From: Commensalibacter papalotli (ex Servin-Garciduenas et al. 2014)
GTDB lineage: Bacteria > Pseudomonadota > Alphaproteobacteria > Acetobacterales > Acetobacteraceae
Reading direction: 5' to 3'
NCBI RefSeq assembly: GCF_000527695.1
Contig: NZ_ATSX01000001.1
Location: 744,001 to 808,000 of the forward strand
DNA: 64,000 bases
The translations under genes and the position numbers were made by a program. A model generated the notes under the pieces. The model ran no database searches and was not told the origin of the DNA. It saw only the letters and a list, made by a program, of their open reading frames with translations. Position 1 is the stretch's first letter. Every line of letters starts with the position of its first letter. Shown here piece after piece: positions 1 to 64,000 of this stretch.

Positions 1-259
1 AAACCTTTTCAGATGGACGGATTTCAGCTAATTGCATTAACCTTGCAACTACTCTAGGTTCACTTAAAAAACGATTGTTTGATAGCGGTAAATTAATATC
101 AGCATACGCCATTTCACGTTGAGAAACATCAACACATTCCTCACGAGGGATCGCGCGCATGATTTCAATGATTTGTGTATGGTTAACTTCAGCAGGACGA
201 AGTTGATTTTCAACCATATTCTGTCGTGCTTGAGCAAAATCAAAATGAGAGTGATTCAT
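1..259 (-). CDS. Protein-L-isoaspartate O-methyltransferase family protein, 5' part only
   Basis: The reading frame opens at an ATG at 259 and runs off the left edge, giving 86 codons of the N-terminus. The translation has the opening typical of the alphaproteobacterial Pcm-like methyltransferases: MVENQLRP, then MRAIPRE, then MAYADINLPL and a proline/arginine step before ARLMQLAEI. In that family this segment precedes the SAM-binding Rossmann domain, which lies outside the window. These proteins repair isoaspartyl residues or are divergent relatives of such enzymes. A purine-rich GGAAAC stretch lies just before the ATG. The family call rests on remembered conserved N-terminal motifs only. 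Confidence 0.72.
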   Translation of the reverse strand, partial: MNHSHFDFAQARQNMVENQLRPAEVNHTQIIEIMRAIPREECVDVSQREMAYADINLPLSNNRFLSEPRVVARLMQLAEIRPSEKV

Positions 260-347
260 TGTTTCCTAAAAGATCCGTAATAGTGTGCTGTGTTTAAATA
301 CCATGAAATCGTTATGGATGAAAAGTAAAGTTTTTTACATTTTTTTC

Positions 348-376
348 TTGACCTTTTTGTCATAGTAGATGATACA
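348..376 (+). promoter_or_regulatory. Sigma-70-type promoter of tRNA-Cys
   Basis: TTGACC at 348-353 and GATACA at 371-376 are separated by exactly 17 bases, close to the TTGACA/TATAAT consensus. The predicted start near 383 is about 15 bases before the mature tRNA 5' end at 398. No reading frame intervenes. Confidence 0.55.
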
Positions 377-397
377 AGCATTTATTGAGAGTCAAAT

Positions 398-472
398 GGT
401 CCGGTGGCAGAGTGGCTCATGCAGCGGATTGCAAATCCGTTTACGGGGGTTCAATTCCCTCCCGGACCTCCA
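398..472 (+). tRNA. tRNA-Cys (anticodon GCA)
   Basis: The sequence folds into a full cloverleaf. The acceptor stem GGTCCGG pairs perfectly with CCGGACC. The anticodon stem GCGGA/TCCGT encloses the 7-base loop TTGCAAA with anticodon GCA. The T-arm is GGGGG, loop TTCAATT, then CCCTC. The discriminator base is U (469), the identity element expected for tRNA-Cys, and the CCA end (470-472) is genome-encoded. It lies alone, about 10 bases from the convergent SDR gene. Confidence 0.95.
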
Positions 473-482
473 TTTCCCTAAA

Positions 483-1259
483 TTAATACTGTTTGACTTT
501 GATCCGAGATAAGATGAAATCTCGGATACAATCAGGGGAAAGTAAATCAATCCATTTTAATAGTTTGAAAATTCTAGGTAAAACAAGCTCTCTTTTACCT
601 TTTGCTATGGCGTTCGTAATTTGAAGGATTGCTTTGTCTATTGGGATTAAAAAGGGTTTATCACATTCTAACCGTTGACTCATTGGTGTATCAATAAAAC
701 CAGGTGTAATTAATGTGATTTGAATTTTCCATTTTTTCACAGCAATTCTAAGGGAATCGCTGAATCGTGCCAAACCTGCTTTTGAACTGCTATAAGCTGT
801 GGCAAAAGGTAAAGAGTGAAATCTTGCAACAGAACTAATTAATACGATCTTTCCCTGAATTTGTTTTTGTATCATTTGTTGTGCTATTAAATTAGCCATT
901 AAACTTGGGGTCACATAATTTAACATAGCTAAGTTATAAAGTAATTGTTGTGATTCTATATCATCATTATCTGCTTTGATATCTCCTGATCCAGCACCAA
1001 GAATTGCCATATCTATGTTATATTTATTTAATATTTCATGTAATAATTTCGTAGTTTTAATAGGATTCGTAAGGTCACTTTGATAAAGATATACAACTGC
1101 CCCTTTATCATGACATTTTTTTGCTGTTTGCTCTAATTTCTCTTTTGAACGTCCCCATAAGAACAGTTTTTTCCCTGGCTCAGCATAAAAATAAGCTAAA
1201 GATTGACCGATACCACTTGAGGCACCCGTAATTAAAATAGAGTTTAATGAATTGGGCAA
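483..1259 (-). CDS. SDR family NAD(P)-dependent oxidoreductase
   Basis: This 258-residue protein is a classical short-chain dehydrogenase/reductase. The N-terminal Rossmann glycine motif is GASSGIGQ (residues 12-19). An LGAGSG segment follows near residue 90, in place of the usual NNAG. The catalytic region is ISSV...YSSSK, with the Tyr and Lys of YxxxK near residues 155-159. These enzymes reduce or oxidise small carbonyl or hydroxyl substrates with NAD(P)H; the substrate cannot be read from sequence. It is divergent from the GNAT-like gene at 1418 across a 158-base gap, so the two may share control. It converges on tRNA-Cys. Confidence 0.88.
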   Translation of the reverse strand: MPNSLNSILITGASSGIGQSLAYFYAEPGKKLFLWGRSKEKLEQTAKKCHDKGAVVYLYQSDLTNPIKTTKLLHEILNKYNIDMAILGAGSGDIKADNDDIESQQLLYNLAMLNYVTPSLMANLIAQQMIQKQIQGKIVLISSVARFHSLPFATAYSSSKAGLARFSDSLRIAVKKWKIQITLITPGFIDTPMSQRLECDKPFLIPIDKAILQITNAIAKGKRELVLPRIFKLLKWIDLLSPDCIRDFILSRIKVKQY

Positions 1260-1417
1260 AGAAATTTCCTTAAAATAATATTTTTTTGTATAAAGTTATA
1301 TCTATAAAGATAAAAAACCTTTATATAAAACTCTGATAAGTAATTTTATACTTCTCCTTTTCCTAAATTTCAAAAATATAAATTTCATTTTTGATTTAAT
1401 TAACTAATGGTTTTCAC

Positions 1418-2596
1418 ATGACTGTACCTCCCGCTATATCGAACGATTTAAAAGTATTTCCTGTACGAACGGCAAAACAACTGGATCTTTTTATTCGATT
1501 GCCGCGCTTATTATACAGTAAATATTCTGGTTATGTTCCTCCCTTGGATTTTGAAGAAAAAGCATTATTACATCCCAAAAAATCTGCTTTTTTTAGATAT
1601 GGATCAGCTCAATATTTTCTTGCATATAAGAATAATGAACCCGTTGGGAGAATTTCCGCACAAATTGATCCAAATGCATTACGCCAATGGAAAGAACCTA
1701 TTGGTTTGTTCGGTGCCTTAGATGCTATTGATGATGCAGAAGTTGTACAGCAACTTATTAGTACTGCGATTACATGGTTGAAAAAACATGGCATGGAAAA
1801 AATTAGAGGCCCTTATACTCTTAATGCAAACTCGCAAGCTGGAGCAATGGTTGAAGGGCAAAATGAACCCCCTATGATTGCTATGCCATGGCATCCACAG
1901 TATTTGGTTAAACATATAGAGGCTGCGGGTTTATTCAAAGCTATGGACTTAGTTTCTTATCAAATGATTATGTCAAAAGAGATCAGACAAGCTCATAAAA
2001 TTCCTTCAGGATTAAAAGTAGGATCAAGTCGTCTTGGTAATATCACAACTAGAAAATTGAATATGAAAGAAATTTCTCGTGATGGAGAAATTTTGCGTCA
2101 ACTCTATAATGATGCTTGGGATGACACATGGGGATTTGTTCCTTTAACACCAACTGAAATGTCTATTTTAATCCGAGATTTAAAATTGATGCTCACACCA
2201 GATAACTATGTTTTGGTAGAGCAAAACAAAATGCCTGTCGCTGTTGCTTTGATGATCCCCAATATTTTTGATCTTTCAGAGGAAGTCGGCCCTTCACCTT
2301 CTATAATTGGATGGGGTAAATTGGGTTATAAAGCTTTACGTCATCAGTTTAAATCTGCTCGGGTTATTTTATTGGGAATCAGTCACTCAATCCGTGATAC
2401 GGCGATGGGTGCGTTAATCCCTTCTCTTGTTATTGATGAGTTGTTTAATCGTGGTGAAGCTTTATCTTACAACATGATTGAATTAGGATGGATCTTAGAA
2501 AGTAATAAAGCGATGCGTAATTTGATTGAACGCCTTGCTCCAAAACCTTGTAAAACCCATCGTGTATTCGAAGCTCAATTAGATTGTAAAGACTAG
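1418..2596 (+). CDS. GNAT-fold N-acyltransferase-like protein
   Basis: This 392-residue protein resembles a family of long GNAT-like proteins common in alphaproteobacteria. Visible landmarks are GRISAQID near residue 75, IRGPYTLNANSQAG near 130, IEAAGLFKAMDLVSYQM near 170, and a C-terminal ELGWILESNKAMRNLIERL segment that looks like the second half of a GNAT domain. Some large GNAT proteins of this group act in sphingolipid/ceramide synthesis in Caulobacter. Whether this one does is speculation, although the divergent SDR gene would suit a lipid pathway. Its last four bases overlap the end of convergent hflX. Confidence 0.62.
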   Translation: MTVPPAISNDLKVFPVRTAKQLDLFIRLPRLLYSKYSGYVPPLDFEEKALLHPKKSAFFRYGSAQYFLAYKNNEPVGRISAQIDPNALRQWKEPIGLFGALDAIDDAEVVQQLISTAITWLKKHGMEKIRGPYTLNANSQAGAMVEGQNEPPMIAMPWHPQYLVKHIEAAGLFKAMDLVSYQMIMSKEIRQAHKIPSGLKVGSSRLGNITTRKLNMKEISRDGEILRQLYNDAWDDTWGFVPLTPTEMSILIRDLKLMLTPDNYVLVEQNKMPVAVALMIPNIFDLSEEVGPSPSIIGWGKLGYKALRHQFKSARVILLGISHSIRDTAMGALIPSLVIDELFNRGEALSYNMIELGWILESNKAMRNLIERLAPKPCKTHRVFEAQLDCKD

Positions 2597-3885
2597 TAAG
2601 AATAAAGCTGTTCAAAGCGTGCTTTGTTGGCTGGTGACAGTCTAACAAACACGGCTATATTCTTTTCATCATCTTGGCGTTGCAAAACTTCACCATGATC
2701 ATAAAGCCATGATAATGCAGCACCATCATTAACAGGAATTGAATAGTTGGCTTCTTCCATTAATTTTGCCAAACGATCATCAATCATTTGAATAAGAGAA
2801 GATAAATTTTCACCTGTCAAAGCAGAAATACCAATAAAATCAGATGGTTTTTCAATCAAAGCAATATTTTCAATTAAATCAATTTTATTAAGTACTTCAA
2901 TTGTGTTTTCTCGCCAATTTGCTTCAAGAATTTGATCTTTAACCATCATATCTAAAACAGAAAAGACATCTTGACGTTGATCGCTTGTTTCTGGATGAGA
3001 AATATCACGAACGTGAAGAATAATATCTGCTTCTGCTGTTTCTTCTAATGTTGCCCTAAAGGCGGCGATTAACTCTGTAGGCAAATCACTGATAAACCCT
3101 ACCGTATCTGACAAGATAATTGTTTTACCAGAAGGAAGCTGTAATTTTCTCATCGTCGGGTCAAGCGTTGCAAATAACTGATCCTGAGCATGAACGTCTG
3201 CCCCCGTTAAGTGATTAAACAACGTAGATTTACCCGCATTCGTATATCCAATTAAAGCGACAATCGGAAAAGGAACCTTTTGTCTAGCTTTACGATGTAA
3301 TCCTCGAGTACGGCGAACTTGCTCTAGATCTTTCTTTAATCGAATAATACGCTCATCAATAAGACGTCTATCTGCTTCAATCTGAGTTTCCCCAGGACCT
3401 CCCATAAATCCAAAACCACCTCGTTGGCGCTCTAAATGGGTCCATGATCTAACCAAACGACTACGTTGATATTGTAAATGAGCCAATTCAACCTGTAACG
3501 TTCCTTCTTTAGTTTGTGCACGTTCACCAAATATGTCCAGAATCAAAGCTGTTCTGTCGATGACTTTACACTCTAAAGCTTTTTCAAGATTACGTTGCTG
3601 AATAGGGCTTAGTTTTGTATCGAAGATAGCAATTTCAATTTCGTTTTCTTCTATAGATTTTCTTAATTCTTCTATATGTCCCTGCCCGATTAATGTAGCA
3701 GAGCGATAAGAGCGTAAATTAATAATTTCTTGATATAAAATATCCAAGCGTATTGAAGAGGCTAGCCCAATAGCTTCTTCTAATCTGGATTGTGAATTTC
3801 GATTATTCGATTGACGATTTGAAACATCCCAAGGAACAATGACTGCGGCACGTGTTTGTTGATGATCTAAATCAAAATCTGTCAT
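2593..3885 (-). CDS. hflX: GTPase HflX
   Basis: At 430 residues this is a full-length HflX, a ribosome-binding GTPase that splits stalled or heat-damaged 70S ribosomes. The N-terminal half carries the HflX-specific domain with the glycine-rich GGFGFMGGPGETQIE segment near residue 155. The G domain follows: GYTNAGKS (G1) near 215, DTVGF (G3) near 258 and NKID (G4) near 333. Its ATG overlaps the hfq stop codon in a TAATG, so it is translationally coupled to hfq. It is the last gene of the dusB-ntr-hfq operon, as in many alphaproteobacteria. Confidence 0.97.
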   Translation of the reverse strand: MTDFDLDHQQTRAAVIVPWDVSNRQSNNRNSQSRLEEAIGLASSIRLDILYQEIINLRSYRSATLIGQGHIEELRKSIEENEIEIAIFDTKLSPIQQRNLEKALECKVIDRTALILDIFGERAQTKEGTLQVELAHLQYQRSRLVRSWTHLERQRGGFGFMGGPGETQIEADRRLIDERIIRLKKDLEQVRRTRGLHRKARQKVPFPIVALIGYTNAGKSTLFNHLTGADVHAQDQLFATLDPTMRKLQLPSGKTIILSDTVGFISDLPTELIAAFRATLEETAEADIILHVRDISHPETSDQRQDVFSVLDMMVKDQILEANWRENTIEVLNKIDLIENIALIEKPSDFIGISALTGENLSSLIQMIDDRLAKLMEEANYSIPVNDGAALSWLYDHGEVLQRQDDEKNIAVFVRLSPANKARFEQLYSY

Positions 3886-4142
3886 TAATTATCTTTCAAT
3901 TGCTCTTCTGGTGTATTAAACGGAAGTTGCACTGGTGTTGCAGGCATAATTGTACTTACTGCATGTTTATAAACAAGCTGAGAGTGACTATCTCTTCGTA
4001 ATAGAATTGAGAAATTATCAAAACCAGAAACAATCCCTTGTAATTTAACCCCATTCACTAAAAAAACCGTGACTGAAACCTTAGATTTTCTAAGCTGATT
4101 TAGAAAAACATCTTGAATATTTTGATACGTATCTTTTGACAC
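3885..4142 (-). CDS. hfq: RNA chaperone Hfq
   Basis: This 85-residue protein carries both Sm signatures: the Sm1 region [11 protein letters not shown]...FDNFSILL and the Sm2 motif [10 protein letters not shown], very close to the canonical YKHAISTI. Hfq forms a hexameric ring that pairs small RNAs with mRNAs. The gene sits 9 bases after ntrX and overlaps hflX by one base, the usual alphaproteobacterial order. The short C-terminal tail lacks the long disordered extension of enteric Hfq. Confidence 0.98.
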
Positions 4143-4151
4143 AATGAAACC

Positions 4152-5570
4152 TTATTGATTGTTATTGTTATTGTTATTGTTATTTTTTTCTTCTGAAGAA
4201 GTAACCCCTAATTGTTTTAGCTTACGATGAAGGGCACTGCGTTCCATTCCGACGAATCCTGCTGTTCGGCTGATATTTCCACCAAAACGCATAAGTTGAG
4301 CTTGTAAATATTGTGTTTCAAATAGGTCTCTGGCCTCTCTAAGAGGCAAACTGATAATGTCAGTCTGCGTATCAACTTTTAATAGACCAGGAGCATTTTG
4401 ACCAATATTACTTGGGAGCATATCAGTACGAATAGCTTCACTGACATTTCCAGGCATCATAATCATCAATCGCTCCATCAGATTGCGTAATTCACGCACA
4501 TTTCCTGGCCAATCATAGGTTTGTAGTGTGGTGAGCGCATCAGCTGACAAGTCAATCAAAGGAAGCCCTGTTAATTCAGAACAACGTTTTAAAAATAGTC
4601 TAGCAAGCTCTGGAATATCTTCACGTCGTTCCTTAAGGCTGGGAACTTTTAAAGGAACAACTGCAAGGCGATAATATAAATCTTCTCTGAAATTACCATT
4701 ACTAATTTCAGTATTTAAATCTCTGTTGGTTGTTGCTATAACTCTTACGTCTACTTTTACGCGTGTAGAGCCACCAACACGTTGAAAAGTTTGATCTTGC
4801 AAAGCTCTGACAATTTTCCCTTGGGTTTCAAGAGGCATATCAGCCACTTCATCCAAAACCAAAGTCCCACCATGTGCTCTTTCAAGAACACCTGTTCTTC
4901 TTTGTTGGCTGCCATCAGCCGTTCCCTCAATTCCAAAGAGTTCTTCTTCGAAACGATTAGGAGACAAAATTGCACAATTTAAAACTAAAAATGGCCCACT
5001 TGCACGTTTTGATAGATTATGAATGGACCTAGCTGCAATTTCTTTACCTGTTCCAGGAGCACCAGAAATTAAAACTCTGGACCCAGTTGGTGCAACTTTG
5101 TCAATTTGACTTTTTAAAACGCTAATAGCTTGGCTTTGACCATCAAGTTGTATTTCTACTCCACTGCGTATACGTAACTCAGCATTTTCTTGTGTTAATC
5201 TTGCGCTTTCTAATGCACGACGAACGACAACGAGTAAATGATCAGAAGTAAAGGGTTTTTCAATAAAATCGTACGCCCCATACTGTAATGCTGCAACTGC
5301 AGTTTCAATTGTTCCATGACCAGAGATCATAATAGTTGGAACTGCTGGTTTTTCATTTTGAATTAATTTCAAAATTTCCAAGCCATCCATTCTGGAACCT
5401 TGTAACCAAATATCCAGAATGACTAAAGAAGGTCTTCTTGCATGAAAAGCATTAATCGCAGAATCAGCATCCCCTGCGAGACGTGTTGAATATCCTTCAT
5501 CTTGTAAAATTCCTTCGATAAGCATCCTGATATCAGGTTCATCATCGACGATTAGAATTTCATGCGCCAT
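4152..5570 (-). CDS. ntrX: Nitrogen response regulator NtrX
   Basis: This 472-residue NtrC-family regulator starts with a receiver domain (acidic pocket D9-D10, phospho-acceptor D53, conserved Lys in EKPF near 104). An AAA+ domain follows, with Walker A GAPGTGKE near 165 and Walker B GTLVLDEVADMP, and then a Fis-type helix-turn-helix (GNISRTAGFVGMERSALHRKL). It pairs with the NtrY kinase encoded 7 bases upstream. The L1 loop reads EGTADGSQQRRTG rather than GAFTGA, as in other NtrX proteins, so classic sigma-54 activation is not expected. The C-terminus ends in nine asparagines and a glutamine, encoded by the repeat at 4158-4184. Confidence 0.95.
   Translation of the reverse strand: MAHEILIVDDEPDIRMLIEGILQDEGYSTRLAGDADSAINAFHARRPSLVILDIWLQGSRMDGLEILKLIQNEKPAVPTIMISGHGTIETAVAALQYGAYDFIEKPFTSDHLLVVVRRALESARLTQENAELRIRSGVEIQLDGQSQAISVLKSQIDKVAPTGSRVLISGAPGTGKEIAARSIHNLSKRASGPFLVLNCAILSPNRFEEELFGIEGTADGSQQRRTGVLERAHGGTLVLDEVADMPLETQGKIVRALQDQTFQRVGGSTRVKVDVRVIATTNRDLNTEISNGNFREDLYYRLAVVPLKVPSLKERREDIPELARLFLKRCSELTGLPLIDLSADALTTLQTYDWPGNVRELRNLMERLMIMMPGNVSEAIRTDMLPSNIGQNAPGLLKVDTQTDIISLPLREARDLFETQYLQAQLMRFGGNISRTAGFVGMERSALHRKLKQLGVTSSEEKNNNNNNNNNQ
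4158..4184. repeat. Hexanucleotide microsatellite coding for poly-Asn
   Basis: The + strand carries 4.5 tandem copies of ATTGTT. On the coding strand these are alternating AAT and AAC codons, giving nine Asn residues just before the final Gln and stop of NtrX. Gain or loss of units changes tail length by two residues and does not shift the frame. Confidence 0.9.
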
Positions 5571-5577
5571 ATTATCC

Positions 5578-7791
5578 TCATTTTTGAAAAGTCAAAATTG
5601 ATGTTGTACCTTTTCCTTCGGCACGATCTTTTAATTGTAAGGTTCCTTTATGATCTTCCATAATTTTCTTTACAATCGCAAGGCCTAATCCTGTTCCCTT
5701 AGGTTTATGAGTAACATAAGGTTCTGTCAAACGTAATCTGTCTTCTTGAGGAAGACCAACGCCGTCATCACTTACGGATAAGCATATTTCATTTTTAGTT
5801 TCTTGTACTTTAATCCATATATTTCCTGTAATTTCTGATTCATTTTTATTATCTTTGTTAACCATACCAATAGCATCTGCAGCATTTTGGAACAAGTTTG
5901 TTAATGCTTGTCCTACCAATCTTTGATCACAATCTAGAAACGGACCATGGTCTGGTATGTCTACATGATAGGTAATTTCAGAGTGTGCATTTTGTTGTAA
6001 GATCAGAGTATCTTTAACAATGCGAGAAATATTATTTTCTTTCATTACAGGATGAGGCATTCGTGCAAAGGAAGAGAACTCATCCACCATCCGCCCAATA
6101 TCGCCTACGTGACGTACAATAGTATCAATACATTGGCTAAATATATGGCTATCTGATTGAATTTCTTTAAGATATTTACGTTTTAAGCGCTCAGCGGATA
6201 ATTGTATAGGGGTTAGTGGATTTTTAATTTCATGAGCAATTCGTCTGGCAATATCTGCCCAAGCAGCTTTTCTTTGTGCGGATTGTAGGTCTGTAATATC
6301 ATCAAAGGTAATAACAAAACCTTCGATTTCGGAACCTTGAATTTCTGGGCCAATTTGTACTAATAAAACATGGCTTCCTGTTTGTGTTTGAATTTGTATT
6401 TCTTCTGGTTTTGATTGTTGAACATTATTTGTATTTTTATTTAAAAAATCTGTAAACTCTGGTACGATATCTGTAATTTTTTCTCCAACATGCTCGAATA
6501 AGTCAACATCTAGCAATTGATTTGCAGATCGATTCGGAAGCTCTATGGCCATTTTTTTATCTAATCCAATTACACCACTGGATACACCAAATAAAACTGC
6601 CTCGGTAAATCGCCTTCTATCATCAATTTGTTTATTTGCTTCGACTAACTCTGTGTGTTGAACAGCCAACTGATTCGTCATTTGATTAAAAGTGCGGGAT
6701 AAATCAGTTAACTCGTCATCCTTATCTCGCTCAGGAACACTAACATTAAGATCCCCTTCGCTTACTCTCTTCGCAGCAAGCGTTAGAAACCCAATGGGTC
6801 GTGCGATTTGATTAGCAAGATATAGTCCTAATAGTACAGCTGCTGCCAAAACTAATAAAGCAACCAATCCAAAAATAATTATAAACATAATTTGTATTTT
6901 TGATTGATTAGCACTTAATAAATTATACTGATTAACGACCTTTTCAGTTTTGTACATGTGGTTTAAAATGTTTGGATCAACTGGACGAATAATCAATAAC
7001 ATTAAAGGCGGGGTATCATTTAAAGAAATTGCCGCCCTAACCGTTTCTTCGTCTGATGAATCGAGAATAGCCACATCGTTATGAGACATGAAACTTGTCG
7101 TTGTACGGGGTAAATTTTTAATATAAGAAATATTATTTAATAACCCTCCAGAGGCAATAATCTTTTGTGTAGAAGGATTATAAACAATAGCTGCATTTAA
7201 TCCTCTTAACGTCGCTTGCGAATCAAGAATTTGATCTAAAACGCTGGGATCATCAAAGAGATCTTGCCCTGCTTGAGCTAAATTATTTTGCATTCCTTGA
7301 ATATAATTAGCTAATGCAAAAGCCTCAGTACGAATATTTGCATTATGTTCCTGCAAATATCCTCTTGAAGCTTGTAAAGCCTCATTTAAGGCGGTGCTAA
7401 CACGATTATTAAACCAAATTTGTATACCATAATGAAATAAAATAGTTGCAAAAATACCGACTAAAATAGTGGGAAAAGTAGCAATAATTCCAAAGAGAAC
7501 AACCAGTTTTACATGGAGCTTGGAGCCTGCCATTCCCCTGCGTCGCTCTGCAATAACACGCAAAATACGAACAAATAAAGTGGTTACTAATAACAATAAG
7601 ACAAATAAATTTAATAAAGAAATTATTAGCTGTATATGATGCTTGTGTGAAGTAACGATCCCTCCAGACAAAAAAATAAAAGTAACCACACCAAAAAATA
7701 AAGCTAGTGCTACCAATGTTATAGTTGCTTTCCTGCCTGAAAGCCTTTCCATTAGCCTTAAGAGTGTTTGACGATTGACTTTACTAGACAC
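5578..7791 (-). CDS. ntrY: Sensor histidine kinase NtrY
   Basis: This 737-residue membrane kinase has about three N-terminal membrane segments (within residues 20-120), a periplasmic/sensor region, and another membrane segment near 300-325. HAMP (about 325-380) and PAS (about 390-500) domains follow. The HisKA phospho-acceptor is in RRIAHEIKNPLTP near 515, with an HATPase domain carrying DDGVGLP and GTGLGLAIVKK at the end. It phosphorylates NtrX in nitrogen and redox control. The start is GTG, one base after the ntrC stop (TAA-T-GTG); an overlapping ATG two bases upstream is in another frame. Confidence 0.95.
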   Translation of the reverse strand: MSSKVNRQTLLRLMERLSGRKATITLVALALFFGVVTFIFLSGGIVTSHKHHIQLIISLLNLFVLLLLVTTLFVRILRVIAERRRGMAGSKLHVKLVVLFGIIATFPTILVGIFATILFHYGIQIWFNNRVSTALNEALQASRGYLQEHNANIRTEAFALANYIQGMQNNLAQAGQDLFDDPSVLDQILDSQATLRGLNAAIVYNPSTQKIIASGGLLNNISYIKNLPRTTTSFMSHNDVAILDSSDEETVRAAISLNDTPPLMLLIIRPVDPNILNHMYKTEKVVNQYNLLSANQSKIQIMFIIIFGLVALLVLAAAVLLGLYLANQIARPIGFLTLAAKRVSEGDLNVSVPERDKDDELTDLSRTFNQMTNQLAVQHTELVEANKQIDDRRRFTEAVLFGVSSGVIGLDKKMAIELPNRSANQLLDVDLFEHVGEKITDIVPEFTDFLNKNTNNVQQSKPEEIQIQTQTGSHVLLVQIGPEIQGSEIEGFVITFDDITDLQSAQRKAAWADIARRIAHEIKNPLTPIQLSAERLKRKYLKEIQSDSHIFSQCIDTIVRHVGDIGRMVDEFSSFARMPHPVMKENNISRIVKDTLILQQNAHSEITYHVDIPDHGPFLDCDQRLVGQALTNLFQNAADAIGMVNKDNKNESEITGNIWIKVQETKNEICLSVSDDGVGLPQEDRLRLTEPYVTHKPKGTGLGLAIVKKIMEDHKGTLQLKDRAEGKGTTSILTFQK

Positions 7792-7792
7792 A

Positions 7793-9172
7793 TTAAGCCT
7801 TTATTTTGATATATGTAATATTAAAATCTTTAATTTTTTTTCGTAATGTATTTCGGTTAATACCTAAAATAGCAGCAGCTTTGATTTGATTACCTTCCGT
7901 TTCAATTAAAGTTTGCTCTATTAGTGGTTTTTCAACTTCAGCAACCATTTGACCATATAATTTATTAATTGGTAAGCCTTTATTTTCAAAAAAATAACGT
8001 CGAATGTGATCTTCAATAAATACAGACAAAGATAAAGTTTCGGATTGTTTTTTCTGAGACAATTTTTTTTGTAGACTTTTGGTGATCAAATCATCTTGTA
8101 TCAATTGATTTGGATATAATGCAGCCAAGCGTACAACCAAATTTCGTAACTCACGAATATTACCTGGCCAGTGATAAGTTTTTAAAAGATTAATAGATTG
8201 TTCTGTTAATGTTGTAGAACTTGAATTTTCTTGTAAAAAATATTGGATTAATAAAGGAATATCTTCAGCACGATCCTTTAGTGGGGGCATGTACACGGGA
8301 ATAATATTCAAACAATAATATAAATCTTCTCTAAATTTTTGATTCTGTACCAATGTGAATAAATCTTGGCGTGTAGATGCTATAATCCTCGTTGATAATT
8401 TCGAACCTTTACTATTATCTTTTAAAATTCTGATTAAACGTGTTTGAACTTCAATTGGCATTTCTCCTATTTCATCTAAAAATAGAGTGCCTTGAGCTGC
8501 TTGTGTTAAATATCCTGGTTGATAATTATCTGTATCTTCATTTCCAAATAGCTTATTTTCAATTTCACTGGCAGACATAGCCGTAATATTCAAGGATATA
8601 AAAGGATAATTTCGTCGATTGCCATAATGATGCAAAGTTTTTGCAACAGCTTCTTTACCTGTACCACTTTCCCCAGAAATAATGACGCTTAGATCAGAAT
8701 TGATTAGGCGTGCAATCATACGATAAATATTTTGCATTACAGCAGATTTGCCAACCAGTGGTAGTGCTTCGGTAATTTCTGATTGTTTATTTACATTATT
8801 AGAAAGCGTTAACGCTTGTTGAACAGCATTAAGAAGTTTATCTAAGTCAAATGGTTTAGGTAAATATTCAAAAACACTTTCTTTTTCAGCTTGTAAAGCC
8901 GTTGATAAAGTTGAAAGCGCACTGATAATAATAATCGGTAAATCTGGATTAATCTCTTTAATCTTTGGGATGACTTCAAAAACATTTTTATCTGGCATTG
9001 AAACATCAGTAATAATGACGTCTCCTTTTCCAGCACAAACCCATTGCCATAACTCTGTAGCATTATCGGTCAGTTCTACATTATATTTTGCACGGTTCAA
9101 TGCTTGCTTTAGGACGGTGCGAATAGAACGATCATCGTCGGCAACAAGAATTGTTGGAGCGTTTTGAAACAT
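7793..9172 (-). CDS. ntrC: Nitrogen regulation protein NtrC, lacking the GAFTGA motif
   Basis: This 459-residue protein has a receiver domain (D12-D14, phospho-acceptor D56, LPKPF near 106), an AAA+ domain (Walker A GESGTGKE near 165, Walker B GTLFLDEIGEMP) and a Fis-type HTH (GNQIKAAAILGINRNTLRKKI). It is the cognate regulator of NtrB, encoded 19 bases upstream. The L1 loop that normally carries GAFTGA reads LFGNEDTDNYQPGYLTQAA here, so it should not remodel sigma-54 polymerase. Rhodobacter capsulatus NtrC is a known precedent that works with sigma-70. The identity as NtrC rests on operon position as well as domains. Confidence 0.9.
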   Translation of the reverse strand: MFQNAPTILVADDDRSIRTVLKQALNRAKYNVELTDNATELWQWVCAGKGDVIITDVSMPDKNVFEVIPKIKEINPDLPIIIISALSTLSTALQAEKESVFEYLPKPFDLDKLLNAVQQALTLSNNVNKQSEITEALPLVGKSAVMQNIYRMIARLINSDLSVIISGESGTGKEAVAKTLHHYGNRRNYPFISLNITAMSASEIENKLFGNEDTDNYQPGYLTQAAQGTLFLDEIGEMPIEVQTRLIRILKDNSKGSKLSTRIIASTRQDLFTLVQNQKFREDLYYCLNIIPVYMPPLKDRAEDIPLLIQYFLQENSSSTTLTEQSINLLKTYHWPGNIRELRNLVVRLAALYPNQLIQDDLITKSLQKKLSQKKQSETLSLSVFIEDHIRRYFFENKGLPINKLYGQMVAEVEKPLIEQTLIETEGNQIKAAAILGINRNTLRKKIKDFNITYIKIKA

Positions 9173-9191
9173 TATTAAAAATATCCAGGAG

Positions 9192-10280
9192 TTAAAAACC
9201 AGTAAGTGGTAAAAATATTTTTATATCAGTTTTACCTTTTTGGCTATGAATATCAATGATTCCTCCATGATCATTAATGATTTTTCCACAAAGTGCCAAT
9301 CCTAATCCTGTTCCATTAGGTCGACTGCTGACAAAGGGCTCAAATAAACGTTGTTTGATAGAATCTGAAATGCCAGGACCATTATCACGAATAATGATCA
9401 TCATAGGCAATGTTACTCTTTTTTTAGCTTTGGAAATATTCATAACCAAATGAGGTTCATATCCAATAATAAGCGTAATCTCTCCATCCTTACGCGTTGT
9501 ACCAATAGCTTCAGCCGCATTTTTAATGAGATTAATAAAAACTTGGATTAATTGATCTTTATCAGCTTTTATCAATGGCAAAGAAGGATCATAAATAGTT
9601 TTGATAGGTATAGTGGAGGCAAATCCATTTTCAGCTATTTTTTTTACGTGTGCTAATACAGAGTAAATATTAACATCACTAATTTGCAAAGTTCGATTAT
9701 AAAAAACGCCTGTTCGATCAACTAGGTTCTTAATTCTCTCGACCTCATTACAAATTAAGGTTGTAAGCTCTTTATCATTTTCATTTAAAGAATTCTCTAG
9801 TAATTGAGCAGCTCCTTTTATACCAGAGAGTGGATTTTTTATTTCGTGAGCAAGCAAAGCAGCCATATTTGCTACACTTCTAGAAACTTTATGGAAGCTT
9901 TCTTTTTCTTCAATTGTTTTAACAATTGAATAATCATGAAGACTGATCGTTATATAGTTTTCATTATTAATAAAAGGCGCAATATATAATGTTATTGGTT
10001 TAATGATCTGATTGTAAGTAAAAATATCGACTTCATATTCAACAATAGCCCTTTTTTTTGCTTTTACTTTTTTTATAAGGTCGGCAACGTCATAGGCTTT
10101 GGGGAAGAATGAGTAGAGAGAATATTGATGAAGGTTTTTTCTCGAAATCATTAAAAAATCTTCAGCAGCACCATTCATATATAAGATATTGTATTGATCA
10201 TTTGCCACAATCAAAGGGGTTGGCAAGGATTCAATAATATCATAGCCATTCGAATCTTTAAGAGGTTCTTGCATTTTCAC
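9192..10280 (-). CDS. ntrB: Nitrogen regulation sensor kinase NtrB
   Basis: This 362-residue soluble histidine kinase has no membrane segment. An N-terminal PAS domain (about 15-130) is followed by a HisKA domain with the phospho-acceptor in ALLAHEIKNPLSGIKGAAQ near 145. The HATPase domain shows the N box (INLIKNAAEAIG), RDNGPGI and NGTGLGLALCGKI. NtrB phosphorylates or dephosphorylates NtrC according to nitrogen status, classically sensed through PII; no glnB is in this window. It begins 5 bases after dusB, the usual nifR3-ntrB arrangement. Confidence 0.95.
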   Translation of the reverse strand: MKMQEPLKDSNGYDIIESLPTPLIVANDQYNILYMNGAAEDFLMISRKNLHQYSLYSFFPKAYDVADLIKKVKAKKRAIVEYEVDIFTYNQIIKPITLYIAPFINNENYITISLHDYSIVKTIEEKESFHKVSRSVANMAALLAHEIKNPLSGIKGAAQLLENSLNENDKELTTLICNEVERIKNLVDRTGVFYNRTLQISDVNIYSVLAHVKKIAENGFASTIPIKTIYDPSLPLIKADKDQLIQVFINLIKNAAEAIGTTRKDGEITLIIGYEPHLVMNISKAKKRVTLPMMIIIRDNGPGISDSIKQRLFEPFVSSRPNGTGLGLALCGKIINDHGGIIDIHSQKGKTDIKIFLPLTGF

Positions 10281-10285
10281 AAATA

Positions 10286-11320
10286 TTAATGAAGTAAAGC
10301 TTCTTGTTGATGTTGAATATTTTGATCGTAAAAGGTCTGAATAGCTGTAATCACGTCTTCAGGATTATCCATTTGATTGATTGATGCCCTAAAAGCAGCC
10401 GAACCATGTAATCCAGCTGAATACCATGAAATATGTTTGCGTGATAATCTGACCCCGGAACGATCACCGTAATAAGATAACATACTGTTATAATGTTTTA
10501 ATAAAATCTCTTTTTGTGCTGGCAAAGAAGGATCATCAAGGATTTCATGATGCGTAAAATAATGTCTTAATTGTGCAAGGAACCAAGGTTTTCCGTAACA
10601 TCCCCTCCCAACCATTAAGCCATCTGCTCCAGACTGTTGAAGTGCGATTGTTGCTGTTTCAATATCAATAATATCTCCATTCACAATGATAGGAATAGAA
10701 ACAGCTTCTTTGACGCTACGAATGAAAGCCCAATCGGCAGAACCACGATAAAGTTGTTGTCGAGTGCGACCATGAATCGTCACCATTTTAACTCCACAAT
10801 CTTCCGCAATTTTCGAAAGTGCTGGCGCATTCAAAGATTGTTGATCCCACCCCATACGCATTTTCAGGGTCACTGGCACGTTAACTGCTTTGACAACAGC
10901 TTTTAAAATAGTTGCTGCTTTTTCTTCGTCCTGCATCAATGCTGAACCTGCTTGTTGACCAACAGCTACTTTTTTAACAGGGCAACCAAAATTAATATCA
11001 ATGATATTTGCCCCATGATCCACAGCGATTCTAGCAGCTTCGGCCATTGCTGTGGGATCAGAACCTGCCAATTGTGTAGAATTTAAACCATCTGTAAGAG
11101 GCTCAGCCATTTGTAAAGTTGTTTTGTTTTCTCGAATAAGCGCCCAAGATGCAATCATTTCAGAAACGACCAGCCCTGCTCCGAATTCTTTTACCAATTT
11201 ACGAAAAGGATAATCCGTTACCCCAGCCATAGGGGCAAGAATAATGGGAACATCTATAATTTTATCTTTGTCTAAACAAATTGGTTTTAATACAGGAATA
11301 GTTTTAGTAGAAATGGTCAC
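10286..11320 (-). CDS. dusB: tRNA-dihydrouridine synthase DusB (NifR3)
   Basis: At 344 residues this is a full-length Dus-family flavoprotein that reduces specific uridines in the tRNA D-loop. It shows the FMN-barrel start [14 protein letters not shown], the catalytic cysteine in [10 protein letters not shown], and [22 protein letters not shown] and NGDI...[14 protein letters not shown]. It is the first gene of the ntr operon, the position that gave it the old name nifR3. It is divergent from ispDF across 130 bases, which must contain the operon promoter. Confidence 0.96.
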
Positions 11321-11450
11321 AATCTTTTGCTTTCTTTACAATCACCTGGCAACATTATCATAATAGCTCTATTATTCAATCTTGAATAAAAGCTTATTCT
11401 TAAATAAAAACACTTAGTAAAATCTTCAATAAGTTGGATATCTTAATTTT

Positions 11451-12611
11451 ATGCGTATAGCCCTTATTATCCTCGCAGCCGGTGTAGGAAAACGTTTCAA
11501 TAAAGATGGAACTGTGCCAAAGCAATATATTCATTTGCTGGGGCACCCTGTCATTTATCATGCCACAAAAGCTTTTTTACCTCACGTAACTTGTATTCAA
11601 CCCGTTGGTGATCCCGATCAACTTTTATCTATTTTGGCACCTTTAAATAGTAACAAAATTTTACCTCCTATTATAGGTGGCGCCGAACGTCAAGACAGTG
11701 TTCGTGCAGGATTAGAAGCTCTAGCGAAGTTACCTGCTGAGAAGCAACCTGATATTGTGTTAGTTCACGACGGGGCCAGACCTAATATTTCTACCGATAT
11801 TATTCTAAGAGTTGTTGAGGCTTTAAAAGATTACCCAGCAGCTATTCCTGCTATTCCTGTAGCAGAAACCTTAAAACGAAATAAAGATCAGTTCATAGAA
11901 GAAACTGTTTCTAGGGATAATTTATACAGGGCACAAACCCCTCAAGGGTTTCAGTTTCAGCCTTTCTTGACAATTCATAGGCAGGCCGCGGGTTCCAGCG
12001 CAACAGATGATGCTGCATTATTTGAAAATGTTGGTCTAAAGGTTGCTATAGTTCAAGGGGATGAAAATAATATAAAACTTACCTATCAGGAAGATTTAAA
12101 AAGACTGGAATGTTTAATGAGTAATATGATGTTACCCAGAGTTGGTGCTGGATTTGATGTGCACGCTTTTGAAAAAGGACGTCCTCTTCATTTATGTGGT
12201 ATAGAGGTTCCTCATGAATTTGGGCTGGCTGGTCACTCTGATGCAGACGTTGGTTTACATGCATTGTGTGATGCAATTTATGGTGCCTTGGCAGAAGGAG
12301 ACATTGGGGCTCATTTTCCACCATCTGATAATCAATGGAAAAATGCAGATAGTAAACAATTTTTAATTCATGCAGGTGAACGTGTACGCATACGTGGAGG
12401 AAAGATTATTAATATTGATCTAACTTTGATTTGTGAACGTCCCAAAATGCGCCCATATATTGATCAAATGCGCGAAAAAGTGGCAGAGCTTTTGCAAATT
12501 GAATTTTCTCGTGTTTCCGTAAAAGCAACAACAACTGAAAAACTTGGTTTTACAGGTAGAGAAGAAGGTATTGCTTGTCAGGCAATGACGAGTATTTTGT
12601 TACCAGAATAA
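11451..12611 (+). CDS. ispDF: Bifunctional IspD/IspF isoprenoid enzyme
   Basis: This 386-residue fusion carries two steps of the MEP pathway for isoprenoid precursors. Residues 1 to about 225 are IspD (MEP cytidylyltransferase): [20 protein letters not shown] and a substrate-binding RAQTPQGF. Residues from about 228 are IspF (cyclodiphosphate synthase): GAGFDVHAF and [21 protein letters not shown] with metal-binding D and H residues, then [11 protein letters not shown] and the terminal [15 protein letters not shown]. The fusion is common in alphaproteobacteria. The gene is monocistronic and ends in a strong bidirectional hairpin. Confidence 0.97.
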
Positions 12612-12620
12612 ACATGAGTA

Positions 12621-12646
12621 AGTAAGGTTTATTAAAAAACCTTACT
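12621..12646. terminator. Bidirectional intrinsic terminator between ispDF and the DUF3050 gene
   Basis: A perfect 10-bp stem (AGTAAGGTTT at 12621-12630, AAACCTTACT at 12637-12646) closes a 6-base loop between two convergent stop codons. AT-rich tracts flank both sides, so it can serve either strand. Confidence 0.75.
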
Positions 12647-12660
12647 ACTTTATTTAAAAG

Positions 12661-13446
12661 TTATATTTTAGCGACACCAGCGGTTAAATCTGTATAGATT
12701 CCATCCCATAGATTAATTCGATGTTGAACAGCAGCTATGGCACTTTTTAATAAGGAGATATATTTTTCTGGGTTATCTTTTAAGTTGGAAATGATACTAT
12801 TGACGGCTGGACCATGAGAATCGCCATCAAGTTCAATATGTCTGACTAAATAATACACAAATTTAGGATAATCTTCCTCTTTTAATCCCCATTCCTTTAG
12901 TAAATTACTAAACATTTCAGGAATAGCATCTTCTCGGCCATAAAAAAAAGAGCCAAGAACTTCATCTATGCTGCCATTTATGGCTGTATTTAAATTATGG
13001 GTTACAAATTGTTTGACGTAATCAGGAATGTCTTGTTTAGCAACGATTTCGTTGAAATTCCCTTTTGGATTTTTTTCAAAATCACTTACCATAGTAAGAA
13101 CTTGTTTAGGATCTGCTTGAACATCTTTCATCGCATGTAAATACATTTCGTAATGAGAGGCGTGTGTTCCATCAAGGTTAACATCAGTTTCTTCGCCAAG
13201 AATAATATCATTCATAGCTCTTGCTGCTTTATTATTGCTTTTAGGAGTCCAAGGAATGGTTACGCATGTAAATTCTTGTTGCAGACGTTTTGCAAGGCTC
13301 ATAAAGTCCCAAACAGCAAAAACATGATATTTCATGAAATAACGTAAATCATCAATTGTTTTAATATAGCTAAACAACTTATGATTTCTCATTTTATGAT
13401 TAGCTTCTTTGAGTTCAGCTTCGTATGTTGAAATTTTATTTGACAT
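12661..13446 (-). CDS. DUF3050 family protein (heme-oxygenase-like fold)
   Basis: This 261-residue protein matches my recollection of the DUF3050 family, predicted to fold like heme oxygenase and the heme-oxygenase-like diiron oxidases. Possible metal ligands are H41 (YHVFAVWDF), E85/E86 (GEETD), H95 and H98-E100 (HASHYEMY), and the acidic/His cluster RHIELDGDSHGP near 210. Most residues would lie in helices, and there is no signal peptide. The substrate is unknown. It appears monocistronic behind its own -10 element and is not obviously linked to either neighbour. Confidence 0.78.
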   Translation of the reverse strand: MSNKISTYEAELKEANHKMRNHKLFSYIKTIDDLRYFMKYHVFAVWDFMSLAKRLQQEFTCVTIPWTPKSNNKAARAMNDIILGEETDVNLDGTHASHYEMYLHAMKDVQADPKQVLTMVSDFEKNPKGNFNEIVAKQDIPDYVKQFVTHNLNTAINGSIDEVLGSFFYGREDAIPEMFSNLLKEWGLKEEDYPKFVYYLVRHIELDGDSHGPAVNSIISNLKDNPEKYISLLKSAIAAVQHRINLWDGIYTDLTAGVAKI

Positions 13447-13498
13447 CTTGTTTCTTCTTAAAAAATCTTATTTCTTTGTTCTAAAAACATACATTCTT

Positions 13499-13515
13499 AG
13501 TAGAATTATACTACT
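13499..13515 (-). promoter_or_regulatory. Perfect -10 hexamer inside an inverted repeat upstream of the DUF3050 gene
   Basis: Read on the minus strand, AGTAG-TATAATT-CTACT places a perfect TATAAT between two 5-bp inverted half-sites. It lies about 55 bases before the ATG at 13446. No good -35 is seen at 17 bases. The layout would suit a repressor or activator bound across the -10, but half-sites this short can arise by chance. Confidence 0.38.
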
Positions 13516-13556
13516 TTGAAAATGTCATAAATAAAATATATTTTTATTGTGAAATA

Positions 13557-14282
13557 TTAATTTTTAGAAATTTTTAAAAACTCGAAAGAATCAATTAAAT
13601 CTGCATTAATTTTCTTTAATCTTTCTTGTTGTTCTGTATCTTTTCCCCAAATTTCCGCCTGAATGGTTTCGTCAAGATAAGCATATTTAAAAGCTTGTTG
13701 TGTATTAATTTTACCTTCTTTTAAAGCAATAGTTAAAATCATACTTCCTAATAAAGGGATAGTAATAGCAAAAAAAGTTAACTCTGCATCATCAAGTTGC
13801 AAAAGGTAACGTTCAAAAATATTAATGACCTCTGGTTGTTGATTGATTGGCATGATTCCAGGTTGAATCTTTAGCTTGATTTGAAATTTATCCTCTATCC
13901 ATTTTATCAAAGGAATCCATTTTTCTTGCTGTTGCACAATAAGTTTTTTGGGAGTTTCAGCATGATAACATAATAAATCCCCATTGACGTATGGCAGCAA
14001 AGCTTGAATATAAATTTGGCGATCAGGTGCAACTTTTTCAATCATTGTTCCTGTAATTTGGGTCATTGGTAAATCATCAAAAGAGAATGTATCGCCTTTT
14101 TTAGCCCCTGCTTTTCCCCATTCTTCAGCAATTTTTTCTGCTAATACATGATTTTGAACAAAAAGCTCTGTTTTTTTAGGTAATTTTACGGGACGTTTAT
14201 CTAATAAAATTTGATATCCCATATCATTATGAACAATACTCACAGTTTCCCAAAAGCGACGTAATTTAATAACTTCACTCAT
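13557..14282 (-). CDS. ATP12 family F1-ATPase assembly chaperone
   Basis: This 241-residue protein has the ATP12 opening RRFWETVSIVHNDMGYQILLDKRPVKLPKKTEL, the central EEWGKAG...DDLPMTQ segment, YVNGDLLCYHAETP, and a helical C-terminus with LIDSFEFLK. In mitochondria ATP12 binds the F1 alpha subunit before assembly. The bacterial homologue is confined largely to alphaproteobacteria and is thought to do the same. It lies 30 bases after the AsmA gene and appears to be the last gene of the rarA-rluC-asmA-atp12 run. Confidence 0.9.
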   Translation of the reverse strand: MSEVIKLRRFWETVSIVHNDMGYQILLDKRPVKLPKKTELFVQNHVLAEKIAEEWGKAGAKKGDTFSFDDLPMTQITGTMIEKVAPDRQIYIQALLPYVNGDLLCYHAETPKKLIVQQQEKWIPLIKWIEDKFQIKLKIQPGIMPINQQPEVINIFERYLLQLDDAELTFFAITIPLLGSMILTIALKEGKINTQQAFKYAYLDETIQAEIWGKDTEQQERLKKINADLIDSFEFLKISKN

Positions 14283-14312
14283 AATGATATCTTATCCTTC
14301 TTAAACATTTAC

Positions 14313-16484
14313 TTATTTTTTCAGAGAAATCCCCAAAGGGTTTCTAGCCTTATCCAATGCGTCCTTACAATAATTTGTAGGAACTACTGATTTTGTTAAT
14401 GCATTGATATTCAGAGAAAAAACCTTATTTTTATTCTTATCAAAAGTTGTATAAGGTTTTGAAAGCGTTCCCCCCACCCGTATGGGTGCAGAAGCACTGA
14501 TCGCTCCCAGACGAATATCAGGAGTAAAGTGGAGATTTAATTTTTGATCAGGAATATTCAAATCACCTTGTCCATTCAGCGCAAATTGATTGGTTTGTAA
14601 GGTTAATGTATCAAAATATAATATTTCAGGATTAATCTGCGCACGAACTGCCAGACATTGAGTTGCCAAAGATTCTTTTAAGGGCAAAGTTGAAGCCGCT
14701 TGGCCAATATAATGTTTAAGACCTTCTGCTTCTAACTTGCCGTCTGTTCCCAGCAATCCCAATTTTCCTGTGATATTATTTTTCCATTCTTGCCAATCAT
14801 AACCTTTACTGAAGAAATCTCCCATAATAGTCACTTGTCCTGTATAGACATTGGCAATAGCAAAATATGCTTCCATCCATTTCATAGGAAATGAAGATGG
14901 TTTTAGGTTAATAGTTATTGTTGGAGGGGCTTGCTTTATAGAATATAAAATATTTCCTTTGAAATTACTCACATTATTAGCAAGTTGAAACTGCGTTAAA
15001 GCAAGCTCTTTATTTTTCCAAGCAACATTAGTAGAGAAATTATCGAAATGAAATTGATTAACTTTGATACTATTACTAGTTAACTTGCCATTTGTATAAA
15101 TATTATACAAATCCTCGTTGGACATATGCATAAAAAAAGATAATATTAGTGGAAATGAAGCTGTAATTTTTCCTGTATATTTAATATTTTGAGCATTAAT
15201 ATCTCCTATTCCTTTAAAGTAATTATTATATTTTAAAAGATTTAGATTAACATCTAATGATGGTGTATTACCGCCTATATTTCCGTTTAATTCGAGATTA
15301 TAATTGGCAGAGGTCAATTTTCCTGATACTGAAAGCATTTTTTTAGTTTGAAAGAAAAAGTTATTTTGTAAAGATCTTAATGATCCCAAATCTCCTGACC
15401 AGCGAAACATAGTGCCATATAATTGACCTGTAATCTGAGTATTGACATTACTATTTAAATCATTGGCAATGATTTCAGTGCTGGTAAGTTGTAAATCAGC
15501 AGGCAAAAAATCTGCTTTTATTTTACCAGTATGAAGTTGTAGCTGATTAATTTGGGGTTTAGCCACTGGATCATTATCAGAAGCAACATCTTTAATAGCC
15601 GTACTCAAGGTTATATTTTCAATAGAAGGTAAATTCGCATGAGGTAAAAGTTGGTTCAAATCATTTAGATTTAAAATAGTTCCTCGCAGTGTAATATCAT
15701 ATCCTTTTATTTGAACGAGATTTTTCAAAGTCCCACTGACACGTAAACTGCCAATATTTTGCTTGCGAATATACTGCGTTAAATTGACTTGAAATTTAAC
15801 GGGTTGCGAAACAATCCCTTCATTTTCTAACAACTCATCAAAATGACTTACCCTGCCAGAAATAGTAAAGTCAGCATGATGATGTGAACCATTAATGTTA
15901 AATTTAACTTTATTTGATTCAAGCTGATTCAGCTCTGCTTGAGTAAATATAAGATGTGCATTTTTGTGGGTATAAGCATCATCATACCAACATTCCACAT
16001 TTAAAAGTTGTACGTTGTTAAACTGCCATTTCCATTTACGTCGAGATACTTTATTTGCATCTATTGCAGAAATATCTTTTGGCTTTTCAATAGATTGTAA
16101 ATCCCAATTTTTCTTTCCTTGTGCATCACGCTCCAGATATATTTTAACATCTGATAGCTCAATGGTTTGAAAATGTATTTTTTTCTGCCACAGAGACCAT
16201 ATATTTAAATCAGCTTTTAAATGACCTGCGGTAATAAAATCAGGGTTTTTACCATTCGGCATGTTGGACAAGGTTATCTGAGAAGCTTGGATTTCTGGCC
16301 AAGGGAAAATATGAATATCTAGATTAGTAAGAGTTAATTTTCGCCCTGTCTGTTTTTCGACATTCGAATACAGTTGTTCTAAGATCATTTTGCGATCAAC
16401 AAAATGATCCAATGCGAACAAACTACCCCCTATTAAGCAGAATATAATTCCACAACTTCCAAGAATAACCTTTTTTTTATTCAT
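14313..16484 (-). CDS. AsmA family inner-membrane-anchored protein
   Basis: This 723-residue protein begins with a single membrane anchor (about residues 6-27). The AsmA-type opening follows, with LEQLYSNVEKQTGRKLTLTNLDIHIFPWPEIQASQ and the repeated beta-rich LSDVKIYLERDAQGKKNW pattern. The C-terminal third has the AsmA_2 features: ITGKLGLLGTDGKLEAEG, then a repeated-strand core ending in PIRVGGTLSKPYTTFD. AsmA proteins are periplasmic, bridge-like proteins linked to phospholipid transport to the outer membrane. The start overlaps the upstream pseudouridine synthase stop by 4 bases, indicating translational coupling. Confidence 0.88.
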   Translation of the reverse strand: MNKKKVILGSCGIIFCLIGGSLFALDHFVDRKMILEQLYSNVEKQTGRKLTLTNLDIHIFPWPEIQASQITLSNMPNGKNPDFITAGHLKADLNIWSLWQKKIHFQTIELSDVKIYLERDAQGKKNWDLQSIEKPKDISAIDANKVSRRKWKWQFNNVQLLNVECWYDDAYTHKNAHLIFTQAELNQLESNKVKFNINGSHHHADFTISGRVSHFDELLENEGIVSQPVKFQVNLTQYIRKQNIGSLRVSGTLKNLVQIKGYDITLRGTILNLNDLNQLLPHANLPSIENITLSTAIKDVASDNDPVAKPQINQLQLHTGKIKADFLPADLQLTSTEIIANDLNSNVNTQITGQLYGTMFRWSGDLGSLRSLQNNFFFQTKKMLSVSGKLTSANYNLELNGNIGGNTPSLDVNLNLLKYNNYFKGIGDINAQNIKYTGKITASFPLILSFFMHMSNEDLYNIYTNGKLTSNSIKVNQFHFDNFSTNVAWKNKELALTQFQLANNVSNFKGNILYSIKQAPPTITINLKPSSFPMKWMEAYFAIANVYTGQVTIMGDFFSKGYDWQEWKNNITGKLGLLGTDGKLEAEGLKHYIGQAASTLPLKESLATQCLAVRAQINPEILYFDTLTLQTNQFALNGQGDLNIPDQKLNLHFTPDIRLGAISASAPIRVGGTLSKPYTTFDKNKNKVFSLNINALTKSVVPTNYCKDALDKARNPLGISLKK

Positions 16485-17458
16485 TTTTTAGTCCGAATAG
16501 CTGTTTTTTCTGTTGGGATCACAAACCCTAAATGCTCAAATGTTTCTTTCATATGCTCAGGCAAAGGTGCCTCTATAACTAACCTTCCCCCTGACGGATG
16601 AGGCATATCTAGGGCACGCGCATGAAGATGTAGTTTCTGAGAAAAACCATCCATAAAAGGCATTTCTTTATTATATTTTTTATCACCTAGAATAGGCGTT
16701 TTCATTTCTGCACAATGAACACGCAGCTGATGCATACGCCCTGTTAAAGGATAAAGTTCAACCAAAGCAAGCTTTCTGGCGGCAAAATCTTTAACTTCGT
16801 ACTCTGTAATGGCACGTTGTGCTTCTTTATTTTTAGCATCAGCGGCCTCTATATGAGAACCATTTTGGTATTCTACTTTTAACAAAGGTAAATCAATACG
16901 GCCACTGAGTGGTGAAGGTCGACGCGTTGTAATCGCCCAATAGGTTTTTTTCATCTCCCTACTTCTGAAAGCTGCTGAGAGTTTAGCAGCAGAAGCTGGG
17001 TGGCGTGCTATCAACAATAGTCCAGAAGTATCTTTATCAAGACGATGTACCAAAGAAGGGCGATATTTACTGTCAAATTGTAAAGCTTCTAATATTCCAT
17101 CAATATGACTGGTAACGTTACTGCCACCTTGTACAGCTATGCCAGAAGGTTTATTGATAACAAACAAATCATCGTCTTGATAAATAATCCATTCTTTTAA
17201 TTGTTTTGCTAGTTTAGGATCAACTTGTTGAGGTTGCTTGGCTTTTTCATGATCAATCTCAACGATTGGAAAACGAACGATCTCACCTTCTTTTAAATGT
17301 GTTGCGGCTTGAACTCGTTTTCCATCGACACGAATTTGTCCTGTACGACATAATTTTTGGATTACGCCTTGGGTGATATTAGGATTTTGCCGTTTGATCC
17401 AACGATCTAGTCTAACATCGCCATCTTCTTTTAAAATTGAAATATGTAAAATTTTCAT
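16481..17458 (-). CDS. RluC/RluD family pseudouridine synthase
   Basis: This 325-residue enzyme has an N-terminal S4 RNA-binding domain (DRWIKRQNPNITQGVIQKLCRTGQIRVDGKRV) and a catalytic domain with the family signature HRLDKDTSGLLLIAR near residue 140, whose Asp attacks the uridine. LTGRMHQLRVHCA is the conserved RluA-class motif III. Enzymes of this group modify 23S rRNA; position specificity (RluC or RluD) cannot be assigned with confidence. It overlaps rarA and the AsmA gene by 4 bases on each side. Confidence 0.93.
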   Translation of the reverse strand: MKILHISILKEDGDVRLDRWIKRQNPNITQGVIQKLCRTGQIRVDGKRVQAATHLKEGEIVRFPIVEIDHEKAKQPQQVDPKLAKQLKEWIIYQDDDLFVINKPSGIAVQGGSNVTSHIDGILEALQFDSKYRPSLVHRLDKDTSGLLLIARHPASAAKLSAAFRSREMKKTYWAITTRRPSPLSGRIDLPLLKVEYQNGSHIEAADAKNKEAQRAITEYEVKDFAARKLALVELYPLTGRMHQLRVHCAEMKTPILGDKKYNKEMPFMDGFSQKLHLHARALDMPHPSGGRLVIEAPLPEHMKETFEHLGFVIPTEKTAIRTKK

Positions 17459-18789
17459 ACAGAACGCTTTTTTCTTAGTTGATTCCAGTGAGACAATCGT
17501 TGAGCAATAGTATCCTCTACGCCACGATTAGTCGGTGTGTAAAATTGTTGAGGTTGCATTTCATCAGGAAAATAATTTTGACCAGAAAAGCCCTCTTCAG
17601 TATCATGATCATACTCATATCCTTTTCCATATCCTAAATCCTTCATCATATTTGTTGGAGCATTCAAAATATGTGCAGGGGGCATAAAGCTTCCAGTTTT
17701 TTTAGCAATCGCTCTTACTTCGTTATATGCCTTGTAAACAGCATTAGATTTGGGAGCTGTTGCTAAATATACAACCAATTCTGCTAAAGCAACCTCACCC
17801 TCAGGCGTACCAAGACGTTCATATGTTTCCCACGCTGCAATTGCAAGGGTTAATGCATTAGGTGATGCAAGTCCTACATCTTCAGCTGCAAAACGAGTTA
17901 ACCTGCGCGCAATATATCTGGGATCTTCTCCACCCTCTAACATTCGAGCAAACCAGTATAAAGCAGCATCAGGATCAGAGCCCCTTAATGATTTATGCAA
18001 AGCTGAAATTAGATTATAATGTCCATCACGGTTACGGTCATATAAAGTAGCCCTGCGGCTCAGGATACGTGTTAAATCTTTACTATCTAGAATTGTATTC
18101 TTAGCATGTAAAATAATTTGTTCAACCATATTTAATAAATAACGACCATCTCCATCAGCCATAGAAATTAAATCATTACGTGCATTTTTAGATAAAGGAA
18201 GTTGACGATCTAATTGCTGCTCTGCACGAGACAAAAGTAAACTAAGAGCCTGTTCATCTAACCTGCGTAAAACTAAAATCTGACAACGTGAAAGCAAAGC
18301 ACTGTTCAAAGTAAAAGACGGGTTCTCTGTTGTCGCACCAATAAGGATGATCGTACCATCCTCTACAACAGGCAAAAAGCCATCTTGTTGTGCACGGTTA
18401 AAGCGATGGATTTCATCAACAAATAATAAAGTGCCTTTACCAGAGTGATTGCGAAACCGTTTCGCTTCATCAAAAGCCTTTTTTAAATCGCTAACCCCTG
18501 AGAAAATAGCTGATATTTGAAGGAAATGCAGATCTGTTTCATGAGCAAGAATACGTGCAATTGTTGTTTTTCCAGTGCCTGGGTTTCCCCATAAAATTAA
18601 ACTTGATAAAGTATGATGTCCTAACATATTCGTTAAGATACCATCAGGGCCCAACAAATGATCCTGACCAATCACTTCATTTAAAGTTTTCGGACGTAAA
18701 GCATCAGCCAAAGGGGATTTTTCTTTGGCTGTACCATTAACAGATATAGATTGTTTTTCTGAATCAGTATCAGATGCGAATAAATCCAT
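17455..18789 (-). CDS. rarA: Replication-associated recombination protein RarA (MgsA)
   Basis: This 444-residue AAA+ ATPase is a full-length RarA, the bacterial homologue of WRNIP1/Mgs1 that acts at stalled replication forks and interacts with SSB. It shows PLADALRPKTLNEVIGQ, Walker A WGNPGTGKTT near residue 70, Walker B LLFVDEIHRFN, sensor I GATTENPSF, and the C-terminal tetramerisation region with GGEDPRYIARRL and VYLATAPKSNAVYKAY. It heads the rarA-rluC-asmA-atp12 run. Confidence 0.97.
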   Translation of the reverse strand: MDLFASDTDSEKQSISVNGTAKEKSPLADALRPKTLNEVIGQDHLLGPDGILTNMLGHHTLSSLILWGNPGTGKTTIARILAHETDLHFLQISAIFSGVSDLKKAFDEAKRFRNHSGKGTLLFVDEIHRFNRAQQDGFLPVVEDGTIILIGATTENPSFTLNSALLSRCQILVLRRLDEQALSLLLSRAEQQLDRQLPLSKNARNDLISMADGDGRYLLNMVEQIILHAKNTILDSKDLTRILSRRATLYDRNRDGHYNLISALHKSLRGSDPDAALYWFARMLEGGEDPRYIARRLTRFAAEDVGLASPNALTLAIAAWETYERLGTPEGEVALAELVVYLATAPKSNAVYKAYNEVRAIAKKTGSFMPPAHILNAPTNMMKDLGYGKGYEYDHDTEEGFSGQNYFPDEMQPQQFYTPTNRGVEDTIAQRLSHWNQLRKKRSV

Positions 18790-18846
18790 TGAAAAGTTAT
18801 CCGTATCTGATTACAAAGAAATTAAAAATATTCATCAACGAAATAA

Positions 18847-19107
18847 TTATTTTGCGTGAACATTTCCGTAAGAAGCAGCCCCAAGACCAGGACAACTACA
18901 AGGAGATCCCAAAGGAACAGGATAAGGAGTATTACAAGAATATGCTCCTGCTTTACAAGCTGTACCATATCCAGCTTTTGATTCTGTTCCAGGAGGCACT
19001 GGCGTGCCAGCTGTTCCAGTACAAGCTGCTAGTAATAAAAGAGAGCCTAGTAATGAGGATTTAATCCCGAAAATGGCTGCCTTTTTTTTATTTTTATTCA
19101 TAGACAT
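18847..19107 (-). CDS. Small lipoprotein, function unknown
   Basis: I chose the ATG at 19107 because GGAG lies 7 bases before it; an ATG four codons upstream overlaps that ribosome site. The 86-residue product begins MSMNKNKKK and has a hydrophobic core followed by the lipobox LLAAC, so the mature form should be a short lipid-anchored protein of about 58 residues. The mature part is rich in Gly, Pro, Ala and Cys, with four further cysteines (GTACKAGAYSCNTP, SPCSCPG) that may form disulfides. I do not recognise the family. It sits alone downstream of the AT-rich gap at 19108-19439. Confidence 0.72.
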   Translation of the reverse strand: MSMNKNKKKAAIFGIKSSLLGSLLLLAACTGTAGTPVPPGTESKAGYGTACKAGAYSCNTPYPVPLGSPCSCPGLGAASYGNVHAK

Positions 19108-19439
19108 TTTATACTCCATTAATAATCAAATCTTTAACTATTTGCGATAAAACAAGATACCATATAATTCTTAGCTTTAAATAAAAGATTTTTCAAATTT
19201 GTATGTCTTTTTTAAAGTGCATGCAAAAGTTATCCACAATTTCGGGGATAAGCTTGAGGAATAGTCTGTGTATGATATAAGGATAGTAATAGGATAGAAT
19301 GTATAAAATTAAAGAAAGTTATACAAACTTTTAATATGACACATTTTTTTACAAAACAAAAAACTGAATAATAAAAGTTTTATAGTTTCCATTTTTATTT
19401 TGATATAATATTGAGTAATCATTACATAGGGATATTTAT
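19108..19439. other. AT-rich non-coding gap with DnaA-box-like sites
   Basis: No reading frame with a ribosome site is seen here. It holds a perfect DnaA box TTATCCACA at 19230-19238. Near matches are at 19267-19275 (TCATACACA on the minus strand) and 19319-19327 (TTATACAAA). A weaker GGGGATAA lies at 19244-19251. The rest is strongly AT-rich with A and T runs, and the right end holds the promoter of the gene at 19440. Confidence 0.45.
19401..19409 (+). promoter_or_regulatory. Extended -10 promoter for the secreted protein gene at 19440
   Basis: TGATATAAT matches the extended -10 consensus (TGn before a perfect TATAAT at 19404-19409). No good -35 is present, as is usual for extended -10 promoters. 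The predicted start near 19416 leaves a short leader containing AGGGA at 19428-19432. Confidence 0.55.
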
Positions 19440-19811
19440 GTGAAAAAAGCTATATGTCTAAGTATATTTTTAAGCTCAAGCATAATTGTATGTTCTGCTT
19501 TTGCTCAGTCAAATGATGAAAAAGCGATTAGCTTTTTAGATAAACATTTGCAAACAATGTTCAAAGTTTTGAATTCCAAACCTGAGACAATCAGTCCAAC
19601 ATGTATGGATAGTTTAAAAAAACTACATAATTTAAAAGAACAATTAACAAAAGCCCCCAATACCCAAAGAGATATTAATCTCGCTATATTAAGAGCGCTA
19701 TATTCGAATTCTATACAATTTTGCGAAACAGATGTTCAAGCGATTTGTAGTAAACGAGCAGAACCTTCTGTAAGGATTATATGTAAAGAAATATCCAGTC
19801 AAAATAATTAG
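19440..19811 (+). CDS. Small secreted protein, function unknown
   Basis: The start is GTG at 19440, seven bases after AGGGA; the ATG two bases earlier runs straight into TGA. The 123-residue product has a signal peptide (KKAICLSIFLSSSIIVCSAFA, cleavage before QS). The mature part is about 102 residues, mostly helical in appearance, with four cysteines (SPTCMDS, FCETDVQAICSK, RIICKE) likely to form periplasmic disulfides. No family was recognised. Confidence 0.7.
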   Translation: MKKAICLSIFLSSSIIVCSAFAQSNDEKAISFLDKHLQTMFKVLNSKPETISPTCMDSLKKLHNLKEQLTKAPNTQRDINLAILRALYSNSIQFCETDVQAICSKRAEPSVRIICKEISSQNN

Positions 19812-19840
19812 GAGGAAAAGACTATTTCCTCTTCTCCTCC
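19812..19840. terminator. Possible hairpin terminator between the 19440 gene and xfp
   Basis: GAGGAAA (19812-19818) can pair with TTTCCTC (19825-19831). GGAGGA can alternatively pair with TCCTCC at 19835-19840. The region lies between convergent genes and is followed by AT-rich sequence, but the T-tract is poor. Confidence 0.35.
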
Positions 19841-19854
19841 ATTATCATTTTAAT

Positions 19855-22062
19855 TTAAGAAGTCCAAGACCAATTACGGATCTCGGGCATATCCTGACCA
19901 TGTTCGTGGATATAACGTTTATGTTCTACTAATTTATCACAAACCATTTGGTTTATATAAGCAACTTTTGAACTATTCTTGGCTGTACGATTAACAATAT
20001 TCGCAACCAAGTTATAACGATCTAAATTGTTTAAAACTACCATATCAAATGGGGTTGTTGTTGTTCCTTCTTCTCTAAAGCCATGAACATGGAAATTTTT
20101 CGCATTTGTTCTTTTATAAACCAAAGAGTGAATAAGTTGAGGATATCCATGATAAGCAAAGATCACTGGTTTATCTTTAGTGAAAAGGGAATCAAATGTG
20201 CCATCTGACAGACCATGAGGATGTTGAGATGGTGCAGCCAATGTCATTAAATCAACAACATTAACAAAACGAACTTTTAACTCTGGCATATGTTCATGTA
20301 AGATTTTAACGGCAGCTAATGCTTCCATCGTTGGAACATCACCTGCACAGGCAAGAACAACATCTGGCTCATGCCCTTTGTCATTACTGGCCCATTCCCA
20401 AATACCAACACCTTCAGTACAATGTTTAATTGCAGCATCCATACTGAGCCATTGTGCTTGTGGTTGTTTACCAGCAACAATCACGTTAATTCTGTTACTT
20501 GTACGCAAACAATGATCAGCAATATAAAGCAAAGTATTTGCATCAGGTGGTAAATAGATACGACTAATATCAGATTGTTTTCTGACCACATGGTCAATAA
20601 AACCAGGATCTTGATGGCTAAATCCATTGTGATCTTGTCTCCATACATGGGATGTTAACAAGATATTTAATGAAGCAATTGGCCTGCGCCATTCAACCTC
20701 TTTGGCACCATCAATCCATTTAGAATGCTGGTTAACCATAGAATCGACAATATGGATAAAAGCTTCATAACAAGAGAAGAAACCATGACGTCCTGTTAAC
20801 AAATATCCTTCTAGCCATCCTTCAATTGTATGCTCACTGAGGATTTCCATGACTTGACCTTCATGAGCCAAATGATCATCAAAATCAAAAATCTCTGCAT
20901 TCCAAACACGGTTAGTAACTTCCAAGACGTTATTTAAGCGGTTAGAATTGTTTTCATCAGGAGATAAAACTAAGAAATTATTTTTATTTGCTTTAACAAC
21001 ATCACGCAAGTAACTACCTAAAATACGTGTAGCCTCTCCTTCCTCTCTTCCAGGTGCACTAATAGCCAAAGCATATTCTGTAAAATTAGGTAGTTTTAAT
21101 GCTCGTTTGACTGCACCACCATTACTTTGAGGTATAGCACTCATGCGTTTAAAACCTACTGGGTTTAACGCAGCAATTTCGGGGAATAATTTACCAGATT
21201 CATCAAATAACTCTTCTGGATGATAGCTTTTCATCCATTTTTCTAATAGCTCTAAATGCCCAGGTTTTGTTAAATCACCAAATGGTACTTGATGGGCACG
21301 CCAGAAATCTTCTACTCTTTCGCCTTCGATTGTTTTTGGACAAGTCCATCCTTTAGGGCTGCGCAGAACAATCATAGGCCATAATGGACGATCTGTTTTA
21401 TTGTTTTCTCTGGCATCTTTTTGGATTTGTCTAATTTTATCAAATGCCTCATCAAAAGCGACAGCCATTTTTTGATGCATTTCATTAGGATCATGCCCCT
21501 CTACAAAAATAGGCTCATGACCATAACCATGCATTAAATTTGATAATTCTTCATGAGAAATACGAGCTAGAACAGTTGGATTAGCAATTTTATATCCATT
21601 AAGATGTAAAATAGGCAAAACAGCACCATCTGTTTTTGGATTAACAAATTTATTACTATGCCACGAAGCAGCCAATAGCCCTGTTTCTGCTTCACCATCA
21701 CCAATAACACAAGCAACGATTAAATCTGGATCATGAAAAATCGCACCATAAGAGTGAGATAGAGAATACCCTAATTCACCACCTGCATGAATAGAGCCGG
21801 GAGTGGTTGGTGCGGCATGACTTGGAATACCCCCTGGGAAAGAGAACTGTTTGAAAAGTTTTTGCATTCCAGCTTCATCTTCAGTAATATCGGGAAAAAG
21901 CTCGGTATAAGTTCCTTCAATATAAGTTGAAGCAACAACACCTGGAGCCCCGTGACCTGGACCTGCAACATATAAAATATTTAAATCACGATTTCTAATA
22001 ATACGGTTTAAATATAAATAGATGAAATTTAAACCAGGTGTCGTACCCCAATGTCCCAACAA
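19855..22062 (-). CDS. xfp: Phosphoketolase (xylulose-5-P/fructose-6-P), main open frame after a frameshift
   Basis: This frame encodes residues from the catalytic-His region LGHWGTTPG to the C-terminus: [31 protein letters not shown], the thiamine-diphosphate motif [25 protein letters not shown] and [10 protein letters not shown]-like [11 protein letters not shown]. Phosphoketolase cleaves xylulose-5-P or fructose-6-P with phosphate to give acetyl-phosphate, which AckA (encoded just upstream) turns into acetate and ATP. The frame lacks the usual first 60 or so residues. These are encoded at 22063-22220, split by a one-base deletion. A TTG at 22062 is the only start available without frameshifting. 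Confidence 0.9.
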
Positions 22063-22220
22063 GCGGGGTTTTGTATGTTCTAATTTTAAAGGCTCTCTGA
22101 GAAGCAGATTTTCATTAAATAGATTTGTCCAACGGACAAATAATTAGCAACATGCCACCATTTGTTAAATAGCTCTACTTCTTTAGAAGATAAAGGATTC
22201 TTATTCGTCGTTTTATCCAC
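22063..22220 (-). pseudogene. xfp: 5' end of xfp, out of frame with the rest (one-base deletion near 22112-22115)
   Basis: From a GTG at 22220 the frame reads 36 codons with the phosphoketolase N-terminal pattern ([19 protein letters not shown]) and then meets TAA. Moving one base over right after the ATG at 22115-22113 gives [22 protein letters not shown], the expected continuation. Spacing between IYL and GHWG equals that of Bifidobacterium phosphoketolase if one base is restored (ATGAAAA to ATGGAAAA). The repaired gene would encode about 788 residues. A TTG at 22253 is an alternative start. It may be a true lesion or a sequencing error. Confidence 0.8.
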
Positions 22221-22286
22221 GTCCTTTTTTTTATTATAATCTACAAATATCAAAGTCTTTCATTAATAAAATTGTTGCAGGTTTCT

Positions 22287-23501
22287 TTAATTCTTGGCGA
22301 ACTTCAAAACTTCCTGAAGCATAATCAACTCTTCATTTGTAGGAATAGTCTGAACTAAAATTTTACTTTCTGGTTTACTGATAATCAGATCTCCAGAATT
22401 ATTTGCTTCTTTGTCAATATTTACGCCTAACCACTCTAAAGCTTTACAAACTTCAAACCTCAAAGTTGAAGAATGTTCACCAATACCAGCTGTAAATATT
22501 AAACCATCGAAACCTTGTAAGGAGGTAACTAATCGTCCAATTTCGCCAACCAGTCTATATGTAAATAAATCAAGTGCTTGTTTTGCATAAACTGCATTGG
22601 TGCCGTTTGTATTGACTTCTTCGACAATATCACGCATATCACTTGAAACCTCTGAAACACCCAAAAGGCCAGATTTTTTCCAAATCAAATCTTGAATTTC
22701 ATCAGCAGATAACTTTTCCTCTTGTAGCATATACAAAATAATTGCAGCATCAATATGTCCAGTACGTGTTCCCATGACTAAACCATCAAGCGGTGTAAAA
22801 CTCATAGAGGTATCGATACATTTTCCATTATGAATTGCGGTGACACTGGCACCATTTCCTAAATGTGCAACAATAACTTTACCATTGGCTAAAGGAGAGT
22901 TCGTTTCTTGTAAATATTGGACAATATATTGATAAGACAAACCGTGGAAACCATAGCGCCGTACCCCATCGTCATAATATTTTCTGGGTAATGCAAAACG
23001 TTTTGCATAATCAGGCATGGTTGCGTGAAAAGCCGTATCAAAACATGCAACTTGAACAATTTCAGGTCTTTTATCAAGCATCACGCGCATAGGCGATAAA
23101 CTACCAGGCTGATGTAAAGGTACGAAAGGAGTGAGGGCTTTTAAATCTTCATATACTTTTTCATTAGCAATAGCAGGAGCAGAGTATTTAGAACCACCAT
23201 GAACGAAACGATGTCCAATACCAATAATTTGATCATTGCCTAGATGAGTAAATAGCCACTCCATCGTTTCATCAAATAGGGCACCTCTGGCACTTGATTG
23301 GAAGAGTTTAGGATCTATCCAATTTTTCTCATACAGTATATTTTTTTTATTATCTTTAATGATGAGATGAGGTTTGTTGGTCCCAATCCCCTCTAGCAAC
23401 CCATTAGTGCTACAAACAAACTCTTGCTTTGCATCTTCACGATACAAAGAAAATTTTAGACTTGATGAACCTGCATTTATTATTAATACCGAATCTGCCA
23501 T
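22287..23501 (-). CDS. ackA: Acetate kinase AckA
   Basis: This 404-residue protein is a full-length acetate kinase that makes ATP and acetate from acetyl-phosphate. Motifs include the N-terminal LIINAGSSSLKFSLY, GHRFVHGG, CFDTAFHATMP, HLGNGASVTAIHNGK, the catalytic FTPLDGLVMGTRTGHID and the C-terminal TAGIGEHS. It is upstream of xfp on the same strand, so the pair forms the acetate branch of the phosphoketolase pathway. A TTGACA promoter lies upstream, with a leader of about 137 bases. Confidence 0.97.
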   Translation of the reverse strand: MADSVLIINAGSSSLKFSLYREDAKQEFVCSTNGLLEGIGTNKPHLIIKDNKKNILYEKNWIDPKLFQSSARGALFDETMEWLFTHLGNDQIIGIGHRFVHGGSKYSAPAIANEKVYEDLKALTPFVPLHQPGSLSPMRVMLDKRPEIVQVACFDTAFHATMPDYAKRFALPRKYYDDGVRRYGFHGLSYQYIVQYLQETNSPLANGKVIVAHLGNGASVTAIHNGKCIDTSMSFTPLDGLVMGTRTGHIDAAIILYMLQEEKLSADEIQDLIWKKSGLLGVSEVSSDMRDIVEEVNTNGTNAVYAKQALDLFTYRLVGEIGRLVTSLQGFDGLIFTAGIGEHSSTLRFEVCKALEWLGVNIDKEANNSGDLIISKPESKILVQTIPTNEELIMLQEVLKFAKN

Positions 23502-23644
23502 TCAAGAAAACCTTACTAGAAAAATAGTGTATATCTAGAGCGTGTTCAACAACAGGAAGCCTTAAGAGCTTGAAATCATTATTATATAAAAATTAAATAG
23601 TTTCACTAAGTTTTCACTCTCTCTTTTGTGATCACCTCTGTTTT

Positions 23645-23673
23645 ATGATGGTACTTTATTTAGTTTTTGTCAA
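23645..23673 (-). promoter_or_regulatory. Candidate sigma-70 promoter of ackA-xfp
   Basis: On the minus strand a perfect TTGACA (23673-23668) is followed after 17 bases by CATCAT (23650-23645), four of six matches to TATAAT. The predicted start near 23638 gives a leader of about 137 bases before ackA. The site lies just beyond the smpB stop codon. Confidence 0.42.
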
Positions 23674-23689
23674 AAGTTTCTTAGAAAAT

Positions 23690-24172
23690 TTAAACTTTAT
23701 TTCTTAATAGTCTTGCCTTGTCTCTTTTCCAATCACGATCTGCGATTGCCTGGCGTTTATCGGTCTTCTTTTTACCTTGCCCTAACCCCAAAGAAACCTT
23801 GGCTATCCCTCTGGAATTAAAGAATATATCCAAAGGAACAAGCGTCATGCCTTCGCGTGTGATTGATCCCAATAATTTGTTAATTTGCTTTTGATGCAAT
23901 AACAATTTGCGTGGTGCTTTGGGATCAAATTTGGACAGAACACCCCCCTGATATTCAGGAATATAGCTGTTAAACAACCATATTTCCCCGTCCCTTTCTC
24001 CGGCAAAAGCCTCATTAATTGTTGCGCGGCCATTACGTAAACTTTTTACTTCTGGCCCTTTTAACATAATGCCCGCCTCAATTTTTTCTATTATAGAATA
24101 ATTGAAAGTAGCTTTTCGGTTTTTAGCAACATTTCCAAAAGAAATTAAACTATTCGTTTTTTTCTCAGCCAT
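23690..24172 (-). CDS. smpB: SsrA-binding protein SmpB
   Basis: This 160-residue protein is SmpB, the partner that brings tmRNA to stalled ribosomes in trans-translation. It shows the conserved NRKATFNYSIIEKIEAGIMLKGPEVKSLR, the INEAFAGERDGEIWLFN segment and the basic C-terminal tail with GLGQGKKKTDKRQAIADRDWKRDKAR. It lies 3 bases after dapA, and dapA-smpB is a common alphaproteobacterial pair. No ssrA gene is seen in the window. Confidence 0.97.
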   Translation of the reverse strand: MAEKKTNSLISFGNVAKNRKATFNYSIIEKIEAGIMLKGPEVKSLRNGRATINEAFAGERDGEIWLFNSYIPEYQGGVLSKFDPKAPRKLLLHQKQINKLLGSITREGMTLVPLDIFFNSRGIAKVSLGLGQGKKKTDKRQAIADRDWKRDKARLLRNKV

Positions 24173-24175
24173 AAC

Positions 24176-25066
24176 TTAACCTAATAATCCAACCACCTCT
24201 AGGGCGTGTTTAATTTTTTGCCTTGAAGCATCAGTAATCGGTGCCAAAGGCAGGCGACAAACTTCGTTACATAAACCTAAGAGCGATGCTGCATATTTAA
24301 CAGGCCCTGGGTTACTTTCACAGAACATTGCATCATGTAGTACAGAAAGACGATCTTGCAGAGCAATCGCCTCTGCAACCTTTCCTTCTTTCCAAGCTTT
24401 GTGTATTTGCGCACAAAATTTCGGGGCAACATTCGCAGTCACACTGATACATCCATTCCCACCAGCAGCTAGATAAGAAACCACTGTTCCATCCTCACCA
24501 GAAAGCAAATTAAAATGTTTTTTAATCGCACGGCGCTCTTGAATAGGGCGAACTAAATTCGCAGTTGCGTCCTTCACACCGACAATATAAGGGTTTTCCG
24601 CTAATCTAGCCATCGTTTCTACAGACATATCAATTACAGAACGTCCAGGAATATTGTAAATATATATTGGGAACTCTGATGCATTAGCAATGGCTGAATA
24701 ATGGAGGAACAACCCTTCTTGAGTAGGTTTGTTGTAATATGGCGTTACAACAAGAGCCGCATTTGCACCGATCTCTTTGGCAAAATTCGCCATTTCAATT
24801 GCTTCATCTGTACAATTAGAACCAGCACCAGCTAAAACAGGCACACGCCCAGCAGAGACTTTAACTGCAATTTCAACAATCTTTTTATGTTCTTCATGAG
24901 ACAAAGTTGGGCTTTCCCCTGTTGTTCCAACAGGTACAAGCGCAGAGGTGCCTTGTTGTATTTGCCAATCTACAAATTTCTCAAACGCCTTAACATCCAA
25001 AGAACCATCTTGATTCATAGGAGTAATTAATGCTGTAAGTGAGCCCTCTAGCCAAATATTTGTCAT
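24176..25066 (-). CDS. dapA: 4-hydroxy-tetrahydrodipicolinate synthase DapA
   Basis: This 296-residue TIM-barrel enzyme condenses pyruvate with aspartate semialdehyde in lysine and diaminopimelate synthesis. It has the signatures GTTGESPTLSHEEH, VLAGAGSNCTDEAIEMA, the catalytic-triad tyrosine region VVTPYYNKPTQEGL, IYNIPGRS, and the Schiff-base lysine in GVKDATANL. Length is normal. It is followed immediately by smpB. Confidence 0.97.
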   Translation of the reverse strand: MTNIWLEGSLTALITPMNQDGSLDVKAFEKFVDWQIQQGTSALVPVGTTGESPTLSHEEHKKIVEIAVKVSAGRVPVLAGAGSNCTDEAIEMANFAKEIGANAALVVTPYYNKPTQEGLFLHYSAIANASEFPIYIYNIPGRSVIDMSVETMARLAENPYIVGVKDATANLVRPIQERRAIKKHFNLLSGEDGTVVSYLAAGGNGCISVTANVAPKFCAQIHKAWKEGKVAEAIALQDRLSVLHDAMFCESNPGPVKYAASLLGLCNEVCRLPLAPITDASRQKIKHALEVVGLLG

Positions 25067-25118
25067 GAAATGTTCCTTTGTATTCTTTCTCTTAGTAATT
25101 TATAGCATAAAATATAGA

Positions 25119-25970
25119 TTAATGTTGTTTTGATTGACGATATGGTGATGCAGGATAGACCCCTAAAATAACACATTCCTCGGCATAAAAACGCAACTCA
25201 TTAATAGCACGCTTTAAACCAGCTTCCTCTATATGTCCATCAACATCAACTAAAAATTTTGTAGCTATAAAAGTCCCATCAGCCATGCAGCTTTCCAACC
25301 TTGTCATGTTAATATTATTGGTAGCAAACCCTCCCAAAGCTTTGTACAAAGCTGAAGGAATATTTTTAGTTTTAAATAACAATGTTGTTATGACATCTTT
25401 TTCGTGAAATGGTGGAACATCTTTTTCTTGGGCTACAATGTAAAACCGTGTCGTATTATAGGATTCATCTTCTACATTGTGACGTAAAACCTCAAGTCCG
25501 TTAAGTTCTGCAGCCAAGGAAGATGCGATTGCTGCGTCTTCTTTATTATTTAACTGAACAATAATTTCAGCAGAACCCGCAGTATCAAATTCAATAATTG
25601 GTTCAATACCTAAATCTTGAATAAGCGCTGCTACTTGCCCCATAGCTACGGGATGCGTATGCAAACGTTTAATGTCTTCAATTTTTGCCCCTCGGATTCC
25701 TATTAAACAATGTTCAACTCTCTGAAAATGTTCATCAACAATGAATAACCCTGATGAAGGTAACAATGTATGAATATCAGGCACTCGCCCGACTAAATTA
25801 TTTTCACAGGGCAACATAGCTTGATCTGCTTTGCCTGTTTGAACAGCTTTAATGGTTGCATGAAAATCTTCACACGGTAAAGTCGTCCAACCAGGTCGGG
25901 CTTCACGACAAGCAAGGTCAGAATAGGCGCCAGGTCTGCCTTGGAAGGCAATAATTTTTTTTTCTGTCAT
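25119..25970 (-). CDS. pheA: Prephenate dehydratase
   Basis: This 283-residue protein converts prephenate to phenylpyruvate in phenylalanine synthesis. The catalytic domain starts IIAFQGRPGAYSDLACREA, contains ENNLVGRVPDIH and ends with the NTTRFYIV motif around the catalytic Thr. A C-terminal ACT domain (LYKALGGFATNNINMTRLESCMADGTFIATKFLVDVDGH) likely binds phenylalanine for feedback control; its ESCM differs from the common ESRP. There is no chorismate mutase domain, as expected in alphaproteobacteria. It lies 6 bases after kdsB. Confidence 0.95.
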   Translation of the reverse strand: MTEKKIIAFQGRPGAYSDLACREARPGWTTLPCEDFHATIKAVQTGKADQAMLPCENNLVGRVPDIHTLLPSSGLFIVDEHFQRVEHCLIGIRGAKIEDIKRLHTHPVAMGQVAALIQDLGIEPIIEFDTAGSAEIIVQLNNKEDAAIASSLAAELNGLEVLRHNVEDESYNTTRFYIVAQEKDVPPFHEKDVITTLLFKTKNIPSALYKALGGFATNNINMTRLESCMADGTFIATKFLVDVDGHIEEAGLKRAINELRFYAEECVILGVYPASPYRQSKQH

Positions 25971-25976
25971 TATAGA

Positions 25977-26708
25977 TTAACCTTTTATTATTTTTCTGAC
26001 ATTTTCCAAGTCTTCTGGTGTATCTACACCGAATGGCGCATCTTGAATAGTCGCACAACCAATACTCATCCCAGCCTCTAAAGCTCTAAGTTGCTCAAGC
26101 TTTTCTCTGCTTTCCAAATAGGATGCTGGTAAAGAAATAAAACGTTCTAATGCAGCCTTGCGATAAGCGTAAATTCCTACATGATGCCATAGAGGCCCTT
26201 CTCCTGAAGGAATAAGCGCTCTGGAAAAATAGAGTGCTTTTCCTATAGTATCTTGATCTTTAAAGCTACATGCTACTTTGACCACAGAGGGGGCGTTACG
26301 TTCAAAATCGGTTTTAATAGGTGCAATCAAAGTCGCAATATCAACCGTTGAATCTGATAATGGGCGTAAAGACTGACGGATATCATCAGGATTTATCAAA
26401 GGCAAATCCCCTTGTAAATTAATGATAACATCATAATCTTGATGGTTTTCAACTTTCAGAAATGCTTGATAAACGCGGTCTGAACCAGAAGGAAGATCAG
26501 GGTCTGTATCAATAACCCTGCCCCCAGCTTGAGTAATGATATCTGTAATTTCTTTGTCACCAGAAGCCACAATAACAGGACCAATATTGGCTTTTTGTGC
26601 TTGTTCCATCACATGCACAATCATTGGTTTTCCATAAATATCGGCCAAGGGTTTATTAGGTAACCTTGTAGAGGCCAGGCGTGCGGGGATTATAATTAAC
26701 GCATTCAT
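25977..26708 (-). CDS. kdsB: 3-deoxy-manno-octulosonate cytidylyltransferase KdsB
   Basis: This 243-residue enzyme activates Kdo with CTP for lipopolysaccharide inner core synthesis. It begins ALIIIPARLASTRLPNKPLADIYGKPMIVHV and contains INLQGDLPLINPDDI, FSRALIP, HVGIYAYRKAALERF, LEQLRALEAG and the terminal GVDTPEDLENVRK. It leads the kdsB-pheA pair and is divergent from the cytochrome c gene. kdsA is also in this window (58238). Confidence 0.97.
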   Translation of the reverse strand: MNALIIIPARLASTRLPNKPLADIYGKPMIVHVMEQAQKANIGPVIVASGDKEITDIITQAGGRVIDTDPDLPSGSDRVYQAFLKVENHQDYDVIINLQGDLPLINPDDIRQSLRPLSDSTVDIATLIAPIKTDFERNAPSVVKVACSFKDQDTIGKALYFSRALIPSGEGPLWHHVGIYAYRKAALERFISLPASYLESREKLEQLRALEAGMSIGCATIQDAPFGVDTPEDLENVRKIIKG

Positions 26709-26833
26709 TTGGTTGTGGTTCTCAATTAAGATCGTTTTTTTTCTTTTCTTTTATAGCTGATAACGTATCTTTATTCTATAAACAAATAATGGTTGTCTAG
26801 CTCATTTTACAGTATAAAGAAAATTATTCAAAA

Positions 26834-27706
26834 ATGGACAGTTTCGATTGGAATAGATTAGCAGTCGCCGGCGTATTTTCTGTTTGTGTTTTAGCGGGAG
26901 CTTGGGGCATAGGATCAGTAATGATTCGCGATACAACGCCTTTTAGACCTGCTTTTTTTATTGATGGTGATCAAAATGAGCATATTGATCTTGCCTCTGG
27001 AAATGTTACCAAAGGGAAAGAGCTTGCTGCTCAACAATGCAGTCTATGCCATACATTCACCAAAGATGGTCCGCAAAAAATAGGCCCTAACTTATATGAT
27101 ATTATGGGTAGTCAAATCGCATCTGTTCCTGGTTTTTACTATTCAACCAGTTTAAAAAAGCATGATATAGAATATTGGAATGCACAAAATCTTAATTTGT
27201 GGCTGTCTCGCCCTATGAATTTTGCTCCTGATACAATTATGGCTTATCCTGGCGTTCCATCAACCCAAGATCGCATCAATATTATTGCTTATTTAAAAAG
27301 TATATCCCCTTCTGCTCCTGCTATTGAATCTAAAACTACGCCTACAGCTAACAAACAATCAGAACCAACCAAAGACAAAAATCCTCAAGTTGTTCAAGGT
27401 AAAGAAGATTTTCAACGTAATTGTGCTGTTTGTCATACAGATACCCAAAATGGAAATGCCAGATTAGGACCCAATTTATATAATATTATAAACAAACCAA
27501 TTGCGTCACAGTCTAATTATACCTATTCTGGGGTTCTTAAAAATAAAAAAACGAATTGGACTGAAAGTGATTTGGATCAATTGATAGAGAATCCGCAAAA
27601 ATGGGCTCCTGGCAGCAAAATGATTTATAAAGGTGTCAGTTCTGCAGAAGTAAGAAAAAATATTATTTCATATCTTCGTTCTCTTTCTCCACAGGGTAAC
27701 CATTAA
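26834..27706 (+). CDS. Membrane-anchored diheme cytochrome c
   Basis: This 290-residue protein has an N-terminal uncleaved membrane anchor (about residues 10-30) and two class I cytochrome c domains. The first heme site is C69-S-L-C72-H73, with a candidate axial Met in PDTIMAYPG. The second is C197-A-V-C200-H201, with Met in PGSKMIYKGV. A linker rich in Thr, Lys and Pro joins them. Single-domain anchored CycM-type cytochromes next to kdsB carry electrons to terminal oxidases in other alphaproteobacteria; here the domain is duplicated. It is followed 4 bases later by hisN. Confidence 0.88.
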   Translation: MDSFDWNRLAVAGVFSVCVLAGAWGIGSVMIRDTTPFRPAFFIDGDQNEHIDLASGNVTKGKELAAQQCSLCHTFTKDGPQKIGPNLYDIMGSQIASVPGFYYSTSLKKHDIEYWNAQNLNLWLSRPMNFAPDTIMAYPGVPSTQDRINIIAYLKSISPSAPAIESKTTPTANKQSEPTKDKNPQVVQGKEDFQRNCAVCHTDTQNGNARLGPNLYNIINKPIASQSNYTYSGVLKNKKTNWTESDLDQLIENPQKWAPGSKMIYKGVSSAEVRKNIISYLRSLSPQGNH

Positions 27707-27710
27707 TCTT

Positions 27711-28505
27711 ATGACTAAACATCACTTAGATTCCTATCTCCAAATAGCTCAGGAAGCTGCTACACAAGCGGGTAAAGCGGTTCGACCTTATTTCAGACAG
27801 CCTTTATTACAAGCAGACATCAAATCAGATGAGTCTCCTGTTACGCAGGCAGATCGCGAATCTGAAACAATTATTCGTGCAGTTTTACAAAAAGAAACAC
27901 CTCATTTTGGTATTATTGGTGAAGAATTTGGGATTAATAAAACCAATTCAAAATATCAATGGGTTATTGATCCAATTGACGGTACACGTGCTTTCATTAC
28001 AGGGCGTCCCTCATTTGGTATTTTAATTGCTCTGTTATATGAAGGCAGTCCAGTTCTGGGAATTATTGATCAACCCATCACACGTGAACGTTGGATTGGC
28101 GTTCAAGGACAGCCTGCACAATTTATTTCAGAGTTTGGTGGGAAAATTGGTACCAGAATTTGCTCTGAACTAAGGTTTGCTGAGGCATCATGTACTGCAC
28201 CAGAAATCTTTGAAACTGCGCCTAATACATATTGGAAAAAAGTTTTAAATCAGGCAAAGCGCATTAGCTGGGGTGGTGATTGTTATGCCTATGGTCTATT
28301 GGCCTTGGGGCAAATTGATTTAATTATAGAATATGGAAATAAAATATGGGACTGGGCAGCTTTGGTCCCTATTATCGAAGGTGCTGGTGGAAGTATCACA
28401 GATTGGCAAGGAAATCCTTTGAATTTAAATAGTAAAGAAACCGTGTTGGCACTTGGTGATCCCAAGTTAAAACAACAGGTGGTTAATTTACTAAATAATG
28501 ACTAA
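27711..28505 (+). CDS. hisN: Histidinol-phosphatase, inositol monophosphatase family
   Basis: This 264-residue protein is a member of the Mg-dependent inositol monophosphatase fold. The metal sites are visible: GEEFG, DPIDGTRAFITGRP and the late WDWAALVPIIEGAGG. The GRPSFGILIAL segment after the DPIDGT motif is typical of the HisN branch that dephosphorylates histidinol-phosphate in alphaproteobacteria, rather than SuhB or CysQ. It lies between the cytochrome and serA in one direction and probably forms a short operon with them. Confidence 0.78.
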   Translation: MTKHHLDSYLQIAQEAATQAGKAVRPYFRQPLLQADIKSDESPVTQADRESETIIRAVLQKETPHFGIIGEEFGINKTNSKYQWVIDPIDGTRAFITGRPSFGILIALLYEGSPVLGIIDQPITRERWIGVQGQPAQFISEFGGKIGTRICSELRFAEASCTAPEIFETAPNTYWKKVLNQAKRISWGGDCYAYGLLALGQIDLIIEYGNKIWDWAALVPIIEGAGGSITDWQGNPLNLNSKETVLALGDPKLKQQVVNLLNND

Positions 28506-28534
28506 TTTTTTTTATTGGAATATAGGAAAATAAA

Positions 28535-29788
28535 ATGGCTTCTAATCTATCTTTACCCAAAGATAAAATTCGTATCTTGTTGTTGGAAGGTGTGCATGAC
28601 AGTGCTGTAGAGCTTTTAAAACAAAATGGGTATAATAACATTACCTACTTAAAAACTGCTTTGGAAGAAGATGCTTTAAAAGAAGCTATCAAAGGGGTTC
28701 ATCTGGTTGGTCTTCGTTCCCGCACCCATTTAACCGAAGCCGTGTTAGATGCTGCGGATAAATTAATTGCCATTGGTTGTTTCTGTATTGGTACAAACCA
28801 AGTTGATTTAGACGCTGCACGTCATCGCGGTATTCCTGTATTTAATGCACCTTTTAGTAATACACGCTCTGTTGCTGAATTAGTAATGGGTGAAATCGTA
28901 ATGCTATTACGTCGTATTTTCACCCGTTCAGATGAATGCCATAAAGGGCTATGGGATAAAAGTAGCACAAATAGCTGGGAAGTCAGAGGGAAGACGCTTG
29001 GAATTGTGGGGTATGGATCTATTGGTTCCCAACTTTCTATTTTAGCAGAAGCATTTGGACTACATGTGATTTATTACGATCCAATTGATAAATTAATGCA
29101 TGGAAATGCACGGCCTGTTGAGTCTTTGGCTGCACTGTTAAAACAAAGTGATATTGTCAGTTTGCATGTTCCACATCTGGAAAGCACTGTTAATATGATT
29201 GGGGAAAAAGAAATTGCTATGATGAAGCCTGGCTCTTTCTTAATTAATAATGCTCGTGGTCAAGTGGTCGATATTGATGCTTTGGCAGCGGCATTAAAAA
29301 GTAAGCATTTATTAGGTGCTGCTATTGACGTGTTCCCCAAAGAGCCTAAAGAAAAAGGTGAAGAATTTTCATCTCCTTTGCGTGGATTGGATAATGTTAT
29401 TTTATCTCCACATATTGGGGGCTCTACGATCGAGGCTCAAGAACGTATTGGTCGTGAAGTTGCTAATAAATTCATTGAATATTCAGACGTCGGTTCAACA
29501 CTTAGCTCTGTGAACTTCCCAGAGGTTCAACTTCCTATTCGCTTAAAAGGAACAAGATATATGCATGTGCATAAAAATGTTCCTGGTATTATGCAAAAAA
29601 TCAATAATATCTTTACCGAAGCTAACGCAAATATTTCTGCACAATATTTGCAAACCAGTGGTGAAGTTGGTTACGTCGTTATTGAAGCAACAACTGAAGA
29701 TGATAAAGATATCGACATTTTACGTTCTCTACGTAAATTAGATGGCACTATTCGTGCTCGTATTTTATACCGTCCATGTGATAAATAA
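28535..29788 (+). CDS. serA: D-3-phosphoglycerate dehydrogenase SerA
   Basis: This 417-residue protein catalyses the first step of serine synthesis. It has the NAD-binding GIVGYGSIGSQLSILAEAFG, the catalytic RSRTHL and INNARGQVVDIDAL segments, and SPHIGGSTIEAQERIG with the active-site His. A C-terminal ACT domain (MHVHKNVPGIMQKINNIFTEANANISAQYLQ) is expected to bind serine for feedback inhibition. Length matches the E. coli-type (about 410 residues). AGGAAA precedes the ATG, and a clear hairpin terminator follows. Confidence 0.97.
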   Translation: MASNLSLPKDKIRILLLEGVHDSAVELLKQNGYNNITYLKTALEEDALKEAIKGVHLVGLRSRTHLTEAVLDAADKLIAIGCFCIGTNQVDLDAARHRGIPVFNAPFSNTRSVAELVMGEIVMLLRRIFTRSDECHKGLWDKSSTNSWEVRGKTLGIVGYGSIGSQLSILAEAFGLHVIYYDPIDKLMHGNARPVESLAALLKQSDIVSLHVPHLESTVNMIGEKEIAMMKPGSFLINNARGQVVDIDALAAALKSKHLLGAAIDVFPKEPKEKGEEFSSPLRGLDNVILSPHIGGSTIEAQERIGREVANKFIEYSDVGSTLSSVNFPEVQLPIRLKGTRYMHVHKNVPGIMQKINNIFTEANANISAQYLQTSGEVGYVVIEATTEDDKDIDILRSLRKLDGTIRARILYRPCDK

Positions 29789-29799
29789 GCTTTAATATA

Positions 29800-29827
29800 A
29801 TTATGGGTGTTTTCTTGCACCCATAAT
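29800..29827 (+). terminator. Intrinsic terminator of serA
   Basis: A perfect 10-bp stem (ATTATGGGTG at 29800-29809 and CACCCATAAT at 29818-29827) encloses an 8-base loop. It is followed by ATATTTTTAT, a T-rich tail. Confidence 0.72.
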
Positions 29828-29861
29828 ATGATATTTTTATGCAAAACTTTGACTTAAAATT

Positions 29862-30509
29862 ATGAATTATACAAATACATTTATTTCACAATCAGATGTT
29901 TTTGATTTTCTTAATATGCTTTACGATTATTTTCATGAAGAAAGTAAGAATTTTCTATTTGAATTAATTTTTTCAACAGATAATTATTCTGAATTTTTTG
30001 ATAATAAATATCAGAGTAAAATACAAAAATATCAAATGATTGATGAAGTAATTTTATATTTTAAAGATGATGTTCTGAAAAATATTGAGTTTATAAGAGA
30101 TATAAAAAATTACCTAAATAATGATGGCTATTTAGTCATTCATATATTTTATGATTTAGTAGATTTGATTTATGTCTATGAAAATGGTTTCGAAAACACT
30201 GTGAATAATGAGTTGCTGAGATTTGAGGTATCTAGATTAAACTGGGAAATTATTAAATTACCTAATCCATATTTATATACAGATCAATTATCTGAGGATG
30301 TATATCATCAGCTTGATAATAATTATGACTTAATTAACCTTGGACAATCAACTATTTCATTAAGAAAGCCATGGCATATCACTTTAAATTACATATCAAA
30401 TAAGCACTATTTAGATAATCAAATATTTAATGAGAAAAATGAGGTTTATACTCAATTTAACCAGATTATATATGATATCAGCAAGCAACTTTGTGGTAAT
30501 GAAGAATAA
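29862..30509 (+). CDS. Hypothetical protein, no recognised family
   Basis: This 215-residue frame is unusually rich in Asn, Asp, Tyr, Ile and Phe and is acidic, with no signal peptide, membrane segment or known motif. Base composition is clearly more AT-rich than the flanking serA and comM genes. There is no obvious Shine-Dalgarno sequence before the ATG. A strong terminator precedes it and an AT-rich non-coding gap follows, so it is isolated. It could be a recently acquired or fast-evolving gene. The uninterrupted 215-codon frame in such AT-rich DNA argues that it is real. Confidence 0.6.
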   Translation: MNYTNTFISQSDVFDFLNMLYDYFHEESKNFLFELIFSTDNYSEFFDNKYQSKIQKYQMIDEVILYFKDDVLKNIEFIRDIKNYLNNDGYLVIHIFYDLVDLIYVYENGFENTVNNELLRFEVSRLNWEIIKLPNPYLYTDQLSEDVYHQLDNNYDLINLGQSTISLRKPWHITLNYISNKHYLDNQIFNEKNEVYTQFNQIIYDISKQLCGNEE

Positions 30510-30824
30510 TATAATCAAACAAGGCAGTTTGTATCTATTGACTTGTTGTTTTGTAGGAATGAAAATTAGATAATACGACTTATATTTTTATTTGAGCATG
30601 TAAGCTCAGATTAAAGAAAATCATCCAATCTTTCTAAAGAGATTTTTTTGATGAAGTATGATGCTTATTAGTTTTCAATAATTATATTTTTCCATTACTT
30701 TATAAAATTTTCTATTTATATATTATATTTGTAAATTTTATCTATTGATAAAAAAGTTGTTAATTTTATAAAATTATATATTTTAATTTCATAATGTAAT
30801 GTTAACTTTATGGATCGATAGAAA
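30510..30824. other. AT-rich non-coding gap
   Basis: No supportable gene is present. A short inverted repeat TGAGC/GCTCA lies at 30593-30608 and a weak hairpin at 30627-30644. The right part is extremely AT-rich and may hold the comM promoter, but no clear -35/-10 pair was found. Confidence 0.5.
30627..30649 (+). terminator. Weak hairpin with T-run after the orphan gene
   Basis: AATCTTT (30627-30633) pairs with AGAGATT (30638-30644) with one G-U pair around a 4-base loop. Five T bases follow directly. The stem is weak but the layout is that of an intrinsic terminator. Confidence 0.35.
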
Positions 30825-32300
30825 ATGAGTATTATCAGAGTTCTAACTTTTTCATTTTCTGGTATTGATCCTGTTCCTGTAGAGGTCCAGGTTCAAATGA
30901 CCCGTGGATTGCCAGCTTTTATTATTGTGGGGTTGGCTGATAAAGCCGTTACAGAATCACGAGAAAGAGTTCGTGCCGCATTAACCTCGATGGGGATTGC
31001 CTTGCCCCCCAAACGAATTCTAGTTAATTTAGCTCCCGCAGATATTGTCAAAGAAGGCACGCATTACGATTTGCCGATTGCACTGGGCATTTTATGTGCA
31101 ATGGATATTATGCCTCAAGAAGAACTGATGCATTATGCAGCTTTGGGGGAACTCTCTCTAGATGGTGCTTTGGGAAATGTGAATGGTGTAATCTCTGCTT
31201 CAATTGGTGCTGCAGCGGAAGAGAGAGGGTTAATTTGCCCTTATAATCAAGGAAGCGAAGCTTTACTTGGTGGGGATATTGATATTTTAGCCGCCCCTTC
31301 ACTATTAGCGTTACTACATCATTTTACTGGCAAACAAATCCTATCTAAACCTGAATTTTCTGATTTTCCACTTCCTCCCAAAGATCCTGATTTATATGAG
31401 GTCAAAGGTATGGAAGGGGCAAAACGAGCCTTAGAAATTGCCGCTGCTGGTGGGCATTCTATGCTTATGATTGGCCCTCCTGGTGCTGGAAAATCTATGT
31501 TAGCAGCACGTTTACCAAGTTTACTTCCTAACTTAACCCCACAACAATCTTTGGCTGTGACACGTATATACAGCTCTGCTGGGTTATTACCTAATTCTGC
31601 ACCAATTATTCGCCCTCCTTTTCGTAGTCCTCATCATTCAGCAAGTCAAGTTGCCATTACAGGCGGTGGTGTTAGAGTCAAACCTGGAGAAATTAGCTTA
31701 GCTCATCATGGAGTTTTATTTTTAGATGAGCTCCCTGAATTTGCCAGAAATGCTTTAGAAGCTTTACGTCAACCAATAGAAACAGGCAATATCTCAATTG
31801 CCAGAGCTACATCGCATATAACTTATCCTGCATATTTTCAGTTTATAGCTGCTATGAATCCTTGCCGTTGTGGGTATGCAGGCGATACCGAGCGCGAATG
31901 CCACCGTATTCCTAAATGTAAAGAAGAGTATACCCGAAAGATTTCAGGTCCTTTACTTGATCGTATTGATTTAATTACTAATATAGAACCTGTTCTACCT
32001 AAAGATATTATTAATATTGCCTCTGGAGAAAAAAGTGAAATCGTTGCAAAACGTATAAAATTGGCCAGAGAACAACAACTAACACGACAAAATATGCTAA
32101 ATAATGAAATTAATACTAATCATATTCAACTCGATCAAGTAGTTGCAGAAATGGTAGAAAAAGCCTCCCTGCAATTAAAATTATCTGCTCGAGGTATTAC
32201 TCGACTTTTAAGAGTTTCCAGAACCATTGCTGATCTGGCATTAAAGTCGGAAATCGATATATCCAGCGTTGCCGAGGCTTTAACTTTTCGACAACGCTAA
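30825..32300 (+). CDS. comM: YifB/ComM family Mg-chelatase-like AAA+ ATPase
   Basis: This 491-residue protein matches the YifB/ComM family. The N-terminal ChlI-like domain (about 20-145) contains PAFIIVGLADKAVTESRERVRAAL and LPPKRILVNLAPADIVKEG. The AAA+ core follows with Walker A GPPGAGKSM near 215, FRSPHHSASQVAITGGG, Walker B GVLFLDELPEF and MNPCRCGYAGD. The C-terminal Mg-chelatase domain ends with ARGITRLLRVSRTIADL. ComM is a hexameric helicase that promotes branch migration during natural transformation. In this organism the role is inferred. It is convergent with metC with only a 5-base gap. Confidence 0.93.
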   Translation: MSIIRVLTFSFSGIDPVPVEVQVQMTRGLPAFIIVGLADKAVTESRERVRAALTSMGIALPPKRILVNLAPADIVKEGTHYDLPIALGILCAMDIMPQEELMHYAALGELSLDGALGNVNGVISASIGAAAEERGLICPYNQGSEALLGGDIDILAAPSLLALLHHFTGKQILSKPEFSDFPLPPKDPDLYEVKGMEGAKRALEIAAAGGHSMLMIGPPGAGKSMLAARLPSLLPNLTPQQSLAVTRIYSSAGLLPNSAPIIRPPFRSPHHSASQVAITGGGVRVKPGEISLAHHGVLFLDELPEFARNALEALRQPIETGNISIARATSHITYPAYFQFIAAMNPCRCGYAGDTERECHRIPKCKEEYTRKISGPLLDRIDLITNIEPVLPKDIINIASGEKSEIVAKRIKLAREQQLTRQNMLNNEINTNHIQLDQVVAEMVEKASLQLKLSARGITRLLRVSRTIADLALKSEIDISSVAEALTFRQR

Positions 32301-32305
32301 TTTTT

Positions 32306-33529
32306 TTATGAACGCCAAATAGAGAAAGCACTATTTAAATCATCAATTAAATCTTGAGTATTTTCAAGGCCAATATGCAATCGACATGCCGACCCTGTTA
32401 AGAGTTGATTAGGAAAATTCCTGTAGATCTCACCATCAGTCAGTAAAATCAAACTTTCATATCCGCCCCATGATGCACCAATAGCAAAAAGATTTAACCT
32501 TTCAATTATGTTAATAACTTGTTGGGTTTGAATATGACTTTTAAAAACGAGTGTAAAAAGGCTACTTGCACCTGAAAAATCTCTTTTCCATAAGTTATGA
32601 CCATAACAACTTGATAAAGCTGGATGTAAGACACGCTCTATCTCTGGTTGGTTTTGGCACCACTTGGCAATATGTAATGCAGAAATTGATTGTTGTTCCA
32701 ACCGCGCACCCAAGGTTCTAAGGCCCCTTAGGGCTAACCAACAAGCATCAGGTCCAGCGACCTCACCAAGAGCAATCGCCGTGTCTCTTAATAGATGCCA
32801 GTCTGGATCACTGTTTACTGTCACAGCTCCAAGCACAAGATCAGAATGCCCATTCGCATATTTGGTTAAAGCTTGCACAGAGACGTCAACGCCATGCTCA
32901 AATGGCTTAAAGATCCCTATTCCCCAAGTATTATCCAAAAATAGTTTGATATGATGTTGATGTGCCAGCCTAGCAAGTGCTGGAATATCTTGAATTTCAA
33001 AAGTATGACTGCCTGGGCTTTCTGTAAAAATGACTTTGGTATTGGGTTGTATGTATCTTTCGATTTCAGCGACCGTAATATCTGCTGGATAATAGCTTAT
33101 CTCTATACCAAAACGTTTCATTACTTTTTCTGAAAAGCGCTTTGTAGGTCCATAAATACTATCAATTAATAAACAGTGATCTCCAGAAGACAAAAAAGCC
33201 AGTAAGGGTAAAGTACAAGCCGTTAATCCTGAGGATACAATTTGGGTATGACTTCCACCCTCTATCAACGTCATAACTTTTTCAAGTTCATGTTGATTGG
33301 GAGATCCCATTGCTCCATATAAAGTATGATGTTGATATTGTTGACCTTCAGTATTACGCATTGCCGAAACTGAGGGATAAATTACAGTTGAACCTCGATG
33401 CAAAGGGTCGTTTACAAATTGACCTTGATCAGAAAGAGATTCTTTATGTCTACCTGCAGTAACAAGTAATGTTGATAATTCCTTCCAACCATGAGAAACT
33501 GCGTATTCATCAGGAGATAAAGTAACCAT
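32306..33529 (-). CDS. metC: Cystathionine beta-lyase
   Basis: This 407-residue PLP enzyme belongs to the Cys/Met metabolism family. It has the N-terminal VNDPLHRGSTVIYPS, the cofactor-binding SSGLTACTLPLLAFL and LFLDNTWGIGIF, and the PLP lysine in SVQALTKYANGHSDLVLGAV. The HSD pattern after the lysine and the length fit MetC (cystathionine to homocysteine, pyruvate and ammonia) better than MetB or MetZ. It is divergent from the AI-2E permease gene across about 107 bases. No SAM riboswitch was found upstream. Confidence 0.9.
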   Translation of the reverse strand: MVTLSPDEYAVSHGWKELSTLLVTAGRHKESLSDQGQFVNDPLHRGSTVIYPSVSAMRNTEGQQYQHHTLYGAMGSPNQHELEKVMTLIEGGSHTQIVSSGLTACTLPLLAFLSSGDHCLLIDSIYGPTKRFSEKVMKRFGIEISYYPADITVAEIERYIQPNTKVIFTESPGSHTFEIQDIPALARLAHQHHIKLFLDNTWGIGIFKPFEHGVDVSVQALTKYANGHSDLVLGAVTVNSDPDWHLLRDTAIALGEVAGPDACWLALRGLRTLGARLEQQSISALHIAKWCQNQPEIERVLHPALSSCYGHNLWKRDFSGASSLFTLVFKSHIQTQQVINIIERLNLFAIGASWGGYESLILLTDGEIYRNFPNQLLTGSACRLHIGLENTQDLIDDLNSAFSIWRS

Positions 33530-33636
33530 AGTCTATCCTTGCCAATTTTAATGATGGTATTTTTAACAATTCATATTGTATAAAGTTTTTAATCTTTTTA
33601 CAGTCTTTTATATAAAATATATTGATAGAGAAAATT

Positions 33637-34671
33637 ATGAATCAGCGTGTCATTTTATATATTATTCTAGCAGCAATTGCATATGGATGTTGGTTAATAT
33701 TACACCCTCTTTTCTCTTCTATTTTATGGGCAGCTATTATTAGTTTTGCGACTTGGCCAATGTACGTTTTCCTAAAAAAATATATTGGGAAAGTCTTTGC
33801 AGCTTTATTAATGACGCTTTTTTGCGGTTTGTGTATGGTCATGCCTATTATTATTTTATCTTCGGCAATTATCGATGATGTTCCAAGGGTTGTACAAACG
33901 ATTTCCTCGGCAACTGCTTCTATTAATTTTGTAACCCCACCCAATTGGATGAAACATATCCCTATTATCAATAATTATTTAGCCAAAACTTGGGAGCAAG
34001 GCGCTGAACATTTATTAAGTATTGGAGACAGCCTTCGTCCTTATCTTTATGATATTACTAGAGCTTCTTTTTCTGTTTTTTTACAAACAATTGGTGGGTT
34101 TATTCAATTTGCTTTTGCATTATTCATTTCTTTTTTCTTTTGGTTAAGTGGTGATTATTTAGGAAAAGTAATCTTAGATATTATTTTTAAAATTGCAGGC
34201 CCGTCTTCTAAACGTCTAGTCGAAATGACAAATAAAACAATTCTAGGAACTGTATATGGGATTATCGGAACAGCTCTTTTACAGGGTATTTTGACGGGTT
34301 GTGGTTTAGCACTATTTAATATTCCAGAACCTGTTTTATTAGGAGGTATTGCAGCTTTTCTATCTCTTTTCCCAATTGGGGCTCCAGTTGTATGGATTCC
34401 AGCAGTTATTTGGCTTGGTTTTTATCATCATCATATCATTTCTGCATTGTTACTCTTGACTTATGGTATTGTAATTATATCTGGTGTAGAGCATGTGATC
34501 AGACCCATGTTTATTTCCTCTGGTAATAAGCTTCCATACTTATTGAGTGTCCTTGGTATTCTAGGAGGGGTTTTGGCTTTTGGCGGATTAGGGATTTTTC
34601 TTGGGCCCGTTTTATTAGGATTAGGATATACGTTGACTTTGGAGTTTTCCAAAGAAGGCATTGAAAAATAA
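33637..34671 (+). CDS. AI-2E transporter (PerM/YdiK) family permease
   Basis: I place the start at ATG 33637, which follows a TAGAGA purine stretch; a TTG at 33622 in the same frame is less likely. The 344-residue product has about eight hydrophobic helices: pairs near 5-45 and 60-90, a central soluble segment, then helices from 150 onward ending in the family's glycine-rich GVLAFGGLGIFLGPVLLGLGY. The family includes TqsA and many permeases of unknown substrate. No partner genes are adjacent. Confidence 0.88.
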   Translation: MNQRVILYIILAAIAYGCWLILHPLFSSILWAAIISFATWPMYVFLKKYIGKVFAALLMTLFCGLCMVMPIIILSSAIIDDVPRVVQTISSATASINFVTPPNWMKHIPIINNYLAKTWEQGAEHLLSIGDSLRPYLYDITRASFSVFLQTIGGFIQFAFALFISFFFWLSGDYLGKVILDIIFKIAGPSSKRLVEMTNKTILGTVYGIIGTALLQGILTGCGLALFNIPEPVLLGGIAAFLSLFPIGAPVVWIPAVIWLGFYHHHIISALLLLTYGIVIISGVEHVIRPMFISSGNKLPYLLSVLGILGGVLAFGGLGIFLGPVLLGLGYTLTLEFSKEGIEK

Positions 34672-34744
34672 TATTTTCAATTATAAACAAAGTGTGATTA
34701 TGATAGACTCAGCAAATATTTATAAGTGACAAGTAATAATATTT

Positions 34745-35401
34745 ATGTCTTACCCATCTAAAATTGACGCCCATTACCGTGTTGATACACAGCCAGATCT
34801 ACAATATTTCAAAATTATAAGTTGGAATTTATTAAGAAAAGTTGGTGCTTCTCCATATGACGTTGCTTATCTCGTAAATACGCACCAACCAGAATTACTT
34901 TTAATGCAAGAAGCAACAGAAGAAATGAATATTTTACCTCAATTAATAGGTGGATATTACAGTCGTTTCCCTCTCCCTGGGCGTATCCACGGTGTTGCTT
35001 GTTGGAGCCCTTATCCTTTCAAAGCACCACCCTCAACATATACCTTGCCCAAAGGCGCTTTGATAAAAAGAGTAGCTCAATTAATTGACTATGGGAAATT
35101 TTGGATTGCTAACGTTCATTTATCACATGGACAGATTCTAAATAGAAGACAATTGCAAGTACTTTCAGATTATTTACCAGACTGTGCCGCTGTTTTAGGA
35201 GACTATAACTTGGTTGGTCCTGTTATGCTTCCTGGGTTTAATGATGTCGGCCCCCGTGTGCCAACTCATAAAATGATTAATATACTCCCTATTCGTTTGG
35301 ATCGTTGTTTAGTCAGAGGAATGGAATGTATAGATAAACAAGTTCTATCACGTTCTTCCTCTGATCATCGTCCCATTATGGTTACATTGAGACCTCTATA
35401 A
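34745..35401 (+). CDS. Endonuclease/exonuclease/phosphatase family hydrolase
   Basis: This 218-residue protein carries the EEP fold: ISWNLLRKVG (Asn of the first motif), LLLMQEATEEM (metal-binding Glu), NVHLSHG (catalytic His), LGDYNLVG (Asp and Asn) and the terminal SSDHRPIMVTL (Asp-His pair). It has no signal peptide. Members hydrolyse nucleic acid or phospholipid phosphodiesters. Its end-to-end arrangement with cardiolipin synthase, 4 bases apart, could be coincidental. Confidence 0.87.
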   Translation: MSYPSKIDAHYRVDTQPDLQYFKIISWNLLRKVGASPYDVAYLVNTHQPELLLMQEATEEMNILPQLIGGYYSRFPLPGRIHGVACWSPYPFKAPPSTYTLPKGALIKRVAQLIDYGKFWIANVHLSHGQILNRRQLQVLSDYLPDCAAVLGDYNLVGPVMLPGFNDVGPRVPTHKMINILPIRLDRCLVRGMECIDKQVLSRSSSDHRPIMVTLRPL

Positions 35402-35405
35402 TACG

Positions 35406-36842
35406 TTATAAATAAGGCAGCAAAAGCCTTGTAGTTGCATCTCTAAACTTAGCAATTGCTGGTCTTTGTTGCAAAGCATCTAATGTTAATAATTTATCTC
35501 GATGGGAACCCATAAAGTCATCTATACTTTCGGCAAATTCTTTATCATAAACTTCCATATTAATTTCAAAATTTAAGCGTAAGCTGCGCATATCAACATT
35601 AGAGCTGCCAACAAAAGACCAAACCCTATCAACAACCATTAATTTTGAATGATTAAATGGGGGGTTAACTAACCAAATTTTACACCCAAGTTGTAATGGC
35701 ATAATATTATTGATGTTCCGAGCCCAGTCGACTAATTGTTGATTACTTTGCTTGGGAATAATAATTTCAACATTCACACCTCTGACAGCAGCAAGACATA
35801 AAAGAGATAAAAAACGATCATCAGGTAAAAAATATGGTGTCATAATACGAATAGACTTTCTGGCCAAACTTATTGCCTGCATCATCGTATATTTGATTTT
35901 TTCCAAATCGGAATCAGGGCCTGCAGTAATAATCCTACAAACCATATCTCCTTTTATTTCAGGAGTAGGATAAAATTTCTTTTTGTTCAAATCCTCTGAA
36001 GTAACAAAAAACCAATCTTGTAAAAATGCTTCTGTTAACTCATGCACAATTCCCCCTGTTACCTGAAAATGTGTATCTGATACAGGATGTTTAGGTTTTT
36101 TTAAAAGCACATTTTCATTAGCTATATTAAGTCCACCAAGAAATCCAACCTTACCATCAACAACTAATATTTTTTTATGTGTCCTAAGATTAATAAAAGG
36201 CATTTTCCAAGGTAAAAAGGAATGCATAAAACGATCAACAATAATCCCATTTTTTTTTAGGTAATTAGCAATAGGACAATAAAAATATCCACTTCCTATT
36301 CCATCAATTAAAACCCGAACCGTTGCCCCTCTTTTTTGGGCTTCTATTAAAGAATCAGCAAATATTTTTCCTGTGGCATCACTTTTTAAAATATAAGATG
36401 ATAAAAAAACACATTCCTTAGCAGAATTTATAGCTTGTAACATAATAGGATAGGCTTGATCCCCATTATTTAAAATGTCCACCTGATTACCCATTAACAA
36501 TGGGCGTTGTGTAAACCCTTCCACGACCTTAGCCAAAGGATAAAAATGCCCCTTAACAGAATATTGGGTCATATTACTTAATAATTGACTGTGCCAAGGA
36601 CGGTTATTGAACATTTTTTGTGCTCGCCTCATCACACGGTTCACACCAAACATAGAGTAAAGAATAAAACCAGTAATCGGCATAATTAACGTAAAGCCAA
36701 TCCAACCAATAGTAGCTCTGGTATCGCGAACATGACGTAAAGAATGAAATATAACAAATAATATCAAAATAAACCGTAAGATCGCTAAAAACCAATCTTG
36801 CTTGAAATCTGTTAAAAATAAATACGTATAAAATACATGCAT
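35406..36842 (-). CDS. cls: Cardiolipin synthase
   Basis: This 478-residue membrane protein has two N-terminal membrane helices (about 15-35 and 45-68, the second in WIGFTLIMPITGFILYSMFG). Two phospholipase-D HxKxxxxD motifs follow: RTHKKILVVDGKVGFLGGLN near 220 and FNHSKLMVVDRVWSFVGSSN near 400. It condenses two phosphatidylglycerol molecules, or PG and PE, into cardiolipin. Length and domain order match ClsA-type enzymes. It is divergent from yraN. Confidence 0.94.
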   Translation of the reverse strand: MHVFYTYLFLTDFKQDWFLAILRFILILFVIFHSLRHVRDTRATIGWIGFTLIMPITGFILYSMFGVNRVMRRAQKMFNNRPWHSQLLSNMTQYSVKGHFYPLAKVVEGFTQRPLLMGNQVDILNNGDQAYPIMLQAINSAKECVFLSSYILKSDATGKIFADSLIEAQKRGATVRVLIDGIGSGYFYCPIANYLKKNGIIVDRFMHSFLPWKMPFINLRTHKKILVVDGKVGFLGGLNIANENVLLKKPKHPVSDTHFQVTGGIVHELTEAFLQDWFFVTSEDLNKKKFYPTPEIKGDMVCRIITAGPDSDLEKIKYTMMQAISLARKSIRIMTPYFLPDDRFLSLLCLAAVRGVNVEIIIPKQSNQQLVDWARNINNIMPLQLGCKIWLVNPPFNHSKLMVVDRVWSFVGSSNVDMRSLRLNFEINMEVYDKEFAESIDDFMGSHRDKLLTLDALQQRPAIAKFRDATTRLLLPYL

Positions 36843-36937
36843 TCAATCAAACTTTCAGTTTTTAATGATATTCATAATAAAAATATAATACTAAGATTTA
36901 TTTTATAAATAGAGTTATTTCATGATAAAATATCACA

Positions 36938-37312
36938 ATGAAAAATAGCAATCAAAAACTAGGTATGTTTGCCTATCATAAAGGCTTGTCTGCTGAAAAT
37001 ATTGTTGCAAATTATTTAATAAAACAACAGTGGAATATTTTACATAAACGATTTCACAATCCGTATGGTGAAATCGATTTAATTGCTAAAAAAGAAAACT
37101 TGTTATTATTTGTTGAGGTCAAAGCTAGGAAAAAAATGAATGATGCTTTGGCAGCAATCAGTCTACATCAACAAAAGAGACTGTTAAAAGCAGCATCATA
37201 TTATTTAGAATATCATTATCCTGAAATAGAAAATGTTCGATTTGACCTGATCGCTATTGATCAATTAGGACAAATCGAACATTTCGAAAATATCATTTTA
37301 ACAGAAAATTAA
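36938..37312 (+). CDS. YraN family protein (UPF0102), endonuclease-like
   Basis: This 124-residue protein has the YraN pattern KGLSAENIVANYLIKQQWNILHKRF, NPYGEIDLIAKKENLLLFVEVKARK (the restriction-endonuclease-like D...ExK core) and RFDLIAI. The fold suggests a nuclease, though its cellular role is unresolved. It converges on the basic secreted protein gene with a 3-base gap. Confidence 0.92.
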   Translation: MKNSNQKLGMFAYHKGLSAENIVANYLIKQQWNILHKRFHNPYGEIDLIAKKENLLLFVEVKARKKMNDALAAISLHQQKRLLKAASYYLEYHYPEIENVRFDLIAIDQLGQIEHFENIILTEN

Positions 37313-37315
37313 AAA

Positions 37316-37636
37316 TTAGCTGCGATGACGTTTTGATGTTGTCTTTCTGTGTGCAGAAGACTTATAAACAGCGTTTTTTACAGTAAGTTTGCCTTTTTGT
37401 TTATAAGAAACGTTTCTAACAAGTTTTGAATGGCTTTTTTGTGAAGAAGAATTATAAGAAACTTTTCTTGCCTTATAATGACGAGCGGCTGGAGCAGCAG
37501 TTAAAGATTCAAAGGTCAGTTTACCAGCTTCAGTTTCAGTAACAATATGTTGTGCTTTTGCTGGAGATGGAGATAAGGAAATAAGTGCTGCGGCACCAAA
37601 AAGCATACAAACTGTTTTTTTAAAATGTCTGACCAT
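37316..37636 (-). CDS. Small basic secreted protein, function unknown
   Basis: This 106-residue product starts with a signal peptide (RHFKKTVCMLFGAAALISLSPSPAKA, cleavage before QH). The mature part of about 78 residues is strongly basic, with many Lys, Arg, His and Ser and repeated tyrosine-lysine patches (HYKARKVSYNS, RNVSYKQKGKL), ending TSKRHRS. No cysteines remain in the mature part. It may bind the cell envelope or nucleic acid, but this is a guess from composition. Confidence 0.68.
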   Translation of the reverse strand: MVRHFKKTVCMLFGAAALISLSPSPAKAQHIVTETEAGKLTFESLTAAPAARHYKARKVSYNSSSQKSHSKLVRNVSYKQKGKLTVKNAVYKSSAHRKTTSKRHRS

Positions 37637-37732
37637 TTATTCTCTCTTTAACGATATAAGATTAACTGCTGACGGATACATAAAATGTTACGCTAAAAGC
37701 TAACTTAAAAAGTTTGTCTTGGATATACATGA

Positions 37733-37772
37733 ATAAGAAGAAAAATCATTTTTTAATAATTTTCCTTCTTAT
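37733..37772 (-). terminator. Long stem-loop downstream of grxD
   Basis: ATAAGAAG (37733-37740) pairs with CTTCTTAT (37765-37772). After one mismatch the stem continues with five A-T pairs toward a loop. It lies between grxD and the secreted protein gene, both on the minus strand. There is no clean T-tract on the minus strand, so termination is uncertain. Confidence 0.42.
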
Positions 37773-37793
37773 GTTGTTTTTATGTGACAAATA

Positions 37794-38123
37794 TTAATGA
37801 CAAGAAATGGCATTATCTTTAAAAAGTTGAGCTAATTCACCAGATTCATGCATTTCTCTGATGATATCACACCCACCAACCAATTCTCCCTTGACGTAAA
37901 GTTGAGGAAACGTTGGCCAATTAGAGAATTCTTTTAATCCTTGGCGTAAAGAATCGTCTTCTAAAATATTTACATCTTTAAAAGAAACACCTAAATCAGC
38001 AAGAATATGTGAAACTTTTGCAGAAAATCCACAGCTTGGGAAATCTGCTGTTCCTTTCATAAACAAAACTACATCATTAGAATCGATTATATTTTTAATC
38101 TGATCAAAAACAGGATTACTCAT
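37794..38123 (-). CDS. grxD: Monothiol glutaredoxin, Grx4 family
   Basis: This 109-residue protein has the monothiol active site CGFS ([10 protein letters not shown]) and the typical opening [24 protein letters not shown], then [24 protein letters not shown] for glutathione and Fe-S binding. Grx4 proteins bind a [2Fe-2S] cluster, often as a heterodimer with BolA, and hand clusters to targets. The bolA gene is 19 bases upstream, which supports that partnership. Confidence 0.96.
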
Positions 38124-38142
38124 TTTTTTTCCAATATTTAAT

Positions 38143-38373
38143 TTAAGTTAAGAGAGCATCAGTTTGTAAAGCTAAAGCATGAAGATCTTGTTGAAGATAA
38201 TCCCCTAATGCTTTGTATACTAACTGATGCTGTTTAATTTTATTTAAACCAGTGAATTCTTTTGCTGAAATTTTACAATAAAAATGCCTTCCATCTTTTT
38301 TTAATGCACCGACATCAATCTCTGCATCAGGAAAAGCGGTTCGTAGGCGATTTTCGATTTCAGATACATCCAT
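38143..38373 (-). CDS. BolA family protein
   Basis: This 76-residue protein has the BolA pattern: [43 protein letters not shown] (with the FxGxxxxxxHQ-type segment) and the LHALALQT tail. It is the likely partner of the adjacent monothiol glutaredoxin in [2Fe-2S] cluster handling. It follows purL by 4 bases, so Fe-S genes read through from the purine operon; PurF-type Fe-S demand is one conceivable link. Confidence 0.93.
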
Positions 38374-38377
38374 AAAA

Positions 38378-40585
38378 TTAGACTTTCATTAATTTTTCAA
38401 AAAAGCTTTTAGAAGCAGTTCTCATTCGAGCAATTGTTATCACTGCACCAGAAGGCATAACTATACTGTCACCACCAGTGCAACCAACAAGTCTTGCTGG
38501 AATATTATGCTCTTTGGCGGCTTGTAAAAGCGTATCTTTTTTGGAGGTCATGATTAAATACCGTGCTTGGTCTTCACCAAACCAATAAGCTTCTGGACGC
38601 ATTCCCACATCAGGTACATCTAAAGTACAACCGATATTACCTGCCATTGCCATTTCAGCAATTGCAACTAACAAACCACCATCAGACAAATCATGACAGG
38701 CATTGATTAAACCATTAGCAATTTGCTCTCTGACAAAATCACCATTACGGCGTTCTGCTTGCAAATCTACTTGGGGTGGATTACCAGTTTCTTTACCCAA
38801 GATTTCTCTTAACCACAATGTTTGTCCTAATTCGCCCTTGGTTGCACCAATGACAACAAGGTCATAGTCTGCTTTAAGGGTATTTCCGACCGTCTTAGAA
38901 ACGTCATCAATCACACCCAAGGCACCAATGGCAGGTGTTGGTAATACAGAAACGTTCTCGCCATTTGCATCCCGAGTTTCATTATATAATGAAACGTTAC
39001 CGCTCACGACTGGGAAATCCAGAGCATTACATGCATCTCTCATACCTTCAATAGCGGCAACAATTTGTCCCATGACTTCTGGTTTTTCAGGATTACCAAA
39101 GTTCAGATTGTCGGTAACTGCCAAGGGTTTCGCACCTGTTGCGGTGATATTACGCCAAGCTTCTGCAACCGCTTGAGCTCCACCTTGATATGCATCAGCT
39201 GCACAATAACGCGGTGTGCAATCTGTGGTTAACGCAAGACCAATTTGAGTTCCATCAACACGAATAATTGCAGCGTCAGCTTGACCAGGGCGATATACGG
39301 TTTGTCCACCAATAGTACTATCATATTGATCCCAAATCCAAGAACGAGAAGCAAGATCTGCACATCCTAGCAATTTAATTAAGGACTGTTCGATACTGAC
39401 ATTCACATCTAATGCACCCAGGGGTTCTGGTTTTGGAGAAGGCGCAGTTGGACGATGATATACAGGTGCCTCATCAGCCAAAGGTTTTAATGGAATATCG
39501 GCTTCAATTTTATCATGATGCTTGATAACAATATGACCTGTATCGGTCAAATGACCAATAATAGCAAAATCAAGCTCCCATTTTTCAAAGATTTCTTTTG
39601 CTAGATCTGTACGATCAGGACGTAAAACCATTAACATACGTTCTTGGCTTTCTGACAACATCATTTCATAGGCTGTCATTTGTTCTTCACGTTGAGGAAC
39701 ATGATCAAGGTTTAATTCAATTCCTACATCACCCTTTCCTGCCATCTCTACAGCAGAAGAGGTCAGCCCAGCCGCACCCATATCTTGAATAGCAACAATC
39801 GCATCCGTTGCCATGAGTTCCAAACAAGCTTCAATTAGTAATTTTTCAACGAAAGGGTCACCAACTTGAACAGTTGGACGTTTTGATGCTGCGTCCTCGT
39901 CAAACTCAGCAGAGGCCATAGTTGCGCCATGAATGCCATCACGACCAGTTTTAGACCCCACATAAATGACAGGGTTCCCAATACCAGCAGCAGCAGAAAG
40001 AAAAATACGGTCTTGTCTGGCAACACCGACGTTCATGGCATTGACCAAAGGATTCCCATTATAGCTGGCATGGAAGTTTACTTCACCACCAACTGTTGGA
40101 ACGCCAACACAGTTTCCATAACCACCAATGCCACGTACAACGCCATCAACAATATGACGCGTAGCAGGATGATCTGGGCTGCCAAAACGTAAGGCATTTA
40201 AATTGGCAACCGGACGTGCGCCCATGGTAAAGACGTCACGTAAAATACCACCAACACCTGTGGCAGCACCTTGATAAGGTTCGATAAAGGATGGATGATT
40301 GTGGCTTTCCATTTTGAAAATAGCCGCCAACCCTTGACCAATATCGACAACACCAGCATTTTCACCTGGTCCATGAATAACCCATGGTGCTTTGGTTGGC
40401 AGTTTACTGAGCCAAGCACGTGAAGATTTATAAGAACAATGCTCAGACCACATCACGGAAAAGATACCAAGCTCTGTTAGGCTCGGGGTTTTGCCCATGA
40501 TCGTTAAAACTTTGGCATATTCGTCTTTTGAAAGACCAAATTCTTTACCAAGCTCTTCATTTACAATAAGTTGTGGTTTACTCAT
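38378..40585 (-). CDS. purL: Phosphoribosylformylglycinamidine synthase subunit PurL (small type)
   Basis: This 735-residue protein is the small PurL that works in a complex with PurS and PurQ to convert FGAR to FGAM. It has the N-terminal [12 protein letters not shown], the ATP-binding [36 protein letters not shown] and [21 protein letters not shown], and the second AIR-synthase-like half with [16 protein letters not shown] and CHDLSDGG. Its ATG overlaps the purQ stop by 4 bases. Confidence 0.98.
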
Positions 40586-41283
40586 CGTGTTAATGTCTCC
40601 ATGATTCCTTGGAAAAGAGGTTTTCCATCTTCGCTGCCCATTAATGGGTCAACCATATCTTCGGGATGAGGCATCATTCCACAAATACGACCCGTTTGAT
40701 CTACAATCCCTGCAATCGCATTAATGCTACCATTTGGATTATAATCTGAATTCAATGGATCAATTTCTCCGTTTGGAGAAGTATAACGAAACACAACCTG
40801 CCCTTCACTTTCAAGGCGTTTTAATCCTTCTGCATCACAGAAGTAATTACCATCACCATGCGCAGTTGCGGTTTTGAATACATCACCTTGCTTCCATCCA
40901 CGAGTATAAGGCGTATCATTACGCTCAATACGCAAATGGCAATCTCTTGAAAGAAATCTTAAACTTGCATTCGGCAATAACGCACCTGGTAAAAGGCCTG
41001 CTTCAGTCAAGATTTGAAAACCATTACAAACACCCATGATATATCCGCCTTTTTGTGCAAAAGCTTGAATTTCACGCATAATTGGCGAGTGTGCGGCCAT
41101 CGCACCACAACGCAGGTAATCCCCGTAACTGAATCCACCAGGCAGTACAACCATATCAAGTTGTGGTAACGATGTTTCACGATGCCAAATGATACTTGGT
41201 CTAACCCCAATTACGCGCTCAAAAGCAATAACCATATCTCTTTCACGATTAGTGCCTGGAAAAACAACGATACCTATTTTCAT
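40582..41283 (-). CDS. purQ: Phosphoribosylformylglycinamidine synthase subunit PurQ
   Basis: This 233-residue class I glutamine amidotransferase supplies ammonia to PurL. It has [16 protein letters not shown], the catalytic cysteine in [20 protein letters not shown], and the His-Glu pair in [14 protein letters not shown]. Its ATG overlaps the stop codon of the Rap1a/Tai-like gene by one base (TAATG), so translation is probably coupled. Confidence 0.97.
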
Positions 41284-41678
41284 TATTTTTTTCCATTTTG
41301 ATTAGGATTACATGGATAGGCATCATGTAATGCAGTAAATACAGCCGCCCCAGCAGGTTGCGTCAGTTTGTCTGAATGACCATCCATCCACGCAATCACT
41401 TTATCCCTCATTTCTTTACCAGAAATATTAGTGGCAATACAAAAACCAGCAGGTGATTTCACATCTCCTTGGTTTTTAGCAAACATTTTTGAATAAGCAA
41501 CAGAATCAGAAATTCCACTGATATACGCATCACATAATTTTAAGGCTTTTGGATTTTTACAATATTGCAAGAATTTACCTGCTTGTAATTGTGTTACTCT
41601 TTGTGCCATAGCATTCGGAGTAGCAAAAATCACCATCAATCCAAAACCAGCCAAAAGTAAGGCTCTTTTTGTATTCAT
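41283..41678 (-). CDS. Rap1a/Tai-like secreted protein inside the pur operon
   Basis: This 131-residue protein has a signal peptide ([19 protein letters not shown], cleavage before QR). The mature part carries the spacing seen in the Rap1a/Tai immunity-protein family: [44 protein letters not shown] and [10 protein letters not shown], with four cysteines likely in two disulfides. Named members neutralise type VI amidase effectors, but many homologues lie far from any secretion genes. It overlaps purS by 4 bases and purQ by 1, so it is an integral part of the operon. Its role in purine synthesis, if any, is unknown. Confidence 0.72.
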
Positions 41679-41917
41679 GTTAGAACCTCGACTTGAAAGT
41701 CTTCAATCACACCATTTGCAAGCAATTGCTGAGCCATTTCAGTAGCTCTGGCTTTTGCTTTTTCAGAAGATGTTTCTGTGACTTCTAAGTCAATCACACG
41801 ACCAACGCGAACATCTTGGACTTCTTCAAAAGACAGGTTATGTAGAGCATGATTAATTGCTTTGCCTTGAGGATCTAAAACCCCTTGCTTTAACATAATG
41901 ATTAAACGAACTTTCAT
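41675..41917 (-). CDS. purS: Phosphoribosylformylglycinamidine synthase subunit PurS
   Basis: This 80-residue protein has the PurS pattern: KVRLIIMLKQGVLDPQGKAINHALHNLSFEEVQDVRVGRVIDLEV and the terminal LLANGVIEDFQVEV. It bridges PurQ and PurL in the FGAM synthase complex. It abuts purC with no intervening base and overlaps the Rap1a/Tai-like gene by 4 bases. Confidence 0.96.
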   Translation of the reverse strand: MKVRLIIMLKQGVLDPQGKAINHALHNLSFEEVQDVRVGRVIDLEVTETSSEKAKARATEMAQQLLANGVIEDFQVEVLT

Positions 41918-42688
41918 TTAGATACTCTCCAAGCCTTCTTTACCTTTGAGGGATTCAATATTTGATTCTGGAATTATTTTTAAACGACGCGCAACTTCTT
42001 GATAAGCTTCTTCAACTTTACCTAAGTCACGACGGAAACGATCTTTATCTAGTTTCTCGCCACTTTCAATGTCCCAAAAACGACAATTATCAGGGGAAAT
42101 TTCATCAGCCAAAACGATGTGAGATTCATCATCTTTCCAAAATCTGCCAAATTCCAGTTTGAAATCAATCAATTTGATACCAACACCAAGAAGTAATCCA
42201 CTTAAGAAATCATTAATTCTGAGTGTATAAGTTACGATTTCATCCATTTCTTGAACGGTTGCCCAATTAAATGCCGTGATATAATCTTCTAATACCAACG
42301 GATCATTAAGATCGTCATTTTTAAGGTAATATTCTACCAAAGGACGTGGTAAACGTAGACCCTCTTCTAATCCCAAACGCTTAACAATACTGCCTGCAGC
42401 AACGTTCCGAACAACGATTTCCAGAGGAATAATCTCAACCGCTTTGACCAACTGTTCGCGCATATTTAAACGACGAATAAAGTGGGTCGGTATGCCAATA
42501 TCTTCGATTTGCGTCATTAAATATTCGCTGATGCGATTATTTAAAACACCTTTTCCTGTAATAGTTCCTTTTTTGGCACCATTTCCAGCAGTGGCATCAT
42601 CTTTGAAATATTGAACAATTGTTCCAGGTTCTGGCCCCTCATAGAGGATTTTTGCCTTACCTTCATAAATTTGTCGACGGCGGGTCAT
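41918..42688 (-). CDS. purC: SAICAR synthetase PurC
   Basis: This 256-residue enzyme joins CAIR and aspartate using ATP. It shows the opening [30 protein letters not shown], the central [31 protein letters not shown] and [13 protein letters not shown]. It heads the purC-purS-x-purQ-purL operon. The purB gene lies 133 bases upstream on the same strand, separated by hairpin-forming sequence. Confidence 0.98.
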
Positions 42689-42724
42689 AATCGTCCCTTA
42701 ATATATCGTAATAAAGTTGTAACA

Positions 42725-42763
42725 ATTAAATAATATCAAACGGAATATGTTCTATTATTTAAT
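42725..42763. repeat. 11-bp inverted repeat upstream of purC
   Basis: ATTAAATAATA (42725-42735) and TATTATTTAAT (42753-42763) are perfect inverted arms around a 17-base spacer in the purB-purC gap. All arm pairs are A-T, so an RNA hairpin would be weak. A DNA-binding site for the purC operon is an alternative. Confidence 0.5.
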
Positions 42764-42785
42764 ATCATAGATATCATATTGACAG

Positions 42786-42808
42786 AATAGCTTGATTTAC
42801 AAGCTATT
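42786..42808 (-). terminator. Hairpin downstream of purB
   Basis: A perfect 9-bp stem, AATAGCTTG (42786-42794) with CAAGCTATT (42800-42808), closes a 5-base loop 13 bases past the purB stop. On the minus strand no T-run follows, so it may act as an attenuator, 3'-end stabiliser or weak terminator. Confidence 0.5.
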
Positions 42809-42821
42809 TTATCAAAGATAA

Positions 42822-44177
42822 TTAATTCTTTGGTTTAGGTCCTGTTTCACCAAATACATTTTGATAAATGTGATCAAGGTTTTGAACATGCATACTGCCG
42901 TCCATAGCTTTGTCTAAGATCGAAGAATCAATACGACCTGTAATTTCTGGATCGTTTTCTAAATTCTCTCTAAAGCTTTTACCTTCAGGCTTCCCTAACT
43001 TAGTCCAAGTCTCCATCGCAGAGCGTTGCACAATACGATAAGATTGCTCTCTTGATAGTCCAGCACGTGCAAGTGCTAATAATACTTCACCAGAATGAAC
43101 AACCCCACCAAGACTTTCGATATTTTCCTGCATGCGATCAGGATATACGACTAATTTTTCAATAACGCTTGCAAGTCTGTTTAATGCAAAGTCAAGGGTA
43201 ATGGTGCCGTCTGGGCAAATCATGCGTTCAACGGAGGAATGGCTGATGTCGCGTTCATGCCATAATGCAACATTTTCCATCGCAGGCACAACATGAGAAC
43301 GCACAATACGAGCTAGACCCGTTAAGTTCTCTGTTAATACAGGATTACGTTTATGTGGCATTGCAGAAGATCCTTTTTGTTCAGGATGGAAATATTCTTC
43401 TGCTTCACGGACTTCTGATCGTTGAAGATGTCTAATTTCAATAGCTAACCGTTCGATAGAACTGGCGATAACGCCTAATGCAGCAAAAAAGGCTGCATGA
43501 CGATCACGAGGAATCACTTGGGTTGATACAGGTTCTGCTGTTAATCCCAATTTTTCAGCAACGTAAGATTCAATTCTTGGATCAATATGCGCATAAGTGC
43601 CAACAGCGCCAGAAATTGCACAAGTTGCAATTTCTTCACGTGCCTGTAATAAACGCGTTTTGTTACGTGCAAATTCTGCGTAATAACCAGCCAATTTTAA
43701 ACCAAAAGTCACAGGTTCAGCATGAATGGCATGACTACGACCGATAGTTAAGGTATATTTATGCTCAAAAGCACGATTTTTTAATGCTTCTAATACTCTA
43801 TCCAAATCTTCTAATAAGATATCAGCAGCTTGGGTTAATTGAACAGATAAACATGTATCTAATACATCGGAAGAAGTCATGCCCATATGAACAAAACGAC
43901 TATCTTCGCCGATATTTTCAGCTAACCATGTCAAAAAAGCAATCACATCATGACGTACTTTTGCTTCAATTGCGTCAATTTTAGCAACATCGTCAGCATT
44001 AAACTTAACCATGGCTTTGTCGCCATTTTCACGAATGTTTTTTGCTGATTGTTTGGGGATAAAATCATATTTGGCCATTGCTTCACAGGCCAGAGCTTCG
44101 ATTTCAAACCAAATACGATAACGATTTTCAGGTGCCCAAATTGCAGTCATTACTGGGCGGCTATAACGCGGTATCAT
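42822..44177 (-). CDS. purB: Adenylosuccinate lyase PurB
   Basis: This 451-residue member of the fumarase/aspartase superfamily acts twice in purine synthesis (SAICAR to AICAR, adenylosuccinate to AMP). Motifs are VRHDVIAFLTWL, HMGMTSSDVLDT, TIGRSHAIHAEPVTFGLK and the superfamily signature GSSAMPHKRNP near residue 280. Length is normal. It lies directly upstream of purC but is partly insulated by the hairpin at 42786. Confidence 0.97.
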   Translation of the reverse strand: MIPRYSRPVMTAIWAPENRYRIWFEIEALACEAMAKYDFIPKQSAKNIRENGDKAMVKFNADDVAKIDAIEAKVRHDVIAFLTWLAENIGEDSRFVHMGMTSSDVLDTCLSVQLTQAADILLEDLDRVLEALKNRAFEHKYTLTIGRSHAIHAEPVTFGLKLAGYYAEFARNKTRLLQAREEIATCAISGAVGTYAHIDPRIESYVAEKLGLTAEPVSTQVIPRDRHAAFFAALGVIASSIERLAIEIRHLQRSEVREAEEYFHPEQKGSSAMPHKRNPVLTENLTGLARIVRSHVVPAMENVALWHERDISHSSVERMICPDGTITLDFALNRLASVIEKLVVYPDRMQENIESLGGVVHSGEVLLALARAGLSREQSYRIVQRSAMETWTKLGKPEGKSFRENLENDPEITGRIDSSILDKAMDGSMHVQNLDHIYQNVFGETGPKPKN

Positions 44178-44438
44178 CCCCGTCGTTCCTTTCTATGTCG
44201 ATAGCTTAAAAATAGTTTATATCATATTTTTTTCCGCTTTCATCCAGATTTTTTAATTTTAAAATAAATTAAATTTACATGACATCTTGTTAAATTTGTT
44301 ATGGTATCGGCAAAAGCATATAATTAATAGTTAACATAATCGTCAATAAATAAGATTATTCATTGTTTTTTATAGGATAATTGAATTAATATTTGTCTGA
44401 CAAAAACATTTGACCCTCATAAAGGCTATATTCTTTAG

Positions 44439-46451
44439 ATGAATATCTTGACAATGAAATCCTTTTTTAATTTTACAACTATATTAACCGTTTTTTCCAT
44501 ATCTATCGTTGGATGCAGCAGCAATAGTAACTCCGTGAAATCTCAACCTTATGCACAAACGCTATCCAATACAGCGCCTTCGTCAGGAATTCCACAAACG
44601 TTCTCAGAAAAAAATGATGTGGATGATGTTGGTTTATCCCCCAACGCAACGGTACAACAAAAAGTCGATTTATATTTACAGCTTTTACAACCTAATGGTG
44701 GCAGCACCATAACTTATGCGCAATTTATACAAGAAAATCCATCTTGGCCCAATCGCCAAGTATTTATCCAAAAAATGCAGCAGGCTTTATTGACCGAAAC
44801 TGACAAAAATGTCATCAAATCAATATGTGAAAACCAATCTATTACAACTGCAGATGCGTTAACTTTTTGCGCGCAACAAACTCAAATCACAAATCGATTG
44901 ATTCAACAAGCTCAGTATGCTTGGACACATTCCATAACGAAACTTGCAGATGCACAGCAAATATTGACTATTTTTAACAATAAATTAACAGCACGAAACC
45001 AATGGGAACGGTTCAACTACCTTGAGTCCTATGGTTATCTAGCAGCAGCATCCAAACAAATTCAGAATTTACAACCTTCCGAACAAAAAATTGCATCTGC
45101 TATTCTAGCTTTACGCAAACAACAACCCGATGCGGAAAGTTTGCTTTCTTCGCTTAATTCATCTGATTTAAAAATACCTGGATTAGTTTATGCTCGATTA
45201 CGTTGGCTACGTTCACAAAGCAGAAATGATGAAGCTGCAAAATTGTGGCTAGAAACTGGCTTTCAAGTAGAACGTAATTCTGATCAAAAACGATTTTGGA
45301 TAGAACGCAATACCCTTATTCGTTCTTTGTTGGATGAAGGGAATATTAAAACTGCTTTCGCTTTGGCTTCAGTAGAAGCTTGCAATAATGATTCATGCTC
45401 TGCAGATTCATCATTTTTAGCAGGATGGATTTTACTAAGAAAATTAAATAAACCTTTAGATTCAATCGGATATTTTAAGAAGTTAACTCAAGCAAGTTCT
45501 GTAATCACCACTAGCCGAGGTTATTATTGGTTAGGACGTGCTTATCAAGACATGAATAATGCTTCGTCTGCCCAGCAAGCTTGGCAACAAGCAGCACAAT
45601 TACCAACCACTTTCTATGGGCAAATGGCAATTGCAGAGCTAGAAAATATTCATAATGGTAGTGTTATTTTAAATCCATCATTAATCTCAAATGCCATTAC
45701 AAAATATCTGTCAAATATCAAAGAGTCATCATGGTCGTCTTCAGAGTTAAATTCTTTTAAAAACAAAGAGTTAATTCAAGCAGCTCAGATTTTAGTTTCA
45801 CGAAATGATTTTCCACATGCACGCCCATTTTTGCTGGCAGAAAATAAACAAAGCAGTTCTACGATAGAACAAGCAATGAATGCCAGTATTGCTAATCAAA
45901 TGAATTTACCCGAAGATGCTGTAATGATGGCAAGATTTGCTGGAGCTAAGGGCACCATTTTATTAAAAAATGGTTGGCCTCGTCCTTATGCCATTCCATC
46001 ATCTAACTTACCTGAAGGCCTTGAACTTGGTGTAATGCGTCAAGAAAGCAGCTTTGATCCAAAAATTGTCAGCCCCTCAAATGCCTATGGTTTAATGCAA
46101 TTATTGCCTTCTACTGCCAAAGAGGTTGCCGTTCAAATTGGTCTACCTGCAAAAATGGGAAATCCTGGTAATTTGATTGTTCCAGAAAATAATATTAAGC
46201 TTGGCACTGCTTATTTAAACAAACTGATGACACGTTTTAATAATGTTATTCCTTACACAGTTGCTGGATATAATGGAGGCCCTAACCGTGTACAAAAATG
46301 GATTGTTCAATATGAAGATCCATCCAAGGGCTCTGATGCTCAAAATCAATTAATCGATTGGATAGAGCAAATTCCATATACAGAAACCAGAAATTACGTT
46401 CAAAGAGTAATTGAAAATACAATTATTTATCAGACATCAATTAATAAATAA
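44439..46451 (+). CDS. slt: Soluble lytic murein transglycosylase family lipoprotein
   Basis: This 670-residue protein has a hydrophobic leader with a lipobox-like VGC (TVFSISIVGCSSNS), so it is probably a lipoprotein; an ATG at 44454 is an equally good start. A long alpha-superhelical region (about 60-510) precedes the C-terminal goose-lysozyme-like domain. The catalytic Glu is in LGVMRQESSFDPKIVSPSNAYGLMQLLPSTA near 530, followed by NIKLGTAYL and YTVAGYNGGP. It cleaves peptidoglycan with formation of anhydromuropeptides. Confidence 0.93.
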   Translation: MNILTMKSFFNFTTILTVFSISIVGCSSNSNSVKSQPYAQTLSNTAPSSGIPQTFSEKNDVDDVGLSPNATVQQKVDLYLQLLQPNGGSTITYAQFIQENPSWPNRQVFIQKMQQALLTETDKNVIKSICENQSITTADALTFCAQQTQITNRLIQQAQYAWTHSITKLADAQQILTIFNNKLTARNQWERFNYLESYGYLAAASKQIQNLQPSEQKIASAILALRKQQPDAESLLSSLNSSDLKIPGLVYARLRWLRSQSRNDEAAKLWLETGFQVERNSDQKRFWIERNTLIRSLLDEGNIKTAFALASVEACNNDSCSADSSFLAGWILLRKLNKPLDSIGYFKKLTQASSVITTSRGYYWLGRAYQDMNNASSAQQAWQQAAQLPTTFYGQMAIAELENIHNGSVILNPSLISNAITKYLSNIKESSWSSSELNSFKNKELIQAAQILVSRNDFPHARPFLLAENKQSSSTIEQAMNASIANQMNLPEDAVMMARFAGAKGTILLKNGWPRPYAIPSSNLPEGLELGVMRQESSFDPKIVSPSNAYGLMQLLPSTAKEVAVQIGLPAKMGNPGNLIVPENNIKLGTAYLNKLMTRFNNVIPYTVAGYNGGPNRVQKWIVQYEDPSKGSDAQNQLIDWIEQIPYTETRNYVQRVIENTIIYQTSINK

Positions 46452-46481
46452 GTAATAAACATTCAAAGAGGATATAAGCGA

Positions 46482-46973
46482 GTGAATATTGATATTTTAA
46501 AGCAAGAATTATACTCTTTATGTTTAGAATTTTCAATTTTGTGTAAAACGAATGATCTTAAACTTGTTACAGCAGAAAGTTGTACAGCAGGCCTAATCTG
46601 TGGATATCTCACAGATTTACCTGGCTCTTCCGCTTATATAGAAGGCGGTTTTGCAGTTTACTCTAATCATATGAAAGCCACTATATTAGATGTTAGTTGT
46701 CAGACTCTTGAGGAATTCGGAGCGGTTAGCGAGCAAACTGCTCTTGAGATGGTTTCTGGTGCTTTGAGCAAAGCATCAAATGCAAACATAGCCGTGTCAG
46801 TTACAGGATATGCAGGCCCAGACGTGCATGACAATGTTGGTTTAGTATGGATTGGATTTAAAGAAAGTAATGCACAAGCAATATGTAAAAAATATAATTT
46901 TCTGGGAAATAGAGAAGCGATAAGATTGCAAACAATTAATGAAGCAATCAAACTAATTTTGAAACAATATTAA
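46482..46973 (+). CDS. CinA C-terminal domain protein (nicotinamide-nucleotide amidohydrolase)
   Basis: This 163-residue protein starts with GTG, preceded by AGAGGATAT. It consists only of the CinA C-terminal domain: LVTAESCTAGLICGYLTDLPGSSAYIEGGFAVYSNHMKATIL, ...VSEQTALEMVSGA and VSVTGYAGPD. Such stand-alone proteins (PncC type) deamidate NMN to nicotinate mononucleotide in NAD recycling. It lies 30 bases after slt and is followed by a strong bidirectional terminator. Confidence 0.92.
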   Translation: MNIDILKQELYSLCLEFSILCKTNDLKLVTAESCTAGLICGYLTDLPGSSAYIEGGFAVYSNHMKATILDVSCQTLEEFGAVSEQTALEMVSGALSKASNANIAVSVTGYAGPDVHDNVGLVWIGFKESNAQAICKKYNFLGNREAIRLQTINEAIKLILKQY

Positions 46974-46978
46974 AACAA

Positions 46979-47010
46979 AATAGCCCCTTAAATTGAGTTA
47001 AGGGGCTATT
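46979..47010. terminator. Strong bidirectional terminator
   Basis: A perfect 13-bp stem (AATAGCCCCTTAA at 46979-46991, TTAAGGGGCTATT at 46998-47010) encloses a 6-base loop. It is followed by TTTCTTG on the + strand and TTGTTTT on the minus strand, between convergent genes. It is the clearest terminator in the window. Confidence 0.9.
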
Positions 47011-47033
47011 TCTTGTCTTCTAGCAACAATTAA

Positions 47034-47516
47034 TTATTGCACAGGAGGCATATTATTTGGATTAACTGCACCAGGAGGTGGTGGTGCAACCGTATTTCCA
47101 GTACCAGGAGCCACAATTACACGACGACCCCGACTGTCATATCGGTTAACATCTTGCATGCTATCACGATTTAAAGTTTGTGTTGTTTGATTTCCACTCA
47201 ATGGCACTCTCGCACTTGGAGGGAGTTGCATTTCTGGATTTGGAACAACTTGTTGAACCGCTGCAGGGTTTCCCCCATTATTCACAGTTTGAACTGCTTG
47301 CAAGCTACGAGCATTCAAATCTGCTGTTTCTTGATCAGCAGGTATTTGCTGATGTTTGCGTGCTTGTTTACCAGTTTTTTTAACTTTTTTGCTAACTTGG
47401 TGCCCTTTGTAATGTTTATGAGCATCTTGATTATGTGCAGGCGCAGCCATTGCAACATTTGAAGCTGCAAAAGTCATAGCAGCAGCAAATAGAGATAGTT
47501 TAAAAATAGACTTCAT
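47034..47516 (-). CDS. Secreted proline/asparagine-rich protein, function unknown
   Basis: I chose the ATG at 47516 because AAAGGG lies six bases upstream; a start ten codons earlier adds a leader unlike a signal peptide. The 160-residue product begins MKSIFKLSLFAAAMTFAASNVAMA with a signal cleavage before AP. A basic His/Lys segment (HYKGHQVSKKVKKTGKQARKHQ) is followed by a Gln/Asn/Pro-rich tail with RYDSRGRRVIVAPGTGN and a final PPPPGAVNPNN. It looks disordered and envelope-exposed. No family was recognised. Confidence 0.7.
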   Translation of the reverse strand: MKSIFKLSLFAAAMTFAASNVAMAAPAHNQDAHKHYKGHQVSKKVKKTGKQARKHQQIPADQETADLNARSLQAVQTVNNGGNPAAVQQVVPNPEMQLPPSARVPLSGNQTTQTLNRDSMQDVNRYDSRGRRVIVAPGTGNTVAPPPPGAVNPNNMPPVQ

Positions 47517-47669
47517 AACAAACCCTTTACTTAAATACGAAACCAATTAATGTCTCTTCATTGTAACCTAAATTGGTTTTATTGATAAATGATAAAACTA
47601 TAGTTTATCATCTAATTATATCATTAAAAATTACAAGAGAATAAACTTATATTTATTAGATATATTTTA

Positions 47670-48125
47670 TTATTTCTGTATCTTTTTATAGTTTTCAGAG
47701 TAACAGAAATCTGCTCTTTTGACAAATGCAGATACCATTTTTTGAACAGCTTCGTTAAAAACAAGCCCCATTGCTTTTTGCATGATTCTTGATTTAAATT
47801 CAAAATCAACAAAAAAATCAATAATACAGCCTTTCGGGTCAGGTATGAAAAGCCATTGATTACTTAGATATTTTAAAGGACCACGGTCATAGGTCACAAT
47901 AATTTTATTTTCACTCTTATATAATTCTACACGACTACCAAACACTTCTTTGAAAGGTCCAAAACCTACTTTCAAATCTGCTAATAATAATTCCTTATCT
48001 CGATAACGAATAATCGCGCCCGTACACCAAGGTAAAAATTCTGGATATAAATCAACTGCTGCAACTAAATTAAACATTTGTTCTGGAGTATGAGCAATAA
48101 AGCGCTTTTCAGCATGTGTAGGCAT
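47670..48125 (-). CDS. RatA/COQ10 family START-domain protein
   Basis: This 151-residue protein has the coenzyme-Q-binding COQ10/RatA pattern: PTHAEKRFIAHTPEQMFNLVAAVDLYPEFLPWCTGA, a beta-rich middle, and WLFIPDPKGCIIDFFVDFEFKSRIMQ with a final amphipathic helix. The family includes ubiquinone-binding proteins required for respiratory electron transfer and the E. coli protein called RatA. In alphaproteobacteria it commonly follows lipA, as here (21 bases). A respiratory lipid-binding role is more likely than a toxin. Confidence 0.88.
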   Translation of the reverse strand: MPTHAEKRFIAHTPEQMFNLVAAVDLYPEFLPWCTGAIIRYRDKELLLADLKVGFGPFKEVFGSRVELYKSENKIIVTYDRGPLKYLSNQWLFIPDPKGCIIDFFVDFEFKSRIMQKAMGLVFNEAVQKMVSAFVKRADFCYSENYKKIQK

Positions 48126-48146
48126 AGGATTTAATCTCCAAAATAT

Positions 48147-49082
48147 TTAATTTGATAAATGTGTAAAAAGGCGTTTTTTTTGTAATACTGCAAAATCAGC
48201 ATCTGCATGATAGGAAGAACGCGTCATAGGCGATGAGCTAACCAATAAAAACCCCTTAGATTTAGCAATATGACGATATTCATCAAATTCCTTAGGAGTA
48301 ACATAACGCTGTACTGATGCATGTTCAATTGTGGGTCTTAAATATTGTCCTAATGTTAAAAAATCGACTTGTGCACAACGTAAATCATCCATAACTTGCG
48401 TCACTTCTTCTTTGCTCTCTCCTAGACCAAGCATCATTCCTGATTTCGTAAAAACATTCGGTTGTAATTGTTTAATTTCATGTAAGATTCTCAACGATTG
48501 AAAATAACGTGCACCAGGACGAATGGATGGATATAATCTGGGAACTGTTTCCACATTGTGATTAAAAACATCAGGCTGAGCTTTACCAATAGTTAATAAT
48601 GCCCCTTCTTTTCTCAAAAAATCTGGGGTTAAAATTTCAATTGTTATAGAAGGCGATGTTTTTCTGATCTCAGCAATAACATTAGCAAAATGTTGTGCCC
48701 CACCATCTTTCAAATCATCTCTGTCTACAGAAGTAATTACAACGTGTCGCAAGTTTAATTTCTGTATCATTGCAGCCAAACGTTTGGCTTCTTGTGGATC
48801 TACAGCTGATGGTTTTCCCGTAGCCACATTACAAAAAGCACAGGCACGAGTGCAAATGCTGCCTAAAATCATTACAGTTGCATGACGTTTAGTCCAACAT
48901 TCACCAATATTAGGGCAAGCTGCCTCGGCACAGACAGTATTAAGTCGATGCTCCTTAACCAAATCACCCATTTCATTATAAACAGTTGATTGATTAACTT
49001 TGACCTTTATCCAATCTGGTTTAGGTAACGAATTTACAATTTGCTTTTGTTCATGTTGCACAAGAATTCGTTTTACCGTCAT
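48147..49082 (-). CDS. lipA: Lipoyl synthase LipA
   Basis: This 311-residue radical-SAM enzyme inserts sulfur into octanoyl groups to form lipoate. Both Fe-S cluster motifs are complete: the auxiliary [12 protein letters not shown] near 50 and the radical-SAM CTRACAFC near 77. Also visible are [33 protein letters not shown] and the C-terminal RSSYHAD containing the serine ligand to the auxiliary cluster. It follows trpC by 57 bases. Confidence 0.97.
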
Positions 49083-49139
49083 TTATAATTCCCTTGTAAA
49101 TCGTTTATCAAACCAATTTACAACAATATAAAATACAGT

Positions 49140-49997
49140 CTAGGCTATACCGAGTAAATTTCTGACAGCTGCCCCTGCGTTTTGTTGTGATAATAAACTT
49201 TCACCAACCAATACCGCACTGGCACCAATAGACTGTACTCGGCGAATATCATCGAATGTTTTTAATCCGCTTTCTGAAACAACCAATCTATCAGGTGGTA
49301 CCAACGGAGCCAAAGTTTCTGTAACATTGATATCAGTTTTTAATGTGCTTAAATTTCTATTGTTAATTCCAATCAAGCATACATCTAAGGCTAAAGCTCG
49401 GTTTAACTCTTCTTCATTATGAACTTCAACTAGAATATCAAGCTCAAGACATCTGGCTAACTCAACCAAATCATTTGCTTCTTGATCTTTCAAAGCAGCC
49501 ATAATCAGTAAAATACAATCTGCATCAATCACACGGCTTTCATAAACTTGCCAAGGTTCAAGGATAAAATCTTTACGTAATACAGGTAAAGAACATGCTT
49601 CTCGAGCAATTTTCAAATCTTCGTTATTACCATAAAAATAACCTGTTTCTGTTAAAACAGATAAGCAACTAGCCCCTGCATTTTCATATTGAACAGCAAT
49701 CATCGCAGGATCATAATCTTGACGAATTATCCCCGCAGAAGGAGAAGCTTTTTTACATTCTGCAATTAATCCCATATGACCTTTGGCCATTTTTTCTTTT
49801 AATACCCGTGCAAAACCACGTGTTGGATTTTTCTTGTTTTTTGCCTCTTCCGCAATCTCTTTAAGAGATTTAACACTTGCCTTTTGATGTGTTTCTGCTC
49901 TGGTTCTAGCACAAATTTGTGCCAAAACATCAGATTTTTCACTTTCGGATTCTAATATTGCATTTAAAACAGGATCAGATGTTGTGATTTCATTCAT
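49140..49997 (-). CDS. trpC: Indole-3-glycerol phosphate synthase TrpC
   Basis: This 285-residue TIM-barrel protein carries out the fourth step of tryptophan synthesis. Motifs include LIAECKKASPSAGIIR, YENAGASCLSVLTE, VLRKDFILEPWQVYESR, LVEVHNEEELNRAL, IGINNRNLSTLKTD and VSESGLKTFDDI, with GASAVLVGESLL near the end. The N-terminus is 15-20 residues longer than the minimal enzyme. It is monofunctional, with no TrpF domain. It lies 21 bases after trpGD. Confidence 0.96.
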   Translation of the reverse strand: MNEITTSDPVLNAILESESEKSDVLAQICARTRAETHQKASVKSLKEIAEEAKNKKNPTRGFARVLKEKMAKGHMGLIAECKKASPSAGIIRQDYDPAMIAVQYENAGASCLSVLTETGYFYGNNEDLKIAREACSLPVLRKDFILEPWQVYESRVIDADCILLIMAALKDQEANDLVELARCLELDILVEVHNEEELNRALALDVCLIGINNRNLSTLKTDINVTETLAPLVPPDRLVVSESGLKTFDDIRRVQSIGASAVLVGESLLSQQNAGAAVRNLLGIA

Positions 49998-50018
49998 AAT
50001 ATATAACTGGTGTTTACT

Positions 50019-51698
50019 TTAATTATTTTGCTGAATTGCATGTAATATAGATAATACAGCACCACTATCAATAGCTTTAGCTGCTTCTAAAATTAATTTT
50101 CCTAAGATATCAGTATCAATTTTTCCGCTAGCATTTATTAAAGAATAATCTTTAACGATATGTAATGCAACAGCTGTATTAATCAATACTGTATCACGAT
50201 AAGCGCCTTTTTGACCATTAAATAATGCAAGCATAGATGCAGCGTTTTCTTTGGGTGATCCGCCTGTAATTTCTGACAAAGGCGCAGGCGATAATCCAGC
50301 ATTTTGGATATCTTTTAAAGATAAAGTAACAGGGATAATTTTATTATCTTCTAAGGCCATAATTTTAGATGGCCCAGCTAAAGTAATTTCATCAACCCCT
50401 TGCTTTTGTTCAGTTTCGTCAAGAAGGCCATGAACTACCCATACTCTTTTAGAACCAAGATTTTGTAAAACTTTGGCAAAAGGCTCTAACCACTTCGTAT
50501 CATAAACACCTATCATTTGATATTGAACATTTGCAGGGTTCGAAAGTGGTCCAAGCAAGTTAAATATAGTTCGAATACCAAGCTCTTTACGAACAATATT
50601 AATTTTACTTAAAGCAGGATGATGTACAAAAGCGGGTAAAAAAGCTAGTTTATACTTGTTTAAATGATTTTGTAAAATATTCAAATTTGTTTGTGGTGTA
50701 AGGTTTAATGCCCCTAGAACATCAACACCACCAGATCTGGATGATTGGGCACGGTTTCCGTGTTTAGCAACAGAAACCCCCATTGCCGCTAATACAAAAC
50801 TGACAGCTGTAGAAACATTTAATGTACTTTGACCATCCCCACCCGTACCACACACATCAATTGTCAAAGGATCAGACAACGTAATCGGCAACATTTGATG
50901 ACGCATTGATCTGGTTGCGCCTTCTAATTCTGCAACGCTTACGCCTCGTATCCGAAGAACCATCAAAAAAGCCGCTATTTGTGTATCAGGAACAGATCCC
51001 GAGAGAATAGCATTAAAAATCTCTGTCGTTTCTTCCAAAGAAAAATTGTTTTTTTGTAAAGATTTTTCTAAGGTCGGTGTAAATAAATAAGGTAAATATT
51101 TACTAACATTTAAAGCTTTTTTTTTATTCCAATCACTGGCCAAGTTCATAAAATTCTGTAGTAATTCGTGACCTTGCTCGGATGCAATACTTTCTGGATG
51201 AAATTGAACACCATATATAGGCAGTTCTTTGTGTTGAAATGCCATTAAAATACGATCTTCTGTAAATGCTGTTGGTAAGAAACTGTCTGATAAAGTATCT
51301 AATTGCACAACCAAAGAATGATAACGCGTTACTTTTAAGGGATTATTCAATCCTTTAAAAACGCCCTCTCCTGTATGCATAATTGGAAATACTTTACCAT
51401 GTGCTGGTATTTCTTTAACAACCTTTGCACCAAAAGCTTGTCCAATCGCCTGATGTCCTAAACATACACCTAATATAGGGATCGTCGTTGCGGCAGCTTT
51501 GATTAAGTCACAACAAATTCCAGCTTCAGAGGGCGTGCATGGCCCAGGAGAAATCACAATGGCTTCAGGTTTTAACGCAATAACTTCTTTTACCGTAATC
51601 TCATCATTACGACGAACCTGACACTCATAGCCTAAATCACCAAAATACTGAACCAGATTATAGGTGAAACTATCATAATTATCGATGAGTAAAATCAT
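50019..51698 (-). CDS. trpGD: TrpG-TrpD fusion: anthranilate synthase glutaminase and anthranilate phosphoribosyltransferase
   Basis: This 559-residue protein joins two enzymes. Residues 1 to about 195 are the glutamine amidotransferase Trp[28 protein letters not shown], catalytic C79 in [11 protein letters not shown], and the His-Glu pair in [10 protein letters not shown]. Residues from about 205 are TrpD: the helical N-domain, the PRPP-binding [15 protein letters not shown] near 283, [13 protein letters not shown] and GPLSNPA. No frameshift is seen at the junction. Fusions of this type are known in enterobacteria; most alphaproteobacteria I recall have separate genes. Confidence 0.94.
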
Positions 51699-51759
51699 GT
51701 GGCCTTGCCAATCAATAAAATCTGCATTTTTTAAAATTATTCATTCTTTATATATTGGA

Positions 51760-53262
51760 TTAATGAGCTTGTGGGTCAATATCTGGAACAAAAGACCATG
51801 CATCTTCTGCTGCACGAAATAAAGCCCTTGCTTTATGTTTGGTCTCTTCATACTCAGATTCAGGATCGCTATCTGCGACAACACCGCAACCTGCCTGAAC
51901 ATACATCGTTTCATCTTTGATCAATGCCGTTCTTAGACCAATACATGTGTCCATACTCCCATCAGCACCAAAATAACCAATACATCCCGCATAAGTTGCA
52001 CGTTGCGTATGTTCAATTTCGTCCAAAATTTCCATTGCTCTGATCTTAGGAGCCCCCGTTAAAGTCCCAGCAGGGAAGCCCGCAATTAAAGCATCAAGAG
52101 CTGTTAGATTTTGTTTTAATTTTCCCTCAACATTAGAAGAAATATGCATAACATGGCTAAATCGCTCTATTACAAATTGTTCTGTTACTTTCACAGATCC
52201 AACTTCACAAACGCGCCCCACATCATTCCGACCCAAATCAATTAACATTAGATGCTCGGCCAACTCTTTTGCATCAGCCAGCAAATCTTGTTCTAATTGT
52301 AAGTCCTCTTCTTCAGTCTTTCCTCTGGGACGTGTACCAGCCAACGGTCTTACTGTGACGGTTCCATCACGCAACCTTACTAAAATCTCAGGGGATGATC
52401 CTACTAAAGCAAAATTATCCAGCTGTAAACAAAACAGAAAAGGTGCTGGGTTTATTCTTCTTAAAGAACGATATAATGCAACAGGTGGAAGTTTAAAAGG
52501 AATGGAAAAACGTTGACTGGGCACTACCTGAAACGCATCTCCAGCAAAGATATATTCTTTTGCTTTCTCGACTGCTTGTTTGAACTCTTCTTTGGTAAAA
52601 GTTGAGGATGGCGTTTGAGCATGATTATTAGTGGTCTGGTTGAATTTTTTATCAGAGGGTATAGGCTCATTTAATGCTGCCTGAGCTTTTCGAAGTAAGT
52701 TTTTAGCTTTCTCTTGCTCTTCAACAGTTTTGCCTCTCAGAGGAACAGCCAATGTCAACTCATCTTTAACTGTATCGAAAATTGCAAACACAGACGGGCG
52801 GAACATTATCCCTTCGGGAAGTTGAAGATCATTTTTAGGAGGGCTGGGCAAATGTTCCATTTGTCTAACCATATCATATCCCAAATATCCAAAAATACCG
52901 CCAACCATTGGTGGAATGGTATCGGGAATATCCAATTGACTATCATCAATAAATTGTTGAAGTGATGCAAGTGGATGAATATCTTGAATAACGAATTGAT
53001 CAGGATTATTCAAAGGGTCAGTATTCAATGATACAACCCCTTGATGACATTTCCACACCATATCTGGAAGCAACCCAATAATTGAATAACGTGCTCTGGC
53101 TACACCGCCTTGCACACTTTCCAGTAAAAAGATATTTTTTGGATTTTTACCCACGATGCCAGATAACTGTAAAAAAGCTGAAACAGGTGTAATTAGATCA
53201 GCAGAATTTACAGTATAAACAACTGTTTTTTTATCACTTATTTTAAATTCATCATAAGACAC
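51760..53262 (-). CDS. trpE: Anthranilate synthase component I TrpE
   Basis: This 500-residue enzyme makes anthranilate from chorismate. It has the N-terminal feedback-site region (LLESVQGGVARARYSIIGL), then VPSQRFSIPF, LVGSSPEILVRL, TVRPLAGTRPRGKTEEED, LIDLGRNDVGRVCEVGSVKV, FPAGTLTGAPKIRAMEIL and a final GCGVVADSDPESEYEET. Length is typical. It sits 17 bases after ppiD and 61 before trpGD. I saw no trp leader peptide, and the closeness to ppiD leaves little space for one. Confidence 0.97.
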   Translation of the reverse strand: MSYDEFKISDKKTVVYTVNSADLITPVSAFLQLSGIVGKNPKNIFLLESVQGGVARARYSIIGLLPDMVWKCHQGVVSLNTDPLNNPDQFVIQDIHPLASLQQFIDDSQLDIPDTIPPMVGGIFGYLGYDMVRQMEHLPSPPKNDLQLPEGIMFRPSVFAIFDTVKDELTLAVPLRGKTVEEQEKAKNLLRKAQAALNEPIPSDKKFNQTTNNHAQTPSSTFTKEEFKQAVEKAKEYIFAGDAFQVVPSQRFSIPFKLPPVALYRSLRRINPAPFLFCLQLDNFALVGSSPEILVRLRDGTVTVRPLAGTRPRGKTEEEDLQLEQDLLADAKELAEHLMLIDLGRNDVGRVCEVGSVKVTEQFVIERFSHVMHISSNVEGKLKQNLTALDALIAGFPAGTLTGAPKIRAMEILDEIEHTQRATYAGCIGYFGADGSMDTCIGLRTALIKDETMYVQAGCGVVADSDPESEYEETKHKARALFRAAEDAWSFVPDIDPQAH

Positions 53263-53279
53263 TGATGTAAAATCCTTTT

Positions 53280-55205
53280 TTAGTTACTACCCTGACCGAT
53301 AATATTATTAACAGCTTTTTGGTTCACATCAACCTTACCTTCTTTATTAATAAAGATAACATAGCTATTGTAAATATCGTTACTTTCCGCCTGTTTTAAA
53401 GTATCTCTTAATGCATTATAAGAAGCTTGATCATCTTGAGGCTTTGGTTTTTTTATATTATCTAAAGTTGCTATATAAAAGCTATCTGGAGATTCAAGCA
53501 TAGTCGTTTGCCCAATTTGCATCAAAAAAGCCTGTGCTTGTAATTCTGCAGGCAGGGTTTTTGATGGGTTAACACGAGAGAAAGATTCACTTTCTTTGGC
53601 TTGAAACTGCTGATTAACCAACTCTTTTACAGATTTCTGGCTATCTTGAGTTTGTTTGTATATTGCTGTTCCAGTAATATTCGCTTGTCTCTTGATATTT
53701 GCTTGTTGCCAAGCTTTAATGACACGATCTTTGGCTTGTTCAAAAGTTTGTTGATGTGCTGGATCAATATCTTCTACAAAAAAGGCGTAGTAAATATTAT
53801 TATCCCCTTGAATTAAGGATGCTGGCGCATCTTTAGCTTTGGAGAAAACATTCCCAAGAATTGCTTGCTTTACTTTGTCATCAGAAGGAATAGGAGCAGG
53901 TTGTCCATCTAGATTTAATCCTTGTTCATTCAATGTTCCCCTGAGGGCTACAATACCTTTTCCACCAAGATATTTCACACCTTCATCATCCAATCGTCCC
54001 GTACTACCCGCCAACATATCTTGCGTTGATTTGATATTATCAACAAATTTTTGTTTAGCACGTGCTTGAGTAATTTGAGCTTTTAATTTGTCTTTTACTG
54101 TATTAAAAGCAACTTCGTGAGGTTGTAAAATGGCAGTTACCTTAAATACACTCCATCCCATAGGGGTTTTAATTGGAGCAGAAATTATATTTAAAGGAGC
54201 TTTTTGAACAGCATCGGCTAATTCCGCAGAAGGAGACGTTTGATGAGTAAACTCGTTTAAAGTTGTTGCAAAACCATTTGCCTTTTGTGTTTCTTTTTGG
54301 ATATTTTCCCAAGGTTCTTTGGTCCAAGACCCAGCAAGATCCTCTGCTGTTTTTTTATCTTTTACGGTTATAATTTCAAGATTTTTTGATTCTGGTTTAT
54401 TAAATTCTTGTTTACGTGAATTAAAATATTGTTGTGCATCTGCGTCAGAGACCTCAATACTTTTCTCTACAGTTTCAGGAGTAAAAAAGATCATTCTGAT
54501 ACGTCTGAATTCTGGAACCGTAAATTCCCAAAGATGATTATCGTAATATCTTTTCAAAACAGCATCAGAAGGTGTAGCCTCGGCTTTAAACTGGCTAAAT
54601 GGTAATTGTATATAAGTAAGCTTTCTTGTTTCATTACGAAAAGCAAAAATAGATTTCACCATAATATCAGAGGTCGTTGCACCAGCGGTGACGGGTTCTG
54701 TTAATCCTGAAATCGCAATTTGATTGCGTAAAATGTCCAAGAAAGCTGCTTCTGTCATATTTGTTTGTTTTACATAAACATTAAAAAGCTCTCTACTAAA
54801 CTTACCATTGGTTTGAAACACAGGTAATGAAAAGATCAAGTTACGCAAAGTCTCATCAGATACACTTAATCCAGCATGCTCAGAAGCAGCAATTAAATTC
54901 TTTTGAATAATTAATTGTTGTAATGCTTGATTAACTAATGATCCCCTCATCACATTAGGAACTTGTGAAGGATCAGAAAATCCTTGTTGTGTCGCATATT
55001 GTTGAAGTTGCATTTTTGCTGCCGAATCTAGTTCTTGCATTGTCACTCTTTGACTGCCAACCCAAGCAACAACATTCCCATCTCTTTGAGACCAAGATTC
55101 AATAATGGTTTCAGCACCCCAACTGATAAATACAAGAAAAATAAGGCCAACTAAAATACGCCCTAACCAAGAATCAATAAGTAAATGTCTTAACCGAGAC
55201 AACAT
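53280..55205 (-). CDS. PpiD/SurA-like peptidyl-prolyl isomerase, membrane-anchored
   Basis: This 641-residue protein has one N-terminal membrane helix (about 15-33, WLGRILVGLIFLVFISWGAE). A SurA-N-type chaperone region follows (NVVAWVGSQRVTMQELDSAAKMQLQQ), then a parvulin-like region (about 250-375) around TLNEFTHQTSPSAELADAVQKA and PIKTPMGWSVFKV, and a further coiled region. PpiD assists folding at the outer face of the inner membrane. The gene begins the run ppiD-trpE-trpGD-trpC-lipA-ratA and is divergent from tpiA. The same ppiD-trpE link occurs in other alphaproteobacteria. Confidence 0.9.
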   Translation of the reverse strand: MLSRLRHLLIDSWLGRILVGLIFLVFISWGAETIIESWSQRDGNVVAWVGSQRVTMQELDSAAKMQLQQYATQQGFSDPSQVPNVMRGSLVNQALQQLIIQKNLIAASEHAGLSVSDETLRNLIFSLPVFQTNGKFSRELFNVYVKQTNMTEAAFLDILRNQIAISGLTEPVTAGATTSDIMVKSIFAFRNETRKLTYIQLPFSQFKAEATPSDAVLKRYYDNHLWEFTVPEFRRIRMIFFTPETVEKSIEVSDADAQQYFNSRKQEFNKPESKNLEIITVKDKKTAEDLAGSWTKEPWENIQKETQKANGFATTLNEFTHQTSPSAELADAVQKAPLNIISAPIKTPMGWSVFKVTAILQPHEVAFNTVKDKLKAQITQARAKQKFVDNIKSTQDMLAGSTGRLDDEGVKYLGGKGIVALRGTLNEQGLNLDGQPAPIPSDDKVKQAILGNVFSKAKDAPASLIQGDNNIYYAFFVEDIDPAHQQTFEQAKDRVIKAWQQANIKRQANITGTAIYKQTQDSQKSVKELVNQQFQAKESESFSRVNPSKTLPAELQAQAFLMQIGQTTMLESPDSFYIATLDNIKKPKPQDDQASYNALRDTLKQAESNDIYNSYVIFINKEGKVDVNQKAVNNIIGQGSN

Positions 55206-55410
55206 GTAACGTAACCCAATAATTTAAATGCGAATAATTAACTTTTTAATATAAAGTAGCAATAACCTATATATGTCCAAGCTGCAAAAAAAATGTTATA
55301 TCTTTTGAATTATATCAAAATATTTTATATTCTATGATACCATCATTCAATTATAAATCGAACTTTTATAATTCATTCATAATAATATTCATATATAGGG
55401 AGTATTTAAC

Positions 55411-56160
55411 ATGGTTAAACCAATAATTATTGGTAACTGGAAAATGAACGGCTTAACACAAGAGGCTGATCATATCGTCTCTTCTTTACTGGCCTATGCT
55501 GAAAAAAATAAAGATCTAGCACCTACTGTTATTTGTCCTCCCTTTACACAATTATATCATATTGGCAAACATCTTAAAAACACACCATTTGAACTGGGTG
55601 CTCAGGACTGTCATGTAGCTGAAAAAGGTGCTTATACAGGAAATATTTCCGCAGCAATGCTAAACGATATTGGTGTTAAATATGTTATTTTAGGTCACTC
55701 TGAACGTAGATCAGAATATAAAGAAAGCAATGCGTTAATTAATCAAAAAGCAACCGCAGCACAAAATGCAAATATATTACCTGTTGTTTGTATTGGTGAA
55801 ACCAAGGAAGAAAGAGAATCTGGTCAATATAAAGAAGTTCTTGCTGAACAATTAAAAGGATCTCTACCTGAACATTTTGTTGGTTTAGTTGCATATGAAC
55901 CTATTTGGGCAATTGGTACAGGAGTTACTGCGACAAATGAAGAAATCGCCGAAGTGATTCTCTTCATTCGTGAAAAACTTGTTGCTCAATACGGAGAAAA
56001 TGGTAAAAAAACACTTATATTATATGGTGGATCAGTTAAGCCAAATAATGTAAAGGATATTTTTGCAACTTCTGAGCTTGGTGGTGTATTGGTTGGCGGG
56101 GTCAGTTTGATCCCAGAAGATTTTTTACAACTCCTTACAATCGCTCAAGATTTTACATAG
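55411..56160 (+). CDS. tpiA: Triosephosphate isomerase TpiA
   Basis: This 249-residue TIM-barrel enzyme interconverts dihydroxyacetone phosphate and glyceraldehyde-3-phosphate. It has the N-terminal IGNWKMNG with the catalytic Lys, the catalytic His in VILGHSERR, the active-site loop AYEPIWAIGTGVTA with the catalytic Glu, and LYGGSVKPNN. GGGAG precedes the ATG by a short spacer. It begins the + strand run tpiA-secG-pyrG-kdsA, a usual alphaproteobacterial order. Confidence 0.98.
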   Translation: MVKPIIIGNWKMNGLTQEADHIVSSLLAYAEKNKDLAPTVICPPFTQLYHIGKHLKNTPFELGAQDCHVAEKGAYTGNISAAMLNDIGVKYVILGHSERRSEYKESNALINQKATAAQNANILPVVCIGETKEERESGQYKEVLAEQLKGSLPEHFVGLVAYEPIWAIGTGVTATNEEIAEVILFIREKLVAQYGENGKKTLILYGGSVKPNNVKDIFATSELGGVLVGGVSLIPEDFLQLLTIAQDFT

Positions 56161-56207
56161 TTTTTTAAATCTTCTTTCTTGACTGCTAGTGAAAGTATAC
56201 AAAACAC

Positions 56208-56552
56208 ATGATGACTATTCTTCTATTCGTACAATTATTGGTCACTCTGGCTTTGATAGCTGTTGTTTTAATTCAACGCAGCGAAGGTGGGGGCTTGGGT
56301 ATCGGAAGCAGTCAAGGAATGGGATCTTTTATGACTGGGCGTGGAACTACTAATTTATTAACACGCGCAACGGCGATATTGGCTTCAATTTTTATGATTT
56401 TATGCATCACCATAGCCGTTATGAATAAAGGTGGTGGTTCTAATAAAATTGACAGTATCCTTGATCAATCCCCAAAAACAACTCAGTCTCAACCAAAACC
56501 TGCACCTCAGACACAACCACAACAAAATGACAAAACGACACCAAATAAATAA
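56208..56552 (+). CDS. secG: Preprotein translocase subunit SecG
   Basis: This 114-residue protein has two membrane helices (about 3-22 and 55-73) around the conserved cytoplasmic loop IQRSEGGGLGIG...GRGTTNLLTRATAILA. SecG assists SecYEG-dependent export. The C-terminal 35 residues are a disordered Pro/Gln/Thr-rich tail (QSQPKPAPQTQPQQ), common in alphaproteobacterial SecG. It lies 47 bases after tpiA. Confidence 0.95.
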   Translation: MMTILLFVQLLVTLALIAVVLIQRSEGGGLGIGSSQGMGSFMTGRGTTNLLTRATAILASIFMILCITIAVMNKGGGSNKIDSILDQSPKTTQSQPKPAPQTQPQQNDKTTPNK

Positions 56553-56585
56553 TTTTATTTAAAATTTATTAATTTTTTACTCTAG

Positions 56586-59051
<2,466 letters not shown>

Positions 59052-59068
<17 letters not shown>

Positions 59069-59531
59069 AAACTATAGCACTTACCAAACAAAGTTGAATA
59101 ACCAAGGTTGTAAGCCACCTAATGGATCTATAACCGATAGGTTGTTCAGTTTGCAAATAAGCGTTTCTTTCCAAAAACAATGTGGTTGCATACCCGATAA
59201 TTAATAAAAATAATGCAATTGCCCATTTTTGATTAGCTGTACATATAATTGCAAACTGTGCAAATAAGCAGGGAACTACTGCTATAAGTAACCTTTTTTT
59301 ACTAATGTTATTCGTATCATTATCAAGCAAAATAACAGGTTTTTGCATTGCGAGAATCCAGTTTATTCCACCAATAAATGCAAGCATAATTGCTGCGTAT
59401 CCTACAAAAGAAGGCCCCAATATTGGCAACGCAGTTTGTGGTGAATAAAACATCATCATAAAAGCCATAATCACCAAAGGAACTGGTGATAAAACCCCTA
59501 ATAAAAAAAATATAAGAGGCATACGCTTCAT
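59052..59531 (-). CDS. DUF3429 (TMEM69-like) membrane protein
   Basis: This 159-residue protein has about five hydrophobic helices, with the family pattern [42 protein letters not shown] and a final [18 protein letters not shown]. These match DUF3429, an uncharacterised family related to mitochondrial TMEM69. It overlaps the end of kdsA by 17 bases on the other strand. Function is unknown. Confidence 0.8.
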
Positions 59532-59748
59532 TAAGATTCTCCTAAAACTACTATTATGACTCTAAAATAAATAAAGGGATATCTAGTAAAATAACATTTT
59601 CTTTACTATACTAATTTGTATTTAACAAAGTTCCTTTGCTAATACATATGCTTTTATATTGCTTTAACTTGAACTTTGGCAGTATTCTTAAGAAATGTGA
59701 TTTTATTATCTAAAATATTTTTAAAACACTTAATATACGTTAGGATAG

Positions 59749-61041
<1,293 letters not shown>

Positions 61042-61054
61042 TCTTTTGCTTGAC

Positions 61055-61086
61055 AAAGTCGGAAGTTATAGATTACTTCCGACTTT
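61055..61086 (+). terminator. Hairpin after eno
   Basis: A perfect 12-bp stem (AAAGTCGGAAGT at 61055-61066, ACTTCCGACTTT at 61075-61086) encloses an 8-base loop between eno and ftsB. ATCCATAATTTTT follows. Partial read-through into ftsB would be needed if ftsB lacks its own promoter. Confidence 0.7.
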
Positions 61087-61114
61087 ATCCATAATTTTTC
61101 ATAGGGTTTAGTGA

Positions 61115-61444
61115 ATGCAGTTTTTACATATTGTTAAAAAAGCTATAAAAGCAACTATTCCCCCTGTTTTCTTTTTAAGCTTAACAGGTTTTTTTCTGTG
61201 GAACACAATGGATGGTGCTCATGGATTAAAAAGCTATTATGTACAACAAAAACTTTTGGTTGAAGCTCAACAAGCACAACAAGATGCTATTTCAGAGCAA
61301 CAAGCTTGGGCTAGAAGGGTTGTTGGATTGAAAGAGGGTCGTTTAGACAAAGATTTATTAGATGAACGTACCCGTGTAATGCTGAGTTTCTCTCAAGAAA
61401 ATGAAATTGTTATTCCATATAAAGCTAACGATCATCTTTATTAA
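61115..61444 (+). CDS. ftsB: FtsB/DivIC-type septum formation initiator protein
   Basis: This 109-residue protein has a short cytoplasmic N-terminus, one membrane helix (about 13-32) and a predicted coiled coil (SYYVQQKLLVEAQQAQQDAISEQQAWARRV). The C-terminal segment with DKDLLDERTRVMLSFS and NEIVI fits the alphaproteobacterial FtsB family. FtsB bridges FtsL and FtsQ at the division septum. Position directly after eno is the usual one. Confidence 0.87.
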   Translation: MQFLHIVKKAIKATIPPVFFLSLTGFFLWNTMDGAHGLKSYYVQQKLLVEAQQAQQDAISEQQAWARRVVGLKEGRLDKDLLDERTRVMLSFSQENEIVIPYKANDHLY

Positions 61445-61472
61445 AGTTAGTGTCTATCGATTGAGCATAAAA

Positions 61473-61500
61473 AAAGCTGGAACAAAACTGCCCAGCCTTT
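61473..61500. terminator. Hairpin between ftsB and rpmG
   Basis: GCTGG (61476-61480) pairs with CCAGC (61492-61496) in a short GC stem. It is flanked by A-runs on the left and TTTCTTATTT on the right. Read on the minus strand it ends in seven T residues, suiting rpmG, and it can also end ftsB. Confidence 0.5.
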
Positions 61501-61527
61501 CTTATTTGTTATTTCAATTAAGAAAAA

Positions 61528-61695
61528 TTATTTAATTTTTGCTTCACGGAAAACAACGTGTTTACGAACAACTGGATCGTATTTCTTTAATTCCATTTTA
61601 CCAGTATGTGCTCTGGCATTTTTTCTGGTTACATAGAAAAAACCGGTTTCAGCAGTTGAAAGTAATTTAATTTGAATTGTGTTACTTTTAGCCAT
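61528..61695 (-). CDS. rpmG: 50S ribosomal protein L33
   Basis: This 55-residue protein reads [19 protein letters not shown], then [22 protein letters not shown] and [14 protein letters not shown], an unmistakable proteobacterial L33 without the zinc-binding cysteines. That cysteine-free form works independently of zinc. GAGGATGTA lies just before the ATG. It stands alone on the minus strand. Confidence 0.97.
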
Positions 61696-61876
61696 TACAT
61701 CCTCGTTTTGATCAGCTTATCTTCATATTAAAATATTGCTTTTATCTAAATGCTTACATTTTATCAAAAGATCAAGTTAATTCTTACAATCTTCCTATTT
61801 TCATGCAATTTTTTCAAATTATATCAAATAGTCAATCGTGGTTCCTGTTCTTTATACAACAAATTACTTAATAGTT

Positions 61877-63274
61877 CTAATAAAATAACGCAATTTCTTG
61901 GGAAAGTTGCGATATAAATTCAAGTGATAGTTTTTCCATATGTGGAATTTCGGTAATAACTTTGATTTTACCATGACGCTCTATAGCTTCTTTGTTTGCA
62001 GGATTGGGTTTCCCATTTAAAATTACGCCTGCAATCGGTATATGATATTTTCTTATAACCTCAAGAGTTAGTAATGTATGATTTAAAGTCCCAAGTTCAG
62101 TTCTGGCTACAATAATTACAGGTAAATTTATTTTCTTCATAAGCTGGATCATAAACTGATATTCAGCAATTGGTACTAATGCCCCCCCTGCGCCTTCAAC
62201 AATATAAGGCTGATCGTGAAATGATAATGAAAGGTCCAATTGCTCAATATCTAATATGATATTTTCTCGCTCGGCAGCTTCTTCTGGCGAAAATGGCTCT
62301 TGAAGCTCTATCAAAGGGGTAATGACTTGCTGATCTGATAACATTGCAAGCTGCTGAACAGTTTTTGTATCCCCTTGATCACAATTTAATCCCGTTTGAA
62401 TTGGCTTCCAATATTTAGCATTTAAAACTTTGGTCAAACATGCTGAAACAAAACTTTTTCCGACATCTGTATCTGTTCCCGTTACAAAAAAACCTTTGGC
62501 TGAAAAACGTTTAAAGTAACCAAAAGCAACCTGATAAGTTGTATATCCATAATCACTGTTGAATTTGATAATAACCTTGCGTAGTTGTCCCGCTGATAAG
62601 GAATGATGAGATGCCAAAGATGTATGCGCACCAATGCAACGTAGCTCTTTGATAAATTCAAGACCATCTGGAATAGAATCAATAATACTTTCGGTCTCCC
62701 AATAACCGCCACCAGTTAAAGTTGGCCAATAGGATTCTAACTTATCTAATTTGGGATAAGATTGAAGTGGACAAGAATAATCATAATGATCGTAGATGGC
62801 TCTCCACTCTTCAAAGCTTTCTTGAGCCAAAGTCGAACAAAGCAATACACCATTAGGGTTCAAAAAATCAGTTATTCTCTGTAAAGCACCTTTTAAATCT
62901 TCAAACCATTGAAATGCTAGGCTGGAGCAAATCAAATCAAAAGATTGATCAAGTTGGAGAGCTTCGCCGTCCATAATTTTAAACTGAACATTTGAATATT
63001 TTTTTTCAAACTTGGCTTTTGTTCGCTCAACCATCTTCGGAGAAATATCAGTAATTACAAATTTTGCTTTGGGAAATAACTCTAATAAATATTGTGTAAG
63101 TAATCCTGTTCCACAACCGATCTCAAGAATCAATAAAGGTTGGCTTGGATCAAAATTGAGTTCCTTTATATAGGAAACCAATCGTTTCACTACTGTTTTT
63201 TGAATTTTAGCTGATTGCTCATATGAATCAGCTTGATTAAAAGAGTGAATGATTTTTTGCTTATTATAATTCAT
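61877..63274 (-). CDS. BioC-BioD fusion: malonyl-ACP O-methyltransferase and dethiobiotin synthetase
   Basis: This 465-residue protein joins two biotin enzymes. Residues 1 to about 250 are BioC: NKQKIIHSFNQADSYEQSAKIQ, the SAM-binding ILEIGCGTGLLTQYL, DGEALQLDQSFDLICSSLAFQWFED and NPNGVLLCSTL. Residues from about 257 are BioD: FFVTGTDTDVGKSFVSACL (P-loop), YWKPIQTG, VEGAGGALVPI and VARTELGTLNHTLLTLE. BioC starts pimeloyl synthesis by masking malonyl-ACP, and BioD closes the ureido ring. It overlaps the bioH-like gene by 11 bases. Confidence 0.92.
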   Translation of the reverse strand: MNYNKQKIIHSFNQADSYEQSAKIQKTVVKRLVSYIKELNFDPSQPLLILEIGCGTGLLTQYLLELFPKAKFVITDISPKMVERTKAKFEKKYSNVQFKIMDGEALQLDQSFDLICSSLAFQWFEDLKGALQRITDFLNPNGVLLCSTLAQESFEEWRAIYDHYDYSCPLQSYPKLDKLESYWPTLTGGGYWETESIIDSIPDGLEFIKELRCIGAHTSLASHHSLSAGQLRKVIIKFNSDYGYTTYQVAFGYFKRFSAKGFFVTGTDTDVGKSFVSACLTKVLNAKYWKPIQTGLNCDQGDTKTVQQLAMLSDQQVITPLIELQEPFSPEEAAERENIILDIEQLDLSLSFHDQPYIVEGAGGALVPIAEYQFMIQLMKKINLPVIIVARTELGTLNHTLLTLEVIRKYHIPIAGVILNGKPNPANKEAIERHGKIKVITEIPHMEKLSLEFISQLSQEIALFY

Positions 63275-63935
63275 TTGATATGAGGGTATTCCTGATGATT
63301 GAAGCGCATAATTCAGGTTTTTTTATTGGTAGTATATGCGTTTTGTCTTCTATCCATTGAATGGGTTGATTTTTAAAAGAGTGGCTTGTCATTTCCTTTG
63401 AAACAACAGGATCGTGATCCGAAGCAATAACCGTCAATCTATTCTGAATAGTTGATAAACATGATCGAAAATCATCCTTTTCTAGCCATTCCAGTCCTAT
63501 TTTAAGCTGCTCTATATTCAAAATTAATGATGGTGTTTGATGATACTGACATTGTTCATAAAACTGAGATAAAACTGCCGAACTGTCTTTTTCAATATTT
63601 TTAGACATGCGCTGTAAAATACGTAAAGGAACACCGGAAGCGAAATCATCCGCTTTTGAAAAACGCAAGAAACCATTTATCGCGACATAATGATAGAATT
63701 TAAGAGGGAATTGTTTAAGTAGATATATAAACCCTAAAGAATGCCCTATGGCTATTATATTATCTTGATTTTCTTGAATTATTAGTAATGCTTTGTCAGA
63801 TGTCACCTGATTGTCAAGATATCCCAGATCTATATAATCAATAGTAAAACCTTGAAATAAATTCGCAACAGGTTTCCAAAACTCTTTAGAAAATCCCCAA
63901 CCATGTGCAAATAATAAACGATATTTTGAACTCAT
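63264..63935 (-). CDS. BioH-like alpha/beta hydrolase (pimeloyl-ACP methyl ester esterase)
   Basis: I choose the ATG at 63935, whose ATGA overlaps the stop of the upstream frame; an ATG at 63947 is also in frame. The product of about 223 residues has LLFAHGWGFSKEFW (oxyanion HGW), the nucleophile elbow GHSLG, an Asp in ASDHDPV and the catalytic His in KTHILPI. Encoded beside bioCD, it is the likely esterase that removes the methyl group from pimeloyl-ACP ester. It is short and divergent from E. coli BioH, so BioG-type or other esterases remain possible. Confidence 0.8.
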   Translation of the reverse strand: MSSKYRLLFAHGWGFSKEFWKPVANLFQGFTIDYIDLGYLDNQVTSDKALLIIQENQDNIIAIGHSLGFIYLLKQFPLKFYHYVAINGFLRFSKADDFASGVPLRILQRMSKNIEKDSSAVLSQFYEQCQYHQTPSLILNIEQLKIGLEWLEKDDFRSCLSTIQNRLTVIASDHDPVVSKEMTSHSFKNQPIQWIEDKTHILPIKKPELCASIIRNTLISNEL

Positions 63936-64000
63936 CTGCTTTTCCATAAAGAGGGCTTTTGCTTGATCAATATATTAATTTTATCAAGTAGATATTCAAT
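63932..64000 (-). CDS. 3' end of an upstream biotin gene, probably bioF
   Basis: One minus-strand frame is open from the right edge to a TGA at 63934-63932, giving 22 residues (IEYLLDKINILIKQKPS, then LWKSR). The other two frames stop at once. The TGA overlaps the ATG of the bioH-like gene in an ATGA, as expected for an operon. The identity as bioF is inferred only from the neighbours. Confidence 0.45.
   Translation of the reverse strand: MEYLLDKINILIKQKPSLWKSR

Follow-up and report, generated by a model that had tools for sequence, protein, structure and literature searches.

Evidence for a recently inactivated phosphoketolase gene in Commensalibacter papalotli MX01

The phosphoketolase locus of strain MX01

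The window analyzed here is a stretch of 64,000 nucleotides, corresponding to positions 744001-808000 of contig C3 (1,547,573 bases) in the genome of Commensalibacter papalotli MX01 (G000; 2,332,652 bases in 12 contigs). The strain comes from the gut of the monarch butterfly and was sequenced by Illumina HiSeq 2000 at 2,117-fold coverage, with assembly by Velvet (PMC3945503). Its genome is AT-rich. The comparison set comprised nine genomes of the genus, the window genome included, among them C. intestini A911 (G002), C. melissae AMU001 (G003) and an uncultured Commensalibacter MAG (G007); five congeners entered the alignment of the phosphoketolase gene xfp. The locus contains the following features, with the evidence for each in parentheses.

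22287..23501, minus strand: ackA, acetate kinase, intact and directly upstream of xfp (profile matches)
19855..22211, minus strand: xfp, putative phosphoketolase pseudogene, from the inherited start site to the stop codon (NCBIfam and Pfam matches on the core, congener alignment)
22222..22226, minus strand: AAGGA, leftover ribosome-binding site positioned for the lost start (sequence; duplex of -9.9 kcal/mol upstream of 22211)
22113..22220, minus strand: N-terminal piece in the first frame, running from GTG 22220 as far as the Met that precedes the lesion (frame reading)
22209..22211, minus strand: ACG in place of the congener ATG start codon (alignment; ATG in 5/5 congeners)
22109..22112, minus strand: A-run at the frameshift site, one base short relative to 5/5 aligned congeners (alignment, frames)
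22086..22088, minus strand: premature TAA met by the N-terminal frame past the lesion (frame reading)
22060..22062, minus strand: TTG, suggested alternative start, without a ribosome-binding site (ORF list, duplex energy)
19855..22110, minus strand: core piece in the second frame, from NLLLREPL to the stop codon, with no further stop (frame reading)

The core frame spans 762 open codons in all, or 735 amino acids counted from TTG 22062. Its product matches the NCBIfam phosphoketolase models in a profile search (best score 1327.6 bits), contains the Pfam domains XFP_N, XFP and XFP_C in that order, and also matches the solved phosphoketolases 8io8, 3ahc and 3ai7. The window gene differs from phosphoketolase (Xfp/Xpk) in that the first approximately 33 residues lie in another frame and the start codon is missing. 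The XFP_N profile is accordingly broken across two frames, with positions 27-363 matched in one and positions 3-77 in the other, the latter piece scoring 20.9 bits against a cut-off of 23.7. XFP_N is not complete in any single frame of this gene, while nearly all strong matches in a wider survey begin at profile position 2-9. A genome-wide search returned a single match and no second xfp copy in MX01.

The first-pass annotation had proposed that a one-base deletion splits the phosphoketolase gene, leaving the later coding sequence and ackA intact. Both frames are as it described, and all five aligned congeners hold one extra base at the A-run after ATGAA; the core frame is open to 19855, and the profile matches confirm an intact ackA. 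The deletion thus stands, but the loss of the start codon had been overlooked. The congener ATG corresponds to ACG in the window, so xfp carries two lesions, not one, the deletion at the short A-run sitting 33 codons past the lost start.

GTG 22220, from which the first-pass annotation had read the N-terminal frame, is unlikely to be the inherited start, given that the aligned congeners all start at the ATG aligned with 22211-22209. For ribosome-binding-site duplex energies, the median was -3.8 kcal/mol for 52 other genes of the window and -1.6 kcal/mol for 500 random sites. The duplex before the lost start at 22211 reaches -9.9 kcal/mol. For GTG 22220, the ribosome-binding site lies 1 base away, and the duplex energy is +2.0 kcal/mol without the last 4 bases and -5.5 kcal/mol with them. 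TTG 22062 gives -0.1 kcal/mol, which amounts to no ribosome-binding site.

Sequencing error, bypass or gene decay

A sequencing or assembly error, with xfp intact in the living strain, would be in keeping with a lesion at a homopolymer and an unbroken frame downstream of it. However, the reported Illumina coverage is 2,117-fold (PMC3945503), the A-run is only 4 bases long, and the start codon was removed by a separate substitution that an indel error does not explain. Nor was any other true frame break found in the window. Among the ORFs of C. intestini A911 of at least 100 amino acids, 57 of 62 were matched, in a comparison that was confined to the window and would miss breaks near the ends of genes. 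Two of the 57, xfp and tpiA, were flagged as broken in frame. The tpiA flag (at 55387) was rejected because the upstream ORF of C. intestini is over-extended into non-coding sequence. The xfp gene was the sole flag in the comparisons with G005 (25/57 ORFs matched) and G007 (25/50). In the 53 window genes with a C. intestini orthologue (55,173 bases), runs of at least four identical bases number 1,241 (834 of 4, 264 of 5 and 143 longer). An indel error at a run of four combined with an independent start-codon substitution is unlikely, and the error explanation as a whole, which the first-pass annotation had kept among its options, is judged highly improbable. When G005 and C. intestini were compared with each other, a cytochrome gene was flagged and rejected, again owing to an over-extended upstream ORF, and a 100-amino-acid ORF was also flagged as a frame break.

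The same annotation had suggested that the lesion might be bypassed by slippage at AAAA or by initiation at TTG 22062, and little was found to support either route. Ribosomal or transcriptional slippage, as in some AT-rich symbionts, would skip the frameshift at the A-run, and both the run at the lesion and the base composition of the genome would suit it. Transcriptional slippage, however, requires runs about twice as long as these four bases, and no canonical slippery heptamer was seen by eye. The six congeners with xfp all read straight through the site, which indicates that there is no conserved slippage device; neither a slippery site nor a long homopolymer was found to be kept in these relatives, which have no frameshift. 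Slippage would also still require a start codon, and GTG 22220 has its ribosome-binding site only 1 base away. This route is hardly credible.

The alternative bypass is a shorter, N-terminally truncated but working phosphoketolase, made at a low level from a new, non-standard internal start (at TTG 22062 or a different weak codon), in which case the core would still be under selection and the gene would not be dead. The core is free of stops, its omega is low, both lesions fall within the first approximately 35 codons, and TTG 22062 lies directly before LGHWG, thereby keeping its catalytic His. On the other hand, TTG 22062 lacks a ribosome-binding site, and a start there would drop about 50 residues, some of which (WW, ANYL, IYL and RLL) are identical in all 34 listed acetic acid bacterial sequences. 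Radical changes at genus-invariant sites (P182L and R761C) are found within the core as well, including close to its C-terminus. A truncated enzyme of this kind is therefore considered very unlikely, though slightly less so than an error.

The sequence evidence instead makes it highly probable that xfp of MX01 is a recently inactivated pseudogene, real and not an artefact. The change of the start codon from ATG to ACG and the one-base deletion near the 5' end would together block synthesis of the full-length enzyme. If still transcribed behind ackA, the message would yield from the N-terminal frame a peptide of at most 41 to 44 residues, and phosphoketolase activity would be absent. The locus shares with ordinary recent pseudogenes of host-associated bacteria the early lesions, the open remainder, the open orthologues, the single copy and the absence of the gene elsewhere, and nothing fundamental sets it apart except that xfp was seemingly lost three times within one genus.

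Selection and age of the break

Estimates of omega on the window branch, which are rough because synonymous sites are near saturation, varied in their contrast with other branches according to the taxa included. With four taxa and the topology (window,G002), the one-ratio model gave an omega of 0.024 and the window branch one of 0.032 (2dlnL 1.1), indicating no relaxation. With the topology (window,(G001,G005)), the order favored by the tree described below, the window branch had an omega of 0.038 versus 0.019 elsewhere for five taxa (2dlnL 4.1) and 0.039 versus 0.017 for six taxa (2dlnL 5.9). Control genes also passed the threshold on the window branch, 2/13 in the five-taxon test (6.8 upward and 6.7 downward) and 1/22 in the four-taxon test (6.5 upward). 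An omega of 1 was rejected for the xfp core on this branch in the six-taxon test (2dlnL 12.7).

Changes at genus-invariant sites were no more frequent in xfp (10/510) than in 13 control genes of the same lineage (44/2196). Radical replacements, defined by a BLOSUM62 score of -2 or less, made up 3/10 of these changes in xfp (codons 39, 182 and 761) versus 0/44 in the controls (Fisher p 0.005), an excess that becomes weaker when control genes of three lineages are pooled (9 radical among 125; Fisher p 0.045). In xfp of the relatives, radical changes numbered 1/8 in C. intestini and 0/7 in G005. At the sites where 98% of 81 phosphoketolases agree, the window gene has two changes, that of C. intestini three and that of G005 four, so that the window shows no excess.

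These observations provide a weak indication of relaxed selection on xfp along the window branch, dependent on the taxa and the measure used. Given that the core is still strongly conserved and that signs of relaxation are weak, the break is probably young, and a release from selection late on the branch would fit, though this is unproven. The view of the first-pass annotation that the lesion may be recent is thus probably correct, the core being both unbroken and strongly constrained.

Loss of xfp in the genus and its metabolic setting

The xfp gene was found in seven of the nine genus genomes, counting that of the window, and a search of these nine did not find it in G001 and G006. All six congeners that keep it have an open frame of 785-793 codons. 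The ackA gene is present in all seven genomes inspected for it, including G001 and G006, where the next gene lies 255 and 113 bases away, respectively. In G001, approximately 126 bases of the xfp N-terminus persist as a remnant with stops, matching residues 19-45. The remnant is located at L122 6570-6696, between ackA and the next gene. The G006 locus yielded no xfp remnant.

A seven-gene tree of seven genomes, rooted by choice on G003, has the order ((window,(G001,G005)),G002),G006, with G003 and G007 outside and supports of 97-100. Because the intact genes of G005 and C. intestini are placed among the three lineages without a working copy, three losses are the simplest account, which suggests three apparently independent losses of xfp in one genus; regain by transfer is a possible alternative. 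If the losses are independent, the three genomes form a natural series, with the window as the early stage (two lesions, with the core still open), G001 as a later one (a riddled remnant) and G006 as the end (no trace found at the locus). In a genus this small, made up of acetic acid bacteria of insect guts, such a series bears on the question of when the phosphoketolase shunt becomes dispensable. Taken singly, the MX01 locus is ordinary gene decay, and its modest interest is as one of three xfp losses in the genus.

If phosphoketolase is gone, one source of acetyl-phosphate is lost. The first-pass annotation had regarded this as the main acetyl-phosphate route of the organism, a claim left unsupported by the presence of a phosphate-acyltransferase-like gene. 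PTA_PTB exceeds the family cut-off in all nine genus genomes in a profile search, and two of the congeners do without xfp. MX01 itself contains a stand-alone gene resembling phosphate acetyl/butyryltransferases (L124 534-1454; G000:C3:1249533-1250453), which exceeds the NCBIfam cut-off of PRK08190.1 and falls slightly short of the one for PRK11890.1 (phosphate acetyltransferase). Its predicted product is a likely further partner of AckA. The pentose phosphate pathway is reported as complete in Commensalibacter, in the part of the source covered (PMC10149009). A shunt that became dispensable in the MX01 lineage would fit better than the loss of a main route.

The absence of xfp from an insect-gut lineage has a parallel in the termite-flagellate Bifidobacteriaceae genera Servula and Nutricula, as described in the part of that source covered (PMC11707648). 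The same portion reports that these genera possess phosphofructokinase, whereas Commensalibacter is reported, in the corresponding part of PMC10149009, to lack 6-phosphofructokinase. The word phosphoketolase occurs 0 times in the main text of PMC10149009. The titles and abstract openings of the literature covered, on Commensalibacter genomes and phosphoketolase, acetic acid bacteria, Gluconacetobacter and symbiont pseudogenes, do not mention the lesion.

Beyond the genus, a family survey placed XFP_N over its cut-off in 56 of 150 genomes. In 26 of 32 loci of acetic acid bacteria, ackA immediately precedes xfp, and some of the other six are cut by contig ends. Of the more than 570 loci in named genomes, the best 80 were kept, and 78 of these have an unbroken frame that covers 40 or more residues ahead of GHWG and over 650 beyond it. 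One of the two exceptions is Gluconacetobacter entanii LTH 4560 (L050), in which the xfp frame at 9854-12208 contains one premature in-frame stop, at codon 616 of 786 in the frame read, and is otherwise open. In the other (L086), GHFG replaces GHWG and the stretch read is free of stops. At G021:C1:890325-890531, a genome that also has a full-length match carries a short piece of XFP_N containing one TGA.
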